The translations under genes and the position numbers were made by a program. Of a stretch of 64,000 nucleotides of DNA, positions 1-64,000 are shown piece after piece. Within the stretch, counting starts at the first letter, position 1; each line of letters opens with the position of its first letter. The notes under the pieces are model-generated. The model saw only the letters and a list, made by a program, of their open reading frames with translations, had not been told where the DNA came from and did no database searches. The DNA comes from Mycolicibacterium monacense (GTDB lineage: Bacteria > Actinomycetota > Actinomycetes > Mycobacteriales > Mycobacteriaceae): the NCBI RefSeq assembly GCF_010731575.1, contig NZ_AP022617.1, forward strand, positions 5,828,001-5,892,000, read 5' to 3'.

Positions 1-65
1 ATTTCGTAGAACAGGACCACGCGCCCAGTCTAACCGCCGGAGGAACTCGGTTCGCGTCCGGCCGG

Positions 66-386
66 TCAGCCGATCTTGTACTCGAACTGGGGGCAGAACG
101 CGCCGGTCGCGGCCCCGATGAACACACCGGCCTGGTAGTCGGTCCAGTCCGTGACGCTGAGCAGATCGGCGACCTCATCGGCGAACGTGGCGCCGTTGCT
201 CCAATCGGAGCACACGGCGTGGCCGGTGTCGATGACGGCCGGGGTGTCCGCCGCCTCCCACACGATGCCCTCGTCGCGAATGATGGTGAGGAAGTCCTCC
301 TCGGGCCCGGCGGCGGCGACGGGTGCGGTTGCCAGCGCCACGGCGCCGATGGCGGAAGCGGCCGCGCACACGAGCGTCAGGTTCAT
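66..386 (-). CDS. Secreted DUF732 family protein
   Basis: Small exported protein of 106 residues. Residues 1-26 form a signal peptide (short polar start, Ala/Val-rich core, AxA-type cleavage near AVAAAG). The mature part is acidic and has two cysteines, one in HAVCSDW and one in GAFCPQF, which are spaced as in DUF732 proteins and could form one disulfide. DUF732 proteins are abundant in mycobacteria and have no established biochemical role. The ATG has an AGGA-type ribosome site about seven bases upstream. It is separated from the sulfur genes that follow on the same strand by a hairpin at 505-528, so it is probably transcribed alone. Confidence 0.85.
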   Translation of the reverse strand: MNLTLVCAAASAIGAVALATAPVAAAGPEEDFLTIIRDEGIVWEAADTPAVIDTGHAVCSDWSNGATFADEVADLLSVTDWTDYQAGVFIGAATGAFCPQFEYKIG

Positions 387-504
387 GGTCAGTCCTGTTC
401 AACGGGTCGAAATCCTGTGACGGCACAAGATCTGCCCACATCGTGACTGACCGCAGTGCGATTTGCAGCGAATTCACAGAAATATGCGAGTCCGTCAGCG
501 CGCA

Positions 505-528
505 CGCCGGGGCGAGAACGCCCCGGCG
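505..528 (-). terminator. GC hairpin terminator downstream of sseC
   Basis: Perfect 10-bp stem (CGCCGGGGCG / CGCCCCGGCG) with an AGAA tetraloop, about 75 bases beyond the sseC stop. There is no U-tract, which is common for actinobacterial terminators. It lies between the sulfur operon and the DUF732 gene, and would end the sulfur transcript. Confidence 0.55.
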
Positions 529-602
529 CGGCGAACAAGCAGTCCGTCAGGCGGGACTGGATGCCAGACTCTTCGTCGGCTCGTCCCTCGCCGCCTTCGT
601 CG

Positions 603-905
603 TCAGGCGACCTTGACGTCGACCTCGTGGATACCCGCGCCCGACGGGGCGACGGTGGCGTCGCCGTTGCCGACCTTCGACAGCGCGCGCAGCGTCCAGG
701 TGCCCGGCGCGGCGAAGAACCGGAAGTCACCGGTGGCCGACGCGACGACCTCGGCGGTGAATTCGTCGGAGGCGTCCAGCAGGCGCACGAACGCGCCCCC
801 GACGGCCTGGCCGGAGCCGTCCACCACACGTCCGGTGATGACGGTTTCCTTCTCCAGGTCGACGCTGGCGGGCAGTGTCAGGCCTTGCTTAGGAGGAGCG
901 CACAT
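603..905 (-). CDS. sseC: SseC-like DUF1416 protein
   Basis: A 100-residue protein of the DUF1416 family, matching mycobacterial SseC in length and in its invariant start MCAPPKQGL. The body (residues 20-100) looks like a carboxypeptidase-regulatory beta sandwich: GRVVDGSGQAVGGAFVRLLD, then a FFAAPGTWTL strand pair. Its function is not established; it always travels with the CysA-type sulfurtransferase and is assumed to serve sulfur metabolism. The ATG lies four bases after the cysA stop codon, so translation is probably coupled. A longer in-frame reading exists upstream but runs through cysA and was rejected. Confidence 0.9.
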   Translation of the reverse strand: MCAPPKQGLTLPASVDLEKETVITGRVVDGSGQAVGGAFVRLLDASDEFTAEVVASATGDFRFFAAPGTWTLRALSKVGNGDATVAPSGAGIHEVDVKVA

Positions 906-909
906 ATAT

Positions 910-1743
910 CTAACTTCCCAACTCGATCGGGGCCCCCACAAGGGAGCCGTATTCCGTCCAACTGCCGTCGTAGTTCTTGACGTTCTTGTGTCCCAACAGT
1001 TCCTGCAGCACGAACCAGGTGTGCGACGAGCGCTCACCGATGCGGCAGTAGGCGATGGTTTCCTTCTCACCGTCCAGGCCGGCGTCGGCGTAGATCTTGG
1101 TCAGATCCTCGTCCGACTTGAAGGTGCCGTCCTCGTTGGCGGCCTTGCTCCACGGCACGTTGATGGCGGTGGGAATGTGGCCGGCACGCTGGCTCTGCTC
1201 CTGCGGCAGGTGCGCGGGAGCGAGGATCTTGCCGGAGAACTCGTCGGGGGAGCGCACGTCGACCAGGTTCTTCTGCCCGATCGCGGCGATCACCTCGTCG
1301 CGGAAGGCCCGGATGCTGGTGTCGGGCTGCTTGGCGGTGTAGCTGGTCGCGGGTCGGTTCGCCGGCTCGCTGGACAGCGGACGCCCGTCGAGCTCCCACT
1401 TCTTGCGACCGCCGTCGAGCAGCTTGACGTTCTCGTGGCCGTAGAGCTTGAAGTACCAGTAGGCATAGGCGGCGAACCAGTTGTTGTTACCGCCGTAGAG
1501 GATCACGGTGTCGTCGTTGGCGATGCCCTTCTCCGACAGCAGTTTCGAGAACTGCTGCTGGTCGACGAAGTCGCGCTTGACCTGATCCTGCAGTTCGGTC
1601 TTCCAGTCGAGTCGTACGGCGCCGGGGATGTGGCCGGTGTCGTACGCCGAGGTGTCCTCGTCGACCTCGACGAACACGGTGTTCGGCGCGTCGAGATTGC
1701 TCTCGGCCCAGTCGGTGGTGACCAGGACGTCGGAGCGAGCCAT
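910..1743 (-). CDS. cysA: Thiosulfate sulfurtransferase (CysA2-type rhodanese)
   Basis: Two-domain rhodanese of 277 residues, the same length as mycobacterial CysA2/CysA3. The N-terminal rhodanese repeat (about 5-125) is catalytically silent; the C-terminal repeat (about 145-275) has the active loop CRIGERS with Cys233 as the persulfide carrier. It transfers sulfane sulfur from thiosulfate to a thiol acceptor in the cytoplasm. It sits between DUF4395 and SseC on one strand. The unit is preceded by a cysteine-run leader peptide at 2335-2403, which suggests cysteine-responsive control of this gene. Despite the name it is not the sulfate ABC ATPase CysA. Confidence 0.95.
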   Translation of the reverse strand: MARSDVLVTTDWAESNLDAPNTVFVEVDEDTSAYDTGHIPGAVRLDWKTELQDQVKRDFVDQQQFSKLLSEKGIANDDTVILYGGNNNWFAAYAYWYFKLYGHENVKLLDGGRKKWELDGRPLSSEPANRPATSYTAKQPDTSIRAFRDEVIAAIGQKNLVDVRSPDEFSGKILAPAHLPQEQSQRAGHIPTAINVPWSKAANEDGTFKSDEDLTKIYADAGLDGEKETIAYCRIGERSSHTWFVLQELLGHKNVKNYDGSWTEYGSLVGAPIELGS

Positions 1744-1772
1744 CGATGATCCTTTCGTTGCTTACTGCGAAG

Positions 1773-2243
1773 TCATGCGGGGGTGGGAACCCGGCGGAGC
1801 CGGGCTGCGAGCGGGTAGAGCTTGCAGCCCAGGCAGATGCCGAAGGCCGCGTTGAGGAACGCCGCGAACAGTGCGAACGCGGTGGCGATGAGACCGACCG
1901 CGGACCATTCCGCGGCGAATCCGATGGTGCCGACGGCGGCGAAGACGAAGCCGACGAGCTGGGCGAACTTCAAGGGGCCCGCCGGTTCGCGGTCGGTGAC
2001 CGGCCCGAGTCGGGGCGCGATCACCCGCCCGAACACGATGCCGTAGGGGTGCCGGCGGGGACCGCGTCGTGCGCCGATCGCGAAGACGACGGTCTGCGCG
2101 CCGAGCAGGACCGCCGCCGCGAGCGGACTCACCGCGGAGAGCACCAGCGTCGCGACCAGCACGCCGGTGGTCACCCAGGCGGCGAACCGGGGACCGCGGA
2201 CGTCGACCCGGGGGTCCGACGCGGTGTCTGTCGACGTGGACAT
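1773..2243 (-). CDS. DUF4395 membrane protein
   Basis: Integral membrane protein of 156 residues. After a polar start (1-18) there are two hydrophobic segments (about 20-60), a loop with RHPYGIVFGR, and two more segments (about 90-145). Near the C-terminus the motif CLGCKLYPL gives a CxxC pair typical of DUF4395. The family often sits beside rhodanese or thioredoxin-like genes, so a role in sulfur or thiol chemistry at the membrane is likely but unproven. AGGAG lies nine bases before the ATG; an out-of-frame ATG lies in between. First gene after the leader peptide, 29 bases before cysA. Confidence 0.85.
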   Translation of the reverse strand: MSTSTDTASDPRVDVRGPRFAAWVTTGVLVATLVLSAVSPLAAAVLLGAQTVVFAIGARRGPRRHPYGIVFGRVIAPRLGPVTDREPAGPLKFAQLVGFVFAAVGTIGFAAEWSAVGLIATAFALFAAFLNAAFGICLGCKLYPLAARLRRVPTPA

Positions 2244-2334
2244 GTGGTCATACTCCTGTTGCGTTGGATGTCTGGTTGTGGACAGGCCAGAGCCGCTAGC
2301 TCGAGCGAACGCGACCGTGGCCGCGCGACGACGC

Positions 2335-2403
2335 TCAGCTACAACAACAACAGCAACAACCCGCGGTGCGGCACAGATCGACTGCGCGGCGCTTGGTGAG
2401 CAT
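2335..2403 (-). CDS. Cysteine-run leader peptide (attenuator uORF)
   Basis: A 22-codon ORF that begins MLTKRRAVDLCRTAG and ends with six consecutive Cys codons (five TGT, one TGC), Ser and TGA. It sits 91 bases before the DUF4395 start, alone in the gap between thiX and the sulfur genes. Cysteine-rich leader peptides of this kind are known in mycobacteria ahead of sulfur genes, where ribosome stalling on the Cys run under cysteine shortage lets the downstream operon be expressed. The TAAGCT at 2431-2436 is a possible -10. No strong Shine-Dalgarno is visible, and whether it is translated leaderlessly cannot be told from the sequence. Confidence 0.85.
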   Translation of the reverse strand: MLTKRRAVDLCRTAGCCCCCCS

Positions 2404-2452
2404 CAGCTCGAGGCGGGCGAACACGCGGCCAGCTTACCCAATGACAGGGTGA

Positions 2453-2875
2453 TCAGGCCAACAGCGGTTCCAGCACCGACCGCAGGTCAGCGACCTTCGG
2501 CACGCCCGACGTGCGGTAGCGGGGACGGCCGTGCGCGTCGAAGATGATGGTCGTCGGCAGCGACAGCACCGAAAGCCGCCTGGCCGCTTCCGGATTCGCG
2601 TCGATGTCGATCTCCGCATGCGCGACCTCGGGCAGCTCGCGGCACACCTGGTCGACCACCCGGCGCACGGCGTCGCAGGGTCCGCACCAGTCGGCGCTGA
2701 AGTGCAGGACGGTGGGCCCCGTGTCGGACAACCCGAGCCCGGAGGTGTCGATGTTCGCCGCGGCGGCTTCGGCCTTGATCAGGCCGGCCCGCAGCGTGAC
2801 CAGCCGGCCCACCACGAACGCGACGCCGAACACCGCGATCAGTACCGCGATCACGACGATCCACGACGAGCTCAT
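2453..2875 (-). CDS. thiX: Membrane-anchored thioredoxin (ThiX-like)
   Basis: A 140-residue protein with one N-terminal membrane helix (about 5-24) and a thioredoxin fold (about 52-138). The redox motif is WCGPC with Cys64 and Cys67, and the cis-Pro is in LSLPTTI. The helix would anchor the fold to the membrane; which face it occupies is not certain, as there is no cleavable signal. It likely reduces or oxidises a client disulfide. Its ATG overlaps the lmeA stop by four bases (ATGA), so the two are co-translated. The sulfur leader lies directly downstream, so thiX ends the lmeA unit. Confidence 0.88.
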   Translation of the reverse strand: MSSSWIVVIAVLIAVFGVAFVVGRLVTLRAGLIKAEAAAANIDTSGLGLSDTGPTVLHFSADWCGPCDAVRRVVDQVCRELPEVAHAEIDIDANPEAARRLSVLSLPTTIIFDAHGRPRYRTSGVPKVADLRSVLEPLLA

Positions 2876-3675
2876 GACTGCCTGAACCCGTCGAGCGTGA
2901 TGGTCATGTCGTCGGCGATACCTTCGATGATGACATCCGAGCCGCGCGCACCCTGCGCAGTCGGAGCGATGGCGAACGGAAGTTTCTGGCCCGGCATGCT
3001 GGCACTGAACGCGTCGAGCACCGCGGCGGTCTTGTCCTCGGGCACCGCCTGCTCGGCCGTGCCTGCGCCGGTCAGCACGTCGGTGGCCGTCATCACCAGC
3101 GTCGTCTGGTCGGGGCCACTGACCGAGAGGTCGACGGCCACCGACACCCGCTCGTCGAATCCGGCCGCCTCCGGGGTGCCGGTGAACACCACACCCTTGT
3201 TGCTGGAGATCCCGGATTCGGTGGTGCCGCCCGTCGCGTCGTTGGTCTCCCCGGTGGGCGCTTCGACGAGCAGGTCGGGGATGCCGATGAAGCGGCCGAC
3301 GTGTGTGGAGTTGATGATGATGCGGCTCTCCACCTTGCCGACGGCCATCGGCGCGTCCGGGCGGACCAGCCACGACGTCTCGGAGAGGTCGACGTCGTGC
3401 AGGGTCGCCTCGAGTGAGGCCTTACCCACCACGGGGTGATCAACGCCACTGGCGCGAATTTCCATCTCGCCGAATTCGTGATCCATCGCCTGGGTGACGA
3501 ACGGGAAACCGATGATCCCCACCCACGGGTCCGAATCCAGGTTCGCGACGTCCCGCAACGTCCGTGACCAGCGGTATTCGGCGTAGATGGCGGTGCCGAA
3601 GTCGGCGCCGACCGCGCCGACGACCACCGCGGTCACCGTCGCGACGAGCCCGATCAGCAGCTTGCGCATCGCCAC
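2872..3675 (-). CDS. lmeA: LmeA family lipid-binding protein (DUF2993)
   Basis: A 267-residue DUF2993 protein with an N-terminal hydrophobic segment (about 4-28) that acts as signal or anchor, followed by a beta-rich body. LmeA in mycobacteria binds phospholipid in the periplasm and is needed for lipomannan mannan-chain elongation. The gene is next to thiX and divergent from glnR, as in M. tuberculosis (Rv0817c). The first codon is GTG at 3675; an ATG two codons later (3669) is equally possible. No obvious ribosome site decides between them. Confidence 0.88.
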   Translation of the reverse strand: MAMRKLLIGLVATVTAVVVGAVGADFGTAIYAEYRWSRTLRDVANLDSDPWVGIIGFPFVTQAMDHEFGEMEIRASGVDHPVVGKASLEATLHDVDLSETSWLVRPDAPMAVGKVESRIIINSTHVGRFIGIPDLLVEAPTGETNDATGGTTESGISSNKGVVFTGTPEAAGFDERVSVAVDLSVSGPDQTTLVMTATDVLTGAGTAEQAVPEDKTAAVLDAFSASMPGQKLPFAIAPTAQGARGSDVIIEGIADDMTITLDGFRQS

Positions 3676-3842
3676 ATTCTGGCTTACCCGACTGCGGTGA
3701 GCGGACTTGGCGCGGCTGATTCGGTGTGGGCGCGCTATCGTTACTTAGCCAACGGTCGGTAACGGCCGTGTGTCAGGCACAAATCTGGGAGATCACCGCA
3801 GACATCGACGTCGGGCGACGCCCCCGGACTGCTGGAGGGCCT
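3676..3842. promoter_or_regulatory. Divergent lmeA/glnR control region
   Basis: This 167-base gap holds promoters for lmeA (minus) and glnR (plus). TATCGT at 3736-3741 is a plausible -10 for glnR, giving a leader of about 95 bases. GTTAC at 3740 and GTAAC at 3759 form a loose inverted repeat that could be a weak autoregulatory site, but it does not match the GlnR box spacing well. GGAGG at 3834-3838 is the glnR ribosome site. Confidence 0.35.
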
Positions 3843-5515
<1,673 letters not shown>

Positions 5516-5537
5516 CAAGCCCCCGGTTTGCCTTCTG

Positions 5538-5561
5538 CATTGATCAACGTCAATATCGATG
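5538..5561 (+). promoter_or_regulatory. Probable ArsR operator at arsR promoter
   Basis: CATTGAT and ATCGATG, separated by ten bases, form an inverted repeat with one mismatch. It ends one base before the arsR ATG, so a bound repressor would cover the promoter. The TATCGAT portion may serve as the -10 of a leaderless or nearly leaderless transcript. Confidence 0.6.
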
Positions 5562-5562
5562 T

Positions 5563-5940
5563 ATGTCGAATTCGACGCCCATGGAATCGGCGGACCGCTG
5601 TGATGTCGCCCCGCTGCTGCGCGAGCCACTGACCCCGGATGCCGCCGCGCAGATGGCGTCGACGCTCAAGGCGCTCGCCGACCCCGTCCGCCTGCGCCTG
5701 TTCAGCGCCATCGCCAGCCGCGCCGGTGGCGAGGCCTGCGTATGCGACGTCTCCGACGGCATCGACGTCAAGCAGCCGACCATCTCGCACCACCTGAAGG
5801 TTCTGCGCGACGCCGGCCTGCTGACCTCCCAGCGCCGCGCGTCCTGGGTGTACTACGCCGTGGCCCCTGAGGCGCTGCGCAGTCTTGCGATGCTGTTCGC
5901 GATCGATACCCTCGACGCGACAGCAGGGGCGAACGCATGA
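5563..5940 (+). CDS. arsR: ArsR-family arsenite-sensing repressor
   Basis: Winged-helix repressor of 125 residues. The core (about 30-110) has LADPVRLRLFSAI, the recognition helix region QPTISHHLKVLRDAGLL, and a wing with WVYYAV. Cys59 and Cys61 in the ACVCD motif, with Cys13 nearby in sequence, are candidates for trivalent arsenic binding. It should repress its own operon with acr3 and release DNA on As(III) or Sb(III). Its stop overlaps the acr3 start (ATGA). The first ATG abuts the operator; a second Met seven codons in is less likely. Confidence 0.92.
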   Translation: MSNSTPMESADRCDVAPLLREPLTPDAAAQMASTLKALADPVRLRLFSAIASRAGGEACVCDVSDGIDVKQPTISHHLKVLRDAGLLTSQRRASWVYYAVAPEALRSLAMLFAIDTLDATAGANA

Positions 5941-7049
5941 CTCGGCCGGTCGCGTCCACCGAGACGCCTCAGGTCGTCGCCAAACTCTCGACGCTGGACC
6001 GGTTGCTGCCACTGTGGATCGGCATCGCGATGGCCGCGGGGCTGCTCCTCGGCCGCTGGGTCCCCGGCCTGAACACCGTGGTGGAAAGCATTGCCGTCGA
6101 CGGCGTTTCGCTACCCATTGCACTCGGGCTGCTGATCATGATGTACCCGGTGCTGGCCAAGGTCCGCTACGACAGGCTCGACACCGTCACCGGTGACCGC
6201 AAACTCCTCGTGAGCTCGCTGCTCCTGAACTGGGTGCTCGGACCCGCGCTCATGTTCACGCTCGCCTGGCTCCTGCTGCCCGACCTGCCGGAGTACCGAA
6301 CCGGGCTGATCATCGTCGGGCTCGCCCGGTGTATCGCCATGGTGATCATCTGGAACGACCTCGCCTGCGGGGACCGCGAAGCCGCGGCGGTGCTGGTCGC
6401 GCTGAACTCCATCTTCCAGGTCGTGATGTTCGCGGTGCTCGGATGGTTCTACCTGTCGGTGCTGCCGGGCTGGATCGGGTTGGAGCAGACCACCATCGCC
6501 ACGTCCCCGTGGGACATCGCCAAGTCCGTGCTGATCTTCCTCGGGATTCCACTGCTGGCCGGATACCTGTCCCGGCGATTCGGTGAGAAGGCCAGGGGCC
6601 GCGACTGGTACGAGTCGAGGTTCCTGCCCACCGTCGGGCCGTGGGCGCTGTATGGTCTGCTCTTCACCATCGTCATTCTCTTTGCGCTGCAAGGGGATCA
6701 GATCACCAACCGGCCACTCGACGTGGTGCGGATCGCGCTACCCCTGCTGGCGTACTTCGCGATCATGTGGGGCGGCGGATACCTGCTGGGCGCGCTCCTC
6801 GGGCTGGGATACGAACGCACCACCACGCTGGCATTCACCGCCGCGGGCAACAACTTCGAACTCGCCATCGCCGTCGCGATCGCCACCTACGGGGCCACGT
6901 CGGGTCAGGCTCTCGCCGGCGTCGTCGGTCCGCTCATCGAGGTGCCCGTCCTGGTCGCCCTGGTGTACGTCTCACTCGCCCTGCGCCGCCGCTTCTCCCG
7001 GCCGGTCGGTGTTGTTCGGGTGACCGCGAGGTTCACGCCTCGACGGTGA
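5937..7049 (+). CDS. acr3: ACR3-type arsenite efflux permease
   Basis: Polytopic membrane protein of 370 residues with about ten helices, of the ACR3 (BASS superfamily) type rather than E. coli ArsB. The functional Cys132 sits in GLARCIAMVIIWNDLA, and the conserved Glu is in GNNFELAIA. It exports arsenite across the plasma membrane using the proton-motive force. It is translated together with arsR. Its 3' end overlaps the facing arsC gene by 17 bases, which is unusual and means the two transcripts are complementary at their ends. Confidence 0.93.
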   Translation: MTRPVASTETPQVVAKLSTLDRLLPLWIGIAMAAGLLLGRWVPGLNTVVESIAVDGVSLPIALGLLIMMYPVLAKVRYDRLDTVTGDRKLLVSSLLLNWVLGPALMFTLAWLLLPDLPEYRTGLIIVGLARCIAMVIIWNDLACGDREAAAVLVALNSIFQVVMFAVLGWFYLSVLPGWIGLEQTTIATSPWDIAKSVLIFLGIPLLAGYLSRRFGEKARGRDWYESRFLPTVGPWALYGLLFTIVILFALQGDQITNRPLDVVRIALPLLAYFAIMWGGGYLLGALLGLGYERTTTLAFTAAGNNFELAIAVAIATYGATSGQALAGVVGPLIEVPVLVALVYVSLALRRRFSRPVGVVRVTARFTPRR

Positions 7050-7695
7050 CCCCGAGTTCGGCCAGCAGTCCCCGAACCCGGCGTTCGATGTCGTCGCGGA
7101 TGGGGCGTACCGCGTCGACTCCCATACCGGCCGGATCGTCGAGCTTCCATTCTTCGTAGCGCCGTCCCGGGAAGACCGGGCACGCGTCACCGCAGCCCAT
7201 GGAGATCACCACGTCGGCGGCTCGGACGATCTCGTCGGTCCACGGCTTCGGGTATTCGCCGGAGATGTCGACACCACGTTCAGCCATCGCCTCGACCGCG
7301 GCCGGATTGATCTCGTCGCCGGGCTCGGAACCCCCTGACCACGCGACCGCGGCGTCGCCGGCGAGGTGGGTGAAGAATCCCAGTGCCATCTGTGAGCGCC
7401 CGGCGTTGTGCGTGCAGAGGAACAGCACGACGGGCTTGCCGTCGTGACCCTTGCCTTCGACCTTCGCGAGCGCTCGCAACTGTTGGTGGGCGAACCGCTC
7501 GGCGAGCAACGGCAGGAAGTTCGGGACCGACGCGTGACCGGCGAACCGGTGGTAGGCGGAGTGCAGGAAACTCTCGACGGTCTCGGCGTCGAACACGCCG
7601 GCGAACTCCTCCTCGAGTCGGGTGCCCGCGACTCGGAGGGCCAACTTCTGGTCGAGGGACGGGTTGGGTCGCATGTGGTCGGACATCGGGCTCAT
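7033..7695 (-). CDS. arsC: Arsenate reductase with N-terminal helical domain
   Basis: A 220-residue arsenate reductase of the low-molecular-weight phosphatase fold. Residues 1-80 form an added all-helical domain (LRVAGTRLEEEFAGVF, then LPLLAERFAHQQLRAL); residues 88-215 are the catalytic part with the P-loop CTHNAGRS (Cys94, Arg100) and the DDP segment of the acid loop. Actinobacterial enzymes of this class form an arseno-mycothiol adduct that mycoredoxin resolves, which fits mshD being nearby. The start overlaps the end of the ArsR-ArsC fusion (ATGA). It faces acr3 and overlaps it by 17 bases. Confidence 0.9.
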   Translation of the reverse strand: MSPMSDHMRPNPSLDQKLALRVAGTRLEEEFAGVFDAETVESFLHSAYHRFAGHASVPNFLPLLAERFAHQQLRALAKVEGKGHDGKPVVLFLCTHNAGRSQMALGFFTHLAGDAAVAWSGGSEPGDEINPAAVEAMAERGVDISGEYPKPWTDEIVRAADVVISMGCGDACPVFPGRRYEEWKLDDPAGMGVDAVRPIRDDIERRVRGLLAELGVTVEA

Positions 7696-8378
7696 TCCTG
7701 TCGGATCGGTGTCAGGGCGGCGGTCAGGAAGTGCTGGACGCGGTCAGTCAGTTCCCGCAGCGCGGTGTCGAAGGCATCCCGCTGCGGCGAGCGTGCGGGG
7801 TCGGCGACCGACCAGTGGATGCGGTCGAGTTCGGGTGGCAGTTCCTCATGGGCGTTGTCGCACACCGCGATCAGCAGGTCTCCGTCGGCGAGGACGTCGT
7901 CGAGACGCCGGGGCGTCTGCGGTTCGATGGGCACCCGGTGGCGACGGGCAGCGGCCAGCGCGCCGGGATGGATCGAGTCGGCGGGGTGTGTTCCGGCCGA
8001 TGCCGCCGGGATCCGGCTGCGCCCGTTCCAGATCGCGGCCGCCATCTGGCTGCGCGCCGAATTCCGAGTGCAGACGAACACCACCCGGTCGGCCGTCCGC
8101 GTGGTGGCCGGAACCATCGCCGCCAGGGCGTCGTGGTCGAGCTTGAGGTACGTCCGGCGTCGGTCGGCTTCCGACTTGACGCGCCTAATGAGTCCGGCGC
8201 CCTCGAGCGCCTTGAGGTGATGTGCCAACAGGTTCGACGGCATGTCCAGCGCTACCTGCAGTTCCGACGGCGAGGCATCCCCGAGTCGAAGGCGGTCGAC
8301 GATGGTCAGCCGGCCGGGATCCGCGAGGGCGGCGTGGACGGCAGCGCGCCGCCGGACGGCATCCTGCTCAATTACCAT
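7692..8378 (-). CDS. ArsR-ArsC fusion protein
   Basis: Two-domain protein of 228 residues. The N-terminal part (about 8-90) is an ArsR-like winged helix (ALADPGRLTIVDRL, then SNLLAHHLKALEGAGL); the C-terminal part (about 98-225) is a low-molecular-weight phosphatase/arsenate reductase domain with CTRNSARS (Cys103, Arg109) and the ADP acid loop. The repressor part has no ACVCD motif, so it may sense differently from the arsR at 5563. The ATG at 8378 was preferred over the GTG at 8393 because the latter lies inside a palindrome that looks like the operator. It heads the minus-strand ars unit. Confidence 0.85.
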   Translation of the reverse strand: MVIEQDAVRRRAAVHAALADPGRLTIVDRLRLGDASPSELQVALDMPSNLLAHHLKALEGAGLIRRVKSEADRRRTYLKLDHDALAAMVPATTRTADRVVFVCTRNSARSQMAAAIWNGRSRIPAASAGTHPADSIHPGALAAARRHRVPIEPQTPRRLDDVLADGDLLIAVCDNAHEELPPELDRIHWSVADPARSPQRDAFDTALRELTDRVQHFLTAALTPIRQE

Positions 8379-8381
8379 TGA

Positions 8382-8397
8382 CTCAATATTCACTGAG
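8382..8397 (-). promoter_or_regulatory. Probable operator of the ArsR-ArsC fusion
   Basis: CTCA-N8-TGAG inverted repeat (CTCAATATTCACTGAG on the plus strand), AT-rich in the middle, immediately before the preferred ATG. The position fits self-repression of the minus-strand ars unit. It differs in sequence from the arsR operator at 5538, so the two ars arms may have separate regulators. Confidence 0.5.
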
Positions 8398-8450
8398 GTA
8401 TGTGCTCGACGTCAACCGCGAAAATCCGTCGGAGTCAAAGCGCAGACGCG

Positions 8451-8513
8451 GTTCATTTTCCGTTCACCATCCGTAGGGAGTGCATTCATGGCGTCCCCAT
8501 AGGTTCACAACCG
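8451..8513 (+). promoter_or_regulatory. PHO box and promoter of pstS
   Basis: Two 11-bp direct repeats, GTTCATTTTCC (8451-8461) and GTTCACCATCC (8462-8472), form a PHO box like those bound by SenX3-RegX3 in mycobacteria and PhoP in Streptomyces. TAGGTT at 8500-8505 is a fitting -10, 27 bases downstream. A third half-like unit, GTTCACAACCG (8503-8513), overlaps the -10 end and might act as a repressing site. Expected effect: induction of pst genes in low phosphate. Confidence 0.75.
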
Positions 8514-8600
8514 AGCGGCGATGGGTCTGCTTGACGCGGCGTGTGTGACCGAACGCTGGTACGCCGCCGGCGTCTACCCGTGATGTCTAGAAGGAGCTTC

Positions 8601-9740
8601 GTGAAGGCGAAACGATCTGGTGCTGCGTTCGGCCTGCTGGCCGCCGGCGCCCTGCTGCTGTCGGGCTGTGGCAGCGACAACAACACCTCGTCGGGGTCGG
8701 GCTCGGGCTCGGGTGAATCGGGTTCTGCGGCCGCCGGTGACTGCGGTGGCAAGGAAGCGCTCAAGGCGAGCGGTTCGTCGGCGCAGGCCAATGCGATGAC
8801 GCGTTTCATCAACGCCTACGAGAAGGACTGCCCCGGCTTCACCCTGAACTACACCTCCAGCGGTTCGGGCGCGGGCGTGTCCGAATTCCTCGGCGGCCAA
8901 ACGGACTTCGGCGGCTCCGACTCCCCGCTGAGCGCCGACAAGGGCGAGTACGACAAGGCCAAGGAGCGCTGCGGCGGTAGCGACGCATGGAACCTGCCCG
9001 CGGTGTTCGGCCCGATCGCCATCACCTACAACCTCGAAGGCGTCGACGGCGTGGTCCTCGACGGCCCGACCCTCGGCAAGATCTTCAACGGCACCGTCAA
9101 GACCTGGGACGCCCCCGAGATCGCGGCGCTGAACCAGGGTGTCACCCTGCCTGCGCAGCCGATCAACGTCATCTTCCGCAGCGACGAATCGGGCACCACC
9201 GACAACTTCCAGAAGTACCTGGACGCGGCGTCGGACGGTGCATGGGGCAAGGGCGCGGGCAAGTCGTTCGCCGGCGGCGTCGGCGAGGGCGCCAAGGGCA
9301 ACGAGGGCACCTCGGCGGCCATCGCGAGCACCCCCGGTTCCATCACCTACAACGAGTGGTCGTTCGCCAAGGCGCAGAACCTGTCGATCGCCAAGATCAT
9401 CACCGCGGCGGGACCGGAGCCGGTCGAGCTGAACACCGAGACCGCGGGCAAGGCCATCGACGGCGTGAAGTTCAAGGGTGAGGGCAACGACCTCGTCCTC
9501 GACACCGCGTCGTTCTACATGCCGTCGGAGCCGGGTTCGTACCCGATCATGCTCGCCGCGTACGAGATCGTGTGCTCGCAGTACCCCGATCCCGAGGTCG
9601 CCACCGCGGTCAAGGCGTTCATGCACTCCGCGCTCGGCAACGGCCAACAGGGTCTGGAGGACAACGGGTACATCCCGGTTCCCGAGGCGTTCAAGACCCG
9701 GCTGACCGAGGCCGTCGACGCCATCAACGCCACCGCCTGA
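8601..9740 (+). CDS. pstS: Phosphate-binding lipoprotein PstS
   Basis: Lipoprotein of 379 residues that binds phosphate outside the membrane and delivers it to PstCA. The signal peptide ends in the lipobox LLLSGC, so the Cys is acylated. A Ser/Gly-rich tether (about 30-45) precedes the two-lobed binding domain. Phosphate-contact segments are visible: [27 protein letters not shown] and [11 protein letters not shown]. The GTG at 8601 was chosen because AAGGAG lies four bases upstream and the protein then starts as in other PstS; an in-frame ATG at 8583 lacks this. First gene of the pst operon behind a PHO box. Confidence 0.95.
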
Positions 9741-9754
9741 GTAGTCACCCACTG

Positions 9755-10804
9755 ATGGCTGTCACACCAGATTCGACCGCTGTGGGCTCGTCGGCGCAAT
9801 CGACGAGCCCACAGGGCGTCGGGAATACTCCTGGAAGAGACACCAAATCCGGGAAGGGGTCGGCGTTGAAACAGGGCGACGGACGTTGGGGCGACAAGGT
9901 CTTCAAGTCCATCGCCGTCGCCGCGGGCGCCACCATCATCGGCGCGATCGCCCTCATGGCGCTCTTCCTGATCGTCAAGGCGATCCCGTCGCTGCAGGCC
10001 AACCAGGCCAACTTCCTCTTCAGCACGGAATTCCTCACCAGCGACTCGGACAACCTGCGCTTCGGCATCCGTGACCTGTTCATGGTCACAGTGCTCAGCT
10101 CGGTGTTCGCTCTGGTGATCGCCGTGCCCATCGCGATCGGCATCGCGGCGTTCCTGACGAACTATGCACCGAAGCGGTTGGCGCGGCCGTTCGGCATGCT
10201 GGTCGATCTGCTGGCGGCGGTGCCGTCCATCGTTTTCGGTCTGTGGGGCATTTTCGTCCTGGCTCCGTGGCTCACCCCGGTGGCGACATTCCTCAACGAC
10301 AAGCTCGGCTGGTTCTTCCTGTTCTCGGAGGGCAACGTCTCGCTCGCCGGCGGAGGAACGATCTTCACGGCGGGCATCGTTCTCGCCGTCATGATTCTGC
10401 CGATCATCACGTCGGTCACCCGCGAGGTCTTCGCGCTCACCCCCCGTGGTCATGTGGAGGCCGCGCAGGCTCTGGGCGCCACCAAGTGGGAAGTCGTCCG
10501 CATGACGGTCTTCCCCTACGGGCGCAGCGGCATGATCGCGGCGTCGATGCTGGGCCTGGGCCGAGCACTCGGTGAGACGATCGCAATCCTGATCATCCTG
10601 CGCACTGCCGCGCAGGCCGGCCACTGGTCGCTCTTCGACGGTGGCTACACGTTCGCGTCAAAGATCGCCTCTGCAGCAGCGGAATTCAGCGCGCCGCTAC
10701 CGACAGGCGCATACATCGCCGCCGGCTTCGTGCTGTTCGCGCTGACCTTCGTGGTCAACGCGCTGGCCCGGGCAGCGGCAGGCGGAAGGGTCAGCGGAGG
10801 ATGA
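9755..10804 (+). CDS. pstC: Phosphate ABC transporter permease PstC
   Basis: Permease of 349 residues with six membrane helices after a 45-residue polar cytoplasmic start. The EAA-type coupling loop is [16 protein letters not shown], which contacts the ATPase PstB. It pairs with PstA to form the phosphate channel in the plasma membrane. It starts 14 bases after the pstS stop. Its TGA overlaps the pstA ATG (ATGA), so subunits are made in step. Confidence 0.95.
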
Positions 10805-11703
10805 CGGCCACACTCGACCAGCCGGTGAAGGTCCCGACCTTCCACCCGGTCAGCACCAGCCGCAAGCTCAAGAACGGCATTGCGACAACGTTGTTCACGG
10901 CGTCGTTCGTCATCGCGATGATCCCGCTGGTGTGGCTGCTGTACACCGTTGTCGCAAAAGGTGTCCGGGCGATCGTCTCGTCCACCTGGTGGTCGCATTC
11001 GCTCGCCGGCGTACTCCCGGAGGAATTCGCCGGCGGGGTTTATCACGCGATCTACGGCACGCTTATCCAGGCCCTCATCGCCGCCGCGCTGTCCGTTCCG
11101 CTGGGTGTCATGGCCGCGGTCTACCTGGTGGAGTACGGGCGGGGCAAGTTCGCCAAGGTGACGACCTTCATGGTCGACATCCTCGCCGGTGTGCCCTCAA
11201 TCGTGGCCGCGCTTTTCATCTTCGCATTGTGGATCGCCACGATGGGCTTCGAGCAGAGCGCCTTTGCCGTGTCACTGGCCCTGGTGTTGTTGATGTTGCC
11301 CGTCGTGGTGCGCAATACCGAGGAGATGCTCAAGCTCGTACCCGACGAACTGCGGGAAGCGTCCTATGCGTTGGGGATTCCGAAGTGGAAGACCATCATG
11401 CGGGTCGTCGTGCCCACAGCACTCCCCGGGATGATCAGCGGCATCCTGCTTGCGCTGGCCCGGGTCATGGGTGAGACGGCTCCGGTCCTCGTGCTCGTCG
11501 GTTACAGCCGCTCGATCAACTTCGACGCGTTCGAAGGCAACATGGCATCGCTGCCACTGCTCATCTACACCGAACTCGTCAACCCGGAATCGGCCGGCGC
11601 ACTGCGGGTCTGGGGCGCCGCGCTGACCCTGATCTTGATCATCGCGGCGTTGTACCTCGGTGCTGCATTCATCAACCGATACCTGACGCGGAACAGAGTT
11701 TAG
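10801..11703 (+). CDS. pstA: Phosphate ABC transporter permease PstA
   Basis: Second permease of the Pst transporter, 300 residues with six membrane helices. The EAA loop reads [19 protein letters not shown]. There is a larger extracytoplasmic stretch after the first helix, as usual for PstA. The ATG overlaps the pstC stop by four bases, and GGAGG lies just before it within pstC. pstB follows after seven bases. Confidence 0.95.
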
Positions 11704-11710
11704 GAGCCTC

Positions 11711-12487
11711 ATGGCCAAGCGGCTGGATCTCAAGGATCTCAACATCTATTACGGCAGCTTCCACGCCGTCGCCGATGTCGGGCTCGCGGTACTGCCGCGC
11801 AGCGTCACCGCCTTCATCGGTCCCTCCGGTTGCGGCAAGTCGACAGTGCTGCGCACGCTCAACCGCATGCACGAGGTCATCCCCGGCGCGCGCGTCGAAG
11901 GCTCGGTGCTGCTCGACGGCGAGGACATCTACGGCCCGGGCATCGACCCGGTGAGTGTGCGCAAGACCATCGGGATGGTCTTCCAGCGCCCGAATCCCTT
12001 CCCCACCATGTCGATTCGCGACAACGTGGTCGCCGGTCTCAAGTTGCAGGGTGTGCGCAACAGGAAGACCCTCGACGAGGTCGCCGAGCAATCCCTCAAA
12101 GGCGCCAACCTGTGGAAAGAGGTCAAGGACCGCCTCGACCAGCCCGGTGGCGGCCTGTCGGGTGGTCAGCAGCAGCGTCTGTGCATCGCCCGTGCCATCG
12201 CGGTTCAGCCGGATGTGCTGCTGATGGACGAACCCTGCTCGGCGCTCGACCCGATCTCCACGCTCGCGATCGAGGATCTCATCGACGAGCTCAAGCAGGA
12301 CTACACCATCGTCATCGTCACCCACAACATGCAGCAGGCCGCGCGGGTGAGCGACCAGACCGCGTTCTTCAACCTCGAGGCGACCGGTAAGCCCGGCAGG
12401 CTCGTCGAGGTCGACGACACGGAGAAGATCTTCTCCAATCCGACGCAGAAGGCCACGGAGGACTACATCTCGGGCCGCTTCGGCTGA
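11711..12487 (+). CDS. pstB: Phosphate ABC transporter ATPase PstB (PhoT)
   Basis: ATPase of 258 residues that powers phosphate import and, with PhoU, signals phosphate status. Walker A is GPSGCGKST, the signature LSGGQQQR, Walker B VLLMDEP, and the switch His is in VTHNM. The phosphate subtype marks are clear: [15 protein letters not shown] and [12 protein letters not shown]. Orthologous by position to M. tuberculosis PhoT (Rv0820). Last gene of the pst operon; the orphan response regulator starts 17 bases later on the same strand and may be read through. Confidence 0.96.
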
Positions 12488-12504
12488 CGTGTGGGTGGTC
12501 GCGG

Positions 12505-13248
12505 GTGACGCTCGAGGTGAGGCGCACCGACCCGCCGTCCGGCGTGAGTGAGCGCCGGCCGGCCGTGCCGCCGGTGTGGGGGACCCTGATGCTGGTCGAC
12601 CCGGACGCCGACATCGCCGGGCGGCTGATGAATGGCGCGGCCGCGGTCGGCATCGAGACAACATGGTGCGACGACGGCGTCGAAGCGCTCCTGGCGATCG
12701 GGGTGAACCCGCCGGATGTGCTGGTGCTCGCCGCGCGCACCCGCACCGTCGACGCGGCCCGGATCACCGCTGCGGTACGCAGCAGGTGGGACCTACCCAT
12801 CCTGATCGGCTCGACCACCGCCGATGACGGCACCCGGCAGGCGCTGACCTCGGGGGCGTCGGCGTTGATCGTGCGCCCCTACGACGTCGCCGCGATCGCG
12901 CCGTTCGCGCGCAGCGCCGCTCACCGGCCGGAGCCGACAGGTGCCCGGTACGCGGCGGGCCCGATCGAGGTGAACCGGGACGGGTACGAGACCAGGGTGC
13001 GGGGGCGCGACGTGCAGTTGACCCAGCGCGAACTCGAATTGCTCGTCTACCTGATCGAACGCCACGGTCGGGTCGCCAGCAGCGACGAGATCAGCCGGGC
13101 GGTCTGGGGACATCCCGCCGACACCAACACCGTCGCGGTCCACGTACGCCGGCTCCGGGAGAAACTCGGGCACGATCCCCAACACGGTGAGTTCATCCGC
13201 ACCATCCGCGGCGCGGGATACCGGCTCGCGCCGTCCATCTACACGTAG
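12505..13248 (+). CDS. Orphan OmpR-type regulator with degenerate receiver
   Basis: A 247-residue protein with a receiver-like fold (about 26-135) and a winged-helix DNA-binding domain (about 150-243; LTQRELELLVYLIERHGRV, then TVAVHVRRLREKLG). Asp32 and Asp34 of the acidic pair remain, but the phospho-acceptor position is Ala76 (VLVLAAR) and the switch Lys is Arg (LIVRPYD). It therefore should not be phosphorylated in the usual way and may act as a constitutive or ligand-tuned regulator. No kinase is adjacent. It follows pstB by 17 bases, so phosphate-linked control is likely. Start uncertain: GTG at 12505 has only weak support. Confidence 0.88.
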   Translation: MTLEVRRTDPPSGVSERRPAVPPVWGTLMLVDPDADIAGRLMNGAAAVGIETTWCDDGVEALLAIGVNPPDVLVLAARTRTVDAARITAAVRSRWDLPILIGSTTADDGTRQALTSGASALIVRPYDVAAIAPFARSAAHRPEPTGARYAAGPIEVNRDGYETRVRGRDVQLTQRELELLVYLIERHGRVASSDEISRAVWGHPADTNTVAVHVRRLREKLGHDPQHGEFIRTIRGAGYRLAPSIYT

Positions 13249-13264
13249 GGCGGCCGGCGAGTTC

Positions 13265-13280
13265 TCCCGCTCGCGCGGGA
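13265..13280. terminator. Short hairpin between convergent genes
   Basis: TCCCGC-tcgc-GCGGGA, a 6-bp GC stem with a four-base loop, in the 39-base gap between the convergent regulator and phoU stops. It could end transcription from both sides. No U-tract is seen. Confidence 0.4.
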
Positions 13281-13287
13281 AGGCGGC

Positions 13288-13956
13288 TCAGCGTGGTGTC
13301 GGGATGACCTCTTCGGTCGGGTACGCACCGGTGACCTGGAAGATGACCCGGCGCGCCACCTCGACGGCATGGTCGGCGAAGCGCTCGTAGAACCGGCTCA
13401 GCAGCGTCACGTCGACGGCCGCGGTCACGCCGTGCTTCCACTCCCGGTCCATCAACACGGTGAACAGGTGACGGTGCAGATCGTCCATCGCATCGTCTTC
13501 CTCCTGGATGCGGGCCGCCTTCTCGGGGTCGCGGGTCTCCAGCACCTCCTGTGCGGCGTTGCCGAGTTCCACTGCGACGCGGCCCATCTCGGCGAAATAG
13601 CCGTTGACCTCTTCGGGCAGCACGTGCTGCGGATGACGGCGGCGGGCGATCTTGGCGACGTGCAGCGCCAACGCGCCCATCCGGTCCACGTCGGCGACGA
13701 TCTGGATGGAGCTGACCACGGCGCGCAGATCGCCCGCGACGGGCGCCTGCAGCGCCAGCAGGACGAACGCGGCCTCCTCGGCCCGTGCGCTCATCGTGGC
13801 GATCTGATCGTGGTCGGAGATCACTTGTTCGGCGAGCACCAGATCGGCTTGCAGCAGTGCCTGGGTCGCGCGTTCCATCGCTCCGCCGGCCAGGCCACAC
13901 ATCTCCCCGAGCTGATCGGTGAGAGCCCCTAGTTGCTCGTGGTACGCGGTCCGCAT
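13288..13956 (-). CDS. phoU: PhoU-type phosphate regulator (PhoY2)
   Basis: All-helical protein of 222 residues made of two PhoU three-helix repeats. Each carries the metal-cluster signature: [20 protein letters not shown] with DVDRMGALA, and [19 protein letters not shown]. It links the Pst transporter to the SenX3-RegX3 system and holds RegX3 off when phosphate is ample; in M. tuberculosis PhoY proteins also affect persistence. A TANNNT (TAGGCT, 13963-13968) lies six bases before the ATG, so the message is leaderless. A PHO box at 13997-14018 places phoU itself under phosphate control. Confidence 0.94.
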
Positions 13957-13962
13957 GTGTCC

Positions 13963-14018
13963 AGCCTAGAGGTAGGACGGTGCGCCGTCACGGAGCCGCG
14001 GGTGAACTGAAGGTGAAT
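13963..14018 (-). promoter_or_regulatory. PHO box and leaderless promoter of phoU
   Basis: Read on the minus strand, ATTCACCTTCA (14018-14008) and GTTCACCCGCG (14007-13997) are 11-bp direct repeats of the PHO type. The -10 TAGGCT lies 28 bases further on, almost the same distance as at pstS (27). The predicted start site is the A of the ATG at 13956, putting the box at about -41 to -62. Confidence 0.7.
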
Positions 14019-14046
14019 GCCACCTGCCGAAACGCCGAGGAGCGGG

Positions 14047-16152
14047 TCACTCGCAGGTGGTGTCGGCGGCGTTGGTGACGTTGAGATCCTCCGGCAGCGG
14101 GGCGGGTGTGCTGCCGGTGTCGTGCAACACGTTCACCTGGACCGGTGAGCCGCTGGGTGTGGGCGCGGCGACGGCGTTGTAGTCGTTGCCGAGCACGACC
14201 TGGACGATGTCACCCATACCGCTGACCCGCTCGATGGTCGGGTTGGCGAACGACGACGCAACGGTGGCCGCGGCCTGCTCGTTACCGGGGGAGAAGAACA
14301 CCGTCGTCTCGGTCAGCGCACTCGGGTAGTCGTCCGGGGTCGTGACGTTGAAGCCGTACTGCTGCAGTTCCTCGGCGGTCGTCGCACCCAGACCGGTCTG
14401 TCCGGTGGAGTTCGACACCTGCACGGTGACGTCCTGCGGTTCGGTGGTGACGGCGTTGACCAGTTCGGCACCGCCGGACTCGGTCGCCGCGACCTCGGGA
14501 TCCGCCGTCGTCGACTCCGGGGTGCCCGGGACGGGCGTGTTGTCGGGGTTCTTCTCCCCGGGCAGCGGATCGTCGTTGATGATCGCGGTGAACAGCGCAC
14601 GCATGTCGTCGGTGCGGGGAGTCTCGTTGCCGTACTCGTCGGCGTAGCCGGTGGTCGGCACGGTGACGAAGCTGATCCGTCCCGCGGTGACGCCCTGGAT
14701 CGACTGGCCCAGCGTCACCAGGTCACGGGTGTCGATGTTGTCGACGTAGCTGTCGTCGATGAACATGTTGACCACGTTGTTGAGCTTCGACAGCGAGAAG
14801 AAGACCTCCTTGGAGATCAGCGAACGCAGCAGCGACGACAGGAACCGCTGCTGGCGCTTGATGCGGCCGTAGTCGCCGTTGATCTCGGTGGTGACCTGGC
14901 GGGCGCGGACGTAGTTGAGCGCGGTGTGCCCGTCGACCATCTGGCGTCCGGCGGTCGGCAGCACCGTGCCGAGTTCGTAGTCCTCCAGCGGTTCGGTGCT
15001 GCAGACCTCGACACCGCCCAGGGCGTCGACCATCTTGGAGAACCCGGCGAAGTCGACGGCCATGAACCGGTTCACCGACAGGCCCGAGAGCTTCTGCACG
15101 ACCTTGACCAGGCACTTCGGCCCGCCGACCGCGTACGCCGAGTTGAGTTTGTACTCGGTGTAGACCGTTTCGCGCCCGTACATCGGCGACTCCGGGTCGG
15201 TGATCGGGCCGTAGGCACCGGTCTCCGGGTTCCAGGGCTCGCACTCCATGGGATCGATGGACAGGTCGCGGGGGAAGGACACCGCCACCACGCGTTTCCG
15301 GTTGGCCGGGATATTGACCAGCATCACGGTATCCGACCTGGCGCCGGCGGCGTCGTCGGTGGTCCCCGCGCCCATGCCGCTGTTCTCGCCGATGCGACTG
15401 TCCACACCGACGATCAGGAAGTTCTCGTCGCCGAACTGTGCGTTCGGATCGACGATGTCGCGGCTCTCCTGGTCCAGCGCCGACACCCTGTTCATGAGGC
15501 CGTTCTTCGACGTCTGCCACTGCCAGGCGCCGCCGGTGAGCACCAGCGCGAGCACCGCCAGCAGCGCGGCCGCGGCGCGTCCGGCCAGGATGATCCGGCG
15601 GCGCCGGTGCGGTTCGTCCTCGGCGACGACGGTGCCGCCGTCCCCGACCCGGTACGGCGGCACCCGGTCACCCGGATCCTCGGCCAGGACGGGCAGGTCG
15701 GCGGCATAGGCGCTGGTCGCGGCGGGGATGATCTCGGTGTCCTGGCGGTCCGGATCGGCCGGTTCACGGACGGGTTCGCGGATCGCCTCGATGATCTCCG
15801 TCTCCGGGGCGGGTGGCTCCGGTTCTGGCTCGGCGCGCCGGCGTTTCGGTGTCAGCTCCGCCGGGGCGCTGCCGTCGCCGTTGAGTTTGGCGATCAGGTC
15901 GGCGACGGTGACCACACCAGCGGTGTGGCTGCCTCCGGACTCATCGGGCCCGGACTCCTCGGGTTCCTCCGTCTCGTCGGCTTCCGGTTCGGACTGCCGA
16001 CGTTTGAGCGGTTCACTGCGCTCCCACGGCGCGGCACCCGCTGATCGCCGCCCGGATCGGGTAAGCCATTGGTTGTCCCAGTCGGACCTCGGCTCGTCGG
16101 GACGCCGAGGGTCGGGTGTGGCACCAGCTCCAGGGCTGTCGCCGTCACTCAT
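14047..16152 (-). CDS. LytR-CpsA-Psr (LCP) family ligase with LytR_C domain
   Basis: Membrane protein of 701 residues. Residues 1-185 are cytoplasmic, acidic and low in complexity (Glu/Pro-rich); one helix spans about 188-210; the LCP domain follows (about 245-470: NFLIVGVDSR, SDTVMLVNI, SFPRDLSI, ALNYVRAR); a LytR_C domain sits at about 560-650. LCP enzymes move glycopolymers from lipid carriers onto peptidoglycan; in mycobacteria Lcp1 attaches arabinogalactan. This one is the Rv0822c type, whose substrate is not settled. The ATG at 16152 has GGAGG seven bases upstream; a TTG one codon earlier was rejected. Confidence 0.92.
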   Translation of the reverse strand: MSDGDSPGAGATPDPRRPDEPRSDWDNQWLTRSGRRSAGAAPWERSEPLKRRQSEPEADETEEPEESGPDESGGSHTAGVVTVADLIAKLNGDGSAPAELTPKRRRAEPEPEPPAPETEIIEAIREPVREPADPDRQDTEIIPAATSAYAADLPVLAEDPGDRVPPYRVGDGGTVVAEDEPHRRRRIILAGRAAAALLAVLALVLTGGAWQWQTSKNGLMNRVSALDQESRDIVDPNAQFGDENFLIVGVDSRIGENSGMGAGTTDDAAGARSDTVMLVNIPANRKRVVAVSFPRDLSIDPMECEPWNPETGAYGPITDPESPMYGRETVYTEYKLNSAYAVGGPKCLVKVVQKLSGLSVNRFMAVDFAGFSKMVDALGGVEVCSTEPLEDYELGTVLPTAGRQMVDGHTALNYVRARQVTTEINGDYGRIKRQQRFLSSLLRSLISKEVFFSLSKLNNVVNMFIDDSYVDNIDTRDLVTLGQSIQGVTAGRISFVTVPTTGYADEYGNETPRTDDMRALFTAIINDDPLPGEKNPDNTPVPGTPESTTADPEVAATESGGAELVNAVTTEPQDVTVQVSNSTGQTGLGATTAEELQQYGFNVTTPDDYPSALTETTVFFSPGNEQAAATVASSFANPTIERVSGMGDIVQVVLGNDYNAVAAPTPSGSPVQVNVLHDTGSTPAPLPEDLNVTNAADTTCE

Positions 16153-16283
16153 CAACCGGCCTCCGACTTTGCGTGGTGCACGCGCGAACGCACGCGGTGC
16201 TCGTCCTCTTCTAAGCGATCACTCTGTCTTGTAGCAGCGCCTCGGGAACTCCGCCACCGGAGCCGGGCTGCAATTGAACCCAC

Positions 16284-16339
16284 ATCGTACTGAGCGATCC
16301 TGTGAGGCATCCAGCCGGAGAACGTCTCGAGAACGTCTC
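16284..16339 (-). promoter_or_regulatory. LCP gene promoter with 11-bp direct repeat
   Basis: GAGAACGTCTC occurs twice back to back (16318-16328, 16329-16339). On the minus strand this gives GTTCTC twice with 11-bp spacing. TACGAT at 16284-16289 is a plausible -10 for the LCP gene, 132 bases before its ATG. Helical-turn repeats just upstream of a -10 resemble sites for OmpR-class activators; the regulator is unknown. Confidence 0.45.
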
Positions 16340-16353
16340 GGTATGACGACCGG

Positions 16354-17466
16354 TCAGCCTCCGGAGTGCATGACGTCTGCACCCGCCGGCACCGTGCAGT
16401 CGTCCGGATCGGTCAGCCAGCCCTCCGGCAGGGACACCGAAGCGGCGGACCCCTGCCGTCCGCGCGGGCCGGTCGCCGCCGGTGGGAACGGCACGTCGGG
16501 GTCGAGCCGGGCGAGCAGTTCGGAGAGTTCTGCGCGCGTCTTGACCAGCGCGAGCGCCCGGCGCAGATCCGATCCGGCGGGGAATCCGTGCAGGTACCAC
16601 GCGATGTGTTTGCGGATGTCGCGCATGGCCTTGTCCTCGCCGAAGTGGTCGGTGAGCAGTTCGCCGTGCCTGCGGATGATGTCGGCCACCTCGCCGAGTG
16701 TGGGCGGTACCGGCAGGGGGCGGCCGGTGAACTTGGCCGACAGTTCGGCGAACAGCCACGGCCGTCCGAGGCAGCCGCGCCCGATCACGACACCGTCGCA
16801 CCCGGTGGCCGCCATCATCGCCAGCGCGTCGTCGGCGTCGAAGATGTCGCCGTTGCCCAGGACCGGGACGGCCGTCACGTGCGCCTTGAGCGCGGCGATC
16901 TGGTCCCAGTCGGCGGTGCCGGAGTAGCGCTGCGCCGCCGTGCGGGCGTGCAGGGCGACCGCGGCCGCACCCTCCTCGGCGGCGATGCGGCCGGCGTCCA
17001 AATGGGTGTGGTGGGCGTCGTCGATACCGATCCGGAACTTCACCGTGACGGGGATGTCCGTGCCCTCTGTGGCGGTGACTGCGGCGCGCACAATCTGCCC
17101 GAACAGTTTCCGCTTGTAGGGCAACGCGGCGCCGCCGCCGCGCTTGGTCACCTTGGGCACCGGGCAGCCGAAGTTCATGTCGATGTGGTCGGCCATGTTC
17201 TCGTCGGCGATCATCTTCGCCGCCGCATAGGTGGTGGCCGGGTCGACGGTGTAGAGCTGCAGCGATCGGGGTGACTCGTCGGATGCGAACGCGGTCATGT
17301 GCATGGTGACCGGGTGGCGTTCGACCAGCGCCCGGGCGGTCACCATCTCGCACACGTACAGGCCGCTGACGGTGCCGGCCCTGGCCACCTCGAGCTCACG
17401 GCACAGGGTGCGGAAGGCGACGTTGGTCACCCCGGCCATCGGGGCCAGCACCACGGGGCTCGGCAA
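16354..17466 (-). CDS. dus: tRNA-dihydrouridine synthase (Dus)
   Basis: FMN enzyme of at least 370 residues that reduces uridine in tRNA D-loops. TIM-barrel motifs: VVLAPMAGVTN at the start, catalytic Cys101 in DMNFGCPVPKVTKRGGGAAL, KFRIG, HARTAAQ, GNGDIF and GRGCLGRPW for FMN phosphate binding; a C-terminal helical tRNA-binding part follows. The true start is unclear. TTG at 17466 is the first standard start codon, yet the family-typical residues LRIGPLALP lie just upstream in the same open frame, which has no ATG, GTG or TTG back to the desA1 stop at 17520-17522. An ATC at 17532 may be used. Rv0823c type. Confidence 0.88.
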   Translation of the reverse strand: MPSPVVLAPMAGVTNVAFRTLCRELEVARAGTVSGLYVCEMVTARALVERHPVTMHMTAFASDESPRSLQLYTVDPATTYAAAKMIADENMADHIDMNFGCPVPKVTKRGGGAALPYKRKLFGQIVRAAVTATEGTDIPVTVKFRIGIDDAHHTHLDAGRIAAEEGAAAVALHARTAAQRYSGTADWDQIAALKAHVTAVPVLGNGDIFDADDALAMMAATGCDGVVIGRGCLGRPWLFAELSAKFTGRPLPVPPTLGEVADIIRRHGELLTDHFGEDKAMRDIRKHIAWYLHGFPAGSDLRRALALVKTRAELSELLARLDPDVPFPPAATGPRGRQGSAASVSLPEGWLTDPDDCTVPAGADVMHSGG

Positions 17467-17519
17467 TGCCAGCGGCCCGATCCGCAGGGCTGCAGACCGG
17501 GCCGTATCGGCGGGAGGTG

Positions 17520-18515
17520 CTACGACGCTGATGACGCGAGGACCTTTCCGGTCTTCTTCTCGGCCATCTTGGCTTCGCGTTCGAGACGCTTCTGCTTGGC
17601 CGTCTCGAACTTCTCGCAGGCCTCCTTGAGTTCCTCGACCAGCACGCCGAGGTCGTCGCGCATGCGGGCGGCCTCACCGGTGAAGTCCTCGCGCTCGAAG
17701 ATGCGCCACTTCTTGAGCACCGGCATCACCACGTCGTCGAGGTGGATCCGCGGATCGTAGACACCGCCGACGGCGATGATCACGGCCTTGCGGCGGAACT
17801 CCGGCACGGTGTAGCCGGGCATCTTGAAGTTGCGCAGCACCCGGTGCAGCGAGTGCATGGCCTGGTCGGGCGCGATGTCGAAGCCGGCCTCGGACACGTC
17901 GCGGTAGAAGATCATGTGCAGGTTCTCGTCGGCCGACACCCGCTGCAGGAGCTGGTCGGCGACCGGATCCTGACAGGCCTTGCCGGTGTTGCGGTGCGAG
18001 ACGCGGGTGGCGAGTTCCTGGAAGGTCACGTAGATGACCGAGTCGAACAGGCTCTCGGCGAAGAGGTCGCCCTGCTGGTTCTGGCCGGGAGAGAAGCCAC
18101 GGGTCATCTGCTCGACGCGCAGTTCCTCGAGCTGGACGGGGTCGACCGCGCGGGTGACGACGAGGTAGTCGCGCAGCGCGATGCCGTGCCGGTTCTCCTC
18201 GGCGGTCCAGCGGTTGACCCACTGGCCCCACGCGCCGTCCATGCTCATGTTCATCGCGATCTCGCGGTGATACGAGGGCAGGTTGTCCTCGGTGAGCAGG
18301 TTCTGCACCATCGCGGTCTGGGCGACCTCGGACAGCTTCGACTGCTCGGGATCCCAGTCCTGGCCGCCGAGGGCGTAGTAGTTCTTGCCGTCCGACCACG
18401 GGATGAAGTCGTGCGGGTTCCAGTCCTTGCGCATGGTCAGGTGCCGGTTGAGCAGCTTCTCGACGACCGGCTCCAGCTCGTGAAGCAGGTGCAGGTCGGT
18501 CAGGTTTTCGTGCAT
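17520..18515 (-). CDS. desA1: Acyl-ACP desaturase DesA1
   Basis: Soluble diiron desaturase of 331 residues, close to M. tuberculosis DesA1 (338). Iron ligands: Glu76 (EDNLPSYH), Glu107 and His110 (EENRH), Glu167 (FQELATR), Glu197 and His200 (ADENLH). It introduces a double bond into the growing meromycolate chain on AcpM, so it is needed for mycolic acids and growth in related species. A GAGGAGG ribosome site precedes the ATG at 18515. It has its own promoter (18579-18607). The downstream dus frame overlaps its end. Confidence 0.94.
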   Translation of the reverse strand: MHENLTDLHLLHELEPVVEKLLNRHLTMRKDWNPHDFIPWSDGKNYYALGGQDWDPEQSKLSEVAQTAMVQNLLTEDNLPSYHREIAMNMSMDGAWGQWVNRWTAEENRHGIALRDYLVVTRAVDPVQLEELRVEQMTRGFSPGQNQQGDLFAESLFDSVIYVTFQELATRVSHRNTGKACQDPVADQLLQRVSADENLHMIFYRDVSEAGFDIAPDQAMHSLHRVLRNFKMPGYTVPEFRRKAVIIAVGGVYDPRIHLDDVVMPVLKKWRIFEREDFTGEAARMRDDLGVLVEELKEACEKFETAKQKRLEREAKMAEKKTGKVLASSAS

Positions 18516-18578
18516 GTCCCGTTGTCCTCCTCGCGTGCGGGAGCCCGTCGGCGTTATCTGTGCCCGTTGGTTGCAGTC

Positions 18579-18607
18579 AGAGTATCTGTGTACGTCGGTG
18601 ACATCAA
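18579..18607 (-). promoter_or_regulatory. desA1 promoter with operator-like repeat
   Basis: TTGATG (-35) and TACTCT (-10) with a 17-base spacer on the minus strand. CAGA-TAC-TCTG, a perfect short inverted repeat (18578-18588), overlaps the -10. In mycobacteria desA1 is known to be repressed by the TetR-type regulator MadR; assigning this repeat to MadR is inference. Confidence 0.6.
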
Positions 18608-18728
18608 GTTTGGGTGGACGAGTGTCACGCGGGTCACCAGCACTGCATTCGAGCGTCCAGGCCCGCATTTCGGGCTCAGGCGATGTCCCATCGGGGTACC
18701 CCCGATCGCCGGCGGCCATGCCGCGGCG

Positions 18729-19313
18729 TCAGTGGCTGGCGACCCGGCTGAGCAGCATGTCGACGCAGTAGTCGATGAACTGTTCGCGGGTGGCGCTGAG
18801 CCTGCCGTCGAGGTAGGCGGTGAAAAGCGCGGTCAGCGCGCCGATCAGCCCGGTGGCGACCATCGCCTGGATGGCCGGATCGGTGATGCGGGTGAGCTTG
18901 TGCTGCACCAGCTCGATGAAGTTGGGCATCCACGCCGCGCCCGACTGGGTGAGCACCGGCTCGGAGGCGGGCGCCAGCAGCAGGACCCGACCCCGCGTCG
19001 GGTCGTCGACCATCAACTTCACGAACCGTTCGACGGCGTCGCGCGGCGTCTCGGCGGTCATCAGGGCCGACATCGCCCGCGAGCAGACGTCGTCGTAGGC
19101 GGCGCGGACGAATTCGTCGCGGTCGACGAAGCTCTCGTAGAAGTAGCGTTCGGTCAGGCCGGCCTCGCGGCAGACGGCCCGCACGGTCAGCGCCGGGCCG
19201 CCCTCGCCGCCGAGCAGCTTGACGCCCGCGGTGACGAGTTCGTCGCGGCGCAGCGCCTGGCGGTCCTGCAGGGGGACCCCGGACCAGCGTCCGCGTCGTT
19301 GACCGGAAGACAC
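18729..19313 (-). CDS. TetR-family regulator (Rv0825c type)
   Basis: Repressor of 194 residues. The N-terminal helix-turn-helix (about 25-65) includes LTVRAVCREAGLTERYFYESFVDRDEF; the rest is an all-helical ligand and dimer domain. The GTG at 19313 has AGGAG four bases upstream. It is divergent from the MpaB-like gene at 19386, with a palindrome between them, so it probably controls both. The inducer is unknown. Confidence 0.88.
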   Translation of the reverse strand: MSSGQRRGRWSGVPLQDRQALRRDELVTAGVKLLGGEGGPALTVRAVCREAGLTERYFYESFVDRDEFVRAAYDDVCSRAMSALMTAETPRDAVERFVKLMVDDPTRGRVLLLAPASEPVLTQSGAAWMPNFIELVQHKLTRITDPAIQAMVATGLIGALTALFTAYLDGRLSATREQFIDYCVDMLLSRVASH

Positions 19314-19332
19314 GTAGCTCCTAAGCTCGTTG

Positions 19333-19360
19333 TGACAACGACTGTAGTCAAAGTTTGTCA
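19333..19360. promoter_or_regulatory. Operator in TetR/MpaB-like divergent gap
   Basis: TGACAA (19333-19338) and TTGTCA (19355-19360) form an inverted repeat around an inner GACT-GT-AGTC (19340-19349). It lies in the 72-base gap between divergent starts and is of TetR-operator type. Confidence 0.5.
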
Positions 19361-19385
19361 CTGACGCCGACAGGAAAGTGCACCA

Positions 19386-20390
19386 GTGAGTCAAGATACT
19401 TCTGCGGTACCCGACGCGGCCACCGAATCCGCCCCTGTGGCCAGTGGATGTCCGGTGACATCGGGTGGTTACGACGGCCCACCGCCGCTGGGACCCGATT
19501 CGCTGACCTGGAAGCTGTTCGGTGACTGGCGCGGCCTGCTCCAGGGTCCGTGGGCCGGCTCGATGCAGAACATGCATCCCCAACTCGGCGCCGCCGTGCA
19601 GGAGCACTCGATCTTCTTCATGGAGCGGATGCCGCGGCTGCTGCGCTCGCTGTATCCGATCGGCGGGGTGGTGTTCGACGGGGACCGCGCGCCGCAGACC
19701 GGCGCGGAGGTGCGCGACTATCACATCGGCATCAAGGGCGTCGACGATCAGGGGCGCCGCTACAGCGCGCTGAACCCCGACGTCTTCTACTGGGCGCACT
19801 CCACGTTCTTCATGGGCACGATCCTGACCGCCGAGCGCTTCGGCGACGGCCTCACCGAGGACGAGAAGCGTCAGCTGTTCGATGAGCACATCACCTGGTA
19901 CCGGATGTACGGGATGAGCATGCGCCCGGTGCCGGAGACGTGGGAGGAGTTCCAGGCGTATTGGGACCACATGTGCCGCAACGTGTTGGAGAACAACTGG
20001 GCGGCGCGCGAAGTGCTCGACCTGTCGACCATGCCGAAACATCCGTCGCTGCAATGGATTCCGGACTGGATGTGGAGGCTGAACCTCAAGGTGCTCGGAC
20101 CGTTCGCGGTCTGGGTGACCGTGGGCCTGTACGACCCGCCGGTGCGGGAACTGATGGGCTACAGCTGGTCGCGACGCGACGAGTGGTTGCACCGGCTGTT
20201 CGGCCGTGTGGTCAACCTGACGTTCAAGATGCTGCCCGAGCGCAGGCGCTACCACCCGCGTGCCCGCTCCGGCTGGGACCGCGAGGCCGGGCGGCTGCCT
20301 GCCGACCATCCGATCGTGCACACCCCGGCGCGCAACCTGCCGCCGGTCGAGTACCGCGACAGCCCCATGCACTACAGCCCGAAGGTCTGA
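19386..20390 (+). CDS. MpaB-like oxygenase (DUF2236)
   Basis: A 334-residue protein of the DUF2236 family, related to the haem-dependent rubber oxygenase Lcp and to MpaB. It is all-helical; the conserved stretch WAHSTFFMGTILTAERF and the downstream HITWYRMYGMSMRPVPETWEEF are the family core, with a His in the first that may bind haem. The substrate is unknown; genomic pairing with a TetR suggests induction by a hydrophobic compound. Rv0826 occupies the same place in M. tuberculosis. GTG start with AGGAAAG upstream. Confidence 0.82.
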   Translation: MSQDTSAVPDAATESAPVASGCPVTSGGYDGPPPLGPDSLTWKLFGDWRGLLQGPWAGSMQNMHPQLGAAVQEHSIFFMERMPRLLRSLYPIGGVVFDGDRAPQTGAEVRDYHIGIKGVDDQGRRYSALNPDVFYWAHSTFFMGTILTAERFGDGLTEDEKRQLFDEHITWYRMYGMSMRPVPETWEEFQAYWDHMCRNVLENNWAAREVLDLSTMPKHPSLQWIPDWMWRLNLKVLGPFAVWVTVGLYDPPVRELMGYSWSRRDEWLHRLFGRVVNLTFKMLPERRRYHPRARSGWDREAGRLPADHPIVHTPARNLPPVEYRDSPMHYSPKV

Positions 20391-20474
20391 TCGCCCCGGC
20401 CATGTGAGGCGTTGTTAGCGCTGCCGGTACGGCGGCGCAACGGTCACGCAACGGTGGCCGCCTTTCCTCGGTGT

Positions 20475-20840
20475 ATGACCACGATCTACGAGCAGATCGG
20501 CGGCGCCGAGGCACTCGAGGGCGTCGTCGAGGACTTCTACGGCCGTGTGCTGGCCGACGAACAGCTGAGCGGGTTCTTCACGGGCACCAACATGGCCCGG
20601 CTCAAGGGGAGGCAGGTGGAGTTCTTCGCCGCCGCGCTCGGTGGGCCGGAGCCGTACACCGGTGCGCCGATGCGGCAGGTCCATCAGGGCCGCGGCATCA
20701 CCATGCACCATTTCAACCTGGTGGCCGGCCATCTCGCCGACGCGCTGCACGCGGCCGGTGTGCCGGAAGCTCTTGTCGGGCAGATCATCGGGGCGGTCGC
20801 CCCACTTGCCGACGAGATCGCCACCGCGCGCACCGCGTGA
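20475..20840 (+). CDS. glbN: Truncated haemoglobin, group I (HbN-like)
   Basis: A 121-residue 2-on-2 globin. Alignment by eye to M. tuberculosis HbN gives proximal His70 (QVHQGRG), Tyr22 at B10 (EDFYGRV), Leu43 at E7 and Gln47 at E11. These residues serve O2 binding and NO dioxygenation. The N-terminal pre-A segment of about eleven residues found in M. tuberculosis HbN is absent, as in fast growers, where NO turnover is weaker. A longer in-frame reading upstream (from 20412) has no resemblance to pre-A and was not used. The tRNA-Lys gene follows on the other strand. Confidence 0.92.
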
Positions 20841-20853
20841 GCGGGCGATGGTG

Positions 20854-20929
20854 TGGTGCCCCCACCAGGGCTCGAACCTGGGACCTGCGGATTAAAAGTC
20901 CGTAGCTCTACCAACTGAGCTATAGGGGC
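20854..20929 (-). tRNA. tRNA-Lys (TTT)
   Basis: Full cloverleaf on the minus strand with 5' end at 20929. The anticodon loop reads CTTTTAA, giving TTT; the T-loop is GGTTCGAGCCC. CCA is encoded at 20856-20854. It is convergent with glbN. Confidence 0.97.
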
Positions 20930-20969
20930 GCGGTGCACCACAATACTGCGTCGCGTGCCGACCCTGGTT

Positions 20970-20998
20970 TTGGGTTTGAGGTACCGGTGTCCTAAGCT
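20970..20998 (+). promoter_or_regulatory. Promoter of the Glu-Asp-Phe tRNA genes
   Basis: TTGGGT (20970-20975) and TAAGCT (20993-20998) with a 17-base spacer, about 50 bases before tRNA-Glu. The three plus-strand tRNAs are 33 and 42 bases apart and may share this transcript. Confidence 0.5.
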
Positions 20999-21049
20999 AT
21001 CGAAGCTCCCAACGGAAACGTTGCGAGTACCCCGGAGAGATTCGGCTTG

Positions 21050-21122
21050 GCCCCCTTCGTCTAGCGGCCTAGGACGCCGCCCTTTCAAGGCGGTAGCGCG
21101 GGTTCGAATCCCGTAGGGGGTA
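21050..21122 (+). tRNA. tRNA-Glu (TTC)
   Basis: Cloverleaf with anticodon loop CTTTCAA (TTC) and T-arm GGGTTCGAATCCC. The acceptor stem pairs GCCCCCT with AGGGGGT (one G-U). CCA is not encoded. Confidence 0.96.
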
Positions 21123-21155
21123 CACGTGACTCATCTGTTCGGAGTCACACAGTTT

Positions 21156-21232
21156 GGCCCTGTGGCGCAGTTGGTTAGCGCGCCGCCCTGTCACGGCGGA
21201 GGTCGCGGGTTCGAGTCCCGTCAGGGTCGCCA
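21156..21232 (+). tRNA. tRNA-Asp (GTC)
   Basis: Cloverleaf with anticodon loop CTGTCAC (GTC); acceptor GGCCCTG pairs with CAGGGTC. CCA is encoded at 21230-21232. Confidence 0.97.
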
Positions 21233-21274
21233 TCACGGCGAGGCATTGAGGTTCGCAACGGGCCGGTGCCTTCC

Positions 21275-21351
21275 GGCCAGGTAGCTCAGTTGGTACGAGC
21301 GTCCGCCTGAAAAGCGGAAGGTCGCCGGTTCGATCCCGGCCCTGGCCACCA
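21275..21351 (+). tRNA. tRNA-Phe (GAA)
   Basis: Cloverleaf with anticodon loop CTGAAAA (GAA); acceptor GGCCAGG pairs with CCTGGCC. CCA is encoded at 21349-21351. The TetR gene at 21405 follows on the same strand. Confidence 0.97.
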
Positions 21352-21404
21352 TGACAGTGGTTTCATCCAATGTCTCTGCCGGCGCGGCCGTACGATGCTC
21401 GCTG

Positions 21405-22025
21405 ATGAGCGTGACGACCGAGGTGCCCAGCGCGGTGGAGGACAGGAACAACTTCCGCCAGCGTCTCCTCGACGCGCTCGAGGAGTCCATCGCCGAGGAC
21501 GGCTACCAGAAGACCACCGTCGCCGACATCGTGCGGCGCGCCCGCACGTCGCGGCGCACGTTCTACGAGAACTTCGACAGTCGCGAAGCCTGTTTTCTGG
21601 CCCTGCTCGCCGAGGCCTACGCGGGTCAGGTCCAGCAGATCTCCGCCGCCGTCGACCCGCACTCGCCGTGGCAGGCGCAGGTGCGGCAGGCCATCGAGGC
21701 GTGGATCTCCTCGGCGGAGGCGCGCTCGGCGTTGATGTTGAGCGCCACCCGCGACCTGCCGGCCCTCGGGGCCGCGGCCCACGATCTGCAGCGCGGGGTG
21801 ATGGAGAACTTCATCGGCATGGTGCAGGCACTCGGGGACACCGACGAATTCCACTCCGCGGGCATCGGGCCGGTCTCACGTCCGCGGGTGGTCATGTTGC
21901 TCGGCGGTCTGCGCGAACTGACCGCCATCACCGTCGAGGACGGCGGCCGGATGAGCGACATCACCGACGAGGCCGTCGCCGCCTCGATCGCGCTGCTGCG
22001 GCCCGACGGCACCCACAGGGTCTGA
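21405..22025 (+). CDS. TetR-family regulator
   Basis: Repressor of 206 residues. The DNA-binding part (about 12-60) has FRQRLLDALEESIAEDGYQKTTVADIVRRARTSRRTFYENF split over the usual three helices. The ligand domain is not recognisable by eye. The ATG at 21405 was preferred over the ATG at 21351, which overlaps the tRNA-Phe CCA end. TACGAT (21391-21396) lies eight bases before it, consistent with a leaderless message. Another TetR gene follows after 26 bases. Confidence 0.85.
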   Translation: MSVTTEVPSAVEDRNNFRQRLLDALEESIAEDGYQKTTVADIVRRARTSRRTFYENFDSREACFLALLAEAYAGQVQQISAAVDPHSPWQAQVRQAIEAWISSAEARSALMLSATRDLPALGAAAHDLQRGVMENFIGMVQALGDTDEFHSAGIGPVSRPRVVMLLGGLRELTAITVEDGGRMSDITDEAVAASIALLRPDGTHRV

Positions 22026-22051
22026 TCGGGCGGGCCGGGTACCTTACGGGC

Positions 22052-22648
22052 ATGGTCCGGCCCGCGCAGACCGCGCGCAGCGAACGCACCCGAGAGGCCC
22101 TACGTCAGGCCGCGCTCGTGCGGTTCCTCGCCCAGGGCGTCGAGGACACCTCGGCCGAGCAGATCGCCGCCGACGCCGGGGTCTCACTGCGCACCTTCTA
22201 CCGGCACTTCACGTCCAAACACGATCTGCTGTTCGCCGACTACGACGCCGGCCTGCAGTGGTTCCGGGCCGCCCTCGCGGGCCGGTCACCCGACGAGTCG
22301 ATCATCGAGTCGGTGCATTCGGCGATCCTCGAATTTCCCTACGACGCCGACGCGGTGACCAAGATCGCCGCCCTGCGCGCCGAAGAACTCGACCAGGGCC
22401 GCATCGTCCGGCACATCCGCCAGGTCGAGGCCGACTTCGCCGAGGCGGTCGAGGAGCATCTGACCCGCGACCGCGCACCGGCGGCCGGCAGCGACGAGCG
22501 GTTGCGGGCGACGGTCATGGCCCGTTGCATTGCCGCCGCGGTCTTCGGGGCGATGGAGATGTGGATGGAAGACGACCCGCGCTCGCTCCCGGAGCTGTCC
22601 AGGCTCTGCCGCACCGCACTCGAGAGCCTCGAGTTTCGTCAATATTGA
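22052..22648 (+). CDS. TetR-family regulator beside FAD oxidoreductase
   Basis: Repressor of 198 residues with an N-terminal helix-turn-helix (about 10-55; SAEQIAADAGVSLRTFYRHFTSKHDLL). TACCTT (22040-22045) ends six bases before the ATG, so the message is probably leaderless. A 20-bp near-perfect palindrome covers its stop codon and the -35 of the FAD oxidoreductase at 22680, making that gene its likely target. Length and C-terminal MEMW motif resemble mycofactocin-associated TetR proteins only loosely; no specific ligand is suggested. Confidence 0.87.
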   Translation: MVRPAQTARSERTREALRQAALVRFLAQGVEDTSAEQIAADAGVSLRTFYRHFTSKHDLLFADYDAGLQWFRAALAGRSPDESIIESVHSAILEFPYDADAVTKIAALRAEELDQGRIVRHIRQVEADFAEAVEEHLTRDRAPAAGSDERLRATVMARCIAAAVFGAMEMWMEDDPRSLPELSRLCRTALESLEFRQY

Positions 22649-22653
22649 CAAAA
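22634..22653 (+). promoter_or_regulatory. TetR-type operator upstream of FAD oxidoreductase
   Basis: Perfect 12-bp palindrome GTCAATATTGAC (22638-22649), flanked by TTT and AAA one mismatch away, giving 20 bp. It contains TTGACA (22645-22650), a consensus -35 for the gene at 22680, so binding would block transcription. Confidence 0.6.
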
Positions 22654-22679
22654 CTTCGGGCCGGTGACAGCCTCGGTCC

Positions 22680-24242
22680 ATGCCGGACTTCGACGTGGTC
22701 GTCATCGGCGCCGGGCACAACGGGCTCACCGCGGCGGCCCTTCTGCAGCGGTCAGGACTGCGCACCGTCTGCCTGGAGGCCAAGCGGTACGCCGGCGGGA
22801 TGGCCTCGACCGTCGAACTGTTCGACGGGTACCGCTTCGAGATCGCCGGCTCCCTGCAGTTCCCGACGTCGGCGACGGTCAGCCGCGAACTCGGCCTCGA
22901 CGAACTGCCCACCGTCGACCTCGAGGTGATGTCGGTGTCGCTGCGCGGCGTCGGCGACGCCCCGGTCGTCTACTACACCGATCCGATGCGGATGCTGACC
23001 CACCTCGACGAGGTGCACGGCGCCGACGCCGTCGCCGGGATGGCCGGTCTGATGGCGTGGAGTCAGGGGCCGACGCGGGCTCTCGGCCGGTTCGACGCCG
23101 AGCGCCCGCCCAGATCGCTCGACGAGATGTACGCCTGTGCCGCAACCCCGTTCGAACGCGCCGCGATCACCGACATGCTGTTCGGGTCGGTCAGCGACGT
23201 ACTGGACCGCTATCTGCCCGACCGTGAGAAACACGGCGCGCTGCGCGGCATGCTGGCGTTCCTCGCCGTCAACACCACCTACCGCGGGCCCGCGACGCCG
23301 GGCAGTGCGGCGGCGCTGGCCTTCGGCCTGGCCGTGCCGGACGAGAACGCCGCGCTGATGAAGAAACTGCGCGGCGGGATCGGCGCCCTCACCGACCACC
23401 TGTGCCGCCTGTTCACCGAGGCCGGCGGAGAGGTCCGGCTGCGCAGCAAGGTCGCGCGGATCGCGGTCGCCGACGGGCGCGTCTCCGGTGTCGCGCTCGA
23501 GGACGGGACAACGCTCACCGCGCACACGGTCGTCTCGGCCGTCGCCCCCGACCTCACCGTGACCGCACTGCTCGACCCCGACGCCGTAACCGCCGACCTC
23601 CGTGACCGCTTCGCACGCATCGACCACCGGGGCAGCTATCTGCAGATGCACTTCGCGCTGGACGCCGCCCCCACCTTCGCCGCACCGTACGAGATGCTCA
23701 ACGATCCCGAGATGCAGGCGGCCATTGGGCTGTTCAGCACGCCGGAGGAGCTGCAGAGCCAGTGGGAGGACTGCCGGCGCGGTGTGGTGCCGGCCGACCC
23801 CGCGATCGCGCTGCAGATCCCCTCGGCGCACGATCCCACGCTCGCGCCGCCCGGTAAGCACGCCGCGTCGGCGTTCGCGCTGTGGTTCCCCGTCGAGACC
23901 GACCACGCCCGCTACGGGGAGATGAAGACCGAGATGGGCCGGCGGGTGATCGAGAAGATCACCCGCATCGCACCGGATTTCGCCGACCTCATCACCCGGC
24001 ACACCACGTTCACCCCACGCCACATGGGGACGATGTTCGGGGCGCCGGGCGGCGACTACTGCCATGGCCTGATCCACCCCGAGCAGATGGGCCCGAACCG
24101 GCCCGGCCCGAAAGGGTATGTGGATCAACCGCTTCCGGTCGACGGCCTCTACCTGGCCAGTGCCGGATGCCACGGCGGGCCGGGCATCACGTTCATCCCC
24201 GGCTACAACGCCGCGCGTCAGGCGCTGACCGACCTGGGCTGA
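22680..24242 (+). CDS. FAD-dependent oxidoreductase, phytoene desaturase/PYROXD2-like
   Basis: Flavoprotein of 520 residues. The N-terminal dinucleotide-binding loop is VVIGAGHNGLTAAALLQRSG, followed by LEAKRYAGGMAST; the C-terminal FAD contact is LYLASAGCHGGPGITFIPGYNAAR. This places it in the amine oxidase/phytoene desaturase superfamily, PYROXD2-like branch. The substrate is unknown; neighbours (WS/DGAT acyltransferase, SDR) suggest lipid chemistry, but they are on separate transcripts. It is likely repressed by the TetR encoded just upstream. Confidence 0.85.
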   Translation: MPDFDVVVIGAGHNGLTAAALLQRSGLRTVCLEAKRYAGGMASTVELFDGYRFEIAGSLQFPTSATVSRELGLDELPTVDLEVMSVSLRGVGDAPVVYYTDPMRMLTHLDEVHGADAVAGMAGLMAWSQGPTRALGRFDAERPPRSLDEMYACAATPFERAAITDMLFGSVSDVLDRYLPDREKHGALRGMLAFLAVNTTYRGPATPGSAAALAFGLAVPDENAALMKKLRGGIGALTDHLCRLFTEAGGEVRLRSKVARIAVADGRVSGVALEDGTTLTAHTVVSAVAPDLTVTALLDPDAVTADLRDRFARIDHRGSYLQMHFALDAAPTFAAPYEMLNDPEMQAAIGLFSTPEELQSQWEDCRRGVVPADPAIALQIPSAHDPTLAPPGKHAASAFALWFPVETDHARYGEMKTEMGRRVIEKITRIAPDFADLITRHTTFTPRHMGTMFGAPGGDYCHGLIHPEQMGPNRPGPKGYVDQPLPVDGLYLASAGCHGGPGITFIPGYNAARQALTDLG

Positions 24243-24246
24243 GCCC

Positions 24247-25611
24247 TCACACCCCGACGGCGACCTCGAGTTCCTTGAGCGAATCCTCGAGGTGGCCGAG
24301 CAGCCGCTGCAGGTGAGGCACGCTGCCGCGGGCGCCGACCAGCCCGAAGTCCAGGTTGTCCCCGTTGTTGGCCATCGTGATGTTGAGCGCCTGGCCGTCG
24401 AGGGCGATGGAGAACGGGTAGTTCCCGTCGAGGCGGGCGCCGCGCCAGTACATCGGCTCCTGGTTGCCCGGCACATTGGAGATCACGATGTTGAACGGCG
24501 GGGGAGCGGTCGAGACGAAGCCGGGCACCGCCCCGAGGCCCAGGGGCGCGATCATCGACGCCGACAGCGCCAGCTGCTGCACCCGCGGCAACTGGGAGAA
24601 CACCTGCTTGTTCCTGCGCATCGACAGGCTGATGGTGTCGAGGCGGCGGGCCGGATCGTCGTCGTCGGTGGCGAGGTTGCACAGCACGACGCCGGTCATG
24701 TTCCCGCCCGAGTCGGCCTCCGCCTCGGTGCGCAGGCTCACCGGCACCATCGCGATGAGCGGCGCAGCCGGGAGCGCGTTCTGTTCGGTGAGGTAGAACC
24801 GCAGCGCACCGGCGCACATCGCGAGGATGACGTCGTTGACCGTCGCGCCGGTGGCCCGTTTGACCGAGCGGATGCGCTCCAGCGGCCACGACTGCGCCGC
24901 CACCCGGCGGGCGCCGCCGATCGGGACGTTGAACATCGTCTTCGGCGCACCGAACGGCAGCTGGAGTTGTTGCTCGAGCAACGCCGCACGCGCCAGGCCG
25001 AACGTCGAAGGGGCAAGCGCGGCAACCGAACCCACGCGGTCGGTGACGCTGCGCAGCAGCGACTTCGACTCCGGTTCGCGGGTGCGCCGCTTCGGCGGCA
25101 GGTTCCACGGCACCCGGACCTCCGGGTCTTCCGGATCGGTCGACAGCGTGCGCTGGGTCAGCTTGAGCGCCGACACCCCGTCGATGAGGGCATGGTGGAA
25201 CTTCACGTACACCGCGAAGCGTCCGTCGCTGAGCCCTTCGACCAGGTGGGCCTCCCACAGGGGGCGGTGCCGGTCGAGCAGCGTGCCGTGCAGCCGCGAC
25301 GTCAGCTCCAGCAGCTCGCGCACCCGTCCCGGCGACGGCAGCGCCGACCGGCGCAGGTGGTAGTCCAGGTCGACGTCCTCGTCGACGGCCCAGGCGAGGT
25401 TGGCGACCCCGCCGAGCACCGTGCCCGGATGCTTGCGGAACGTCTCCTGGAAATCGGTCTGCTCCACCATCGCCTGGTGGATCTCGCGCAGGAAGTCCGC
25501 ACCCGAGATGCCGTCCGGCGGTTCGAACAACTGCAGCCCGCCGACATGCATGGGATGCTCCCGCGACTCGACGAGCAAGAACATCGAATCGGTCGGCGAG
25601 ATCAGCTTCAT
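24247..25611 (-). CDS. Wax ester synthase/diacylglycerol acyltransferase (WS/DGAT)
   Basis: Acyltransferase of 454 residues. The catalytic HHxxxDG motif is HHALIDG (His139, His140, Asp144), preceded by RPLWEAHLVEGL; the C-terminal family part has NVPGNQEPMYWRGARL. It joins fatty acyl-CoA to diacylglycerol or alcohols, making triacylglycerol or wax stores; mycobacteria have many paralogues and this one cannot be tied to a named tgs gene. The ATG at 25611 starts the typical MKLISPTDSMFLLVE. It is convergent with the FAD oxidoreductase and divergent from the SDR gene. Confidence 0.93.
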   Translation of the reverse strand: MKLISPTDSMFLLVESREHPMHVGGLQLFEPPDGISGADFLREIHQAMVEQTDFQETFRKHPGTVLGGVANLAWAVDEDVDLDYHLRRSALPSPGRVRELLELTSRLHGTLLDRHRPLWEAHLVEGLSDGRFAVYVKFHHALIDGVSALKLTQRTLSTDPEDPEVRVPWNLPPKRRTREPESKSLLRSVTDRVGSVAALAPSTFGLARAALLEQQLQLPFGAPKTMFNVPIGGARRVAAQSWPLERIRSVKRATGATVNDVILAMCAGALRFYLTEQNALPAAPLIAMVPVSLRTEAEADSGGNMTGVVLCNLATDDDDPARRLDTISLSMRRNKQVFSQLPRVQQLALSASMIAPLGLGAVPGFVSTAPPPFNIVISNVPGNQEPMYWRGARLDGNYPFSIALDGQALNITMANNGDNLDFGLVGARGSVPHLQRLLGHLEDSLKELEVAVGV

Positions 25612-25705
25612 CGCGGGTCCCTTCGGGGTTCGTGGATCTCCTTTGTATGCCCACTGCGGGGCCCGGGCAACGTTTTGCCGGTCGAGGACAGGGAACTTCT
25701 CGGAG

Positions 25706-26692
25706 ATGTCACTGAGCGTCGCCGTCACCGGTCCCACCGGGGACATCGGGATCTCGGTCATCGAGGCCCTCGAGGACCATCCCGACGTCGGAGAGATCAT
25801 CGGGATGGCCCGGCGCCCGTTCGACCCCGCGGGGCGGGGCTGGACCAAGACGACGTACCGGCGGGGCGACATCCTCGACCGCGAGGCGGTGGACGCGCTC
25901 GTCGCCGACGCGGACGTGGTGGTGCACCTGGCCTTCGTCATCATGGGTTCGCGAGAGGAGAGCGCCCGCGTCAACCTGGCCGGCACCCGCAACGTGTTCG
26001 AGGCGACGGTCGCCGCGTCGCGGCCGCGCCGACTCGTCTACACCTCGTCGGTCGCCGCGTACGGGTACCACTCCGACAACCCGGTGCCGATCACCGAGGA
26101 CGTGCCCGCGCGCGGTTCGGCCGAGCACTACTACTCCGAACAGAAGGCGGCATGCGAGGCCGCCCTCGCCGACGCCACCGAGGGGTCCGCACTCGAGGTG
26201 TACGTGCTGCGGCCGTGCATCGTGGTGGGTCCGAAGGCCCCGGCGCTCGCAGAGGTCATGCCGTGGAATCAACTGCCCGGCGCGGTGCGCCGGGTGACGC
26301 AGGCGCTGCCGTTGCTCAAGCCACCGTTCCCCGACCCGGGCACACCGCTGCAACTGGTGCACCACGACGACGTCGCGTCGGCCATCGTCCTCGCGGTCAC
26401 GACCACCTCCGCGCCGCCCGGGGCCTACAACATCGCCGGCGACGGGGTGCTGTCGATGTCCGATGTCGCCGAGGCGCTGGGCGCCCGGCCGGTGCGGGTG
26501 CCGAGGCTGGCGGCGGTGGCCACCTCGGAGGTCGTGGCGCGGCTGCCGTTCGTGCCGTCGCTGCTGGAGTGGTTGCACGCCGGCCGCACCTCCGTGGTGA
26601 TGGACACCGGAAAAGCCAGGGAGCAACTCGGATGGACACCGAGATACAGTGGCGCCGAGGCGCTTTCGTCGTTGGCGAAAGCCTTCCACTAG
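25706..26692 (+). CDS. NAD-dependent epimerase/extended SDR
   Basis: Rossmann-fold protein of 328 residues. The NAD loop is VTGPTGDIG, and catalytic Tyr and Lys are in HYYSEQKAACE, with Ser in YTSSVAAYG; the C-terminal part is the extended-SDR substrate domain. Reaction and substrate are unknown. It is divergent from WS/DGAT. Its TAG overlaps the stop of the facing small ORF at 26689. Confidence 0.87.
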   Translation: MSLSVAVTGPTGDIGISVIEALEDHPDVGEIIGMARRPFDPAGRGWTKTTYRRGDILDREAVDALVADADVVVHLAFVIMGSREESARVNLAGTRNVFEATVAASRPRRLVYTSSVAAYGYHSDNPVPITEDVPARGSAEHYYSEQKAACEAALADATEGSALEVYVLRPCIVVGPKAPALAEVMPWNQLPGAVRRVTQALPLLKPPFPDPGTPLQLVHHDDVASAIVLAVTTTSAPPGAYNIAGDGVLSMSDVAEALGARPVRVPRLAAVATSEVVARLPFVPSLLEWLHAGRTSVVMDTGKAREQLGWTPRYSGAEALSSLAKAFH

Positions 26693-26844
26693 TCGCCGGT
26701 GTCGGCGGGTCCGCTCGGGGTGGCGCCACCCTCGCTCGACCAGTCGACGCGGTCATCGGCGCCTTCGGCCGGGTCGCTGATGACGTCGTCCTTCGCGTTG
26801 TCGGGTCCCTTGTCGGACTGCGTGGTCTTCGGATCGTCGGTCAC
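26689..26844 (-). CDS. Small acidic disordered protein, 51 codons
   Basis: Unrecognised 51-residue ORF starting with GTG (VTDDPKTTQSDKGPDNAKDD) and ending TPSGPADTGD. It is rich in Asp, Gly, Pro and Ser, has one Trp, no Cys, and no hydrophobic segment, so it is probably disordered and cytoplasmic. Codon third positions are strongly GC, as in its neighbours. It lies 42 bases after the UBP zinc-finger gene on the same strand, and its stop overlaps the SDR stop (CTAG). No clear ribosome site. It is real only if conserved elsewhere. Confidence 0.5.
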   Translation of the reverse strand: MTDDPKTTQSDKGPDNAKDDVISDPAEGADDRVDWSSEGGATPSGPADTGD

Positions 26845-26886
26845 CGGGCCCGGGTACCCGGCCGGTGCGCGCGGGAAACGACCGGC

Positions 26887-27234
26887 TCACCGGGCGCGTA
26901 ACTGCGCCACCCAGTCCGGCGGCACCCGATCCCGCGGGCCCGGGGCCGGTTGATCGGCCGGGTGGCTCTGCGGATCGGCCAGCACCGGACCGTCGTAATA
27001 AGTGCCGGTCTCGTAGTTCCAGAACCAATCCTCGCCCGGTTCGAACGACCGGATGATCGGGTGACCCGTCTGGCTCCAGTGCGCCGACGCATGGCGTGCG
27101 AGGGAGTCGTCGCAACAACCGATGTGCCCGCACGCCGCACAGCGGCGCAGGTGTACCCACCATCCGTCGTTGGCCTCACACTCGACGCACCCGCTTCCGC
27201 TCGGCGGTGCGGCGGGGTCGATCGCATCGGTCAT
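26887..27234 (-). CDS. UBP-type zinc-finger protein
   Basis: A 115-residue protein that is mostly one zf-UBP domain (about 14-90). Cys and His ligands are visible in CVECEANDGWWVHLRRC, CAACGHIGCC and ARHASAHWSQTGHPIIRSF. In eukaryotes this fold reads ubiquitin C-termini; in actinobacteria its role is unknown. The tail is Pro-rich. The promoter region faces the first SRPBCC gene, 36 bases away. Confidence 0.85.
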   Translation of the reverse strand: MTDAIDPAAPPSGSGCVECEANDGWWVHLRRCAACGHIGCCDDSLARHASAHWSQTGHPIIRSFEPGEDWFWNYETGTYYDGPVLADPQSHPADQPAPGPRDRVPPDWVAQLRAR

Positions 27235-27270
27235 ACCCGGCGAGCCTACGCGCGGCGTAGGGTCGTCGCT

Positions 27271-27717
27271 GTGGCCATTCGTGAATCCCGCGAGGTCGTG
27301 ATCGAGGCCCCGGTAGACGAAATCCTGCTCGTGATGCTGGATCTCGAGGCGCTGCCCGAGTGGTCGCCGGCGCACCGGAGTTCGGTGGTGCTCGACCGTG
27401 ACGAGCACGGCAGGCCGACACGCAGCCGCGCCACGGTGACCACGGTCGGCATCACCGACGTCCAGGAGATCGCGCTCAGCTACTACGACGACGGTTACGG
27501 CTGGACGCTGCTGAGCTCCACCTATCAGCGCTCCCAGGACGCCCGCTACCGGCTCATCCCCGAAGGCGACCGGACCCGGGTGCGCTTCGAGGTGACCGTC
27601 GACCCGATCATGCCGCTGCCGGGCTTTCTGTCCCGGCGCGCCGCGAAGGGTGTCATCGACACCGCCACGCACGGACTGCGCAAACGGGTGCTCGAGGTGC
27701 GCAAGCGCGCCAAGTGA
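27271..27717 (+). CDS. SRPBCC (START-like) protein, copy 1
   Basis: A 148-residue polyketide-cyclase/START-like protein (Rv0854 type). Family marks: ESREVVIEAPVDEILLVMLDLEALPEWSP split over strand one and helix two, and the C-terminal long helix with THGLRKRVLEV. The fold forms a hydrophobic cavity for lipids or polyketides; the ligand is unknown. TAGGGT lies seven bases before the GTG, so it is leaderless. First of four tandem paralogues. Confidence 0.88.
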   Translation: MAIRESREVVIEAPVDEILLVMLDLEALPEWSPAHRSSVVLDRDEHGRPTRSRATVTTVGITDVQEIALSYYDDGYGWTLLSSTYQRSQDARYRLIPEGDRTRVRFEVTVDPIMPLPGFLSRRAAKGVIDTATHGLRKRVLEVRKRAK

Positions 27718-27752
27718 TCCCGCGGCGCCGACTCGGTCGCTAAGGTCAGCGC

Positions 27753-28199
27753 ATGGCAGTCAGCGATTCGCGCGAAGTGGTCATCGAAGCAACCCCGGCC
27801 CAGATCCTCGACGTCATCGCCGACGTCGAAGCCACCCCCTCCTGGTCGCCGCAGTACCAGAGCGCTGAGATCCTCGACACCTATGCCGACGGCAGGCCGC
27901 GCCAGGTCAAGATGAAGGTCAAATCCGCAGGCATCACCGACGAGGAGGTGATCGAGTACACCTGGACCGACAGCAAGGTCAGCTGGACGTTGGTCAGCGC
28001 CGGCCAGCTGAAGGCGCAGGACGCGTCGTACACCCTGACCCCGGACGGCGAGAAGACCAAGGTCCGTTTCGACATCAAGGTCGACCTGTCGGTGCCGCTG
28101 CCCGGGTTCGTCCTCAAGCGGGCGATGAAGGGTGCGATGGAGACTGCGACCGACGGCTTGCGGAAACAGGTTTTGAAGGTCGCCAAGGGTGGCAACTAG
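27753..28199 (+). CDS. SRPBCC (START-like) protein, copy 2
   Basis: A 148-residue paralogue of copies 1, 3 and 4 (Rv0856 type), with SREVVIEATPAQILDVIADV and the terminal TDGLRKQVLKV helix. TAAGGT (27741-27746) lies six bases before the ATG, giving a leaderless message of its own. Copy 3 starts six bases after its stop and is probably co-transcribed. Confidence 0.88.
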   Translation: MAVSDSREVVIEATPAQILDVIADVEATPSWSPQYQSAEILDTYADGRPRQVKMKVKSAGITDEEVIEYTWTDSKVSWTLVSAGQLKAQDASYTLTPDGEKTKVRFDIKVDLSVPLPGFVLKRAMKGAMETATDGLRKQVLKVAKGGN

Positions 28200-28205
28200 C
28201 CCTCC

Positions 28206-28646
28206 ATGGCCATCACCGAATCGCGCGAAGTAGTCATCGAAGCCAGCCCCGACGACATCATGGAAGTCCTGTACGACCTCGAGTCGCTGACGGAGTGGTC
28301 GTCGGCGCACCAGAAGGTGGAGATCCTCGAACGCGACGACGAGGGCCGCCCCAAACGCTCCAGGCAGGTCGTCAAGATCGTCGGGATCAGCGACGAGCAG
28401 GTGCTCGACTACACCGTTCACGACGACGGGGTGAGCTGGACCCTGGTGAGCTCGAAACAACAACGCGCACAGGATGGTCGGTACTTCCTGACACCGGACG
28501 GTGACCGCACGAAGGTGCGGTTCGAGCTCACCGTCGACCCGACGGTGCCGCTGCCGGGATTCGTCGTCAAGAAGGGTGCCAAAGGCCTGATGGAGACGGC
28601 CACCGACGGCCTGCGCAAGCGGGTGCTGAAGGTCAAGGGCGGCTGA
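28206..28646 (+). CDS. SRPBCC (START-like) protein, copy 3
   Basis: A 146-residue paralogue (Rv0857 type) and the closest to copy 2: ESREVVIEASPDDIMEVLYD and TVPLPGFVVKKGAKGLMETA match it strongly. No promoter of its own is evident, since the gap to copy 2 is six bases. Its substrate is unknown. Confidence 0.88.
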   Translation: MAITESREVVIEASPDDIMEVLYDLESLTEWSSAHQKVEILERDDEGRPKRSRQVVKIVGISDEQVLDYTVHDDGVSWTLVSSKQQRAQDGRYFLTPDGDRTKVRFELTVDPTVPLPGFVVKKGAKGLMETATDGLRKRVLKVKGG

Positions 28647-28705
28647 GCTCCGCGACTTCGGCTGAACCCGCCGCCAGTGCCGAACAGGTCACTACATTTG
28701 GTCTC

Positions 28706-29149
28706 ATGGCCGTTCGCGCGTCACGTGAAGTGGTCTTCGATGCGTCACCGGAGGCCATCCTCGACGTGCTCGCCGACATCGAGGCGCTGCCGGCGTGGTC
28801 CTCGGTGTACAGGAAGGTCACCGTGCTCGACCGCCACCCCGACGGCAGGCCGCGCCGGGTCAAGGCCACGCTGCGGCTGATGGGCATCACCGACAACGAG
28901 ATCCTCGAGTACCACTGGGGCAGGCACTGGGTGGTGTGGGACGCCGAGGACACCTTCCAGCAGCGCGGACAGCACGTCGAGTACAACCTGACCCCGGAGG
29001 GCGACCGGACCCGCGTGCGGTTCGACATCATCGTCGACCCGTCCGCGCCGATCCCGCAGTTCCTCGTCAAACGGGCGAAGAAGATCGTGCTGCACTCGGC
29101 GACGGAGGGTCTGCGGGCGCGCGTCATGGCCAAGACCCACGCCGAGTGA
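28706..29149 (+). CDS. SRPBCC (START-like) protein, copy 4
   Basis: A 147-residue paralogue, the most diverged of the four (WGRHWVVWDAEDTFQQRGQ in the middle, PIPQFLVKRAKKIVLHSA at the end). TACATT (28693-28698) lies seven bases before the ATG, so it has a separate leaderless promoter. It is convergent with dapC, three bases between stops. Confidence 0.87.
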   Translation: MAVRASREVVFDASPEAILDVLADIEALPAWSSVYRKVTVLDRHPDGRPRRVKATLRLMGITDNEILEYHWGRHWVVWDAEDTFQQRGQHVEYNLTPEGDRTRVRFDIIVDPSAPIPQFLVKRAKKIVLHSATEGLRARVMAKTHAE

Positions 29150-29152
29150 GCG

Positions 29153-30322
29153 CTACCGGCGCAGCACCTGCAACCGTCTGATCGCTTCGTCCAGGGTGTC
29201 GTCGCGCTTGCAGAAGGCGAAACGCACCAGGTGATTCCACCGGTCGGTGTGCGGTGAGTGCGGGTCGCAGAACGCCGACATGGGGATCGCCGCGACACCC
29301 GCGCGCTCGGGGAGGTCCGCGCAGAAGGTCGTGCTGTCGTCGTAGCCCAGCGGCCGCGGGTCGGCGCACAGGAAGTAGGTGCCCGCGCTGTCGTGCACCG
29401 CGAAACCCAACTCGGCCAGCGCCGAACCGAGCCGGTCACGCTTGTTCTGGAAGGAGTCGCGCAGCGCGGCCACCCAGGCGTCCTCGTGATCGAGGGCGTG
29501 GGCCACCGCCGGCTGGAACGGCGCGCCCCCGACATAGGTGAGGTACTGTTTGGCCGCGCGCACGCCGGCTATGAGATCCGCCGCGCCGCAGGCCCATCCG
29601 ATTTTCCAGCCGGTGACGTTGAACATCTTGGCCGCACTCGAGATGGTGACGGTCCGCCCGGACATCCCCGGATAGGCGGCCAGCGGGCGGTGTTCGTATC
29701 CGTCGAACACCAGGTGTTCGTAGACCTCGTCGGTGATGACCAGCAGGTCGTGTTCGACGGCCAGTTCGGTGATCGCGGTGAGTTCCTCGTCGGAGGCCAC
29801 CATGCCGGTCGGGTTGTGCGGGCTGTTGACGATCAGCGCGCTGGTGCGCGGAGTGATCGCCCCGCGCAGACCGTCGACGTCGATCGCGAAGCCGCGGCCG
29901 TGCTCGACCATCGGCACCGCGACGCGGTGACAGCCCGCCATCGCGAGCACCGGGGAGTAGGAGTCGTAGAACGGTTCGACGAGCAGCACCTCGGACCCCG
30001 GTTCGACGAGACCGAGTACCGCCGCGGCGATGGCCTCGGTGGCGCCGTTGGTCACCAGCACCTCGGTGTCGGGGTCGTAGTCGACGCCGTGGACCCGTTT
30101 ACGTTGCGCGGCAATGGCTTCCCGCAGCGGCGCGATGCCCAGGCCGGGCGGGTACTGGTTCACGCCGTCGGCGATCGCCTGCCGGGCTACCTCGAGCATC
30201 GACGCCGGACCGTCCTCGTCGGGGAATCCCTGTCCGAGGTTCACCGCGCCGATCCGCGCGGCGAGCGCCGACATCTCGGCGAACACCGTCACCGCGTACG
30301 GCCGCAGTCTGGACACCGTCAT
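29153..30322 (-). CDS. dapC: N-succinyldiaminopimelate aminotransferase DapC
   Basis: PLP-dependent class I/II aminotransferase of 389 residues in lysine and diaminopimelate synthesis, making L,L-diaminopimelate precursors for peptidoglycan. The PLP lysine is Lys232 in SSAAKMFNVTGWKIGW; other marks are NGATEAIAAAVLG, NSPHNPTG and DEVYEHLVFDG. Matches Rv0858c in position and length. A -10 (TAGGCT, 30329-30334) lies six bases before the ATG and includes the stop codon of the TetR gene upstream, so dapC can be transcribed leaderlessly and independently. Confidence 0.92.
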   Translation of the reverse strand: MTVSRLRPYAVTVFAEMSALAARIGAVNLGQGFPDEDGPASMLEVARQAIADGVNQYPPGLGIAPLREAIAAQRKRVHGVDYDPDTEVLVTNGATEAIAAAVLGLVEPGSEVLLVEPFYDSYSPVLAMAGCHRVAVPMVEHGRGFAIDVDGLRGAITPRTSALIVNSPHNPTGMVASDEELTAITELAVEHDLLVITDEVYEHLVFDGYEHRPLAAYPGMSGRTVTISSAAKMFNVTGWKIGWACGAADLIAGVRAAKQYLTYVGGAPFQPAVAHALDHEDAWVAALRDSFQNKRDRLGSALAELGFAVHDSAGTYFLCADPRPLGYDDSTTFCADLPERAGVAAIPMSAFCDPHSPHTDRWNHLVRFAFCKRDDTLDEAIRRLQVLRR

Positions 30323-30331
30323 GGTCCGAGC

Positions 30332-30931
30332 CTAGGGCAGGTTCGGCGCCGGTTGCGGCAGGGGATGGGCGCCCTCGGGTCGCAACCCGTCGAAGATGAT
30401 CGCGAGGTAGCGCTGCCACAGCAACGGGGTTGGCGCAGCGAGGTTCTCGACGACGTGGATAGGTGCGCACATCAACAGGAACACGTCGGTCTCGGTGATG
30501 TCCGAGCGGATGGCGCCGGCGTCGCGAGCCCGTCCGACCAGCGTTTCGAGCGCGGCGTGCAGCTCGTCACGGACCTCGATGACCCGCGGATCGTCGTCAC
30601 TGGCCGACTGCAGGAACGTCAGGTCGCGCTGTTGACGCTGGTCGGCGGCGACGGTGAGGAACTCCAGGAGCGCCGCACCCGGGTCGGCCGCGTCGGCCAG
30701 ACCGCGGGCCGCCGCGGCGAGTGCCGCGATGTGCGCGCTGACGATGGACGCGATCAGGTCTTCCTTCGTGGCGAAGTGGCGGAACACCGTGCCCTTCGCG
30801 ATGCCGGCACGCCGGGCGATGTCGGCGACCGAGGCGTCCAGGCCGCGCTCGGCGAATTCCTCCTCGGCCGCCGCGAGAAGCAGCTCGCGGTTGCGGGCCG
30901 CGTCGGCGCGCAGCGGGCGAGCGGTGGTCAC
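30332..30931 (-). CDS. TetR-family repressor of the SDR/OYE unit
   Basis: Repressor of 199 residues with a clear helix-turn-helix (about 10-58; ASVADIARRAGIAKGTVFRHF) and a TetR_C-like ligand domain. TAGCCT (30938-30943) lies six bases before the GTG start, so its message is leaderless. Two identical-arm operators (30950-30963, 30991-31004) fill the gap to the divergent SDR gene; the first covers its own promoter. It ends nine bases before dapC. Confidence 0.9.
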   Translation of the reverse strand: MTTARPLRADAARNRELLLAAAEEEFAERGLDASVADIARRAGIAKGTVFRHFATKEDLIASIVSAHIAALAAAARGLADAADPGAALLEFLTVAADQRQQRDLTFLQSASDDDPRVIEVRDELHAALETLVGRARDAGAIRSDITETDVFLLMCAPIHVVENLAAPTPLLWQRYLAIIFDGLRPEGAHPLPQPAPNLP

Positions 30932-30949
30932 GACCCGAGGCTACCAAGT

Positions 30950-31004
30950 TGACCGGTCGGTCATCTTGTGGCAACCTTCGAAGAGCAAGGTGACCACAGG
31001 GTCA
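30950..31004. promoter_or_regulatory. Twin TGACC-N4-GGTCA operators
   Basis: Two 14-bp sites with identical arms: TGACCGGTCGGTCA (30950-30963) and TGACCACAGGGTCA (30991-31004), 41 bp apart. They lie between divergent TetR and SDR genes; the first is just upstream of the TetR -10, the second 35 bases before the SDR ATG. This is the layout expected for autoregulation plus repression of the neighbour. Confidence 0.7.
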
Positions 31005-31038
31005 TTTTCTTTGAGGCGTGAAAACGATTGGGAGACAC

Positions 31039-31752
31039 ATGGAACTGCATGGCGCCACCGCCGTGGTCACCGGCGCGAATCGCGGTATCGGTCATCACTT
31101 CGCCGCCCAGCTGCTCCAGCGAGGTGCCAAGGTCTACGCGACCGCACGGCGCCCCGAACTCGTCGACGTGGCCGGCGCCGAGGTGCTTCGGCTCGACATC
31201 ACCGACCAGGCGTCGGTCGAAGAGGTCGCCGAACGAGCCGGCGATGTCGACCTGCTGATCAACAATGCCGCCGACACCGCGGGCGGGAACCTGGTCACCG
31301 GGGATCTGCGTGCGATCCGTTCGACGATGGACTCGAACTACTACGGCACGCTGGCGATGATCCGGGCGTTCGCACCGATCCTCGCCCGTAACGGCGGCGG
31401 CGCCATCCTCAACGTGCTGTCTGCCGCGGCGTGGAACACCGTGGCGGGCAACACCGCGTATGCCGCGGCGAAGTCGGCGCAATGGGGTCTGACCAACGGC
31501 GTCCGCATCGAACTCGCCGGCCAGGGAACACTCGTCGCCGCTCTGGTGCCCGGACTCGTCGGCACCCGGACACTGCTCGATTTCGCCGAACGCAACGGGA
31601 TCCGGCTTCCCGAAGACATCGTGCTCGACCCCGCCGAACTGGTCCGCCTGGCGCTCGACGGGCTGGAAGACGGCGACGTCGAGATCCTGGACCCGCTGGC
31701 GGTCGAGGCGAAGGCCTCGCTGGCCGGCCCGCCGCGCGCGTTCACCCTGTGA
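31039..31752 (+). CDS. Short-chain dehydrogenase/reductase
   Basis: Classical SDR of 237 residues. NAD(P) loop TGANRGIG (about 10-17), NNAA motif in LLINNAADTAGG, catalytic Ser in NVLSAAAWN and Tyr/Lys in YAAAKSAQWG. TARRPE after strand two suggests NADP preference. Substrate unknown. GGGAG lies five bases before the ATG. It probably shares a transcript with the OYE gene 37 bases downstream and is controlled by the divergent TetR. Confidence 0.9.
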   Translation: MELHGATAVVTGANRGIGHHFAAQLLQRGAKVYATARRPELVDVAGAEVLRLDITDQASVEEVAERAGDVDLLINNAADTAGGNLVTGDLRAIRSTMDSNYYGTLAMIRAFAPILARNGGGAILNVLSAAAWNTVAGNTAYAAAKSAQWGLTNGVRIELAGQGTLVAALVPGLVGTRTLLDFAERNGIRLPEDIVLDPAELVRLALDGLEDGDVEILDPLAVEAKASLAGPPRAFTL

Positions 31753-31789
31753 GGGAATGAATCCGGGGCGTACGGCGTCGTGACCCCAC

Positions 31790-32896
31790 GTGGCTTTCAC
31801 ATTCGATGACGACGCGACCCTGCTGACCCCGCTGCAGGTGGGCGAGGCGTTCGCGCCCAACCGCGTCTTCATGGCGCCGCTGACCAGATCCCGCGCGCAG
31901 GCCGACGGCACGCCGTCCTACCTCGCCGCGCAGTACTACGCGCAACGGGCGTCGGCCGGCATCGTCATCACCGAGGCCACCGCGGTGTCGCAGAGCGCCA
32001 ACGGCGCCTATCTGAACACCCCCGGCATCTACACCGACCGCCACCAGGAGAAGTGGGCGCGGATCGCGTCGGCCGTGCACGCCGAGGGTGGCCGCATCTT
32101 CATGCAGTTGTGGCACGTCGGCCGGATGGGTCACCCCGACATCAGCGGCGTGCATCCCGTCGCGCCGTCGGCGGTGGCCGCGGACCTGACCGCGCACACG
32201 CCCGGCGGAAAGAAGCCGCTGGTGGTGCCGCGGGCGCTCGAGGTCGAGGACATCCCGCGGATCGTCGCGGACTTCCGGACCGCCGCACGCCGAGCCGTCG
32301 ACGCCGGGATGGACGGCGTGGAGATCCACGGGGCCAACGGCTACCTGCTGCACCAGTTCGCCTCCGACGTGGTCAACCGCCGCACCGACGCGTACGGCGG
32401 ATCGGCCGACAACCGGGCGCGGCTGACCGCCGAAGTGGTCGAGGCCGTGGCCGACGAGATCGGCGCCGGCCGCGTCGGGCTGCGCATCTCACCCGGGAAC
32501 GGCGCCGGTGACGTGCGGGAGGACGAGCCGATCGCGGTCTACGAGGCATTGCTCGACCGCATCGCGCCGCTGGGCATCGCCTACCTGCATGTGCTGATCG
32601 ACCCGACGCACACGACGTTCGGGGTGATCCGGGCGCTGTGGCCGGGAGTGCTCGTGCTCAACACCGGCCGCGAGACCGACACCGACTTCTGCCAGTTGGA
32701 GAGCTTCGCGCAGTGGGGTGCGGTCAGCGCGGTCGCCGTCGGGCGGGCGTTCCTGGCGAATCCGGATCTGATCGAGCGCCTCGTCGTCGGCGCCGAACTG
32801 AACGAACCCGACGTCGCGACCTTCTATTCGCCCGGGCCGGTCGGCTATATCGACTACCCGACGCTGGCCGAGTTGGAGACCCGAGAGTCCGCCTGA
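31790..32896 (+). CDS. Old yellow enzyme-type alkene reductase
   Basis: FMN oxidoreductase of 368 residues. Motifs: MAPLTRSRA at strand one, QLWHVGRMGHP, and the substrate/FMN signature HGANGYLLHQFASDVVNRRTD cut by a turn. It reduces activated C=C bonds with NAD(P)H. With the SDR upstream it could form a small detoxification unit for unsaturated carbonyls induced through the TetR; this is inference from context. GTG start at 31790. Confidence 0.92.
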   Translation: MAFTFDDDATLLTPLQVGEAFAPNRVFMAPLTRSRAQADGTPSYLAAQYYAQRASAGIVITEATAVSQSANGAYLNTPGIYTDRHQEKWARIASAVHAEGGRIFMQLWHVGRMGHPDISGVHPVAPSAVAADLTAHTPGGKKPLVVPRALEVEDIPRIVADFRTAARRAVDAGMDGVEIHGANGYLLHQFASDVVNRRTDAYGGSADNRARLTAEVVEAVADEIGAGRVGLRISPGNGAGDVREDEPIAVYEALLDRIAPLGIAYLHVLIDPTHTTFGVIRALWPGVLVLNTGRETDTDFCQLESFAQWGAVSAVAVGRAFLANPDLIERLVVGAELNEPDVATFYSPGPVGYIDYPTLAELETRESA

Positions 32897-32924
32897 GCGC
32901 CGTCGCCGAGAGGGGTGACCGGCC

Positions 32925-32954
32925 AACCAACAGGTTGGTTTGGACTGTTACGCT
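32925..32954 (+). promoter_or_regulatory. fadA leaderless promoter with palindrome
   Basis: AACCAACAGGTTGGTT (32925-32940) is a perfect inverted repeat around a central AG. TACGCT (32949-32954) is the -10, six bases before the fadA ATG. The palindrome sits in the -35/spacer zone, a repressor position. Confidence 0.6.
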
Positions 32955-32960
32955 CCGGCT

Positions 32961-34172
32961 ATGTCTGAAGAAGCCTTCATCTACGAGGCGATCCGCACGC
33001 CTCGCGGCAAGCAACGCAACGGTTCGCTGCACGAGGTCAAACCGCTGAACCTCGTCACCGGCCTGATCGACGAACTGCGCAACCGTTTTCCCGACCTGGA
33101 CGAGACGCTGATCAGCGACGTCGTCCTGGGCGTCGTGTCGCCGGTCGGCGATCAGGGCGGCGACATCGCCCGCACCGCGGTGCTGGCCGCCGGACTGCCC
33201 GACACCACCGGCGGTGTGCAGCTCAACCGCTTCTGCGCCTCGGGGCTCGAGGCCGTCAACATCGCCGCACAGAAGGTGCGCTCCGGCTGGGACGACCTGG
33301 TGCTCGCCGGTGGCGTCGAGTCGATGAGCCGCGTGCCGATGGGTTCTGACGGCGGCGCCTGGGCCGCGGACCCGGAGACCAACTACCGCATCGGCTTCGT
33401 GCCGCAGGGCATCGGGGCCGACCTGATCGCCACGATCGAGGGCTTCTCCCGTGAGGACGTCGACGCCTATGCCGCGCGTTCGCAGGAGCGCGCCGCCGCG
33501 GCATGGTCGGGCGGCTACTTCGCCAAGTCGGTCGTGCCGGTGCGCGACCAGAACGGCCTGGTCATCCTCGACCACGACGAGCACATGCGTCCCGGCTCGA
33601 CCGTGGAGAGCCTCGGCAAGCTCAAGACCGCGTTCGACGGCGTCGGCGCGATGGGCGGCTTCGACGACGTGGCGCTGCAGAAGTACCACTACGTCGAGAA
33701 GATCAACCACGTCCACACCGGCGGCAACAGCTCGGGCATCGTCGACGGCGCCGCCTTGGTGCTCGTCGGCTCTGAAAGTGCAGGGAAGGCTCAGAATCTG
33801 ACCCCGCGCGCCCGCATCGTCGCGACCGCCACCAGCGGCGCCGATCCGGTCATCATGCTCACCGGCCCGACGCCGGCGACGAAGAAGGTGCTCGACCGCG
33901 CCGGTCTGACCGTCGACGACATCGACCTGTTCGAGCTGAACGAGGCGTTCGCCTCGGTGGTGCTGAAGTTCCAGAAGGACCTCAACATCCCCGACGAGAA
34001 ACTGAACGTCAACGGCGGTGCGATCGCGTTCGGCCACCCGCTGGGTGCCACCGGCGCGATGATCACCGGAACCATGGTCGACGAGCTCGAGCGCCGGGGT
34101 GCCCGGCGCGCGCTGATCACGCTGTGCGTGGGCGGCGGCATGGGCGTGGCCACCATCATCGAGCGAGTCTGA
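32961..34172 (+). CDS. fadA: 3-ketoacyl-CoA thiolase FadA
   Basis: Thiolase of 403 residues (Rv0859 length), the last step of beta-oxidation and beta subunit of the trifunctional enzyme with FadB. The nucleophile is Cys92 (NRFCASG); the C-terminal pair is His in [11 protein letters not shown] and Cys in LCVGGGMG. Leaderless promoter with a palindrome at 32925. fadB starts seven bases after its stop; in M. tuberculosis the two proteins form an alpha2beta2 complex. Confidence 0.95.
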
Positions 34173-34179
34173 GGAAGAA

Positions 34180-36327
34180 ATGGCTGAGAACACCATCAAG
34201 TGGGAGCAGGACTCCGACGGCATCGTGACCCTCACGCTGGACGATCCGACCGGTTCGGCCAACGTGATGAACGACCACTACAAGGAATCGATGCACAACG
34301 CCGTCGAACGTCTTGTGGCGGAGAAGGATTCGATCACCGGCGTCGTCATCACCAGCGCGAAGAAGACCTTCTTCGCCGGCGGTGACCTCAAGAGCATGAT
34401 CAACACCGGTCCGGACGACGCGGCCGCGGTCTTCGAGAACGTCGAGTCGATCAAGGCCGACCTGCGCAAGCTCGAGACGCTCGGCAAGCCGGTCGTGGCC
34501 GCCATCAACGGTGCCGCCCTCGGCGGTGGCCTGGAGATCGCGCTGGCGTGTCACCACCGCATCGCCGCCGACGTCAAGGGCAGCGTCATCGGCCTGCCCG
34601 AGGTCACGCTCGGTCTGCTGCCCGGCGGCGGCGGTGTCACCCGCACCGTGCGCATGTTCGGTATCCAGAAGGCGTTCATGGAGGTACTGAGCCAGGGCAC
34701 GCGCTTCAAGCCCGGCAAGGCCAAGGACACCGGTCTGGTCGACGAGTTGGTCGGCAGCGTCGAGGAACTGGTCCCCGCCGCGAAGGCATGGATCAAGGCC
34801 AACCCCGAGGCGCACACCCAGCCGTGGGATGTCAAGGGCTACAAGATGCCCGGCGGCACGCCGAGCAGCCCCGGCCTGGCGAGCATCCTGCCGTCGTTCC
34901 CGGCCCTGCTCAAGAAGCAGCTCAAGGGTGCGCCGATGCCGGCGCCGCGCGCCATCCTCGACGCCGCGGTCGAGGGTGCCCAGGTCGACTTCGACTCGGC
35001 CAGCCGCATCGAGAGCCGCTACTTCGTCTCGCTGGTCACCGGTCAGGTCGCCAAGAACATGATCCAGGCGTTCTTCCTGGACCTGCAGACCATCAACGGC
35101 GGCGGCTCGCGTCCCGACGGCATCGCCAAGCAGGACATCAAGAAGATCGGCGTGCTCGGCGCCGGCATGATGGGTGCGGGCATCGCCTACGTCTCGGCCA
35201 AGGCCGGCTACGACGTGGTGCTCAAGGACGTGTCGCTGGAGAACGCCCAGAAGGGTAAGGCCTACAGCGAGAAGATCGAGGCCAAGGCCCTCGAGCGCGG
35301 CCGCACCACCAAGGAGAAGTCCGACGCGCTGCTGGCCCGCATCACCCCGGCGGCCGACCCGGCCGACCTCAAGGGCGTCGACTTCGTCATCGAGGCCGTC
35401 TTCGAGAACCAGGAACTCAAGCACAAGGTGTTCCAGGAGATCGAGGACATCGTCGAGCCCAACGCACTGCTCGGCTCGAACACCTCCACGCTGCCGATCA
35501 CCGGTCTGGCGACCGGTGTGAAGCGCCAGGAGGACTTCATCGGCATCCACTTCTTCTCCCCGGTCGACAAGATGCCGCTGGTCGAGATCATCAAGGGCGA
35601 GAAGACCTCCGACGAGGCGCTGGCCCGTGTGTTCGACTACACGCTGGCCATCGGCAAGACGCCGATCGTGGTCAACGACAGCCGCGGCTTCTTCACCAGC
35701 CGCGTCATCGGCACTTTCGTCAACGAGGCGCTGGCCATGCTCGGTGAGGGTGTCGAGCCGGCGAGCATCGAGAGGGCAGGCAGCATGGCCGGTTACCCGG
35801 CGCCGCCGCTGCAGCTGTCCGACGAGCTCAACCTCGAGCTGATGCAGAAGATCGCGACCGAGACCCGCAAGGCCACCGAGGCCGCGGGCGGCACGCACGA
35901 TCCGCACCCGGCCGAGGCCGTCGTCAACAAGATGATCGAGATCGGCCGGCCCAGCCGCCTCAAGGGTGCCGGCTTCTACGAGTACGTCGACGGGAAGCGG
36001 ACCGGTCTGTGGCCGGGCCTGCGGGAGACGTTCGGTGTTGGAAGCGCGGACATCCCGCTGCAGGACATGATCGACCGCATGCTGTTCGCCGAGGCGATCG
36101 AGACGCAGAAGTGCCTCGACGAGGGTGTGCTCACCTCGACCGCCGACGCCAACATCGGCTCGATCATGGGCATCGGCTATCCGCCGTACACCGGTGGTTC
36201 GGCGCAGTACATCGTCGGATACGAAGGTGCGCTCGGGACGGGCAAGGAGGCCTTCGTGGCCCGCGCCCGTGAGCTGGCCGAGCGTTACGGCGACCGGTTC
36301 ACCCCGCCGGACTCGCTCACCAAGTAG
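34180..36327 (+). CDS. fadB: Fatty-acid oxidation multifunctional enzyme FadB
   Basis: Bifunctional alpha subunit of 715 residues. Residues 1-190 are an enoyl-CoA hydratase (TFFAGGDLKS and NGAALGGGLEIALACHHRIA oxyanion segments, LPEVTLGLLPGGGG); about 320-500 is the NAD domain of 3-hydroxyacyl-CoA dehydrogenase (GAGMMGAGIA, then HFFSPVDKMPLVEI); the rest is its helical domain. It hydrates and oxidises enoyl-CoA for FadA. Orthologue of Rv0860. AGGAAG ribosome site. A strong hairpin follows at 36334. Confidence 0.96.
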   Translation: MAENTIKWEQDSDGIVTLTLDDPTGSANVMNDHYKESMHNAVERLVAEKDSITGVVITSAKKTFFAGGDLKSMINTGPDDAAAVFENVESIKADLRKLETLGKPVVAAINGAALGGGLEIALACHHRIAADVKGSVIGLPEVTLGLLPGGGGVTRTVRMFGIQKAFMEVLSQGTRFKPGKAKDTGLVDELVGSVEELVPAAKAWIKANPEAHTQPWDVKGYKMPGGTPSSPGLASILPSFPALLKKQLKGAPMPAPRAILDAAVEGAQVDFDSASRIESRYFVSLVTGQVAKNMIQAFFLDLQTINGGGSRPDGIAKQDIKKIGVLGAGMMGAGIAYVSAKAGYDVVLKDVSLENAQKGKAYSEKIEAKALERGRTTKEKSDALLARITPAADPADLKGVDFVIEAVFENQELKHKVFQEIEDIVEPNALLGSNTSTLPITGLATGVKRQEDFIGIHFFSPVDKMPLVEIIKGEKTSDEALARVFDYTLAIGKTPIVVNDSRGFFTSRVIGTFVNEALAMLGEGVEPASIERAGSMAGYPAPPLQLSDELNLELMQKIATETRKATEAAGGTHDPHPAEAVVNKMIEIGRPSRLKGAGFYEYVDGKRTGLWPGLRETFGVGSADIPLQDMIDRMLFAEAIETQKCLDEGVLTSTADANIGSIMGIGYPPYTGGSAQYIVGYEGALGTGKEAFVARARELAERYGDRFTPPDSLTK

Positions 36328-36333
36328 CGCGAC

Positions 36334-36383
36334 CAGACGCAAAAGTGCCCAAAACCTCCGGGTTTTGGGCACTTTTGCGTCTG
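36334..36383 (+). terminator. Intrinsic terminator after fadB
   Basis: Perfect 23-bp inverted repeat: left arm 36334-36356 (starts CAGACGCAAAAG), loop TCCG, right arm 36361-36383 (ends TTTTGCGTCTG). It begins seven bases after the fadB stop. The unusual length and A/T blocks within the stem suggest strong termination and 3'-end protection, possibly also a repeated element in the genome. Confidence 0.85.
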
Positions 36384-36422
36384 CTCGGCAGGAGCGGCGA
36401 CTGCCGCGTTAACCTGGCCACC

Positions 36423-37889
36423 GTGAGCTTTACCGAGACCTTTGCGGCAGGCTTCACCAGCTACGGCGACCGGCCGTGCATCGAGTTCGAGGGCCGCTGG
36501 CACACCGGCGACGAGGTGACCGGTTACGCCGCCGCGGTCGACACCGCACTGCGGGACGCCGGCATCGACGCGCACGCGCCGATCGGTCTGGTGGTCCGCA
36601 ACCGTCTGCCGCACGCCGCCGCGATCGCCGGGTCGCTCGCCGGCGGGCGCTGGGTCTCGATGATCTACTCGTTCCAGTCGCCGGAGGCGATCGCCCGCGA
36701 CATCGAACAGCTGCGCCCAGCCGCCGTCGTCGCCGACGCGCAGGACTGGACGGCGCCGGTTCTCGCCGCGGCCACACGCTGTGGCCTTGCCGGAGTGGCG
36801 ATCTCGGAGCAGGAGCCCCGGGTCGTGACGGCGCGGCGAGGATCCGCCGTAACCGCCTCCCCGTCGGCGGGGTTGTCGATACTCACCTCCGGCACCACAG
36901 GTCCGCCGAAGCGGCAGGCCATCGACGAGGCGGTGCTCGACCGCACCGTGTTCAGCGTGACGGGCGGGCTGTTCGCCGAGCCGACCGATCCGCCGGAACT
37001 GTCCTACTGGCCGTTCGGGGGCATCGGGGTCTGCCAACTGATCGCCGGTTTCGCCACCGGTAAGCGGATCGTGCTGCTGGAACGCTTCAGCGTGGACGAC
37101 TGGGTGCGGGCGGTACGGACCCACCGAATCCCCCGGGCCGGGGTTCAACCGGCGGTGGTGCGGATGCTGCTGGACGCCGACGTGTCACCCGAGGATCTGG
37201 CGTCGCTGCAGTTCCTCATCAGCGCATCCGGTCCGCTCGATCCGGCGACTCGCGACGAGTTCGAGCAGCGCTTCGACATCCCGGTCCGGCTGGCCTACGG
37301 CGCAACGGAATTCGCCGGTTCGGTGTGCGCGTGGACCCCGGAGATGGTCGAGCAGTTCGGCCCGGCCAAACGCGACAGCGTGGGGCGGGCACTGCCGGAC
37401 ACCGAGGTGCGCATAGTCGACCCGGACACCGGCGTCGCGGTGCCCACCGGTGCGCGCGGGGTGCTCGAAGCCCGCATCGAGGTGCTCTCGCCGGACTGGA
37501 TCCGCACCACCGACATCGCGTCGATGGACGACGACGGGTTCGTCACGCTGCACGGACGCGCCGACGGCGCGATCATCCGGGGCGGGTTCAAGATTCTGCC
37601 CGAGACGGTGCGGCAGGTGCTTCTCGGCCATCCGTCGGTGCGCGACGCGTGCGTGGTCGGCGTTCCCGACGACCGGTTGGGTCAGGTGCCGTTCGCCGCG
37701 GTGGAACCCGCACGCGGGCAACCGGTCCCGGGATCGGAGGAACTGCGGGAGTGGGTACGCGCCGCGCTGCCCGTCCACCACGTGCCCGTCGCGGTCGTGA
37801 CCGTCGACGAACTGCCGCGCACCCCGTCGCTCAAAGTGCGGCTACCCGACGTGGCCGCGCTCTACGACGCCGCCCGGGTGGACACGTAG
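36423..37889 (+). CDS. AMP-dependent acyl-CoA synthetase/ligase
   Basis: Adenylate-forming enzyme of 488 residues. The ATP loop is ILTSGTTGPPKRQA; LAYGATEFAG is the A5 motif; DDGFVTLHGRADGAIIRGGFKI spans A7-A8 (split here by a turn) and TPSLKVRL holds the catalytic Lys. It activates a carboxylic acid, likely for CoA ligation. Substrate unknown; fadAB upstream hints at fatty or aromatic acids. The GTG start has TAACCT (36410-36415) seven bases upstream, so the gene is leaderless and separate from fadB. Confidence 0.9.
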   Translation: MSFTETFAAGFTSYGDRPCIEFEGRWHTGDEVTGYAAAVDTALRDAGIDAHAPIGLVVRNRLPHAAAIAGSLAGGRWVSMIYSFQSPEAIARDIEQLRPAAVVADAQDWTAPVLAAATRCGLAGVAISEQEPRVVTARRGSAVTASPSAGLSILTSGTTGPPKRQAIDEAVLDRTVFSVTGGLFAEPTDPPELSYWPFGGIGVCQLIAGFATGKRIVLLERFSVDDWVRAVRTHRIPRAGVQPAVVRMLLDADVSPEDLASLQFLISASGPLDPATRDEFEQRFDIPVRLAYGATEFAGSVCAWTPEMVEQFGPAKRDSVGRALPDTEVRIVDPDTGVAVPTGARGVLEARIEVLSPDWIRTTDIASMDDDGFVTLHGRADGAIIRGGFKILPETVRQVLLGHPSVRDACVVGVPDDRLGQVPFAAVEPARGQPVPGSEELREWVRAALPVHHVPVAVVTVDELPRTPSLKVRLPDVAALYDAARVDT

Positions 37890-37895
37890 CCGCGG

Positions 37896-38321
37896 TCAGA
37901 ACGATCCGAGGTCCGACGACAACCAGTGCCGCGGGTCGAGGTGGATCACCACGCTCTCACCGTGCTCGCGGCGGGCCATCTCCAGATAGGGCTCGACCGC
38001 CGCGGGAGGCAGATAGCGGGTGGCGACCTCGACGAGGTGCTCATCGGTGCCGGGTTCGATGCGGCTGACCGGGCCGTCGACGGCGACATAGCGCACGGAC
38101 GGTTCGATGCGTTCGACCATGAGCGAGAAATGGCCGGCCGCTTCGATCAGCCGGTGTTTGCGGGAGCCGGCGCCGGTCAGCACCCACGGCTGACCGCCGG
38201 GGGAGTACTGGTACCAGACCGGCACGGTCAGGGGACCGCGGTCCGGTCCGGCGGACACCGAGAGCGCGGCGACATGTGGTTCGGCGAGGAACTGTTCGCG
38301 GTCGTTCTTCGAGAGGGCCAT
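37896..38321 (-). CDS. PPOX-class (split-barrel) flavin/F420-binding protein
   Basis: A 141-residue split beta-barrel protein of the pyridoxamine-phosphate-oxidase-like class. SKNDREQFLAEPHVAALSVS, then VPVWYQYSPGGQPWVLTGAGSRKHRLIEAAGHFSLMVE across the barrel (given in parts), are typical. Mycobacterial members bind F420 or flavin; an F420-type LLM enzyme is divergent next door. TACCCT (38329-38334) lies seven bases before the ATG: leaderless. Function unknown. Confidence 0.82.
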   Translation of the reverse strand: MALSKNDREQFLAEPHVAALSVSAGPDRGPLTVPVWYQYSPGGQPWVLTGAGSRKHRLIEAAGHFSLMVERIEPSVRYVAVDGPVSRIEPGTDEHLVEVATRYLPPAAVEPYLEMARREHGESVVIHLDPRHWLSSDLGSF

Positions 38322-38401
38322 GTTCGCGAGGGTAATGACGACCACCGACGCCTGCCGCAAGTCTGCGGAGATCTTTGCGGGTCGGGGCTACAGTCTGGGG
38401 C

Positions 38402-39391
38402 ATGCGCTTTGGACTGTTCATCCCGCAGGGTTGGCGGCTCGATCTGGTCGGCATACCGGTCGACGAGCATTGGCGGGTGATGTCCGACCTGGCCACCTAC
38501 GCCGACGGCACCGCATGGGACTCGCTGTGGGTCTATGACCACTTCCACACCGTCCCGGTGCCGACCGACGAGGCCACCCACGAGGCGTGGTCGCTGATGG
38601 CCGCCTACGCGGCGACCACCTCACGCATCAAACTCGGCCAGATGTGCACGGCGATGAGCTACCGCAACCCCGCCTACCTGGCGAAGGTCGCGGCCACCGT
38701 CGACGTCATCTCCGGCGGCCGGGTGCAGATGGGCATCGGCGGCGGCTGGTACGAACACGAATGGCGCGCTTATGGTTACGGTTTCCCGTCCGCCGGTGCC
38801 CGGCTGGGCAGGCTGGACGAGGGCGTGCAGATCATGCGGGACGCCTGGCGGGACGGGCGGGCCACCCTCGACGGTAAGCACTATCAGATCACCGATGCGA
38901 TCGTGCAACCGAAGCCGCTGCAGGACAACGGTATTCCGCTGTGGATCGCCGGCGGGGGCGAGAAGGTCACATTGCGCATCGCCGCCAAGTACGCGCAGTA
39001 CACCAACTTCACCTCCGAACCGGAGGGCTTCCAACACAAGTCGGACGTGCTGGCCGCACACTGCCGCGAGGTGGGCACCGACTTCGACGCCATCGTGCGC
39101 TCGGCCAACGTCAACGCCGTGATCGGTGACTCCGAAGACGACGTCGCCGCGCGGGTCGAGCGGGTGCGCGAACGGCAGGTCGCGGTGGCCGACAAGAAAG
39201 CCGTCGACGCGATGCTGTCGACCGCGACGGCGCCCGAGTCGGCCAGCGGGACACCGGAACAGGTCATCGAGAAGTTGACGCGCATGCGCGACCTCGGCTG
39301 CGAGTACGCCATCCTTTATTTCCCCGAAGCGGCCTACGACCGGTCGGGTATCGAAATGTTCGAACAGAAGGTGATTCCCGCGCTGCGGTGA
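38402..39391 (+). CDS. LLM-class F420-dependent oxidoreductase
   Basis: Luciferase-like monooxygenase fold of 329 residues (MRFGLFIPQGWRLDL start, then SLWVYDHF, LGQMCTAMSYRNPAYLAKVA and GIGGGWYEHEWRAYG). Sequence type fits the F420-dependent family. It probably catalyses hydride transfer from F420H2 to an unknown substrate. TACAGT (38389-38394) lies seven bases before the ATG, so the message is leaderless. Divergent from the PPOX-class gene with an 80-base gap. Confidence 0.88.
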   Translation: MRFGLFIPQGWRLDLVGIPVDEHWRVMSDLATYADGTAWDSLWVYDHFHTVPVPTDEATHEAWSLMAAYAATTSRIKLGQMCTAMSYRNPAYLAKVAATVDVISGGRVQMGIGGGWYEHEWRAYGYGFPSAGARLGRLDEGVQIMRDAWRDGRATLDGKHYQITDAIVQPKPLQDNGIPLWIAGGGEKVTLRIAAKYAQYTNFTSEPEGFQHKSDVLAAHCREVGTDFDAIVRSANVNAVIGDSEDDVAARVERVRERQVAVADKKAVDAMLSTATAPESASGTPEQVIEKLTRMRDLGCEYAILYFPEAAYDRSGIEMFEQKVIPALR

Positions 39392-39423
39392 TTGCCCAGA
39401 CAGGAAGTGGGAACATCCAGAAC

Positions 39424-39768
39424 ATGGAGAAGATCTCTCTCACCGCGCTTGCCCGTGAACAACTCGAACTCGCCCGTTCGCACAACAGCGGCCGCAGCGC
39501 CCGCACCGTCTACGGCGGACACGAGCACTCACTGCGGCAGACGCTGATCGCGCTGACCGGCGGCAACGGACTCGACGAGCACGACGCGCCCGAGGAGGCG
39601 ACGCTCTACGTCGTGACCGGCCGTGTGCGGTTGGGTGACGGTACGTCACATTGGGAGGGCTCGGCCGGCGATCTCATCGTCATCCCGAAAACCCGCCACG
39701 ATCTGGCCGCACTCGAGGACTCGGTGGTGTTGCTGACCGTCCTCCAGTCGGTGGGCCCATACGCCTGA
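39424..39768 (+). CDS. Cupin domain protein
   Basis: A 114-residue single cupin. Motif 1 is in LDEHDAPEEATLYVVTGRVRLGDG and motif 2 in GDLIVIPKTRHDLAALEDS (each shown only in part elsewhere). His and Glu of motif 1 and His of motif 2 could hold a metal. Role unknown. It follows the LLM gene by 32 bases and may be co-transcribed. AGGAAG lies upstream. Confidence 0.82.
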   Translation: MEKISLTALAREQLELARSHNSGRSARTVYGGHEHSLRQTLIALTGGNGLDEHDAPEEATLYVVTGRVRLGDGTSHWEGSAGDLIVIPKTRHDLAALEDSVVLLTVLQSVGPYA

Positions 39769-39777
39769 GCGGTCGGC

Positions 39778-40356
39778 TCAGGGCTGCCCGGCGATGATCT
39801 TCGGCGGCGCGGGCGGCGGGCCGGGCGCCGGGGGCGGCGGCGGATCGAAATACCCGGGCGGCGGCGGCCCGTCGAGCGGGTAGTAACCCTCCGGCAGCGG
39901 CGGACCGGCGACAGCGGGGTCCGGTGCCAGCGCGGGCGTCGAGGACTCCGGCGCGGTGAACGACGTGTATCCCGGGGGGAGCGGTGGCGGGGGACCGGCA
40001 CCAGGCGGCGGCGGGGTGTACGCCGGCATCTGGTCCGGCATCCCCATCCCGTACGGGTTCTGGGCCTGGTGCCAGGCGTCGCGCAGGAAGCCGAGCGGCC
40101 CGTCACCCGAGCCGTACTGCTGGTTCTGCACCTGCGGCACCGGCGGCGGCCCGACCGGCGGCGGTGCCGGCGGGGGAGCGGGATCGCCGGCGGCGACGAC
40201 TGCGGGCGGCCCAGGAACGGGGGCCGGCGGTGCGTCGGGTTGTGCGGCGGCGGGACCCGCCAGCCACAGAGCGCCGAGGCCGACGGCCGCACCGGCGAGC
40301 GCCAGCCTGGCTCTGTGGGTGGGCGCGGCGGCACGGGTGCGCGGTCGTCCGGTCAC
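39778..40356 (-). CDS. Proline-rich exported protein
   Basis: A 192-residue protein with an N-terminal signal peptide (RLALAGAAVGLGALWLAGPAA, AxA cleavage before QPDAPP). The mature part is about one-third proline, with PPP blocks and Gly-Tyr patches, and one structured-looking island, GPLGFLRDAWHQAQNPYGMG. Such proteins are common in the mycobacterial envelope; function unknown. The GTG start has TAGGGT eight bases upstream, consistent with leaderless transcription. Confidence 0.78.
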   Translation of the reverse strand: MTGRPRTRAAAPTHRARLALAGAAVGLGALWLAGPAAAQPDAPPAPVPGPPAVVAAGDPAPPPAPPPVGPPPVPQVQNQQYGSGDGPLGFLRDAWHQAQNPYGMGMPDQMPAYTPPPPGAGPPPPLPPGYTSFTAPESSTPALAPDPAVAGPPLPEGYYPLDGPPPPGYFDPPPPPAPGPPPAPPKIIAGQP

Positions 40357-40470
40357 GGGTGTCGACCCTAGCGTGTTCGGGCCGCCACCGTTGCCTGAGC
40401 GGTCAGATCGCCGGGCCGGCCCGACGCGAAACCGCTGATACGGCGTCGGTGCACGGTCTAGCATCTGCGG

Positions 40471-41874
40471 GTGGACACCACGCACAGCGAATCCAGCGAC
40501 TACCTGGCCAAACGGACACTCAAGCAGGGCACTGCCGGCTGGCTCCTCCTTGCCGGTCTCGGTGTCGGATACGTGATCTCCGGCGACTACTCGGGATGGA
40601 ACTTCGGGCTCGCCGAGGGCGGCTTCGGTGGGCTGCTGATCGCGGGCGTGATCATCGCCGGCATGTACCTGGCGATGGTGTTGGGGATGGCCGAGATGTC
40701 CTCGGCGCTGCCTGCCGCGGGCGGCGGCTACACCTTCGCCCGCCGCGCGCTCGGACCGTGGGGCGGATTCGCCACGGGTACAGCCATTCTCATCGAGTAC
40801 GCGATCGCCCCGGCCGCCATCGCCACATTCATCGGCGCCTACGTCGAATCGCTCGGGTTGTTCGGTATCACCGACGGCTGGTGGGTGTACCTGGCGGTGT
40901 ACCTGCTGTTCATCGGGATCCATCTCAGCGGCGTCGGTGAGGCGCTCAAGGTCATGTTCGTCATCACGGCGATCGCGCTGGCCGGCCTGATCGTCTTCGC
41001 CATCGGGGCGGTCGGCCGCTTCGACGCCGCGAACCTCACCGACATCGCACCCACCGACGCGGCGGGCGCGTCGTCGTTCCTGCCGTTCGGCTACCTGGGG
41101 ATCTGGGCGGCCGTACCGTTCGCGATCTGGTTCTTCCTCGCCATCGAAGGCGTGCCGTTGGCCGCCGAGGAGGCCAAGGACCCGTCCCGCAACGTCCCGC
41201 GGGGAATCCTCGCCGCGATGGGCGTGCTGTTGGTGACCGGCAGCACCGTGCTGGTGCTGGCGGCCGGCTCCGGCGGGGCGGAGCTGATCAGCGCCTCGGG
41301 CAACCCGCTTGTGGAGGCGCTCGGCGACACGACGACGTCGAAGGTGGTCAACTACATCGGCCTGGCCGGGTTGGTCGCGAGCTTCTTCTCGATCATCTAC
41401 GCCTACTCGCGTCAGCTGTTCGCGCTGTCCCGCGCGGGGTATCTGCCCAGGCGGCTGTCGGTGGTCAACTCGCGCAAGGCGCCGACGCTGGCCCTGGTGG
41501 TGCCCGGGATCATCGGCTTCATCCTGTCGTTGACCGGGCAGGGCGCCATGCTGCTCAACATGGCGGTGTTCGGCGCCGCGCTGTCCTACGTGCTGATGAT
41601 GGTCAGCCACATCGCGCTGCGGGTACGCGAACCGGACATGCCCCGGCCGTACCGCACGCCGGGCGGCGTCGTCACCACCGGTTTCGCACTCGTCATCGCC
41701 GCCCTCGCGGTGGTAGCGACCTTCCTCGTGGACAGCACCGCGGCCACCTGGTGCCTGGTGGTGTTCGCCGCGTTCATGGCCTACTTCGGCCTCTACAGCC
41801 GCCACCACCTGGTGGCCAACTCGCCCGACGAGGAATTCGCCGCGCTGGCCGATGCGGAGAAGGACATCCTTTGA
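40471..41874 (+). CDS. APC-family amino acid/ethanolamine permease
   Basis: Membrane transporter of 467 residues with twelve predicted helices. Features of the ethanolamine permease branch are visible: LGVGYVISGDYSGWNFGLAEGGFGG, split by the first helix break, and FLAIEGVPLAAEEAKDPSRN. It imports an amine or amino acid with protons. No ethanolamine ammonia-lyase gene is nearby, so the substrate is inferred from sequence type only. TAGCAT (40459-40464) lies six bases before the GTG: leaderless. Confidence 0.88.
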   Translation: MDTTHSESSDYLAKRTLKQGTAGWLLLAGLGVGYVISGDYSGWNFGLAEGGFGGLLIAGVIIAGMYLAMVLGMAEMSSALPAAGGGYTFARRALGPWGGFATGTAILIEYAIAPAAIATFIGAYVESLGLFGITDGWWVYLAVYLLFIGIHLSGVGEALKVMFVITAIALAGLIVFAIGAVGRFDAANLTDIAPTDAAGASSFLPFGYLGIWAAVPFAIWFFLAIEGVPLAAEEAKDPSRNVPRGILAAMGVLLVTGSTVLVLAAGSGGAELISASGNPLVEALGDTTTSKVVNYIGLAGLVASFFSIIYAYSRQLFALSRAGYLPRRLSVVNSRKAPTLALVVPGIIGFILSLTGQGAMLLNMAVFGAALSYVLMMVSHIALRVREPDMPRPYRTPGGVVTTGFALVIAALAVVATFLVDSTAATWCLVVFAAFMAYFGLYSRHHLVANSPDEEFAALADAEKDIL

Positions 41875-41887
41875 TCAGGACGGGTGT

Positions 41888-43537
41888 CTAGATCGCGGGT
41901 CCCAACAGATCGTCGGCGTCCTTGATGACGTAGCCGTAGCCCTGCTCGGCGAGGAACCGCTGCCGGTGCGCGGCGTATTCGGCGTCGAGGCTGTCGCGCG
42001 AGACCACCGAGTAGAACACCGCACCGCCGCCGTCGTGTTTGGGCCGCAGCAGCCGGCCCAGCCGTTGCGCTTCTTCCTGCCGCGAGCCGAAGGTGCCCGA
42101 GACCTGAACGGCCACAGAGGCTTCCGGTAGATCGATGGAGAAGTTCGCGACCTTCGAGACCACCAGCGTCGAGATCTCACCACGGCGGAACTGGTCGAAC
42201 AGCAGCTCGCGCTCCGCGTTCTTCGTCGACCCCTGGATCACCGGGGCGTCCAGTTCCTGCCCCAACTCCTCCAGCTGGTCGAGATAGGCGCCGATCACCA
42301 GCGTCTGCTCACCCTTGTGGCGTTCCAGGATCGAGCGCACCACCGCGATCTTGGTGTGCACCGTCGAGCACAGCTTGTAGCGCTCCTCCGGTTCGGCGAC
42401 GGCGTAGAGCATCCGCTCGTTGTCGGTCATCGTCACCCGCACCTCGATGCATTCGGCCGGTGCGATCCAGCCCTGGGCCTCGATGTCCTTCCACGGCGCG
42501 TCGTAGCGCTTCGGCCCGATCAGGCTGAACACGTCGCCCTCGCGGCCGTCCTCGCGGATCAGCGTGGCGGTCAGCCCGAGCCGTCGGCGCGACTGCAGGT
42601 CCGCGGTCATCCGGAAGACCGGTGCGGGCAGCAGGTGCACCTCGTCGTAGATGATCAGCCCCCAGTCGCGGCTGTCGAACAGTTCGAGGTGGCGGTACTC
42701 ACCCTTGGTGCGCCGCGTGATCACCTGATAGGTGGCGATCGTGACCGGCCGGATCTCCTTCTTCTCCCCGGAGTACTCGCCGATCTCGTCCTCCGTCAGC
42801 GATGTGCGCGCGACCAGTTCGCGTTTCCACTGCCGGCCCGCGACGGTGTTGGTGACGAGGATGAGCGTGGTGGCGCCGGCCTTGGCCATCGCAGCTGCGC
42901 CCACCAGCGTCTTGCCCGCACCACACGGCAGCACCACCACACCGGAGCCGCCCGACCAGAACGAATCGGCGGCCATCTCCTGGTAGTCGCGCAGCTGCCA
43001 ACCGTCCTGCAGCAGATCGATCGGGTGTCGCTCACCGTCGACGTAGCCGGCGAGGTCCTCGGCCGGCCAGCCGATCTTGAGCAGCATCTGCTTGACCCGG
43101 CCGCGCTCGCTGGCGTGCACGATCACCGTGTCGTCGTCGATGCGGGCGCCCAGCATCGGGGCGATCTTCTTGTTGCGGAGCACCTCTTCGAGCACCGCGC
43201 GGTCGAGGCTGACCAGCACCAGCCCGTGCACCGGGCTCTTCACCAGCTGCAGCCGGCCGTAGCGGGCCATGGTGTCGACGATGTCGACCAGCAGGGGTTG
43301 CGGGACGGCGTAGCGGGAGAACGACACCAGCGCATCGACCACCTGCTCGGCGTCGTGACCTGCGGCGCGGGCGTTCCACAGCGCCAGCGGGGTGATGCGG
43401 TAGGTGTGGATGTGCTCCGGTGCGCGCTCCAGTTCGGCGAACGGGGCGATCGCCGCGCGGGCGGCCTGCGCCTGTTCGTGGTCGACCTCGAGCAGCACCG
43501 TCTTGTCGGACTGCACGATCAAAGGGCCGTCGGTCAT
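41888..43537 (-). CDS. XPB/ERCC3-like DNA helicase
   Basis: Superfamily 2 helicase of 549 residues (Rv0861c type). Order: N-terminal damage-recognition-like domain (1-180), motif I LPCGAGKTLVG, motif II DEVH, motif III LTATLIREDG, motif V FSIDLPEASV and motif VI QRLGRLLRP; the thumb region is present. It unwinds 3'-to-5' DNA, probably in repair. Translation likely depends on two coupled micro-ORFs upstream (43534-43607), since its own ATG lacks a good ribosome site. The Rv0862c-type gene precedes it. Confidence 0.93.
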   Translation of the reverse strand: MTDGPLIVQSDKTVLLEVDHEQAQAARAAIAPFAELERAPEHIHTYRITPLALWNARAAGHDAEQVVDALVSFSRYAVPQPLLVDIVDTMARYGRLQLVKSPVHGLVLVSLDRAVLEEVLRNKKIAPMLGARIDDDTVIVHASERGRVKQMLLKIGWPAEDLAGYVDGERHPIDLLQDGWQLRDYQEMAADSFWSGGSGVVVLPCGAGKTLVGAAAMAKAGATTLILVTNTVAGRQWKRELVARTSLTEDEIGEYSGEKKEIRPVTIATYQVITRRTKGEYRHLELFDSRDWGLIIYDEVHLLPAPVFRMTADLQSRRRLGLTATLIREDGREGDVFSLIGPKRYDAPWKDIEAQGWIAPAECIEVRVTMTDNERMLYAVAEPEERYKLCSTVHTKIAVVRSILERHKGEQTLVIGAYLDQLEELGQELDAPVIQGSTKNAERELLFDQFRRGEISTLVVSKVANFSIDLPEASVAVQVSGTFGSRQEEAQRLGRLLRPKHDGGGAVFYSVVSRDSLDAEYAAHRQRFLAEQGYGYVIKDADDLLGPAI

Positions 43538-43572
43538 GCGCGATCCCGCTTCGCTTCTCGCTGGTCGGTCAT
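43534..43572 (-). CDS. Coupled micro-ORF 2 (12 codons)
   Basis: Encodes MTDQREAKRDRA. Its TGA overlaps the helicase ATG (ATGA at 43537-43534), and its ATG overlaps the stop of micro-ORF 1. It would pass ribosomes to the helicase by reinitiation. No strong ribosome site of its own. Confidence 0.5.
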   Translation of the reverse strand: MTDQREAKRDRA

Positions 43573-43607
43573 GCGCGATCCCGCTTCGCTTCTCGCTGGT
43601 CGGTCAT
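43569..43607 (-). CDS. Coupled micro-ORF 1 (12 codons)
   Basis: Identical peptide MTDQREAKRDRA. Unlike micro-ORF 2 and the helicase it has a strong ribosome site, GGGGAG at 43612-43617, four bases before ATG. It ends in ATGA with micro-ORF 2. The site was probably the original helicase start before the duplication. Confidence 0.55.
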   Translation of the reverse strand: MTDQREAKRDRA

Positions 43608-43634
43608 GCTTCTCCCCTGGAGCTCATCGCTCCA

Positions 43635-45929
43635 TTATTCGTTCTCGGCCGACACCACCGAGGTAACGCGGTGAATCGCGAATTCGCGCACCCGCCCGGA
43701 TGCCGGATCGTAGGCGGTCAACTGGCCGCCGCGGACGTTGACGGGGGCCACCACCCGCTGCGTGGCCACCCCGGCCGGGTCCACGTAGCCGATCACCACC
43801 GAAGTCTGCTGTAGCGCCGCTTCCTGCAACTGCGTTATCGCAACGCCCGGATCGAGCCGCATGTTCCTGGACGGGGCGGCGGCGACCTTGCGCAGCACCG
43901 CGACGATCGCACCGAGCGTCTGGCCGGTCGGGGTGGGCGCGGGGCGGAAGACCCGTCGCCGGCCCGGTGCCGGCACCCGGGCACCGCGGGAGCGGATGTC
44001 GACGATCGCGCCGGACGAATCCTCGGCCGCCGGGGCGAGCCCGGCGTTGCGCAGCGCGGCGAGCACGTCGGCGATCGGCGCCTGCGACACCGCCACCGTC
44101 GGCGCCAACAACCGCAGTTCCACCGCGCCGGTGGCCGGTGCGGCGACGGCCTGGGCCAGCAGCGCCGGATCCTCGCACCGCACGAACGACGCCGCCATAC
44201 CGACCCGGAGCTGGCCGTGACGGCGCGCGACGTCGTCGATCAGATATGTCAACCCCTGCGGCACAGGGGTTTTCGAATGCCGCCCGAAGAACGAGTGCAA
44301 TTCGCTGGCGGTCTTGCCGGTGTCGAGCGCACGGCGGATCGACGCCTCACTGACCCGGTACACCATCGCCGCGCCCGCGGACTCCACCGCCGCGACGGCC
44401 GCCAGCTGCTCGGCGAGGTCGCGTTCGAGCGGGCCGGGGACGACGACGGTCAGGTCGGCCTGAACCAGGAAATGGTCGATGGGGGCGGGCAGCACCTTGG
44501 CCTTGGCCGCCACGACGTCCTCGGGCGGTTCACCGGCGAGCAGCCTGCGGGTGGGTGTCGCGATCGCGCCGCGGCCCACCATGCCGAGTGCGTGCGCCTC
44601 GGTGAGCAGACCGCCGACCGGTTCGGGCTGCAGCCGGACCGCCCAGCGCGGCCTGCGCCAGATCATCGCCCGAGAGGCCGACGCCGCGTCGACCCCCGAA
44701 CCTGCGGGCAGGTCGGCCAGCACCGCCAGCAGCAGCCGGCGGTCCAGCGGAGCCGCCGTCGAGTACAGCGCATCCGACAGCGACGCATACGGTTTGCCGT
44801 CGGGTCCCCGGCTGCCGGTGAGCCCCGGCCTGGCCGGCAGGTCGAGCCACGTCGAGGCCAGAAGGTGCCAGCGCACCGCAGTCGGTGACTCGATGAACCG
44901 ATCGGCCGCCACCGTCGGCGCCCAGAACGTGCTGGTCCCGTCGCCCGGATCCGGTTCGGGCATCCCGGCCGCGATGAGGCCCGCCCCCAACGCGACCTCC
45001 AGGATCAGCCCCAGCCGTCGCTCGTCGATCCCCGTGGCCTTCACGAGGCGTTTGAGGTCGCGCACCCCGAGGCCGCCGCTGCGCAGTTCCGGCACCGGGG
45101 CCGCCGAGAGCGCCTCGAGCACCACGTCGACCTCACGCAGCACGTCGATCGCCGCGCCGGCCGCGACGGCGTCGACGTCGGACGGTTTCGTCGAGGTCGT
45201 GACGGGATCGGGTGGGTTCAGCTCCGTCGGTCCGGGCGCCTCGCCGCGCAGCACCTGGCCGACGAGACGGGGCAGGATCACGGTGTCGTCGTCGACCTGG
45301 CGCAGCAGCCCCGCCGCCAGCAGGCGCTGCACCGGACGGTCGGCCGGCGTTCCGGGCGCCGCATCCCGCGTGCGGCCGACCGGGGACCCCTCGAGGAGCC
45401 GCTCGAGCAGCTCACGCTGTGCGGTGTCGAGTCCGGCCAGCTTCTCCGCGATGTCGTCGGCGCCGTGCTCGGCCGTCTCCACGACCGCCTGACCCGGATA
45501 CCACGGCAGCCCGGACGCCGCCTCGGCCGCGACGCGCACCTGGTCGTCGTCACCCCACACCAGAGCCCGCGCGCGCAGATCGTCGACCGCGACGACGATC
45601 GCACCCTCGTCCGCGCGCCCCCCGATCAGCTCGAACAACTTGGTCAACGGCACCGCGGTGGTGTCGGCGTGCAGCACCAGCAGCGCATCGAGCACGGCCA
45701 ACCGCAGGAAATCGAGGCCGTCGGTGGCGGCCTTGACCGACTGTCGTGACGTCGCCCGTGCGGCCAGCGCGGCGATGGTGCCCGGCGGCGGCTGGGTGAG
45801 GTCAGGGCGCAACTCGAGCAGCCGGATCAGCCGCTCGTCGGGTAGTTGGGCCAACCAGGCGCCCAGAGGGACACCGGTGGTCCCCCGAGTCGCTTCGCTC
45901 CTGCCCGTGGGCGGAGTGTGTGCTGTCAT
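43635..45929 (-). CDS. Helicase-associated (XPB/Ssl2-like N-terminal) protein
   Basis: A 764-residue protein of the Rv0862c type. No helicase ATPase motifs are present; the family is annotated helicase-C-like/XPB N-terminal-like winged-helix protein. N-terminal section: [20 protein letters not shown], then winged-helix-like repeats; the C-terminal section has [19 protein letters not shown], a WYL-like beta part. It precedes the XPB-like helicase by a short gap, so the two likely work together. TACGCT lies eight bases before the ATG (leaderless). A GTG at codon 21 (VPLGAWLAQ) is an alternative start. Confidence 0.87.
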
Positions 45930-45994
45930 TGCTGACCAGCGTAAAGCAGCCGCCCGACCTCGCCATCCGCCGAGCCGTTTGCCACAATGTGGGC

Positions 45995-46186
45995 GTGGCT
46001 GACAAGAAATCGAAGAAGCAGTACGTCGACCCGGGGTGGCCCACCCACCTCGACGGTGACGAGCACGCCGTGAGCGAACTCGCCACCGACCGCGTCGGCG
46101 CCCTCTCGCCGTTCGGCGACCTGACCTTCCCGCTGCCAGCCGACGAGCTGCCGTACCTGCATCCCGTCACCGTCGTCAACAGGTAA
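45995..46186 (+). CDS. Small conserved protein (Rv0863 type)
   Basis: A 63-residue protein with a Lys-rich start ([20 protein letters not shown]) and the ending [19 protein letters not shown]. No known domain. The size is shorter than Rv0863. It ends exactly at the codon before the moaC GTG, so it is co-translated with moaC; its link to molybdopterin synthesis is unknown. The start could also be a GTG two codons earlier (45989). Confidence 0.75.
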
Positions 46187-46672
46187 GTGGCCGCGAGCTC
46201 GCAGCACGGGCTTTCGCACGTCGACGAGTCCGGCGCGGCGCACATGGTCGACGTCAGCGGTAAGGACGTCACCAAACGCACCGCCGTCGCGGCGGGCACG
46301 CTGCACACCCGCCCCGACGTGGTCGCGCTGATCGCGTCCGGCGGGCTGCCCAAGGGCGACGCGCTGGCGACCGCGCGGGTCGCCGGCATCATGGCCGCCA
46401 AACGCACCAGCGATCTGATCCCGCTGTGCCATCAGCTCGCGCTGACCGGTGTGGACGTCGACTTCGAGATCGGCGAGAGCCACGTCCGCGTCACCGCGAC
46501 CGTGCGGACCACCGACCGCACCGGGGTGGAGATGGAAGCGCTGACGGCGGTGAGCGTGGCCGCGCTGACCGTCTACGACATGATCAAGGCCGTCGACCCC
46601 GCCGCCCGCATCGACGACATCGCGGTGCTTCGTAAAGAGGGCGGCAAGACCGGCACCTGGACGCGGCCGTGA
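46187..46672 (+). CDS. moaC: Cyclic pyranopterin monophosphate synthase MoaC
   Basis: A 161-residue enzyme that turns the MoaA product into cyclic pyranopterin monophosphate. Signature segments: [31 protein letters not shown] and [17 protein letters not shown], with the active-site Lys in MIKAVD. GTG start directly after the previous stop. Its stop overlaps mog (GTGA). Confidence 0.95.
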
Positions 46673-47151
46673 CCGGCCGCACCGGCCGCGTCGTCATCGC
46701 CTCCACCCGGGCCGCCGCAGCGGTCTACGAGGACCGGACCGGACCCCCGATCGTCGAGTGGTTGACCGGCCGTGGCGTCGACACTCCCGATCCGGTCGTG
46801 GTGCCCGACGGCGACCCCGTCGAAGCGGCCCTGCGCGCGGCGGTGGCCGACGGCGTCGACGTGGTGATCACCTCCGGCGGCACCGGCATCTCGCCCACCG
46901 ACGCCACCCCGCAGGCCACCGCGGCCGTCGTCGACTACGAACTGCCCGGCCTGGCCGAGGCCATCCGGCGGGCGGGGCTGCCGAAGGTGCCGACCGCCGT
47001 GCTGTCGCGCGGGATCTGCGGCGTGGCCGGACGCACGCTCGTGGTGAACCTGCCCGGCTCGCCCGGCGGCGTCAGGGACGGACTGTCGGTGCTCGCCGAC
47101 GTGCTCGACCACGCCCTGGACCAGCTCGCCGGAAAGGACCATCCGCGATGA
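46669..47151 (+). CDS. mog: Molybdopterin adenylyltransferase-type Mog/MoaB
   Basis: A 160-residue MogA/MoaB-family protein. The nucleotide/molybdopterin segments are [14 protein letters not shown] and [14 protein letters not shown]. It adenylates molybdopterin before molybdenum insertion. Overlaps moaC by four bases upstream and moaE by four downstream, so the three are made together. Confidence 0.93.
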
Positions 47152-47576
47152 CCGCCGTCGTGCACCGTGCCGCCGTGACCGAGGACCCGATCGACCTGAC
47201 CGAGCACGAAGACCTCGTGTCCCACGAATCCGCCGGGGCCGTCGTCAGTTTCGCCGGTGTGGTCCGCGACCACGACGGCGGGCGCGGGGTGGCCCGCCTC
47301 GAATACTCCGCGCATCCCAGCGCCGCGCAGGTCCTCGCGGAGGTCGCCGCCGAGATCGCCGCGGAGTCCGACGGTGTGCGCGCGATCGCCGTCAGCCACC
47401 GCGTGGGACCCCTCGAAATAGGCGACGCCGCCCTGGTGGCCGCTGTGGCAGCGGACCATCGCAGGGCGGCGTTCGACACCTGTTCCCGGCTCGTCGACGC
47501 CGTCAAGGACCGGATACCGGTGTGGAAGCACCAGTTCTTCGGTGACGGCTCCGACGAGTGGGTGAACTCGGCCTGA
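47148..47576 (+). CDS. moaE: Molybdopterin synthase large subunit MoaE
   Basis: A 142-residue catalytic subunit that pairs with MoaD to add dithiolene sulfur. Conserved: [42 protein letters not shown], and the catalytic Lys in [15 protein letters not shown] overlap with mog. Its partner moaD is on the other strand beyond rpfA. Convergent with rpfA. Confidence 0.95.
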
Positions 47577-47582
47577 CCCGAC

Positions 47583-49127
<1,545 letters not shown>

Positions 49128-49195
49128 ACTGAACGGTAACCGCTCACCGCGCACCCGTCACCTTTTCCCGACCTCGGCGTTTTCCGCCACAGCAA

Positions 49196-49201
49196 ATCTT
49201 A
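49196..49201 (-). promoter_or_regulatory. Possible rpfA -10 element
   Basis: TAAGAT on the minus strand, about 70 bases upstream of the riboswitch, would give a leader of roughly 310 bases. The -35 is poor, suggesting an activator. Other TANNNT hexamers nearby cannot be excluded. Confidence 0.35.
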
Positions 49202-49292
49202 AAAGGGCTCTAAAGGTGCAGGTTGGCCCGTCGTTTTCGCAGGTGTTTCCGCCCGTGATCTGGGCTATAGCCAGCTTGTGACCAATTCGTTA

Positions 49293-49308
49293 TGTGACGC
49301 AAATCACG
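49293..49308. promoter_or_regulatory. CRP-like site upstream of rpfA
   Basis: TGTGACGCAAATCACG matches the TGTGA-N6-TCACA consensus at all but the last base. In M. tuberculosis CRP (Rv3676) activates rpfA, so conservation is expected. It lies one base beyond the moaD stop, about 90 bases upstream of the proposed -10. Confidence 0.7.
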
Positions 49309-49309
49309 C

Positions 49310-49576
49310 TTATCCGCCGGCGAACGGGGGAAGCACATCAAGCGTCTGCGCGTTCGCCAACGCCATCGTCGTATCCCGTACGGCCACGCCGTCGCAGAGG
49401 TACGAGCACCGCGCCAAAACTCGGCCCAGTTCCGCGCTGCGCGAAGATAATTCGTCGACGAGCGCCTGCACCGTCGTGCCCGCGGGGACGGTCAGATCCT
49501 CTGATTCGGTGCCGGCGGCGGCCCGGGCGGCGGCGAAGTACCGGACCGCGACGCGCACCGTCGTGGTGGTCGACAC
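49310..49576 (-). CDS. moaD: Molybdopterin synthase sulfur carrier MoaD
   Basis: Ubiquitin-like protein of 88 residues ending in the Gly-Gly (VLPPFAGG) that is thiocarboxylated. VRVAVRYFAAARAAAG starts the fold. GTG at 49576, one base after the moaA stop, was chosen; a longer reading has no support. It donates sulfur to the MoaE active site. Shares a minus-strand unit with moaA and yccF. Confidence 0.92.
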   Translation of the reverse strand: MSTTTTVRVAVRYFAAARAAAGTESEDLTVPAGTTVQALVDELSSRSAELGRVLARCSYLCDGVAVRDTTMALANAQTLDVLPPFAGG

Positions 49577-49577
49577 G

Positions 49578-50630
49578 TCAGCCCCCGATCGCACTCATCG
49601 GCCGCGACGGCTGTTCGAAGCCTGGATCGTTGATGCCGTGACCTGCAGCCTTCGTCCACATCGCGGCGCGCCAGGCCTGCTCGATCGCGTCGTCGTCGGC
49701 GCCGCCACGCAGCAGCCGGCGCAGATCGCTCTCCTCGCGGGCGAACAGACAGTTACGCACCTGACCGTCGGCGGTGAGCCGGGTGCGGTCACACGCCGCG
49801 CAGAACGCCTCGGAGACCGACGCGATCACCCCGACCGTCGCCGTCCCGCCGTCGACCCGCCACAGCTGTGCCGGAGCCGAACCCCGCGGTTTGGAGTCGG
49901 GGACCAGGGTGAAGTGCGCGCGCAGGGCGGCGAGGATGCCGGCGGCCTCGAGTGAGCGGCCGCGCTGCCACTGGTGTTCGGCGTCGAGCGGCATCTGCTC
50001 GATGATGCGCAGCTGATAGCCGTGGTCGAGGCAGTACCGCAGCAGCGAGACCGCGTCGTCGAGACCGGTGTCGGGATCGAGGACGGCGTTGACCTTGACC
50101 GGCGTCAGCCCGGCCTCCTTGGCGGCGGCCAGCCCGGCGAGCACGTCACCCAGCCGGTCGCGGCGGGTGATGCGCGCGAAGTGGGCGGCGTCGACGCTGT
50201 CGAGCGAGACGTTGACCCGGTCGAGCCCGGCGGCCTTGAGGGCCCGCGCCCGCTTGGCCAGCCCGATCCCGTTGGTGGTCATCGCCATCTCCGGGCGGGG
50301 GCGCAGCGCGCCCGTGGCCGCCACCACGTCCTCGAGGTGCCGCACCACCAGCGGTTCACCGCCGGTGAAGCGCACGTTGGTGATGCCGAGGCGGGTGACC
50401 GCGATACGCAGCAGCCGGATCAGTTCGTCGGCGCTCAGCAGCTGCTCACCCGGCAGCCAGTCGAGGCCTTCGGCGGGCATGCAGTAGGTGCAGCGCAGAT
50501 TGCAGCGGTCGGTCAGCGACACCCGCAGGTCGGTGGCGATGCGGCCGAAGGTGTCGACCAGCGGTCCGGTGGTGGGCATGCCTGCCGCCGGACGCGAGAT
50601 GGTGGGGACACCGAGTGGGGTCACCGTCAT
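49578..50630 (-). CDS. moaA: GTP 3',8-cyclase MoaA
   Basis: Radical SAM enzyme of 350 residues, the first step of molybdopterin synthesis. The N-terminal 4Fe-4S/SAM motif is DRCNLRCTYC, followed by GGEPLV; the C-terminal cluster ligands are in CAACDRTRLTADG and RNCLF. Usual C-terminal GG is present (SAIGG). The ATG overlaps the yccF stop (ATGA). Co-transcribed with moaD. Confidence 0.95.
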   Translation of the reverse strand: MTVTPLGVPTISRPAAGMPTTGPLVDTFGRIATDLRVSLTDRCNLRCTYCMPAEGLDWLPGEQLLSADELIRLLRIAVTRLGITNVRFTGGEPLVVRHLEDVVAATGALRPRPEMAMTTNGIGLAKRARALKAAGLDRVNVSLDSVDAAHFARITRRDRLGDVLAGLAAAKEAGLTPVKVNAVLDPDTGLDDAVSLLRYCLDHGYQLRIIEQMPLDAEHQWQRGRSLEAAGILAALRAHFTLVPDSKPRGSAPAQLWRVDGGTATVGVIASVSEAFCAACDRTRLTADGQVRNCLFAREESDLRRLLRGGADDDAIEQAWRAAMWTKAAGHGINDPGFEQPSRPMSAIGG

Positions 50631-51031
50631 GCGGCGGCTCGCATGGCGGGTACGGGCGGGTCGACCGGCACGATCTCTTTGCCGAGCGGCACCAGCGAGA
50701 CCGGGATGAGCTTGAGGTTGGCCAGCGCGAGCGGAATGCCGATGATCGTGATGGCCATCGCCGCCGCGCTGACTAGGTGGCCGATGGCCAGCCAGATGCC
50801 GAACAACAGCACCCAGATGACATTGCCGATGAGCGCGCCGGGACGAGGGCCCGGCTTCTCGACGATGGTGCGGCCGAACGGCCACAGCGCGTAGGACGCG
50901 ATCCGGAAGGCGGCGAATCCGAACGGGATGGTGATGATCAGGACGAAGCAGAGGATTCCCGCCACCGCGTACCCCAGCGCAAGCCACAGGCCGCCGAAAA
51001 TCAACCAGATGATGTTCAGTAGGACTCGCAT
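50627..51031 (-). CDS. yccF: YccF family membrane protein
   Basis: A 134-residue membrane protein made of two YccF repeats (MRVLLNIIWLIFGGLWLALG; then LIGNVIWVLLFGIWLAIGHL). Each repeat has a helix pair and a GI(P)F/GIPL-like loop (IPFGFAAFRIA; IPLALANLKL). Function unknown. Rv0870c type. First gene of the yccF-moaA-moaD unit; the link to molybdopterin is only positional. Confidence 0.88.
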   Translation of the reverse strand: MRVLLNIIWLIFGGLWLALGYAVAGILCFVLIITIPFGFAAFRIASYALWPFGRTIVEKPGPRPGALIGNVIWVLLFGIWLAIGHLVSAAAMAITIIGIPLALANLKLIPVSLVPLGKEIVPVDPPVPAMRAAA

Positions 51032-51176
51032 ATCGGGCGCACTTCTTCCTTCAGCGGTGGCACAAAGCCTACCGATAAGGGTGTGAAGTCGCCGGGCGAG
51101 TCCGAGTAGGATCGGCCTCGACGCGTCCCGGCGCAAGCGGGACGCTTTCCTTATGTCAGTGCGAGACGACGAGCAG

Positions 51177-51596
51177 GTGACCAAAGTGCCGACCGGCAGG
51201 GTGAAGTGGTACGACGCCGAAAAGGGCTTCGGCTTTCTGTCCCAGGAGGACGGCGAGGACGTGTACGTCCGGTCCTCGGCGCTGCCCGCGGGTGTCGAGG
51301 GACTCAAGGCGGGCCAGCGCGTCGAGTTCGGCGTGGCGGCCGGACGGCGCGGGCCGCAGGCGCTGAGCCTCACCCTGATCGATCCGCCGCCGAGCCTGAG
51401 CAAGACCCGTCGGGAGGCCGAGCGCCCCGAGCACAAGCACACCCCCGACGAACTGCACGGCATGATCGGTGACCTCATCACCCTGCTCGAGAGTGCGATC
51501 CAGCCCGACCTGCAGAAGGGCCGCTACCCCGACCGCAAGGTCGCACGCCGGGTGTCGGAGGTCGTCAAGGCCGTCGCCCGCGAACTCGACGCCTGA
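51177..51596 (+). CDS. cspB: Cold-shock-domain protein CspB
   Basis: A 139-residue protein with a cold shock domain at about 5-70 ([23 protein letters not shown]1; [12 protein letters not shown]2) and an extra C-terminal helical part (about 85-139; [32 protein letters not shown]) that ordinary Csp proteins lack. It binds single-stranded RNA/DNA. The start is unsure: GTG at 51177 gives [13 protein letters not shown], typical of relatives; ATG at 51153 adds eight residues. TAGGAT (51107-51112) is a likely -10. Orthologue of Rv0871. Confidence 0.9.
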
Positions 51597-51614
51597 TCCT
51601 TCACCGGCGCCCGC

Positions 51615-51674
51615 GCCGAACGTGAACTCCTGGCGAAAATCCGACGGATTCTTCGCAGTGGCTTCACGTTCGGC
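51615..51674. repeat. 60-base nested inverted repeat after cspB
   Basis: Outer arms GCCGAACGTGAA (51615-51626) and TTCACGTTCGGC (51663-51674) are exact; an inner pair GCGAA...TTCGC with ATCC/GGAT folds into the same hairpin. It lies 18 bases after the cspB stop and 21 before the GST start. It may be a terminator or a dispersed palindromic element. Confidence 0.7.
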
Positions 51675-51695
51675 GAAACCGGGCATGCTCGGGAC

Positions 51696-52700
51696 ATGAG
51701 CTACGTCGCAAGCGGAGGCGAATTCAACCGCGACACCGACTACATCACCGATCGGATCACCGCCGACGGCCGCGACGGCTATCCCGTCGAACCCGGGCGC
51801 TACCGGCTGATCGTCGCGCGGGCCTGCCCGTGGGCCAACCGCACGATCATCGTCCGCCGACTGCTCGGCCTCGAGGACGCGCTGTCCATCGGCTTCTGCG
51901 GACCCACGCACGACGAGCGCAGCTGGACCTTCGACCTGGACCCCGACGGCGTGGACCCCGTGCTGAAGATCCCGCGCCTGCAGGACGCCTATTTCAAGCG
52001 GTTCACCGACTACCCGAAGGGCATCACGGTGCCCGCGGTCGTCGAGGTGTCGACGGGTCAGGTCGTGACGAACGACTTCCCGCAGATCACGCTCGACTTC
52101 TCCACGGAGTGGACCGCCCACCACCGCGACGGCGCCCCCGACCTCTACCCGGAGAAACACCGCGACGAGATCGACGAGGTGGCCCAGCGCATCTACACCG
52201 AGGTCAACAACGGCGTCTACCGCTGCGGGTTCGCCGGGTCACAACGCGCGTACGAGAAGGCCTACGACCGGCTGTTCACCGCGCTGGACTGGCTCGAGGA
52301 CCGGTTGGCCGGACAGCGCTACCTGGTCGGCGACACCATCACCGAGGCCGACGTCCGGTTGTTCACCACGCTGGCCCGCTTCGATCCCGTCTACCACGGG
52401 CATTTCAAGTGCAATCGCGCCAAGCTCTCGGAGATGCCCGCGCTGTGGGGTTACGCCCGGGATCTGTTCCAGACGCCCGGCTTCGGTGACACCGTCGACT
52501 TCGTGCAGATCAAACAGCACTACTACATCGTCCATTCCGACATCAACCCGACGCAGGTGGTGCCCAAGGGTCCCGACCTGGCCAACTGGCTGACCTCACA
52601 CGGCCGGGAAGCGTTGGGCGGCAGGCCCTTCGGTGACGGGACACCGCCGGGTCCGGCCCGCGAGGGGGAGCGGGTGGCCGCCGGGCACACTCCGCTCTAG
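51696..52700 (+). CDS. Xi-class glutathionyl-hydroquinone reductase-like GST
   Basis: A 334-residue Xi-class glutathione transferase homologue. The catalytic Cys is in ARACPWANR; the C-terminal all-helical domain (about 165-300) is complete (YLVGDTITEADVRLFTTLARFDPVYHGHF, seen over two helices). Enzymes of this class reduce glutathionyl-hydroquinones. Mycobacteria lack glutathione, so the thiol here may be mycothiol; this is inference. Confidence 0.9.
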   Translation: MSYVASGGEFNRDTDYITDRITADGRDGYPVEPGRYRLIVARACPWANRTIIVRRLLGLEDALSIGFCGPTHDERSWTFDLDPDGVDPVLKIPRLQDAYFKRFTDYPKGITVPAVVEVSTGQVVTNDFPQITLDFSTEWTAHHRDGAPDLYPEKHRDEIDEVAQRIYTEVNNGVYRCGFAGSQRAYEKAYDRLFTALDWLEDRLAGQRYLVGDTITEADVRLFTTLARFDPVYHGHFKCNRAKLSEMPALWGYARDLFQTPGFGDTVDFVQIKQHYYIVHSDINPTQVVPKGPDLANWLTSHGREALGGRPFGDGTPPGPAREGERVAAGHTPL

Positions 52701-53197
52701 GGTCCGCCCTGATCCCAGACCATCCGGACCGACCACTCCGCGTGCGGGATCTCGAAGACCTCCCCGGCCTCGTTCTGCACCAGCGTGAGCAGCTGCACGG
52801 CGATCCCGGTGAGCCGGCCGCGCTGCGGATCGACGGTCGGGATGGTGACCGCCAGCCGGGTGTCGGGCCGGAACACCGATGCGGTGGTGTCGACGGGATC
52901 CTCGTACACCCGAAGCAGCCGCCAGGGCGCCTCGGCGATCGCCGACGGGACCGACAGCTGAACCGGGTCGCGCTCGGTGACGGCGAGTTCACCCTGCTGC
53001 CCGGCCGGCATGCAGTCGGTGGGATCGATGACGTCGCAGTACTGGAAAGGTCCGACGCGGGTCAACTCGCCGTGGGTGAAGGCGCTGATCTCCGGCAGGT
53101 CCGGGTCGTGGTCGCGGGTCAGCCGCCACACCATGAACGCCGTGGCCGCAGTCGCCAGCACCGCGACGGCCGCCAGCACGGCCACTACGCGTTTCAC
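52697..53197 (-). CDS. DUF2771 exported protein
   Basis: A 166-residue protein (Rv0875c type) with an N-terminal hydrophobic segment (VVAVLAAVAVLATAATAF) that anchors or exports it. The mature part has a Cys pair in YCDVIDPTDCMPAG. Function unknown. GTG start overlaps the MFS stop (GTGA), so the two are co-translated. Convergent with the GST gene, with stops overlapping by four bases. Confidence 0.85.
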   Translation of the reverse strand: MKRVVAVLAAVAVLATAATAFMVWRLTRDHDPDLPEISAFTHGELTRVGPFQYCDVIDPTDCMPAGQQGELAVTERDPVQLSVPSAIAEAPWRLLRVYEDPVDTTASVFRPDTRLAVTIPTVDPQRGRLTGIAVQLLTLVQNEAGEVFEIPHAEWSVRMVWDQGGP

Positions 53198-54894
53198 TCG
53201 TAACCCACCCCGGCGGCGTCGGAGCGACGGCCTTCCTGTTCGGCCAGCACCGGGCGGTTGCCACCCAAGCCCGGAATCAGCGATTCGCCGCGGTAGCTCA
53301 CGACCGTCTGGGCCAGACCGAGAATCAGCACGGCGGTGATCGTAGTGAAGCCGATCCACAGGTCGGTGTAGATGAGCACCCCGGTGGCGCCGCCGGCGAC
53401 CCACGCCAGCTGCAGCAGTGACTCCGAACGGCCGAACGCCGAGGCCCTGGACTCCTCGGGCAGGTCGTCCTGAAGCGACGCATCCAGCGACGCCTTGGCG
53501 ATCGCGCTGGCGCCGGAGGTGATCAGCGTGGCCACCGCTGCCACCAGCAGGTTCCCGGTGACCGCGGTCAGCAGCGCGACGGCGGTCACCGCGGTGGCCG
53601 CGCGTACGACCAGCCGCGCCGGGTGGCCCAGTTCGAGCCGCGCGGCGGTCATGTTGCCGACGAAGTTGCCGACGGCGGCCGCGGCGCCGATCAGGCCGAG
53701 GATGCGCAGCTGCTCCCAGCCGGTGGCGTCGTGCGACTTCGCCACGAACGCCGGGTAGAGGAACAGGAACCCGACCATCACCTTGATCGTGCAGTTGCCC
53801 CACAGCGCGGTGATGGTGTTACGGCCCAGCGGCTGGCGCGCCTTGCCGGACCGCTCGGACGGCCGCTCACGTCGCAGACCGCCGCTGCCGCCGTGATAAC
53901 TCAATGTCGCCGGCACCTCACCCGCGGTGACCTCGACCCATTTCGGGATGTGCATCGACAGCGCCGCGCCCGCGATGGTCGCAGCGACGATCACGTACAG
54001 CGCACCGGGCAGGTGGAAAAGGTTGAGCAGATACTCCGCCCCGGCGGCGAACGCGCCACCGACCACGGTGCCACCCAACAGGCCGAACGTCGTGAGCCGG
54101 GAATTCACCCGCACCAGGTCGATGCTCGGGGGCAGCACCCGCGGGGTGACGGCGCTGCGCAGCACCGAGAACGATTTCGACAGCACCATCATCCCGAGCG
54201 CGCACGGGTAGAGCACCCACGACTGGTAGCTGCCCGTCTCGCCGTCGTAGTTCGCGATCAGCAGCACCACCAGCGCCGTGCGCGCCAGGAACGAGGCGGC
54301 CAACGCGACGCGGCGGCCATGTTGCAGGCGGTCGAGCGCCGGGCCGATGAGCGGTGCGATCACCGCGAACGGCGCGATCGTGATCAGCAGGTACAGCGCG
54401 ACCTTGCTCTTGCTCTCCCCGCTCGCGGCGGCGAAGAACAACGTGTTCGCCAACGCCACCGCCATGGCGGCGTCGACGGCGAAGTTGGCCACCACCGGCC
54501 AGGTGAGCGCCGTCAGCCCGGACTTGTCCGCCCCGTCGGCGGTCGCGGCCCGGTGCACCAGGCCGTACATCTTCGACCCCATCTCGCGGCTGCGCTGCGC
54601 CGCGGCGCGGGTGACGGTGACCCGCCCTGCGCCCGCACCCACACCGGGCGGTGGGTCGTACTGGTACCCCGAGGGCGTCGGCTCGTCCAGCGGCGGCAGC
54701 CAGCGGTTCGCGCTCGGCGTCGGCTGCCTGCGTGGACGCCGGTAGGTACCGCCGTCGCTGGGGTAGTTCGCCATGCCGGGGTGGTCGTGGCCCGCGGGCG
54801 GCCGGGGCGGGTAGTACCGGGCGTCGCGTCGGAAATCCTCGGGATCCCCGTCACTCTCATCGCGTCCGCCGGCCACGCCACGATTGTCCACCAT
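53194..54894 (-). CDS. MFS-type transporter (Rv0876c type)
   Basis: A 566-residue membrane protein. Residues 1-130 are a long polar, Pro/Tyr/Arg-rich cytoplasmic region; the rest has about ten to twelve helices of major-facilitator type, with the loop IGPALDRLQHGRRVAL between helices two and three resembling the MFS motif A. Substrate unknown. It forms a unit with the DUF2771 gene. The ATG at 54894 is the first good start; a longer reading crosses the divergent gene. Confidence 0.87.
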   Translation of the reverse strand: MVDNRGVAGGRDESDGDPEDFRRDARYYPPRPPAGHDHPGMANYPSDGGTYRRPRRQPTPSANRWLPPLDEPTPSGYQYDPPPGVGAGAGRVTVTRAAAQRSREMGSKMYGLVHRAATADGADKSGLTALTWPVVANFAVDAAMAVALANTLFFAAASGESKSKVALYLLITIAPFAVIAPLIGPALDRLQHGRRVALAASFLARTALVVLLIANYDGETGSYQSWVLYPCALGMMVLSKSFSVLRSAVTPRVLPPSIDLVRVNSRLTTFGLLGGTVVGGAFAAGAEYLLNLFHLPGALYVIVAATIAGAALSMHIPKWVEVTAGEVPATLSYHGGSGGLRRERPSERSGKARQPLGRNTITALWGNCTIKVMVGFLFLYPAFVAKSHDATGWEQLRILGLIGAAAAVGNFVGNMTAARLELGHPARLVVRAATAVTAVALLTAVTGNLLVAAVATLITSGASAIAKASLDASLQDDLPEESRASAFGRSESLLQLAWVAGGATGVLIYTDLWIGFTTITAVLILGLAQTVVSYRGESLIPGLGGNRPVLAEQEGRRSDAAGVGYE

Positions 54895-54964
54895 GGCACC
54901 GACTGACGGTTGACAGCCGACCGGTGTGGCTTTCCGGTATCGCTCTGCGGCACTATGGGATGCG

Positions 54965-55738
54965 ATGGACAGCCTGACCGACACCGCCGCCGACGTGGCC
55001 CAACGCCCTGCCGATCTCGAAGCAGTGCTGATGGGCGCCGTGGACCAGGCGCGCGCCGCGCTCGCCGAGTTCAGCGGACCCGACACGATCGGGGAGTACC
55101 TCGGCGCTTCGTTCGAGGATCCGACGTCGGCCACCCACCGGTTCCTGGCCGACATGCCCGGCTACCGGGGCTGGCAGTGGGCCGTCGTCGTCGCCGCGTA
55201 TCCCGGCGCCGAACAGGCCACCATCAGCGAATTGGTGCTGGTTCCCGGCCCGACGGCGCTGCTGGCCCCCAAGTGGGTGCCCTGGCAGGACCGGGTGCGT
55301 CCGGGCGACCTCGGCCCCGGCGACCTGCTCGCGCCACCGCGCGAGGATCCCCGGCTGGTGCCCGGCCACGTCGCCTCCGGTGATCCGCAGATCGACGAGA
55401 CCGCCGCAGAAGTGGGGCTTGGCCGCAGGCAGGTGCTGAGCCGGTGGGGGCGCATCGACGCCGCCCAGCGCTGGCACGACGGCGATTTCGGCCCGGGGTC
55501 GGCCATGGCCCGCTCGACGAAGCGGGTGTGCCGCGACTGCGGGTTCTACCTGCCGCTGTCCGGCTCGCTCGGGGTCATGTTCGGCGTGTGCGCCAACGAG
55601 ATGTCGGCCGACGGGCACGTGGTCGACTCCGAGTACGGCTGCGGTGCGCACTCGGACACCCCGGCGCCGCAGCTCACCGGGTCGCCGCTCTACGACCCGT
55701 ACGACGACGGCGTGATCGACCTCGCCGACAAGGACTGA
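54965..55738 (+). CDS. DUF3027 protein (Rv0877 type)
   Basis: A 257-residue cytoplasmic protein. The N-terminal two-thirds is a DUF3027 domain (RGWQWAVVVAAYPGA, PKWVPWQDRVRPGDLGPGDL). The C-terminal part has a likely zinc site: CRDCGFYLPL, then CANEMSADGHVV and YGCGAHS. Function unknown. ATG at 54965 chosen over an in-frame ATG at 54926, which lies in the divergent promoter region. Confidence 0.85.
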   Translation: MDSLTDTAADVAQRPADLEAVLMGAVDQARAALAEFSGPDTIGEYLGASFEDPTSATHRFLADMPGYRGWQWAVVVAAYPGAEQATISELVLVPGPTALLAPKWVPWQDRVRPGDLGPGDLLAPPREDPRLVPGHVASGDPQIDETAAEVGLGRRQVLSRWGRIDAAQRWHDGDFGPGSAMARSTKRVCRDCGFYLPLSGSLGVMFGVCANEMSADGHVVDSEYGCGAHSDTPAPQLTGSPLYDPYDDGVIDLADKD

Positions 55739-55764
55739 TTCGCCGCTCCCGCGGCGGCGACTGA

Positions 55765-56217
55765 CTAACTCTCCGCGGCGGCCTTGATCTTGGCCAGTGA
55801 TTCGTTCATCCCCGCGACGAGTTCCTCTTCGAAGCTCGGAACCCCGCCCATCAGCTTGTTGACCGCCATGTTCGACACCGCCGTGACGCCGTTCTCGGCG
55901 TTGCGGGTCTCGACCAACCGGGTGCCGGTGGCGGTCGGCTCGAGTTCGTAACTCCACACCGTCTTGTTTGCGTCGACGCGGAACGCCACCTTCTTCTCCG
56001 GGACGACCTCGGTGATGGTGCAGGTGGTCGGCCAGACCAAGCGGTTGCGCCGGTTGAGGTTGATCGTCTTGGTGCCCGGCCGCACCGGGCCGAGCGGCTT
56101 CATCACCCGGCACTGCGGGCTCCACTGCGGCATCCGGCTGAGGTCGGAGACCAACGACCAGACCGTGGCCACCGGGGCGTCGATCTCGATCTCTGCGTGC
56201 AGCAACGGTGCGGCCAT
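55765..56217 (-). CDS. SRPBCC family protein
   Basis: A 150-residue START-like protein of the polyketide cyclase/dehydrase type (IEIDAPVATVWSLVSDLSRM, WSPQCRVMKPLGPVRPGT, EELVAGMNESLAKIKAAAES). It is only distantly related to the four copies at 27271-29149. Ligand unknown. AGGAGG lies close before the ATG. Preceded on the same strand by the DUF2530 gene. Confidence 0.87.
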   Translation of the reverse strand: MAAPLLHAEIEIDAPVATVWSLVSDLSRMPQWSPQCRVMKPLGPVRPGTKTINLNRRNRLVWPTTCTITEVVPEKKVAFRVDANKTVWSYELEPTATGTRLVETRNAENGVTAVSNMAVNKLMGGVPSFEEELVAGMNESLAKIKAAAES

Positions 56218-56250
56218 TCGTCCTCCTGTGGTCGGGCGGTGAGCAGGCCT

Positions 56251-56517
56251 TCAGCGAAGCCCACTCTGGGCGCCGCGGGCGCCGCGGCGTACGGCGTGAC
56301 GTTGCCACAGGAAGATCGAAGTGCCAAAAACCCCGATGCCCAGCCCGGCGATCGTGAACGGGCGCCATTCGTGCAGCGTGGAGACGGTGAACGCGAGCAC
56401 GGTGGCGACGAGCCACACCCCGGCGATCACGGCGATGACGGGTCGCGGATCGAGCAGGCCCGCCGGCAGCGGCGGCGGCTGCGGCGATTCGCTCTCGGAG
56501 GTGGGTTCGTCGGCCAT
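56251..56517 (-). CDS. DUF2530 membrane protein (Rv0879c type)
   Basis: An 88-residue protein with a polar Ser/Glu/Pro-rich start, then two membrane helices (about 27-48, 55-72) and a basic tail (RHAVRRGARG). Function unknown. TAGGTT (56525-56530) lies seven bases before the ATG, so the message is leaderless. Divergent from the MarR gene, with a palindrome pair in the gap. Confidence 0.82.
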   Translation of the reverse strand: MADEPTSESESPQPPPLPAGLLDPRPVIAVIAGVWLVATVLAFTVSTLHEWRPFTIAGLGIGVFGTSIFLWQRHAVRRGARGAQSGLR

Positions 56518-56549
56518 CAATGCCAACCTAGTCCATCGAAAATGGTGCG

Positions 56550-56591
56550 TAACCAGGGTTATCGGTTTGCTCGCGGCTTTTAGCGGCGCTA
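56550..56591. promoter_or_regulatory. MarR-type operators in divergent gap
   Basis: TAACC-AG-GGTTA (56550-56561) and TAGCG-G-CGCTA (56581-56591) are perfect inverted repeats. The second ends three bases before the marR -10 (TAGGAT, 56594-56599). They differ in sequence, so at most one is likely to be the MarR site. Confidence 0.5.
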
Positions 56592-56606
56592 TGTAGGATT
56601 TGCTTC

Positions 56607-57038
56607 GTGATCGACCTCGAGTCCCGGCTGGCCAGCGATTTGTCTCTCGCCGTAGTGCGGCTGGCACGTCAATTGCGTTTCCGGCGTGCTGAATCGCCGA
56701 TTTCGCTGTCGCAATTGTCTGCTCTGTCGACGCTGGCCAAGGAGGGTGCCATGACTCCGGGCGCGTTAGCTGTGCGGGAACGGGTGCGCCCTCCGTCGAT
56801 GACTCGTGTGATCGCATCGCTGGCCGAGATGGGTCTCGTCTCGCGCAACGCACACCCGGTCGACGGGCGGCAGGTGCTGGTGTCGGTGTCACCGGCCGGG
56901 GCCGATCTGGTGGAGGCGGAGAAGCGGGCCAGCCAGGAGTGGCTGCAGCGCCGGCTCGCCAGCCTGGAACCGGAGCAGCGCAAGACGTTGTTGATGGCCG
57001 CCGACCTGATGTCGGCGATGGTCGAGGCGAGCGCGTAA
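56607..57038 (+). CDS. MarR-family regulator (Rv0880 type)
   Basis: A 143-residue winged-helix dimer. Core (about 30-100): [34 protein letters not shown], and wing [16 protein letters not shown]. Rv0880 in M. tuberculosis is a transcriptional repressor; the signal is not clear from sequence and no Cys is present. GTG start with TAGGAT seven bases upstream: leaderless. Likely regulates itself and the divergent DUF2530 unit. Confidence 0.9.
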
Positions 57039-57066
57039 GCTTCGCCGCCGTGCGGAGAGTGGGGCG

Positions 57067-57879
57067 TTGACGAGCGTCATCGACGTCGACGACCCCGCCG
57101 ATCCGCGCCTCGACGACTTCCGGGACCTCAACAGCATCGACCGCAGACCCGATCTGCCCAGCGGCAAGGGTTTGGTGATCGCCGAGGGTGTGCTGGTGGT
57201 GCAGCGCATGGTGGCCTCGCGGTTCACCCCGCGCGCGCTGCTCGGCACCGACCGCCGGCTCACCGAACTCGGTACCGACCTCGACGCCGTCGACGCCCCG
57301 TTCTACCGCGCCGACGCCGAGGTGATGGCCGAGGTCGTCGGCTTCCACCTGAATAGGGGTGTACTGGCGTCGGCGTCGCGGCCGCCGGAGATCAGCGTGG
57401 CCGACGCGCTCGACGGCGCCCGCACCGTGGCGGTGCTCGAAGGTGTCAACGACCACGAGAACCTCGGGTCGATCTTCCGCAACGCCGCGGGCCTCGGCGT
57501 CGACGCGGTGATCTTCGGGGCCGGATGTGCCGACCCGCTCTACCGGCGGGCGGTGCGGGTGTCGATGGGCCATGCGCTGCTGGTGCCGTTCGCCCGCGCA
57601 GCCGCGTGGCCGGATGAGCTGAACACGTTGCGCGACAAGGGGTTTCAGTTGCTGGCGATGACACCGGACCCCGCCGCCGACACCCTGGCCACGGCGATGA
57701 CGGCGCTGGCCGGCGAGAAGGTCGCCTTCCTCGTCGGCGCGGAGGGACCGGGCCTGACCGAGCGGGTGATGCGGGCCAGCGACCGGCGGGTGCGCATCCC
57801 GATGTCGCGGGGCACCGATTCGCTCAACGTCGCGACCGCTGCCGCGCTGGCGTTCTACGAACGGGTCCGATCCGGCTAG
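57067..57879 (+). CDS. SpoU/TrmH-family RNA 2'-O-methyltransferase
   Basis: A 270-residue SPOUT enzyme (Rv0881 type). The three knot motifs are NLGSIFRNAAGLGVDAV, LVGAEGPGLTERVM and IPMSRGTDSLNVATAAALAFY (the last trimmed in parts); the N-terminal 110 residues are a substrate-binding L30e-like part. It methylates rRNA or tRNA; the target base is unknown. TTG is the only start near the family boundary. Confidence 0.9.
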   Translation: MTSVIDVDDPADPRLDDFRDLNSIDRRPDLPSGKGLVIAEGVLVVQRMVASRFTPRALLGTDRRLTELGTDLDAVDAPFYRADAEVMAEVVGFHLNRGVLASASRPPEISVADALDGARTVAVLEGVNDHENLGSIFRNAAGLGVDAVIFGAGCADPLYRRAVRVSMGHALLVPFARAAAWPDELNTLRDKGFQLLAMTPDPAADTLATAMTALAGEKVAFLVGAEGPGLTERVMRASDRRVRIPMSRGTDSLNVATAAALAFYERVRSG

Positions 57880-57888
57880 ATTGACCCG

Positions 57889-58173
57889 GTGACCGACGAA
57901 TCCACTCCGTGGGGAACGGGTTTGACAGTGGCCGCCGGAGTCGCGGCGGTGATCGCCACGGCCGTCATCGTGCTGAGCCTCGGGCTGCTGCGGGTGCATC
58001 CACTGCTGGCGGTCGGCCTGAACATGGTCGCCGTCGGCGGGCTGGCGCCGACGGTGTGGGGGTGGCGGAACCGGCCGGTGTGGCGGTGGTTCGCATTCGG
58101 GGCGGCCGTCGGGGTGGCCGCGGGCTGGACCGCGCTGCTTGCGATGACCCTCAGTGGGACGACGCCGAGCTAG
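57889..58173 (+). CDS. DUF2537 membrane protein (Rv0882 type)
   Basis: A 94-residue protein with three hydrophobic segments (about 10-32, 38-55, 65-88) and the loop WGWRNRPVWRW. Function unknown. TAGATT (57877-57882) overlaps the stop codon of the methyltransferase gene and lies six bases before the GTG, so it is leaderless and can be expressed alone. Its stop overlaps the sepH stop by four bases (CTAG). Confidence 0.82.
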   Translation: MTDESTPWGTGLTVAAGVAAVIATAVIVLSLGLLRVHPLLAVGLNMVAVGGLAPTVWGWRNRPVWRWFAFGAAVGVAAGWTALLAMTLSGTTPS

Positions 58174-59009
58174 CGCTGCCCACCGCTGGAGCGGACGCCG
58201 AGCAGCACGTCCTCCCACCCGGGAACCGTCGGCCGGGCCTTGCCCTTACGCGGCTTCGCCGGCTTGGGGGCCTCTGGTTCCGGGCCGGCCGCGGGCTCGG
58301 GAGCGGGCTCCGGTTCCGGCTCGGGCTCCGGCAGCGGGGCGGGGGCCGGCGGTGCGGCGACGGGAGCGTCGAAGTCGAGCTGGGCGAGGGGTGCCACCGG
58401 GCGCAGCGGACGGCTGAAATCGGGGTCGATCAGCTGGTGAGCCGCCTCGTCGAACGCGGTGACCGTGCCGCCGTGCGCGCCGGGGGAGAACCGGAAGTGG
58501 GCGACGTTGTCGGACCGGCCGGCCTTCCACGCCACCTGCACGGTCCAGCGTCCGTCCTCGTTGCGCCAGGCGTCCCAGTTCGTCGCGTCGGGGTCCAGGC
58601 CGCGCGCGACCAGCGCGGTGCTGACGGTCTCGAGCAGCGTGAGCACCGCGGGGCCGTCGGACAGCACGGGATGCGCGGCGGTGGCGAGTTCGGCGGCGCG
58701 CGAGCGTTCCAGCAGCACCGGGTGGGCGAACCGTTCGACCCGCTCGATCGGCATCCCCGAGGCGTTGGCGACCTGCTCGACGGAGGCGCCGGCGCGGATC
58801 TTGGACTGGATATCCCTGGGACGCAGCACGTTGTGCACCTCGACATCGATCATGGTCTGGTCGGCCGATCGATTGAACGCGGCCCGGTCCCCGCGGGCCG
58901 CGGCGCGGAACCGGTCGTCGATGCGCAGGGTGTATCTCTCACCGGAGTCGGTTTGGCAGAGGACCGTGTTGCCGTCGACGTCGAGTTCGACGACCTTGAG
59001 TTCCCGCAC
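58170..59009 (-). CDS. sepH: Septation protein SepH
   Basis: A 279-residue SepH (DUF3071) protein. Residues 1-175 hold the conserved part with a helix-turn-helix (PRDIQSKIRAGASVEQVANASGMPIERVERFAHPV, in two parts); the middle (about 215-255) is a Pro/Glu/Ala linker; the end GWEDVLLGVRSSG is conserved. SepH stimulates FtsZ assembly in Streptomyces and mycobacteria. GTG start with GGAGG upstream. Faces DUF2537. Confidence 0.92.
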   Translation of the reverse strand: MRELKVVELDVDGNTVLCQTDSGERYTLRIDDRFRAAARGDRAAFNRSADQTMIDVEVHNVLRPRDIQSKIRAGASVEQVANASGMPIERVERFAHPVLLERSRAAELATAAHPVLSDGPAVLTLLETVSTALVARGLDPDATNWDAWRNEDGRWTVQVAWKAGRSDNVAHFRFSPGAHGGTVTAFDEAAHQLIDPDFSRPLRPVAPLAQLDFDAPVAAPPAPAPLPEPEPEPEPAPEPAAGPEPEAPKPAKPRKGKARPTVPGWEDVLLGVRSSGGQR

Positions 59010-59112
59010 TGCGACCTCCTCCGGGCTCTTTTCGCGGCGCGAGGCGCCAGCCCGATTAGCTGGTCAGCCTACTGCGTTACCTGCCCGTGACCACGGTGAC
59101 ACGCGGCGTGAT

Positions 59113-60270
<1,158 letters not shown>

Positions 60271-60392
60271 TCACCGCGACCCACGACGCCGAAACCACAG
60301 CAAACCCTCAGAGTGGCCATGGACATTTACCCGATACCTGCGGTACTGTGTACAGAAGACCGGTGAATGTAAACCCCACACGGGAGGCTCTC

Positions 60393-61409
60393 ATGGCTCG
60401 CACACGCACGGTCCGCCGGTGGCGCCGCAACATGGACGTCACCGAAGACAAGGCTTACGTCGACACATTGACCACGCTGTCCGAGGGATCGGTGCGACGG
60501 AACTTCAACCCGTACACCGACATCGACTGGAACAGCCCCGAATTCGCCGTCGTCGACGACGACGAGCGGTGGATTCTCACCAGCACCGACCCGCTCGGGC
60601 GCCACCCGTGGTACCAGGCCCAGCCCGTCGAACGGCAGATCGAGATCGGCCGGTGGCGGCAGGCCAACGTGGCGAAGGTCGGCCTGCAGTTCGAGATCAT
60701 CCTGATCCGCGGGCTGACGAACTACGCGTTCTGGGTGCCCAACGGTTCACCCGAATACCGCTACTGCATGCACGAGACGGTCGAAGAGTGCAACCACACC
60801 ATGATGTTCCAGGAGATGGTGAACCGCATCGGCGCCGACGTGCCCGGTATGCCGCGGTTGCTGCGCTGGCTGTCGCCGTTCATCCCACTGGTGGCCGGCC
60901 CGCTGCCGATCCCGTTCTTCTTCGGCGTGCTGGCCGGCGAGGAGCCGATCGACCACACGCAGAAGAACGTGCTCCGCGAGGGTAAGGCGCTGCACCCGAT
61001 CATGGAGCGGGTCATGGCGATTCACGTCGCCGAGGAAGCCCGTCACATCTCCTTCGCACACGAATACCTGCGCAAGCGGCTGCCGCATCTTCCGCGCCGG
61101 CAGCGGTTCTTCCTGTCGCTCTACGTCCCGGTGGTGATGAGGGTGCTGTGCCAGGCGATCATCGTTCCGCCGAAGTCGTTCTGGCGTGAATTCGACATCC
61201 CGAAGTCGGTCAAGAAGGAGCTGTTCTTCCGCGCGCCGGAGTCCAGGCAGTTCCTGCGTGACATGTTCGGCGACGTCCGGATGCTGTGCCAAGACACCGG
61301 CCTGATGAACCCGCTGGCGAAGCTGATGTGGCGCATCTGCCGGATCGACGGGCGGCCCAGCCGCTACCGCAGCGAACCGCACCGCCAACACGTCGCCACC
61401 GCGGCCTAG
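60393..61409 (+). CDS. AurF-like diiron oxygenase
   Basis: A 338-residue protein of the p-aminobenzoate N-oxygenase (AurF) type (Rv0885). Diiron ligands are visible as EIILIRGLTNYAFW, HETVEECNHTMMFQE, and HVAEEARHISFAHEYL, giving the E-ExxxH pairs. It probably hydroxylates or desaturates an unknown substrate. GGGAGG lies nine bases before the ATG; TACTGT (60344-60349) is a likely -10. The electron partner may be fprB, which follows after 14 bases. Confidence 0.88.
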   Translation: MARTRTVRRWRRNMDVTEDKAYVDTLTTLSEGSVRRNFNPYTDIDWNSPEFAVVDDDERWILTSTDPLGRHPWYQAQPVERQIEIGRWRQANVAKVGLQFEIILIRGLTNYAFWVPNGSPEYRYCMHETVEECNHTMMFQEMVNRIGADVPGMPRLLRWLSPFIPLVAGPLPIPFFFGVLAGEEPIDHTQKNVLREGKALHPIMERVMAIHVAEEARHISFAHEYLRKRLPHLPRRQRFFLSLYVPVVMRVLCQAIIVPPKSFWREFDIPKSVKKELFFRAPESRQFLRDMFGDVRMLCQDTGLMNPLAKLMWRICRIDGRPSRYRSEPHRQHVATAA

Positions 61410-61423
61410 GGGGACGCACGACC

Positions 61424-63109
61424 GTGCCCCATGTGATCACCCAGTCGTGCTGCAGTGACGGGTCGTGTGTCTTCGCCTGCCCGGTGAACTGCATCCACCC
61501 CACACCCGACGAGCCGGGCTTCGCGACCGCCGAGATGCTCTACATCGACCCGGCGGCCTGCGTCGACTGCGGAGCCTGCGTCAGCGCCTGTCCGGTCGGC
61601 GCGATCGCCCCTGAGGCCACGTTGACCGACTCGCAGCTGCCGTTCGTCGAACTCAACGCGGCGTTCTATCCACCGCGCCCGCCCGACGAGAAGGTGCCGC
61701 CCACCTCCAAGCTGGCGCCGGTGCCCGACGCCCCCGTCGTCCGCTCACGTCCCGACGGCCCGCTGAGGGTCGCCATCGTGGGATCCGGCCCGGCCGCCAT
61801 GTACGCCGCCGACGAACTGCTCACCCAGCGCGGGGTGCGGGTCACGATGTTCGAGCGGCTGCCCACGCCCTACGGGCTGGTCCGCGCGGGCGTCGCCCCC
61901 GACCACCAGAGCACCAAGCGGGTGACGCGGTTGTTCGACCGGGTGGCGGCGCGGCGTGAGCTGAGGCTCTACCTCAACGTCGAGGTCGGCACCCACCTGA
62001 CCCACGAAGACCTGCTGGCCCACCACCACGCCGTGCTGTACGCCGTCGGCGCCCCCAACGACCGCCGCCTCGACGTCGACGGGATGGGCCTGCCCGGCAC
62101 GGCGACAGCCACCGAGGTCGTCGCCTGGTACAACGGCCACCCCGACTACGCGGCCCTGCCGGTCGCACTCGACCACCGCCGAGCGGTCGTGATCGGAAAC
62201 GGCAACGTGGCACTCGACGTCGCCCGCATCCTCACCACCGACCCGGACCGGCTGGCCGCCACCGACATCGCCGACCACGCGCTGGCCGCGCTGCGCGCCT
62301 CGCGCATCGACGAGGTGGTGGTCGCGGCCCGGCGCGGGCCCGCGCAGTCGGCGTTCACGCTGCCCGAGCTGATCGGTCTCACCGCCGCCTGCGACGTCGT
62401 GCTCGACGCGGCCGACCACGAACTGGTCCGGCGCGACCTCTGCGACGAAACCGATCCGCTCACCCGCAACAAGCTCGAGATCCTCGCGAAGCTGCCCGAC
62501 GCCTCGGCGCCGGCCACCCGCCCGCGGATACGGCTGGCCTACCGGCTGACACCGCGACGCGTCACCGGTGCGACCCGCGCCGACGGTGTCGAGTTCACCG
62601 TCACCGGTACCGACGAGGTGCGTCGCCTCGACGCCGGGCTCGTGCTGTCCTCCATCGGCTACCGCGGCAGGCCGGTCGCAGGGCTGCCGTTCGACGAGGC
62701 CGACGGCGTCGTCCCCAACGAGAGTGGCCGTGTCGTCGACCCGGCGTCCGGCCGATCCGCCCCGGGAAGTTACGTCGCGGGCTGGATCAAGCGCGGACCG
62801 ACCGGCTTCATCGGTACCAACAAGTCCTGCGCCGCGCAGACGGTGCACACCCTCGTGGCCGATTACAACGCCGGCGCACTCGCGGTGCCGTCGGCCGGCT
62901 ACGGCGATCTGGACCGGTTCGTGCGAGAGCGTCGGCCCGACGTGGTCGACAGCCAGGGCTGGCGCGCCGTCGACGCGGCGGAGATCGCCCGCGGGGGTGA
63001 CCGACGCCCGCGGGTGAAGTTCACGTCGGTCGCCGACATGCTGCAGGCGGCGGCGGCCGCGCCGGAGCCGCCGCTCGCGCGGCGTCTGCTCGCCGGTCTG
63101 CTGCGGTAG
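61424..63109 (+). CDS. fprB: Ferredoxin-NADP reductase FprB with ferredoxin domain
   Basis: A 561-residue fusion. Residues 1-65 are a 7Fe-type ferredoxin (CCSDGSCVFACPVNC; CVDCGACVSACPVGAI); the rest is an adrenodoxin-reductase-like flavoprotein with FAD loop VAIVGSGPAAMYAADEL, FERLPTPYGLVRAGVAPDH and NADP loop VIGNGNVALDVARIL. It carries electrons between NADPH and ferredoxin or oxygenases. GTG start 14 bases after the diiron gene, so they are a unit. Orthologue of Rv0886. Confidence 0.94.
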   Translation: MPHVITQSCCSDGSCVFACPVNCIHPTPDEPGFATAEMLYIDPAACVDCGACVSACPVGAIAPEATLTDSQLPFVELNAAFYPPRPPDEKVPPTSKLAPVPDAPVVRSRPDGPLRVAIVGSGPAAMYAADELLTQRGVRVTMFERLPTPYGLVRAGVAPDHQSTKRVTRLFDRVAARRELRLYLNVEVGTHLTHEDLLAHHHAVLYAVGAPNDRRLDVDGMGLPGTATATEVVAWYNGHPDYAALPVALDHRRAVVIGNGNVALDVARILTTDPDRLAATDIADHALAALRASRIDEVVVAARRGPAQSAFTLPELIGLTAACDVVLDAADHELVRRDLCDETDPLTRNKLEILAKLPDASAPATRPRIRLAYRLTPRRVTGATRADGVEFTVTGTDEVRRLDAGLVLSSIGYRGRPVAGLPFDEADGVVPNESGRVVDPASGRSAPGSYVAGWIKRGPTGFIGTNKSCAAQTVHTLVADYNAGALAVPSAGYGDLDRFVRERRPDVVDSQGWRAVDAAEIARGGDRRPRVKFTSVADMLQAAAAAPEPPLARRLLAGLLR

Positions 63110-63178
63110 GCCACGTTTCGGTCGGCGGCCGGCGGTCACTCTCGCTCGCGTCAGCGAAATGAGTGGGAGCGATCCCAT

Positions 63179-63354
63179 CCGAATCCGATCGATGTGCAGA
63201 AGGCACTGTCCGGGGCGTCGTACCCGTGCTCGAAGGAAGACCTGATCGAGCACGCCAAGAGCAACGGCGCGGACCAGGACATCCTCGACGGGCTGCAGAA
63301 CTGCCCGACGGTGAGATCAGCGGCCCGGATCAGGTGCAGTAGGCGGTCTTCTGA
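63179..63354 (+). pseudogene. DUF2795 pseudogene with three lesions
   Basis: Remnant of a small DUF2795 protein. NPIDVQKALSGASYP and CSKEDLIEHAKSNGAD read in one frame, but the expected ATG before NPID is CCG. After ILDGLQN one C is missing (AACTGCCC in place of AACCTGCCC), shifting the frame; PDGEISGPDQVQ continues one frame over, then the expected Lys codon is TAG (63340-63342), followed by the original ending AVF and TGA. A GTG at 63194 could make a frameshifted product, but this is unlikely to be functional. Confidence 0.8.
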
Positions 63355-63366
63355 CCTGCTGGCCGC

Positions 63367-63831
63367 TCAATGCGGCCGGGCCCCCGGCGCGCTGTCCGCC
63401 GTCGCACGGCACGCAGCGGCGATCGCTGCGACGTCCCAGTAGAACGGCCGCACCTCGGCGATTCGCCTGCCGACGAAACGAATGGTCTGCAGGATCGGGA
63501 ACTCGAGTCGTCGGCCGGTGGCTCGGGCGCATGCGTGGACATCGGTGTGGACCACCGCGGTTTCGGCCGTCGACAAGAACCGTTGCCCGGCCATGTCGAA
63601 GGCCGACCACGTCCTACTCATGGCGAGGAAGAACCGCTCCAGACCGCCATGGCCCCGCCACGTTCCGCCGTACGGCAGCGAGTCGGCCTGGTGCAGTATG
63701 ACGTCGTCGGCGAAAAACGGTACGAGGGTGCTGAAGTCAGCGACCCCCGGTCCGCCTGAGGCGAGGTAGCGTGCCTCCGCCTCGTACATGTCTCGAAGTA
63801 GGCGAGCGCGGGTCTGGTCGGCGATGTCCAT
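63367..63831 (-). CDS. SnoaL-like/NTF2-fold protein
   Basis: A 154-residue protein with a cone-shaped NTF2-like fold. Family pattern: LLRDMYEAEARYLASGG, FFADDVILHQADSLPYGGTWRGHGGLERFF over several segments, and RRIAEVRPFYWD at the end. Such proteins are isomerases, hydrolases or binding proteins; the role is unknown. The ATG at 63831 was chosen; a longer reading upstream does not look like the family. Convergent with the pseudogene. Confidence 0.83.
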   Translation of the reverse strand: MDIADQTRARLLRDMYEAEARYLASGGPGVADFSTLVPFFADDVILHQADSLPYGGTWRGHGGLERFFLAMSRTWSAFDMAGQRFLSTAETAVVHTDVHACARATGRRLEFPILQTIRFVGRRIAEVRPFYWDVAAIAAACRATADSAPGARPH

Positions 63832-63881
63832 ACCTTGTAGACGCCGGACGCACACCGAACGTGAGATCCCGCCGGAAGCCG

Positions 63882-64000
63882 TTACTGCTGCGTCATCGCG
63901 GCCTGCATCTCCTCCGGGCTGACCTCGCGGACCGGCTGTCCCATCGACCACAGGTGGCCGAACGGATCCCGCAGCACGCCGTAGCGGTCGCCCCAGAACT
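63882..64000 (-). CDS. Glyoxalase/VOC protein, 3' end only
   Basis: The last 38 codons are inside the window: FWGDRYGVLRDPFGHLWSMG is the typical C-terminal metal-ligand segment of PhnB-like VOC proteins, then QPVREVSPEEMQAAMTQQ. The rest lies beyond the window edge. By position it matches Rv0887c. Function unknown. Confidence 0.85.
   Translation of the reverse strand, partial: FWGDRYGVLRDPFGHLWSMGQPVREVSPEEMQAAMTQQ

Follow-up and report, generated by a model that had tools for sequence, protein, structure and literature searches.

A leaderless polycysteine leader ahead of the DUF4395-cysA-sseC operon of Mycolicibacterium monacense and its relatives in many Actinomycetes

Introduction

Short leader peptides with runs of cysteine codons near the stop codon were predicted by Seliverstov 2005 (PMC1262725) ahead of the cys operons of Mycobacterium and P. 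acnes, and ahead of cbs in B. longum. In its treatment of these leaders, that study found no conserved terminator, proposed Rho-dependent termination while calling the idea weak, and left the mechanism open. The same work described the LEU element of actinobacterial leuA, where a run of regulatory codons pairs with the Shine-Dalgarno (SD) sequence of the next gene. The LEU element resembles the leader described here in this respect, but it relies on leucine and comes with a candidate pseudoknot. Closer still is the orthologous leader of cysA2/Msmeg_5788 in M. smegmatis, for which Shell 2015 documented 70S ribosome occupancy and proposed attenuation. More recently, passages in three papers (PMC9031893, PMC9094748, and PMC13236596) cite Canestrari 2020 for regulation by contiguous cysteine codons acting as cysteine-responsive attenuators, and the last of these, published in 2026, terms polycysteine-leader regulation translation attenuation.

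Leader peptides of this kind have already been modeled. NCBIfam holds an equivalog model for the leader, NF042933 ("Ms5788A family Cys-rich leader peptide"), along with NF042934, a putative leader peptide with a cis_reg_atten domain, whose existence suggests that curators had already noticed the RR core discussed below. Among the titles listed by our literature searches, no paper describing a class-wide cysteine leader was found beyond the predictions of Seliverstov 2005. Where a reannotation of Streptomyces lividans names its leader peptides, it gives eight, none of which is called cysteine-dependent there. Here, we describe one such leader in Mycolicibacterium monacense, in a stretch of 64,000 nucleotides (hereafter, the window) of contig NZ_AP022617.1, and compare it with its relatives in mycobacteria and other actinomycetes.

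Results

The leader is a member of the Ms5788A family. Its ORF lies on the reverse strand of the window, 91 nt (stop codon to start codon) ahead of three genes of the same orientation. The first gene of the putatively regulated operon encodes a DUF4395 protein (1773..2243; Pfam PF14340, E = 1.2e-41), and its SD sequence, AGGAG, is found at 2253..2257, 9 nt before the ATG at 2243. It is followed by a gene for a thiosulfate sulfurtransferase-like protein with two rhodanese stretches (910..1743; PF00581), which we take to be CysA based on orthology, and by the gene for SseC, a DUF1416 protein (603..905; PF07210, E = 4.8e-42), whose start at 905 was read from the sequence. With these Pfam matches, the leader has the location that is characteristic of its family, ahead of DUF4395-cysA-sseC. 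The preceding gene on the same strand encodes a thioredoxin-like protein, and the one before that an LmeA-like protein. Elsewhere in the window, on the forward strand at 5563-7049, an ORF for an ArsR-like regulator is followed by one for a membrane transporter resembling arsenite efflux proteins (ACR3-like), as judged by eye from the translations.

The peptide matched NF042933 with 53.3 bits (cut-off, 45; E = 1.6e-14), and its core matched NF042934 with 40.4 bits (cut-off, 27). When the same models were applied to relatives, a Nocardia-type leader scored below the cut-off of NF042933 (32.5) and above that of NF042934 (27.2), as did a Rhodococcus-type leader (40.7 and 32.7, respectively). The leader peptide had no match in Pfam. 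Within 1500-2700, Rfam returned four matches at E values up to 10, all far under their gathering scores, which lends no support to a riboswitch or other Rfam cis-regulatory RNA. By its match to NF042933, the feature in the window is an already known element. It shares the peptide family, leaderless start, downstream operon, and cluster of cysteine codons near the stop codon with the cysA2/Msmeg_5788 upstream ORF; apart from the species, we found no essential difference.

Comparison of loci moves the start codon upstream. The initial annotation had described a 22-codon ORF at 2403-2335, reading MLTKRRAVDLCRTAGCCCCCCS before the stop codon, with six consecutive cysteine codons (TGT TGC TGT TGT TGT TGT) followed by a last serine codon. 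The cysteine run and the position upstream of the operon stood up to comparison, while the ATG start and the length did not. From the ATG at 2401..2403, the reading frame stays open up to a GTG at 2424, and 6 nt ahead of this GTG there is a -10 box, TAAGCT (2431..2436), whose TANNNT form is kept in relatives. To compare loci, we used the DUF4395 protein as the query, a choice that is independent of the leader, and took the best 80 of 229 confirmed loci. In all 80, an ORF containing three or more cysteine codons in a row lay upstream, with a TANNNT box 6-8 nt ahead of its start, which was GTG in 79 loci and ATG in 1, at the same place. We also assembled a wider set of 110 loci by adding the window and 29 loci retrieved because their DNA resembles that of the leader. 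The leader was found in 108 of these (GTG in 107, ATG in 1); two loci were dropped (L099 and L101) in which the leader motif was unmatched. Among 102 distinct leaders, the codon at the position of ATG 2403 was ATG in 45, GTG or TTG in 24, and something else in 33, including CTG (13) and TCG (6). We rejected ATG 2403 as the start since this position is unconserved, as opposed to the GTG or ATG with a box that occupied the position of 2424 in 80/80 loci. Because the comparison keeps both the start codon and the TANNNT box there, the true start is taken to be the leaderless GTG 2424, which gives a 29-codon ORF at 2335..2424 with the sequence MFARLELMLTKRRAVDLCRTAGCCCCCCS. The spacing of the -10 box and its conservation point to a transcription start at the GTG itself.

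The leader is widespread in the genus and, in its own genome, stands alone among similar tracts. DNA matches to the leader region (E up to 0.001) were found in 59 of the 60 genus genomes searched, the source genome included, with at least one match being weak. One contig labeled as an Acidobacteria metagenome-assembled genome (L028) carried a typical mycobacterial leader with DUF4395 and is probably misbinned. Across 70 other stretches of the M. monacense genome, none of 61 distinct tracts of at least four TGY codons formed an ORF of 6-60 codons with TANNNT 5-9 nt before its start, in a survey that covered all but six of the TGY sites listed for the whole genome. When the survey was rerun on the 70 stretches and the start of the window with runs of at least three TGY codons and no length limit, the box was found only at the window's own leader. 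These comparisons confirm that the leader ORF is real, beyond what chance would produce. Since none of the 61 tracts that were read (again leaving out those six sites) was another leader with at least four cysteine codons and a promoter box, other cysteine-leader loci in this genome, if present, would need runs that are shorter or interrupted, or would have to start differently.

The cysteine tract is complementary to the SD region of DUF4395. The tract comprises six codons (2341..2358; five UGU and one UGC). Within it, CUGUUG (2348..2353) forms the core of a candidate anti-SD strand, and CAACAG (2256..2261), which overlaps the DUF4395 SD, is its candidate partner based on sequence comparison and the predicted fold. 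The fold predicted for this RNA contains a helix of 13 pairs that joins 2342-2356 with 2253-2266 (nt 69-83 and 159-172 of the mRNA). Many of the printed mycobacterial loci likewise carry CAACAG, or the longer CAACAACAG, ahead of the DUF4395 SD, complementary to CUGUUG(UUG) in the tract. Pattern matching located the SD and start for 103 of the 108 leaders, of which a few may be misassigned. The highest-scoring contiguous helix between tract and SD region had a mean score of 16.55 across 95 distinct leaders. When the 14 nt before the SD were shuffled, the score fell to 11.53 (sd 0.31), and 0/100 shuffles reached the native value. When partners were permuted between leaders, it was 16.05 (sd 0.20), and 0/300 permutations reached the native value, a thin margin among related sequences given that the best permutation scored 16.547 versus 16.553. 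Duplex energies for 99 distinct leaders agreed in direction, although the differences were smaller: -16.3 kcal/mol for native pairs, -14.9 after shuffling, and -15.9 after permutation.

Exchanges between groups of leaders gave mixed results, where the groups were defined by tail sequence rather than by taxonomy, so that CCCRCC-tailed Rhodococcus-type leaders counted as mycobacterial-type. Six Nocardia-type leaders combine a CCUGUGC tract strand with an SD strand that reads GCGCAGG (five leaders) or GCACAGG (one leader). They scored 17.75 with their own partners, versus 13.05 and 15.38 when strands were exchanged with mycobacterial-type leaders; Nocardia-type tracts scored about equally well with Rhodococcus-type SDs (17.5). 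The CCCTCC-tailed Rhodococcus-type leaders (3 distinct) argue against co-adaptation, scoring 11.5 with their own SDs and 17.57 with mycobacterial-type SDs. Taken together, the 13 predicted pairs and the comparative scores show strong complementarity between tract and SD.

The predicted opening of the SD is modest. Based on partition functions for 95 leaders, the probability that the SD is unpaired rose from 0.253 with the tract to 0.327 when folding began after the stop codon (p = 6e-5), with gains of more than 0.2 in 20/95 leaders and drops of that size in 4/95. A ribosome-sized mask raised the mean from 0.257 to 0.316 (16 leaders raised, 5 lowered). Both tests covered leaders with at least 60 nt from stop to start. 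In the window itself, accessibility changed from 0.30 to 0.41 without the tract and from 0.37 to 0.41 with the tract masked. The order of the codons mattered in that a codon-reordered tract was predicted to seal the SD less well (0.302, p = 6e-5). The mycobacterial-type group also shows a preference for UGU, which makes up 350 of the 545 cysteine codons after the core, while it accounts for 26 of 134 in the genes of the window as called by a simple ORF rule. This preference is unsupported as a product of SD pairing: an all-UGC tract hardly altered accessibility (0.266 versus 0.253, p = 0.10).

An alternative that shares the stalling ribosome is transcription attenuation, where an intrinsic or Rho-dependent terminator between the leader and DUF4395 would respond to stalling. 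Rho-dependent termination was the proposal for mycobacterial cys leaders in Seliverstov 2005 (PMC1262725), and the only terminator-like site that we found on the coding strand lies within the leader ORF (2380-2357). The hairpin and U-run that such a mechanism would require between the leader and the first gene did not appear in a consensus scan of 500-2700, which returned two terminator-like sites versus 1.0 in shuffles and none in the gap between leader and DUF4395. Furthermore, the account in Seliverstov 2005 (PMC1262725) has no conserved terminator and calls the Rho idea weak, and both the mycobacterial leaders and the distant set described below show strong complementarity to the SD. Transcription attenuation is thus unlikely. 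Sequestration of the SD is better supported because no conserved terminator was reported in that study and none is found in the gap here.

Part of the leader is also conserved as RNA. A hairpin within the ORF, GCGCAG-UCGAU-CUGUGC (2371..2387; nt 38-54 of the mRNA), recurs in the form GCRCAG-UNGAY-CUGUGC, and all six stem columns keep standard pairing in no fewer than 98 of the 99 distinct Mycobacteriaceae-type leaders. Stem changes are mostly from G-U to A-U, and the third base of the loop valine codon is free to vary. We rejected this hairpin as a class-wide feature, as distant leaders frequently disrupt the pairing of its stem; where it is kept, it could be a pause or coupling hairpin. The maintenance of the hairpin in the Mycobacteriaceae-type set, along with codons that are fixed as nucleotides (CTC in 102, TGC in 102, and CTG in 100 of 102), fits an untranslated, conserved promoter and RNA element that only happens to read as a cysteine run. 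Such a chance reading is extremely improbable given that distant leaders vary the arginine codons (CGC, CGG, CGA, AGG, and CGT) while keeping arginine constant, and given the 70S ribosome occupancy that Shell 2015 described for the M. smegmatis orthologue.

Leaders with a common core precede DUF4395 or cysA in many Actinomycetes. A profile built from 15 leaders gave a single strong match in the M. monacense genome, with the next at E = 0.6. At E values up to 0.1, where the weakest matches may be chance, it matched 127 of 151 genomes in the family, 132 of 150 in the order, and 154 of 197 in the class. We assembled a distant set of 88 loci chosen by their leader (28 from profile searches and 60 fetched further). 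The motif was central in 82 of these, and the six without it were dropped; 75 of the 82 start 5-9 nt after TANNNT. In 25 longer printed loci read by eye, the next gene was DUF4395 in 16 and CysA in 7, with two being unreadable in the frame shown. As a check on bias, we used a leader-blind DUF4395 query and read 70 of 120 listed places. This selection excluded places with known leaders, members of the family to which the window belongs, the 26 DUF4395 matches with the weakest scores, and three further places, and is thus short of a full sample. The motif RRx[VIL][DE] preceded a nearby stop codon upstream of DUF4395 in 50/70 places. Two loci at contig ends were dropped, and among the remaining 68, there were 47 with an upstream short ORF (15-40 codons) and promoter box, yielding 50 ORFs versus 8.5 in shuffles. 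The motif was present in 45 of these 50 ORFs and a variant, LTRRLAVD, in two more. No boxed short ORF of this length was found in 21/68 loci. Five loci from a single genus (L285, L290, L292, L301, and L316; genus g99) had DUF4395 without an upstream RRxVD leader, in genomes with a leader-profile match elsewhere. The core RRxVD...R occurs in leaders ahead of DUF4395 or cysA in many Actinomycetes. NF042934, which the core of the window's peptide matches, is a broader model with 19 positions, and the distant leaders that we read carry one to four cysteines and no long run.

The peptide core and one cysteine codon are fixed in distant leaders. Among 44 distinct leaders of the leader-blind set, both arginines and the aspartate were invariant, as the counting pattern dictates, with synonymous change at these residues (pS) of 0.65 and 0.28 for the arginine codons and 1.08 for the aspartate codon. 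Position +13 from the first arginine lies outside the counting pattern. It was cysteine in 44/44 distinct leaders and UGU in 43/44, and 16 of 45 leaders in this set contained a single cysteine. Pooling both sets, UGU occupied +13 in 124 of 126 distinct distant leaders selected for cysteine at this position, and in 113 of 115 with a readable downstream start. Other cysteine codons were UGU in 14/176 cases in the same leaders and 18/145 in the downstream genes (Fisher p = 3e-51, relatedness uncorrected). In the mycobacterial-type set, +13 was UGU in 102/108. The base after the +13 UGU was C in 103/115 leaders even though the residue encoded next varies, being R in 69, P in 20, C in 8, Q in 7, L in 5, and another residue in the rest; L255, L282, L296, and L332 are examples.

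We considered several reasons for the fixed codon in distant leaders. Pairing with the SD was rejected, as swapping UGU and UGC had no effect on SD accessibility (p = 0.50). Programmed frameshifting at UGU gave no clear signal: stop codons fell between -5 and +20 of the next start in 16/96 leaders for the +1 frame and 9/107 for the -1 frame, counts that come with no control. The UGU was predicted to pair with a stretch 40-60 nt before it with a probability of 0.29, and GACAC or GACAG was present in the ORF head of 27/115 leaders versus 5.4 in shuffles. Pairing of UGU-C with the ORF head may thus explain a minority of leaders (27/115).

Substitution patterns point to selection on the core. For RR.VDLCR in distant leaders, pN/pS was 0.11 (50 distinct leaders); the five codons that precede the core gave 1.05 (36 leaders) and the five that follow it gave 0.68 (36 leaders). 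In mycobacterial-type leaders, the core had a value of 0.36 (57 leaders) and the head one of 0.84 (76 leaders). The selecting pattern biases the core estimate downward, a concern that the leader-blind set answers in part. The core is more conserved than a counter of codons needs. Such conservation of amino acids over synonymous sites (0.11 versus 1.05 before the core) could be read as evidence for a trans-acting, cysteine-rich small protein involved in the handling of metals, thiols, or sulfur, with its upstream position merely reflecting operon structure. A trans-acting role is improbable, even more so than a terminator, considering that the cysteine tail ranges from a single codon to a run of eight and that SD complementarity is kept through different strands.

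The distant leaders place their candidate anti-SD strand elsewhere. The dinucleotide TC stood ahead of the SD in 44/68 AGGAG sites versus 5/72 other AGGAG sites of the same loci. The last codon and stop read TCCTGA, GCCTGA, or CCCTGA in 58/115 leaders, and TCAGGA occurred in 48/115 leader-to-SD regions versus 1.2 expected. The helix score was 13.92 versus 12.47 for permuted partners (sd 0.21), higher than in any of the 200 permutations or in any of the 200 shuffles made under either of two schemes. The SD paired with the terminal segment with a predicted probability of 0.305, versus 0.042 and 0.024 for the adjoining segments. With the terminal segment masked, SD accessibility rose from 0.235 to 0.324 (114 leaders, p = 1.7e-7), with changes of more than 0.2 upward in 23 and downward in 1. 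Because the terminal segment of distant leaders is predicted to pair with the SD too, the logic of SD sequestration appears to be common to the lineages, with the strands differing.

Discussion

Our results correct the annotation of a known regulator in the window, a 29-codon leaderless ORF that starts with GTG. The initial annotation had claimed that a polycysteine leader acts as a cysteine-responsive attenuator of the rhodanese operon, and this claim is supported by the match to NF042933, by the attenuation proposed in Shell 2015, and by the papers that cite the 2020 work for such regulation. We consider it very probable that the leaderless Ms5788A leader is a cysteine-responsive translational attenuator of DUF4395-cysA-sseC. 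Our analysis shows the ORF with its promoter box and start, its place in the family, its conservation, and its complementarity to the SD; from these we infer that ribosomes stall, that a switch operates, and which way it works. With abundant Cys-tRNA, ribosomes would complete the ORF and the cysteine tract would pair with the DUF4395 SD region, so that little of the operon would be translated. When Cys-tRNA is scarce, a ribosome would wait on the cysteine codons and cover the tract, leaving the SD free and allowing the sulfur-transfer genes to be translated. In similar terms, the 2020 study by Canestrari reportedly describes stalled ribosomes that block structures sequestering the ribosome-binding site.

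What was unexpected beyond the known switch is that relatives in other actinobacteria keep both the peptide core and a single cysteine codon constant, which suggests a possible nascent-peptide component. Based on core conservation in excess of what a codon counter needs, we tentatively propose, as a possibility that falls somewhat short of even, that the polycysteine leader of mycobacteria arose late from an arrest-peptide-like sensor found widely among the Actinomycetes, one that does more than count codons. Its core would be L-T-x-R-R-x-V-D-x-x-R, with the arginine pair 13 residues before a fixed cysteine that is almost always encoded by UGU; the ribosome would stall there when cysteine is short and hide the anti-SD strand. 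In many actinomycetes, this strand would reside in the last codon and stop (xCC UGA against UCAGGA), and in mycobacteria it would be part of the cysteine tract. Under such a scheme, a lone cysteine codon can suffice, as in the 16/45 leaders noted above, which a pure starvation counter would not predict. With the arginine pair 12-13 residues away from the stalling site, the core of the leader would lie within the exit tunnel, a parallel to the arrest peptide TnaC. If true, a class-wide, operon-linked leader with a selected core and a UGU at one specific position would connect arrest peptides with attenuators that respond to codon starvation.
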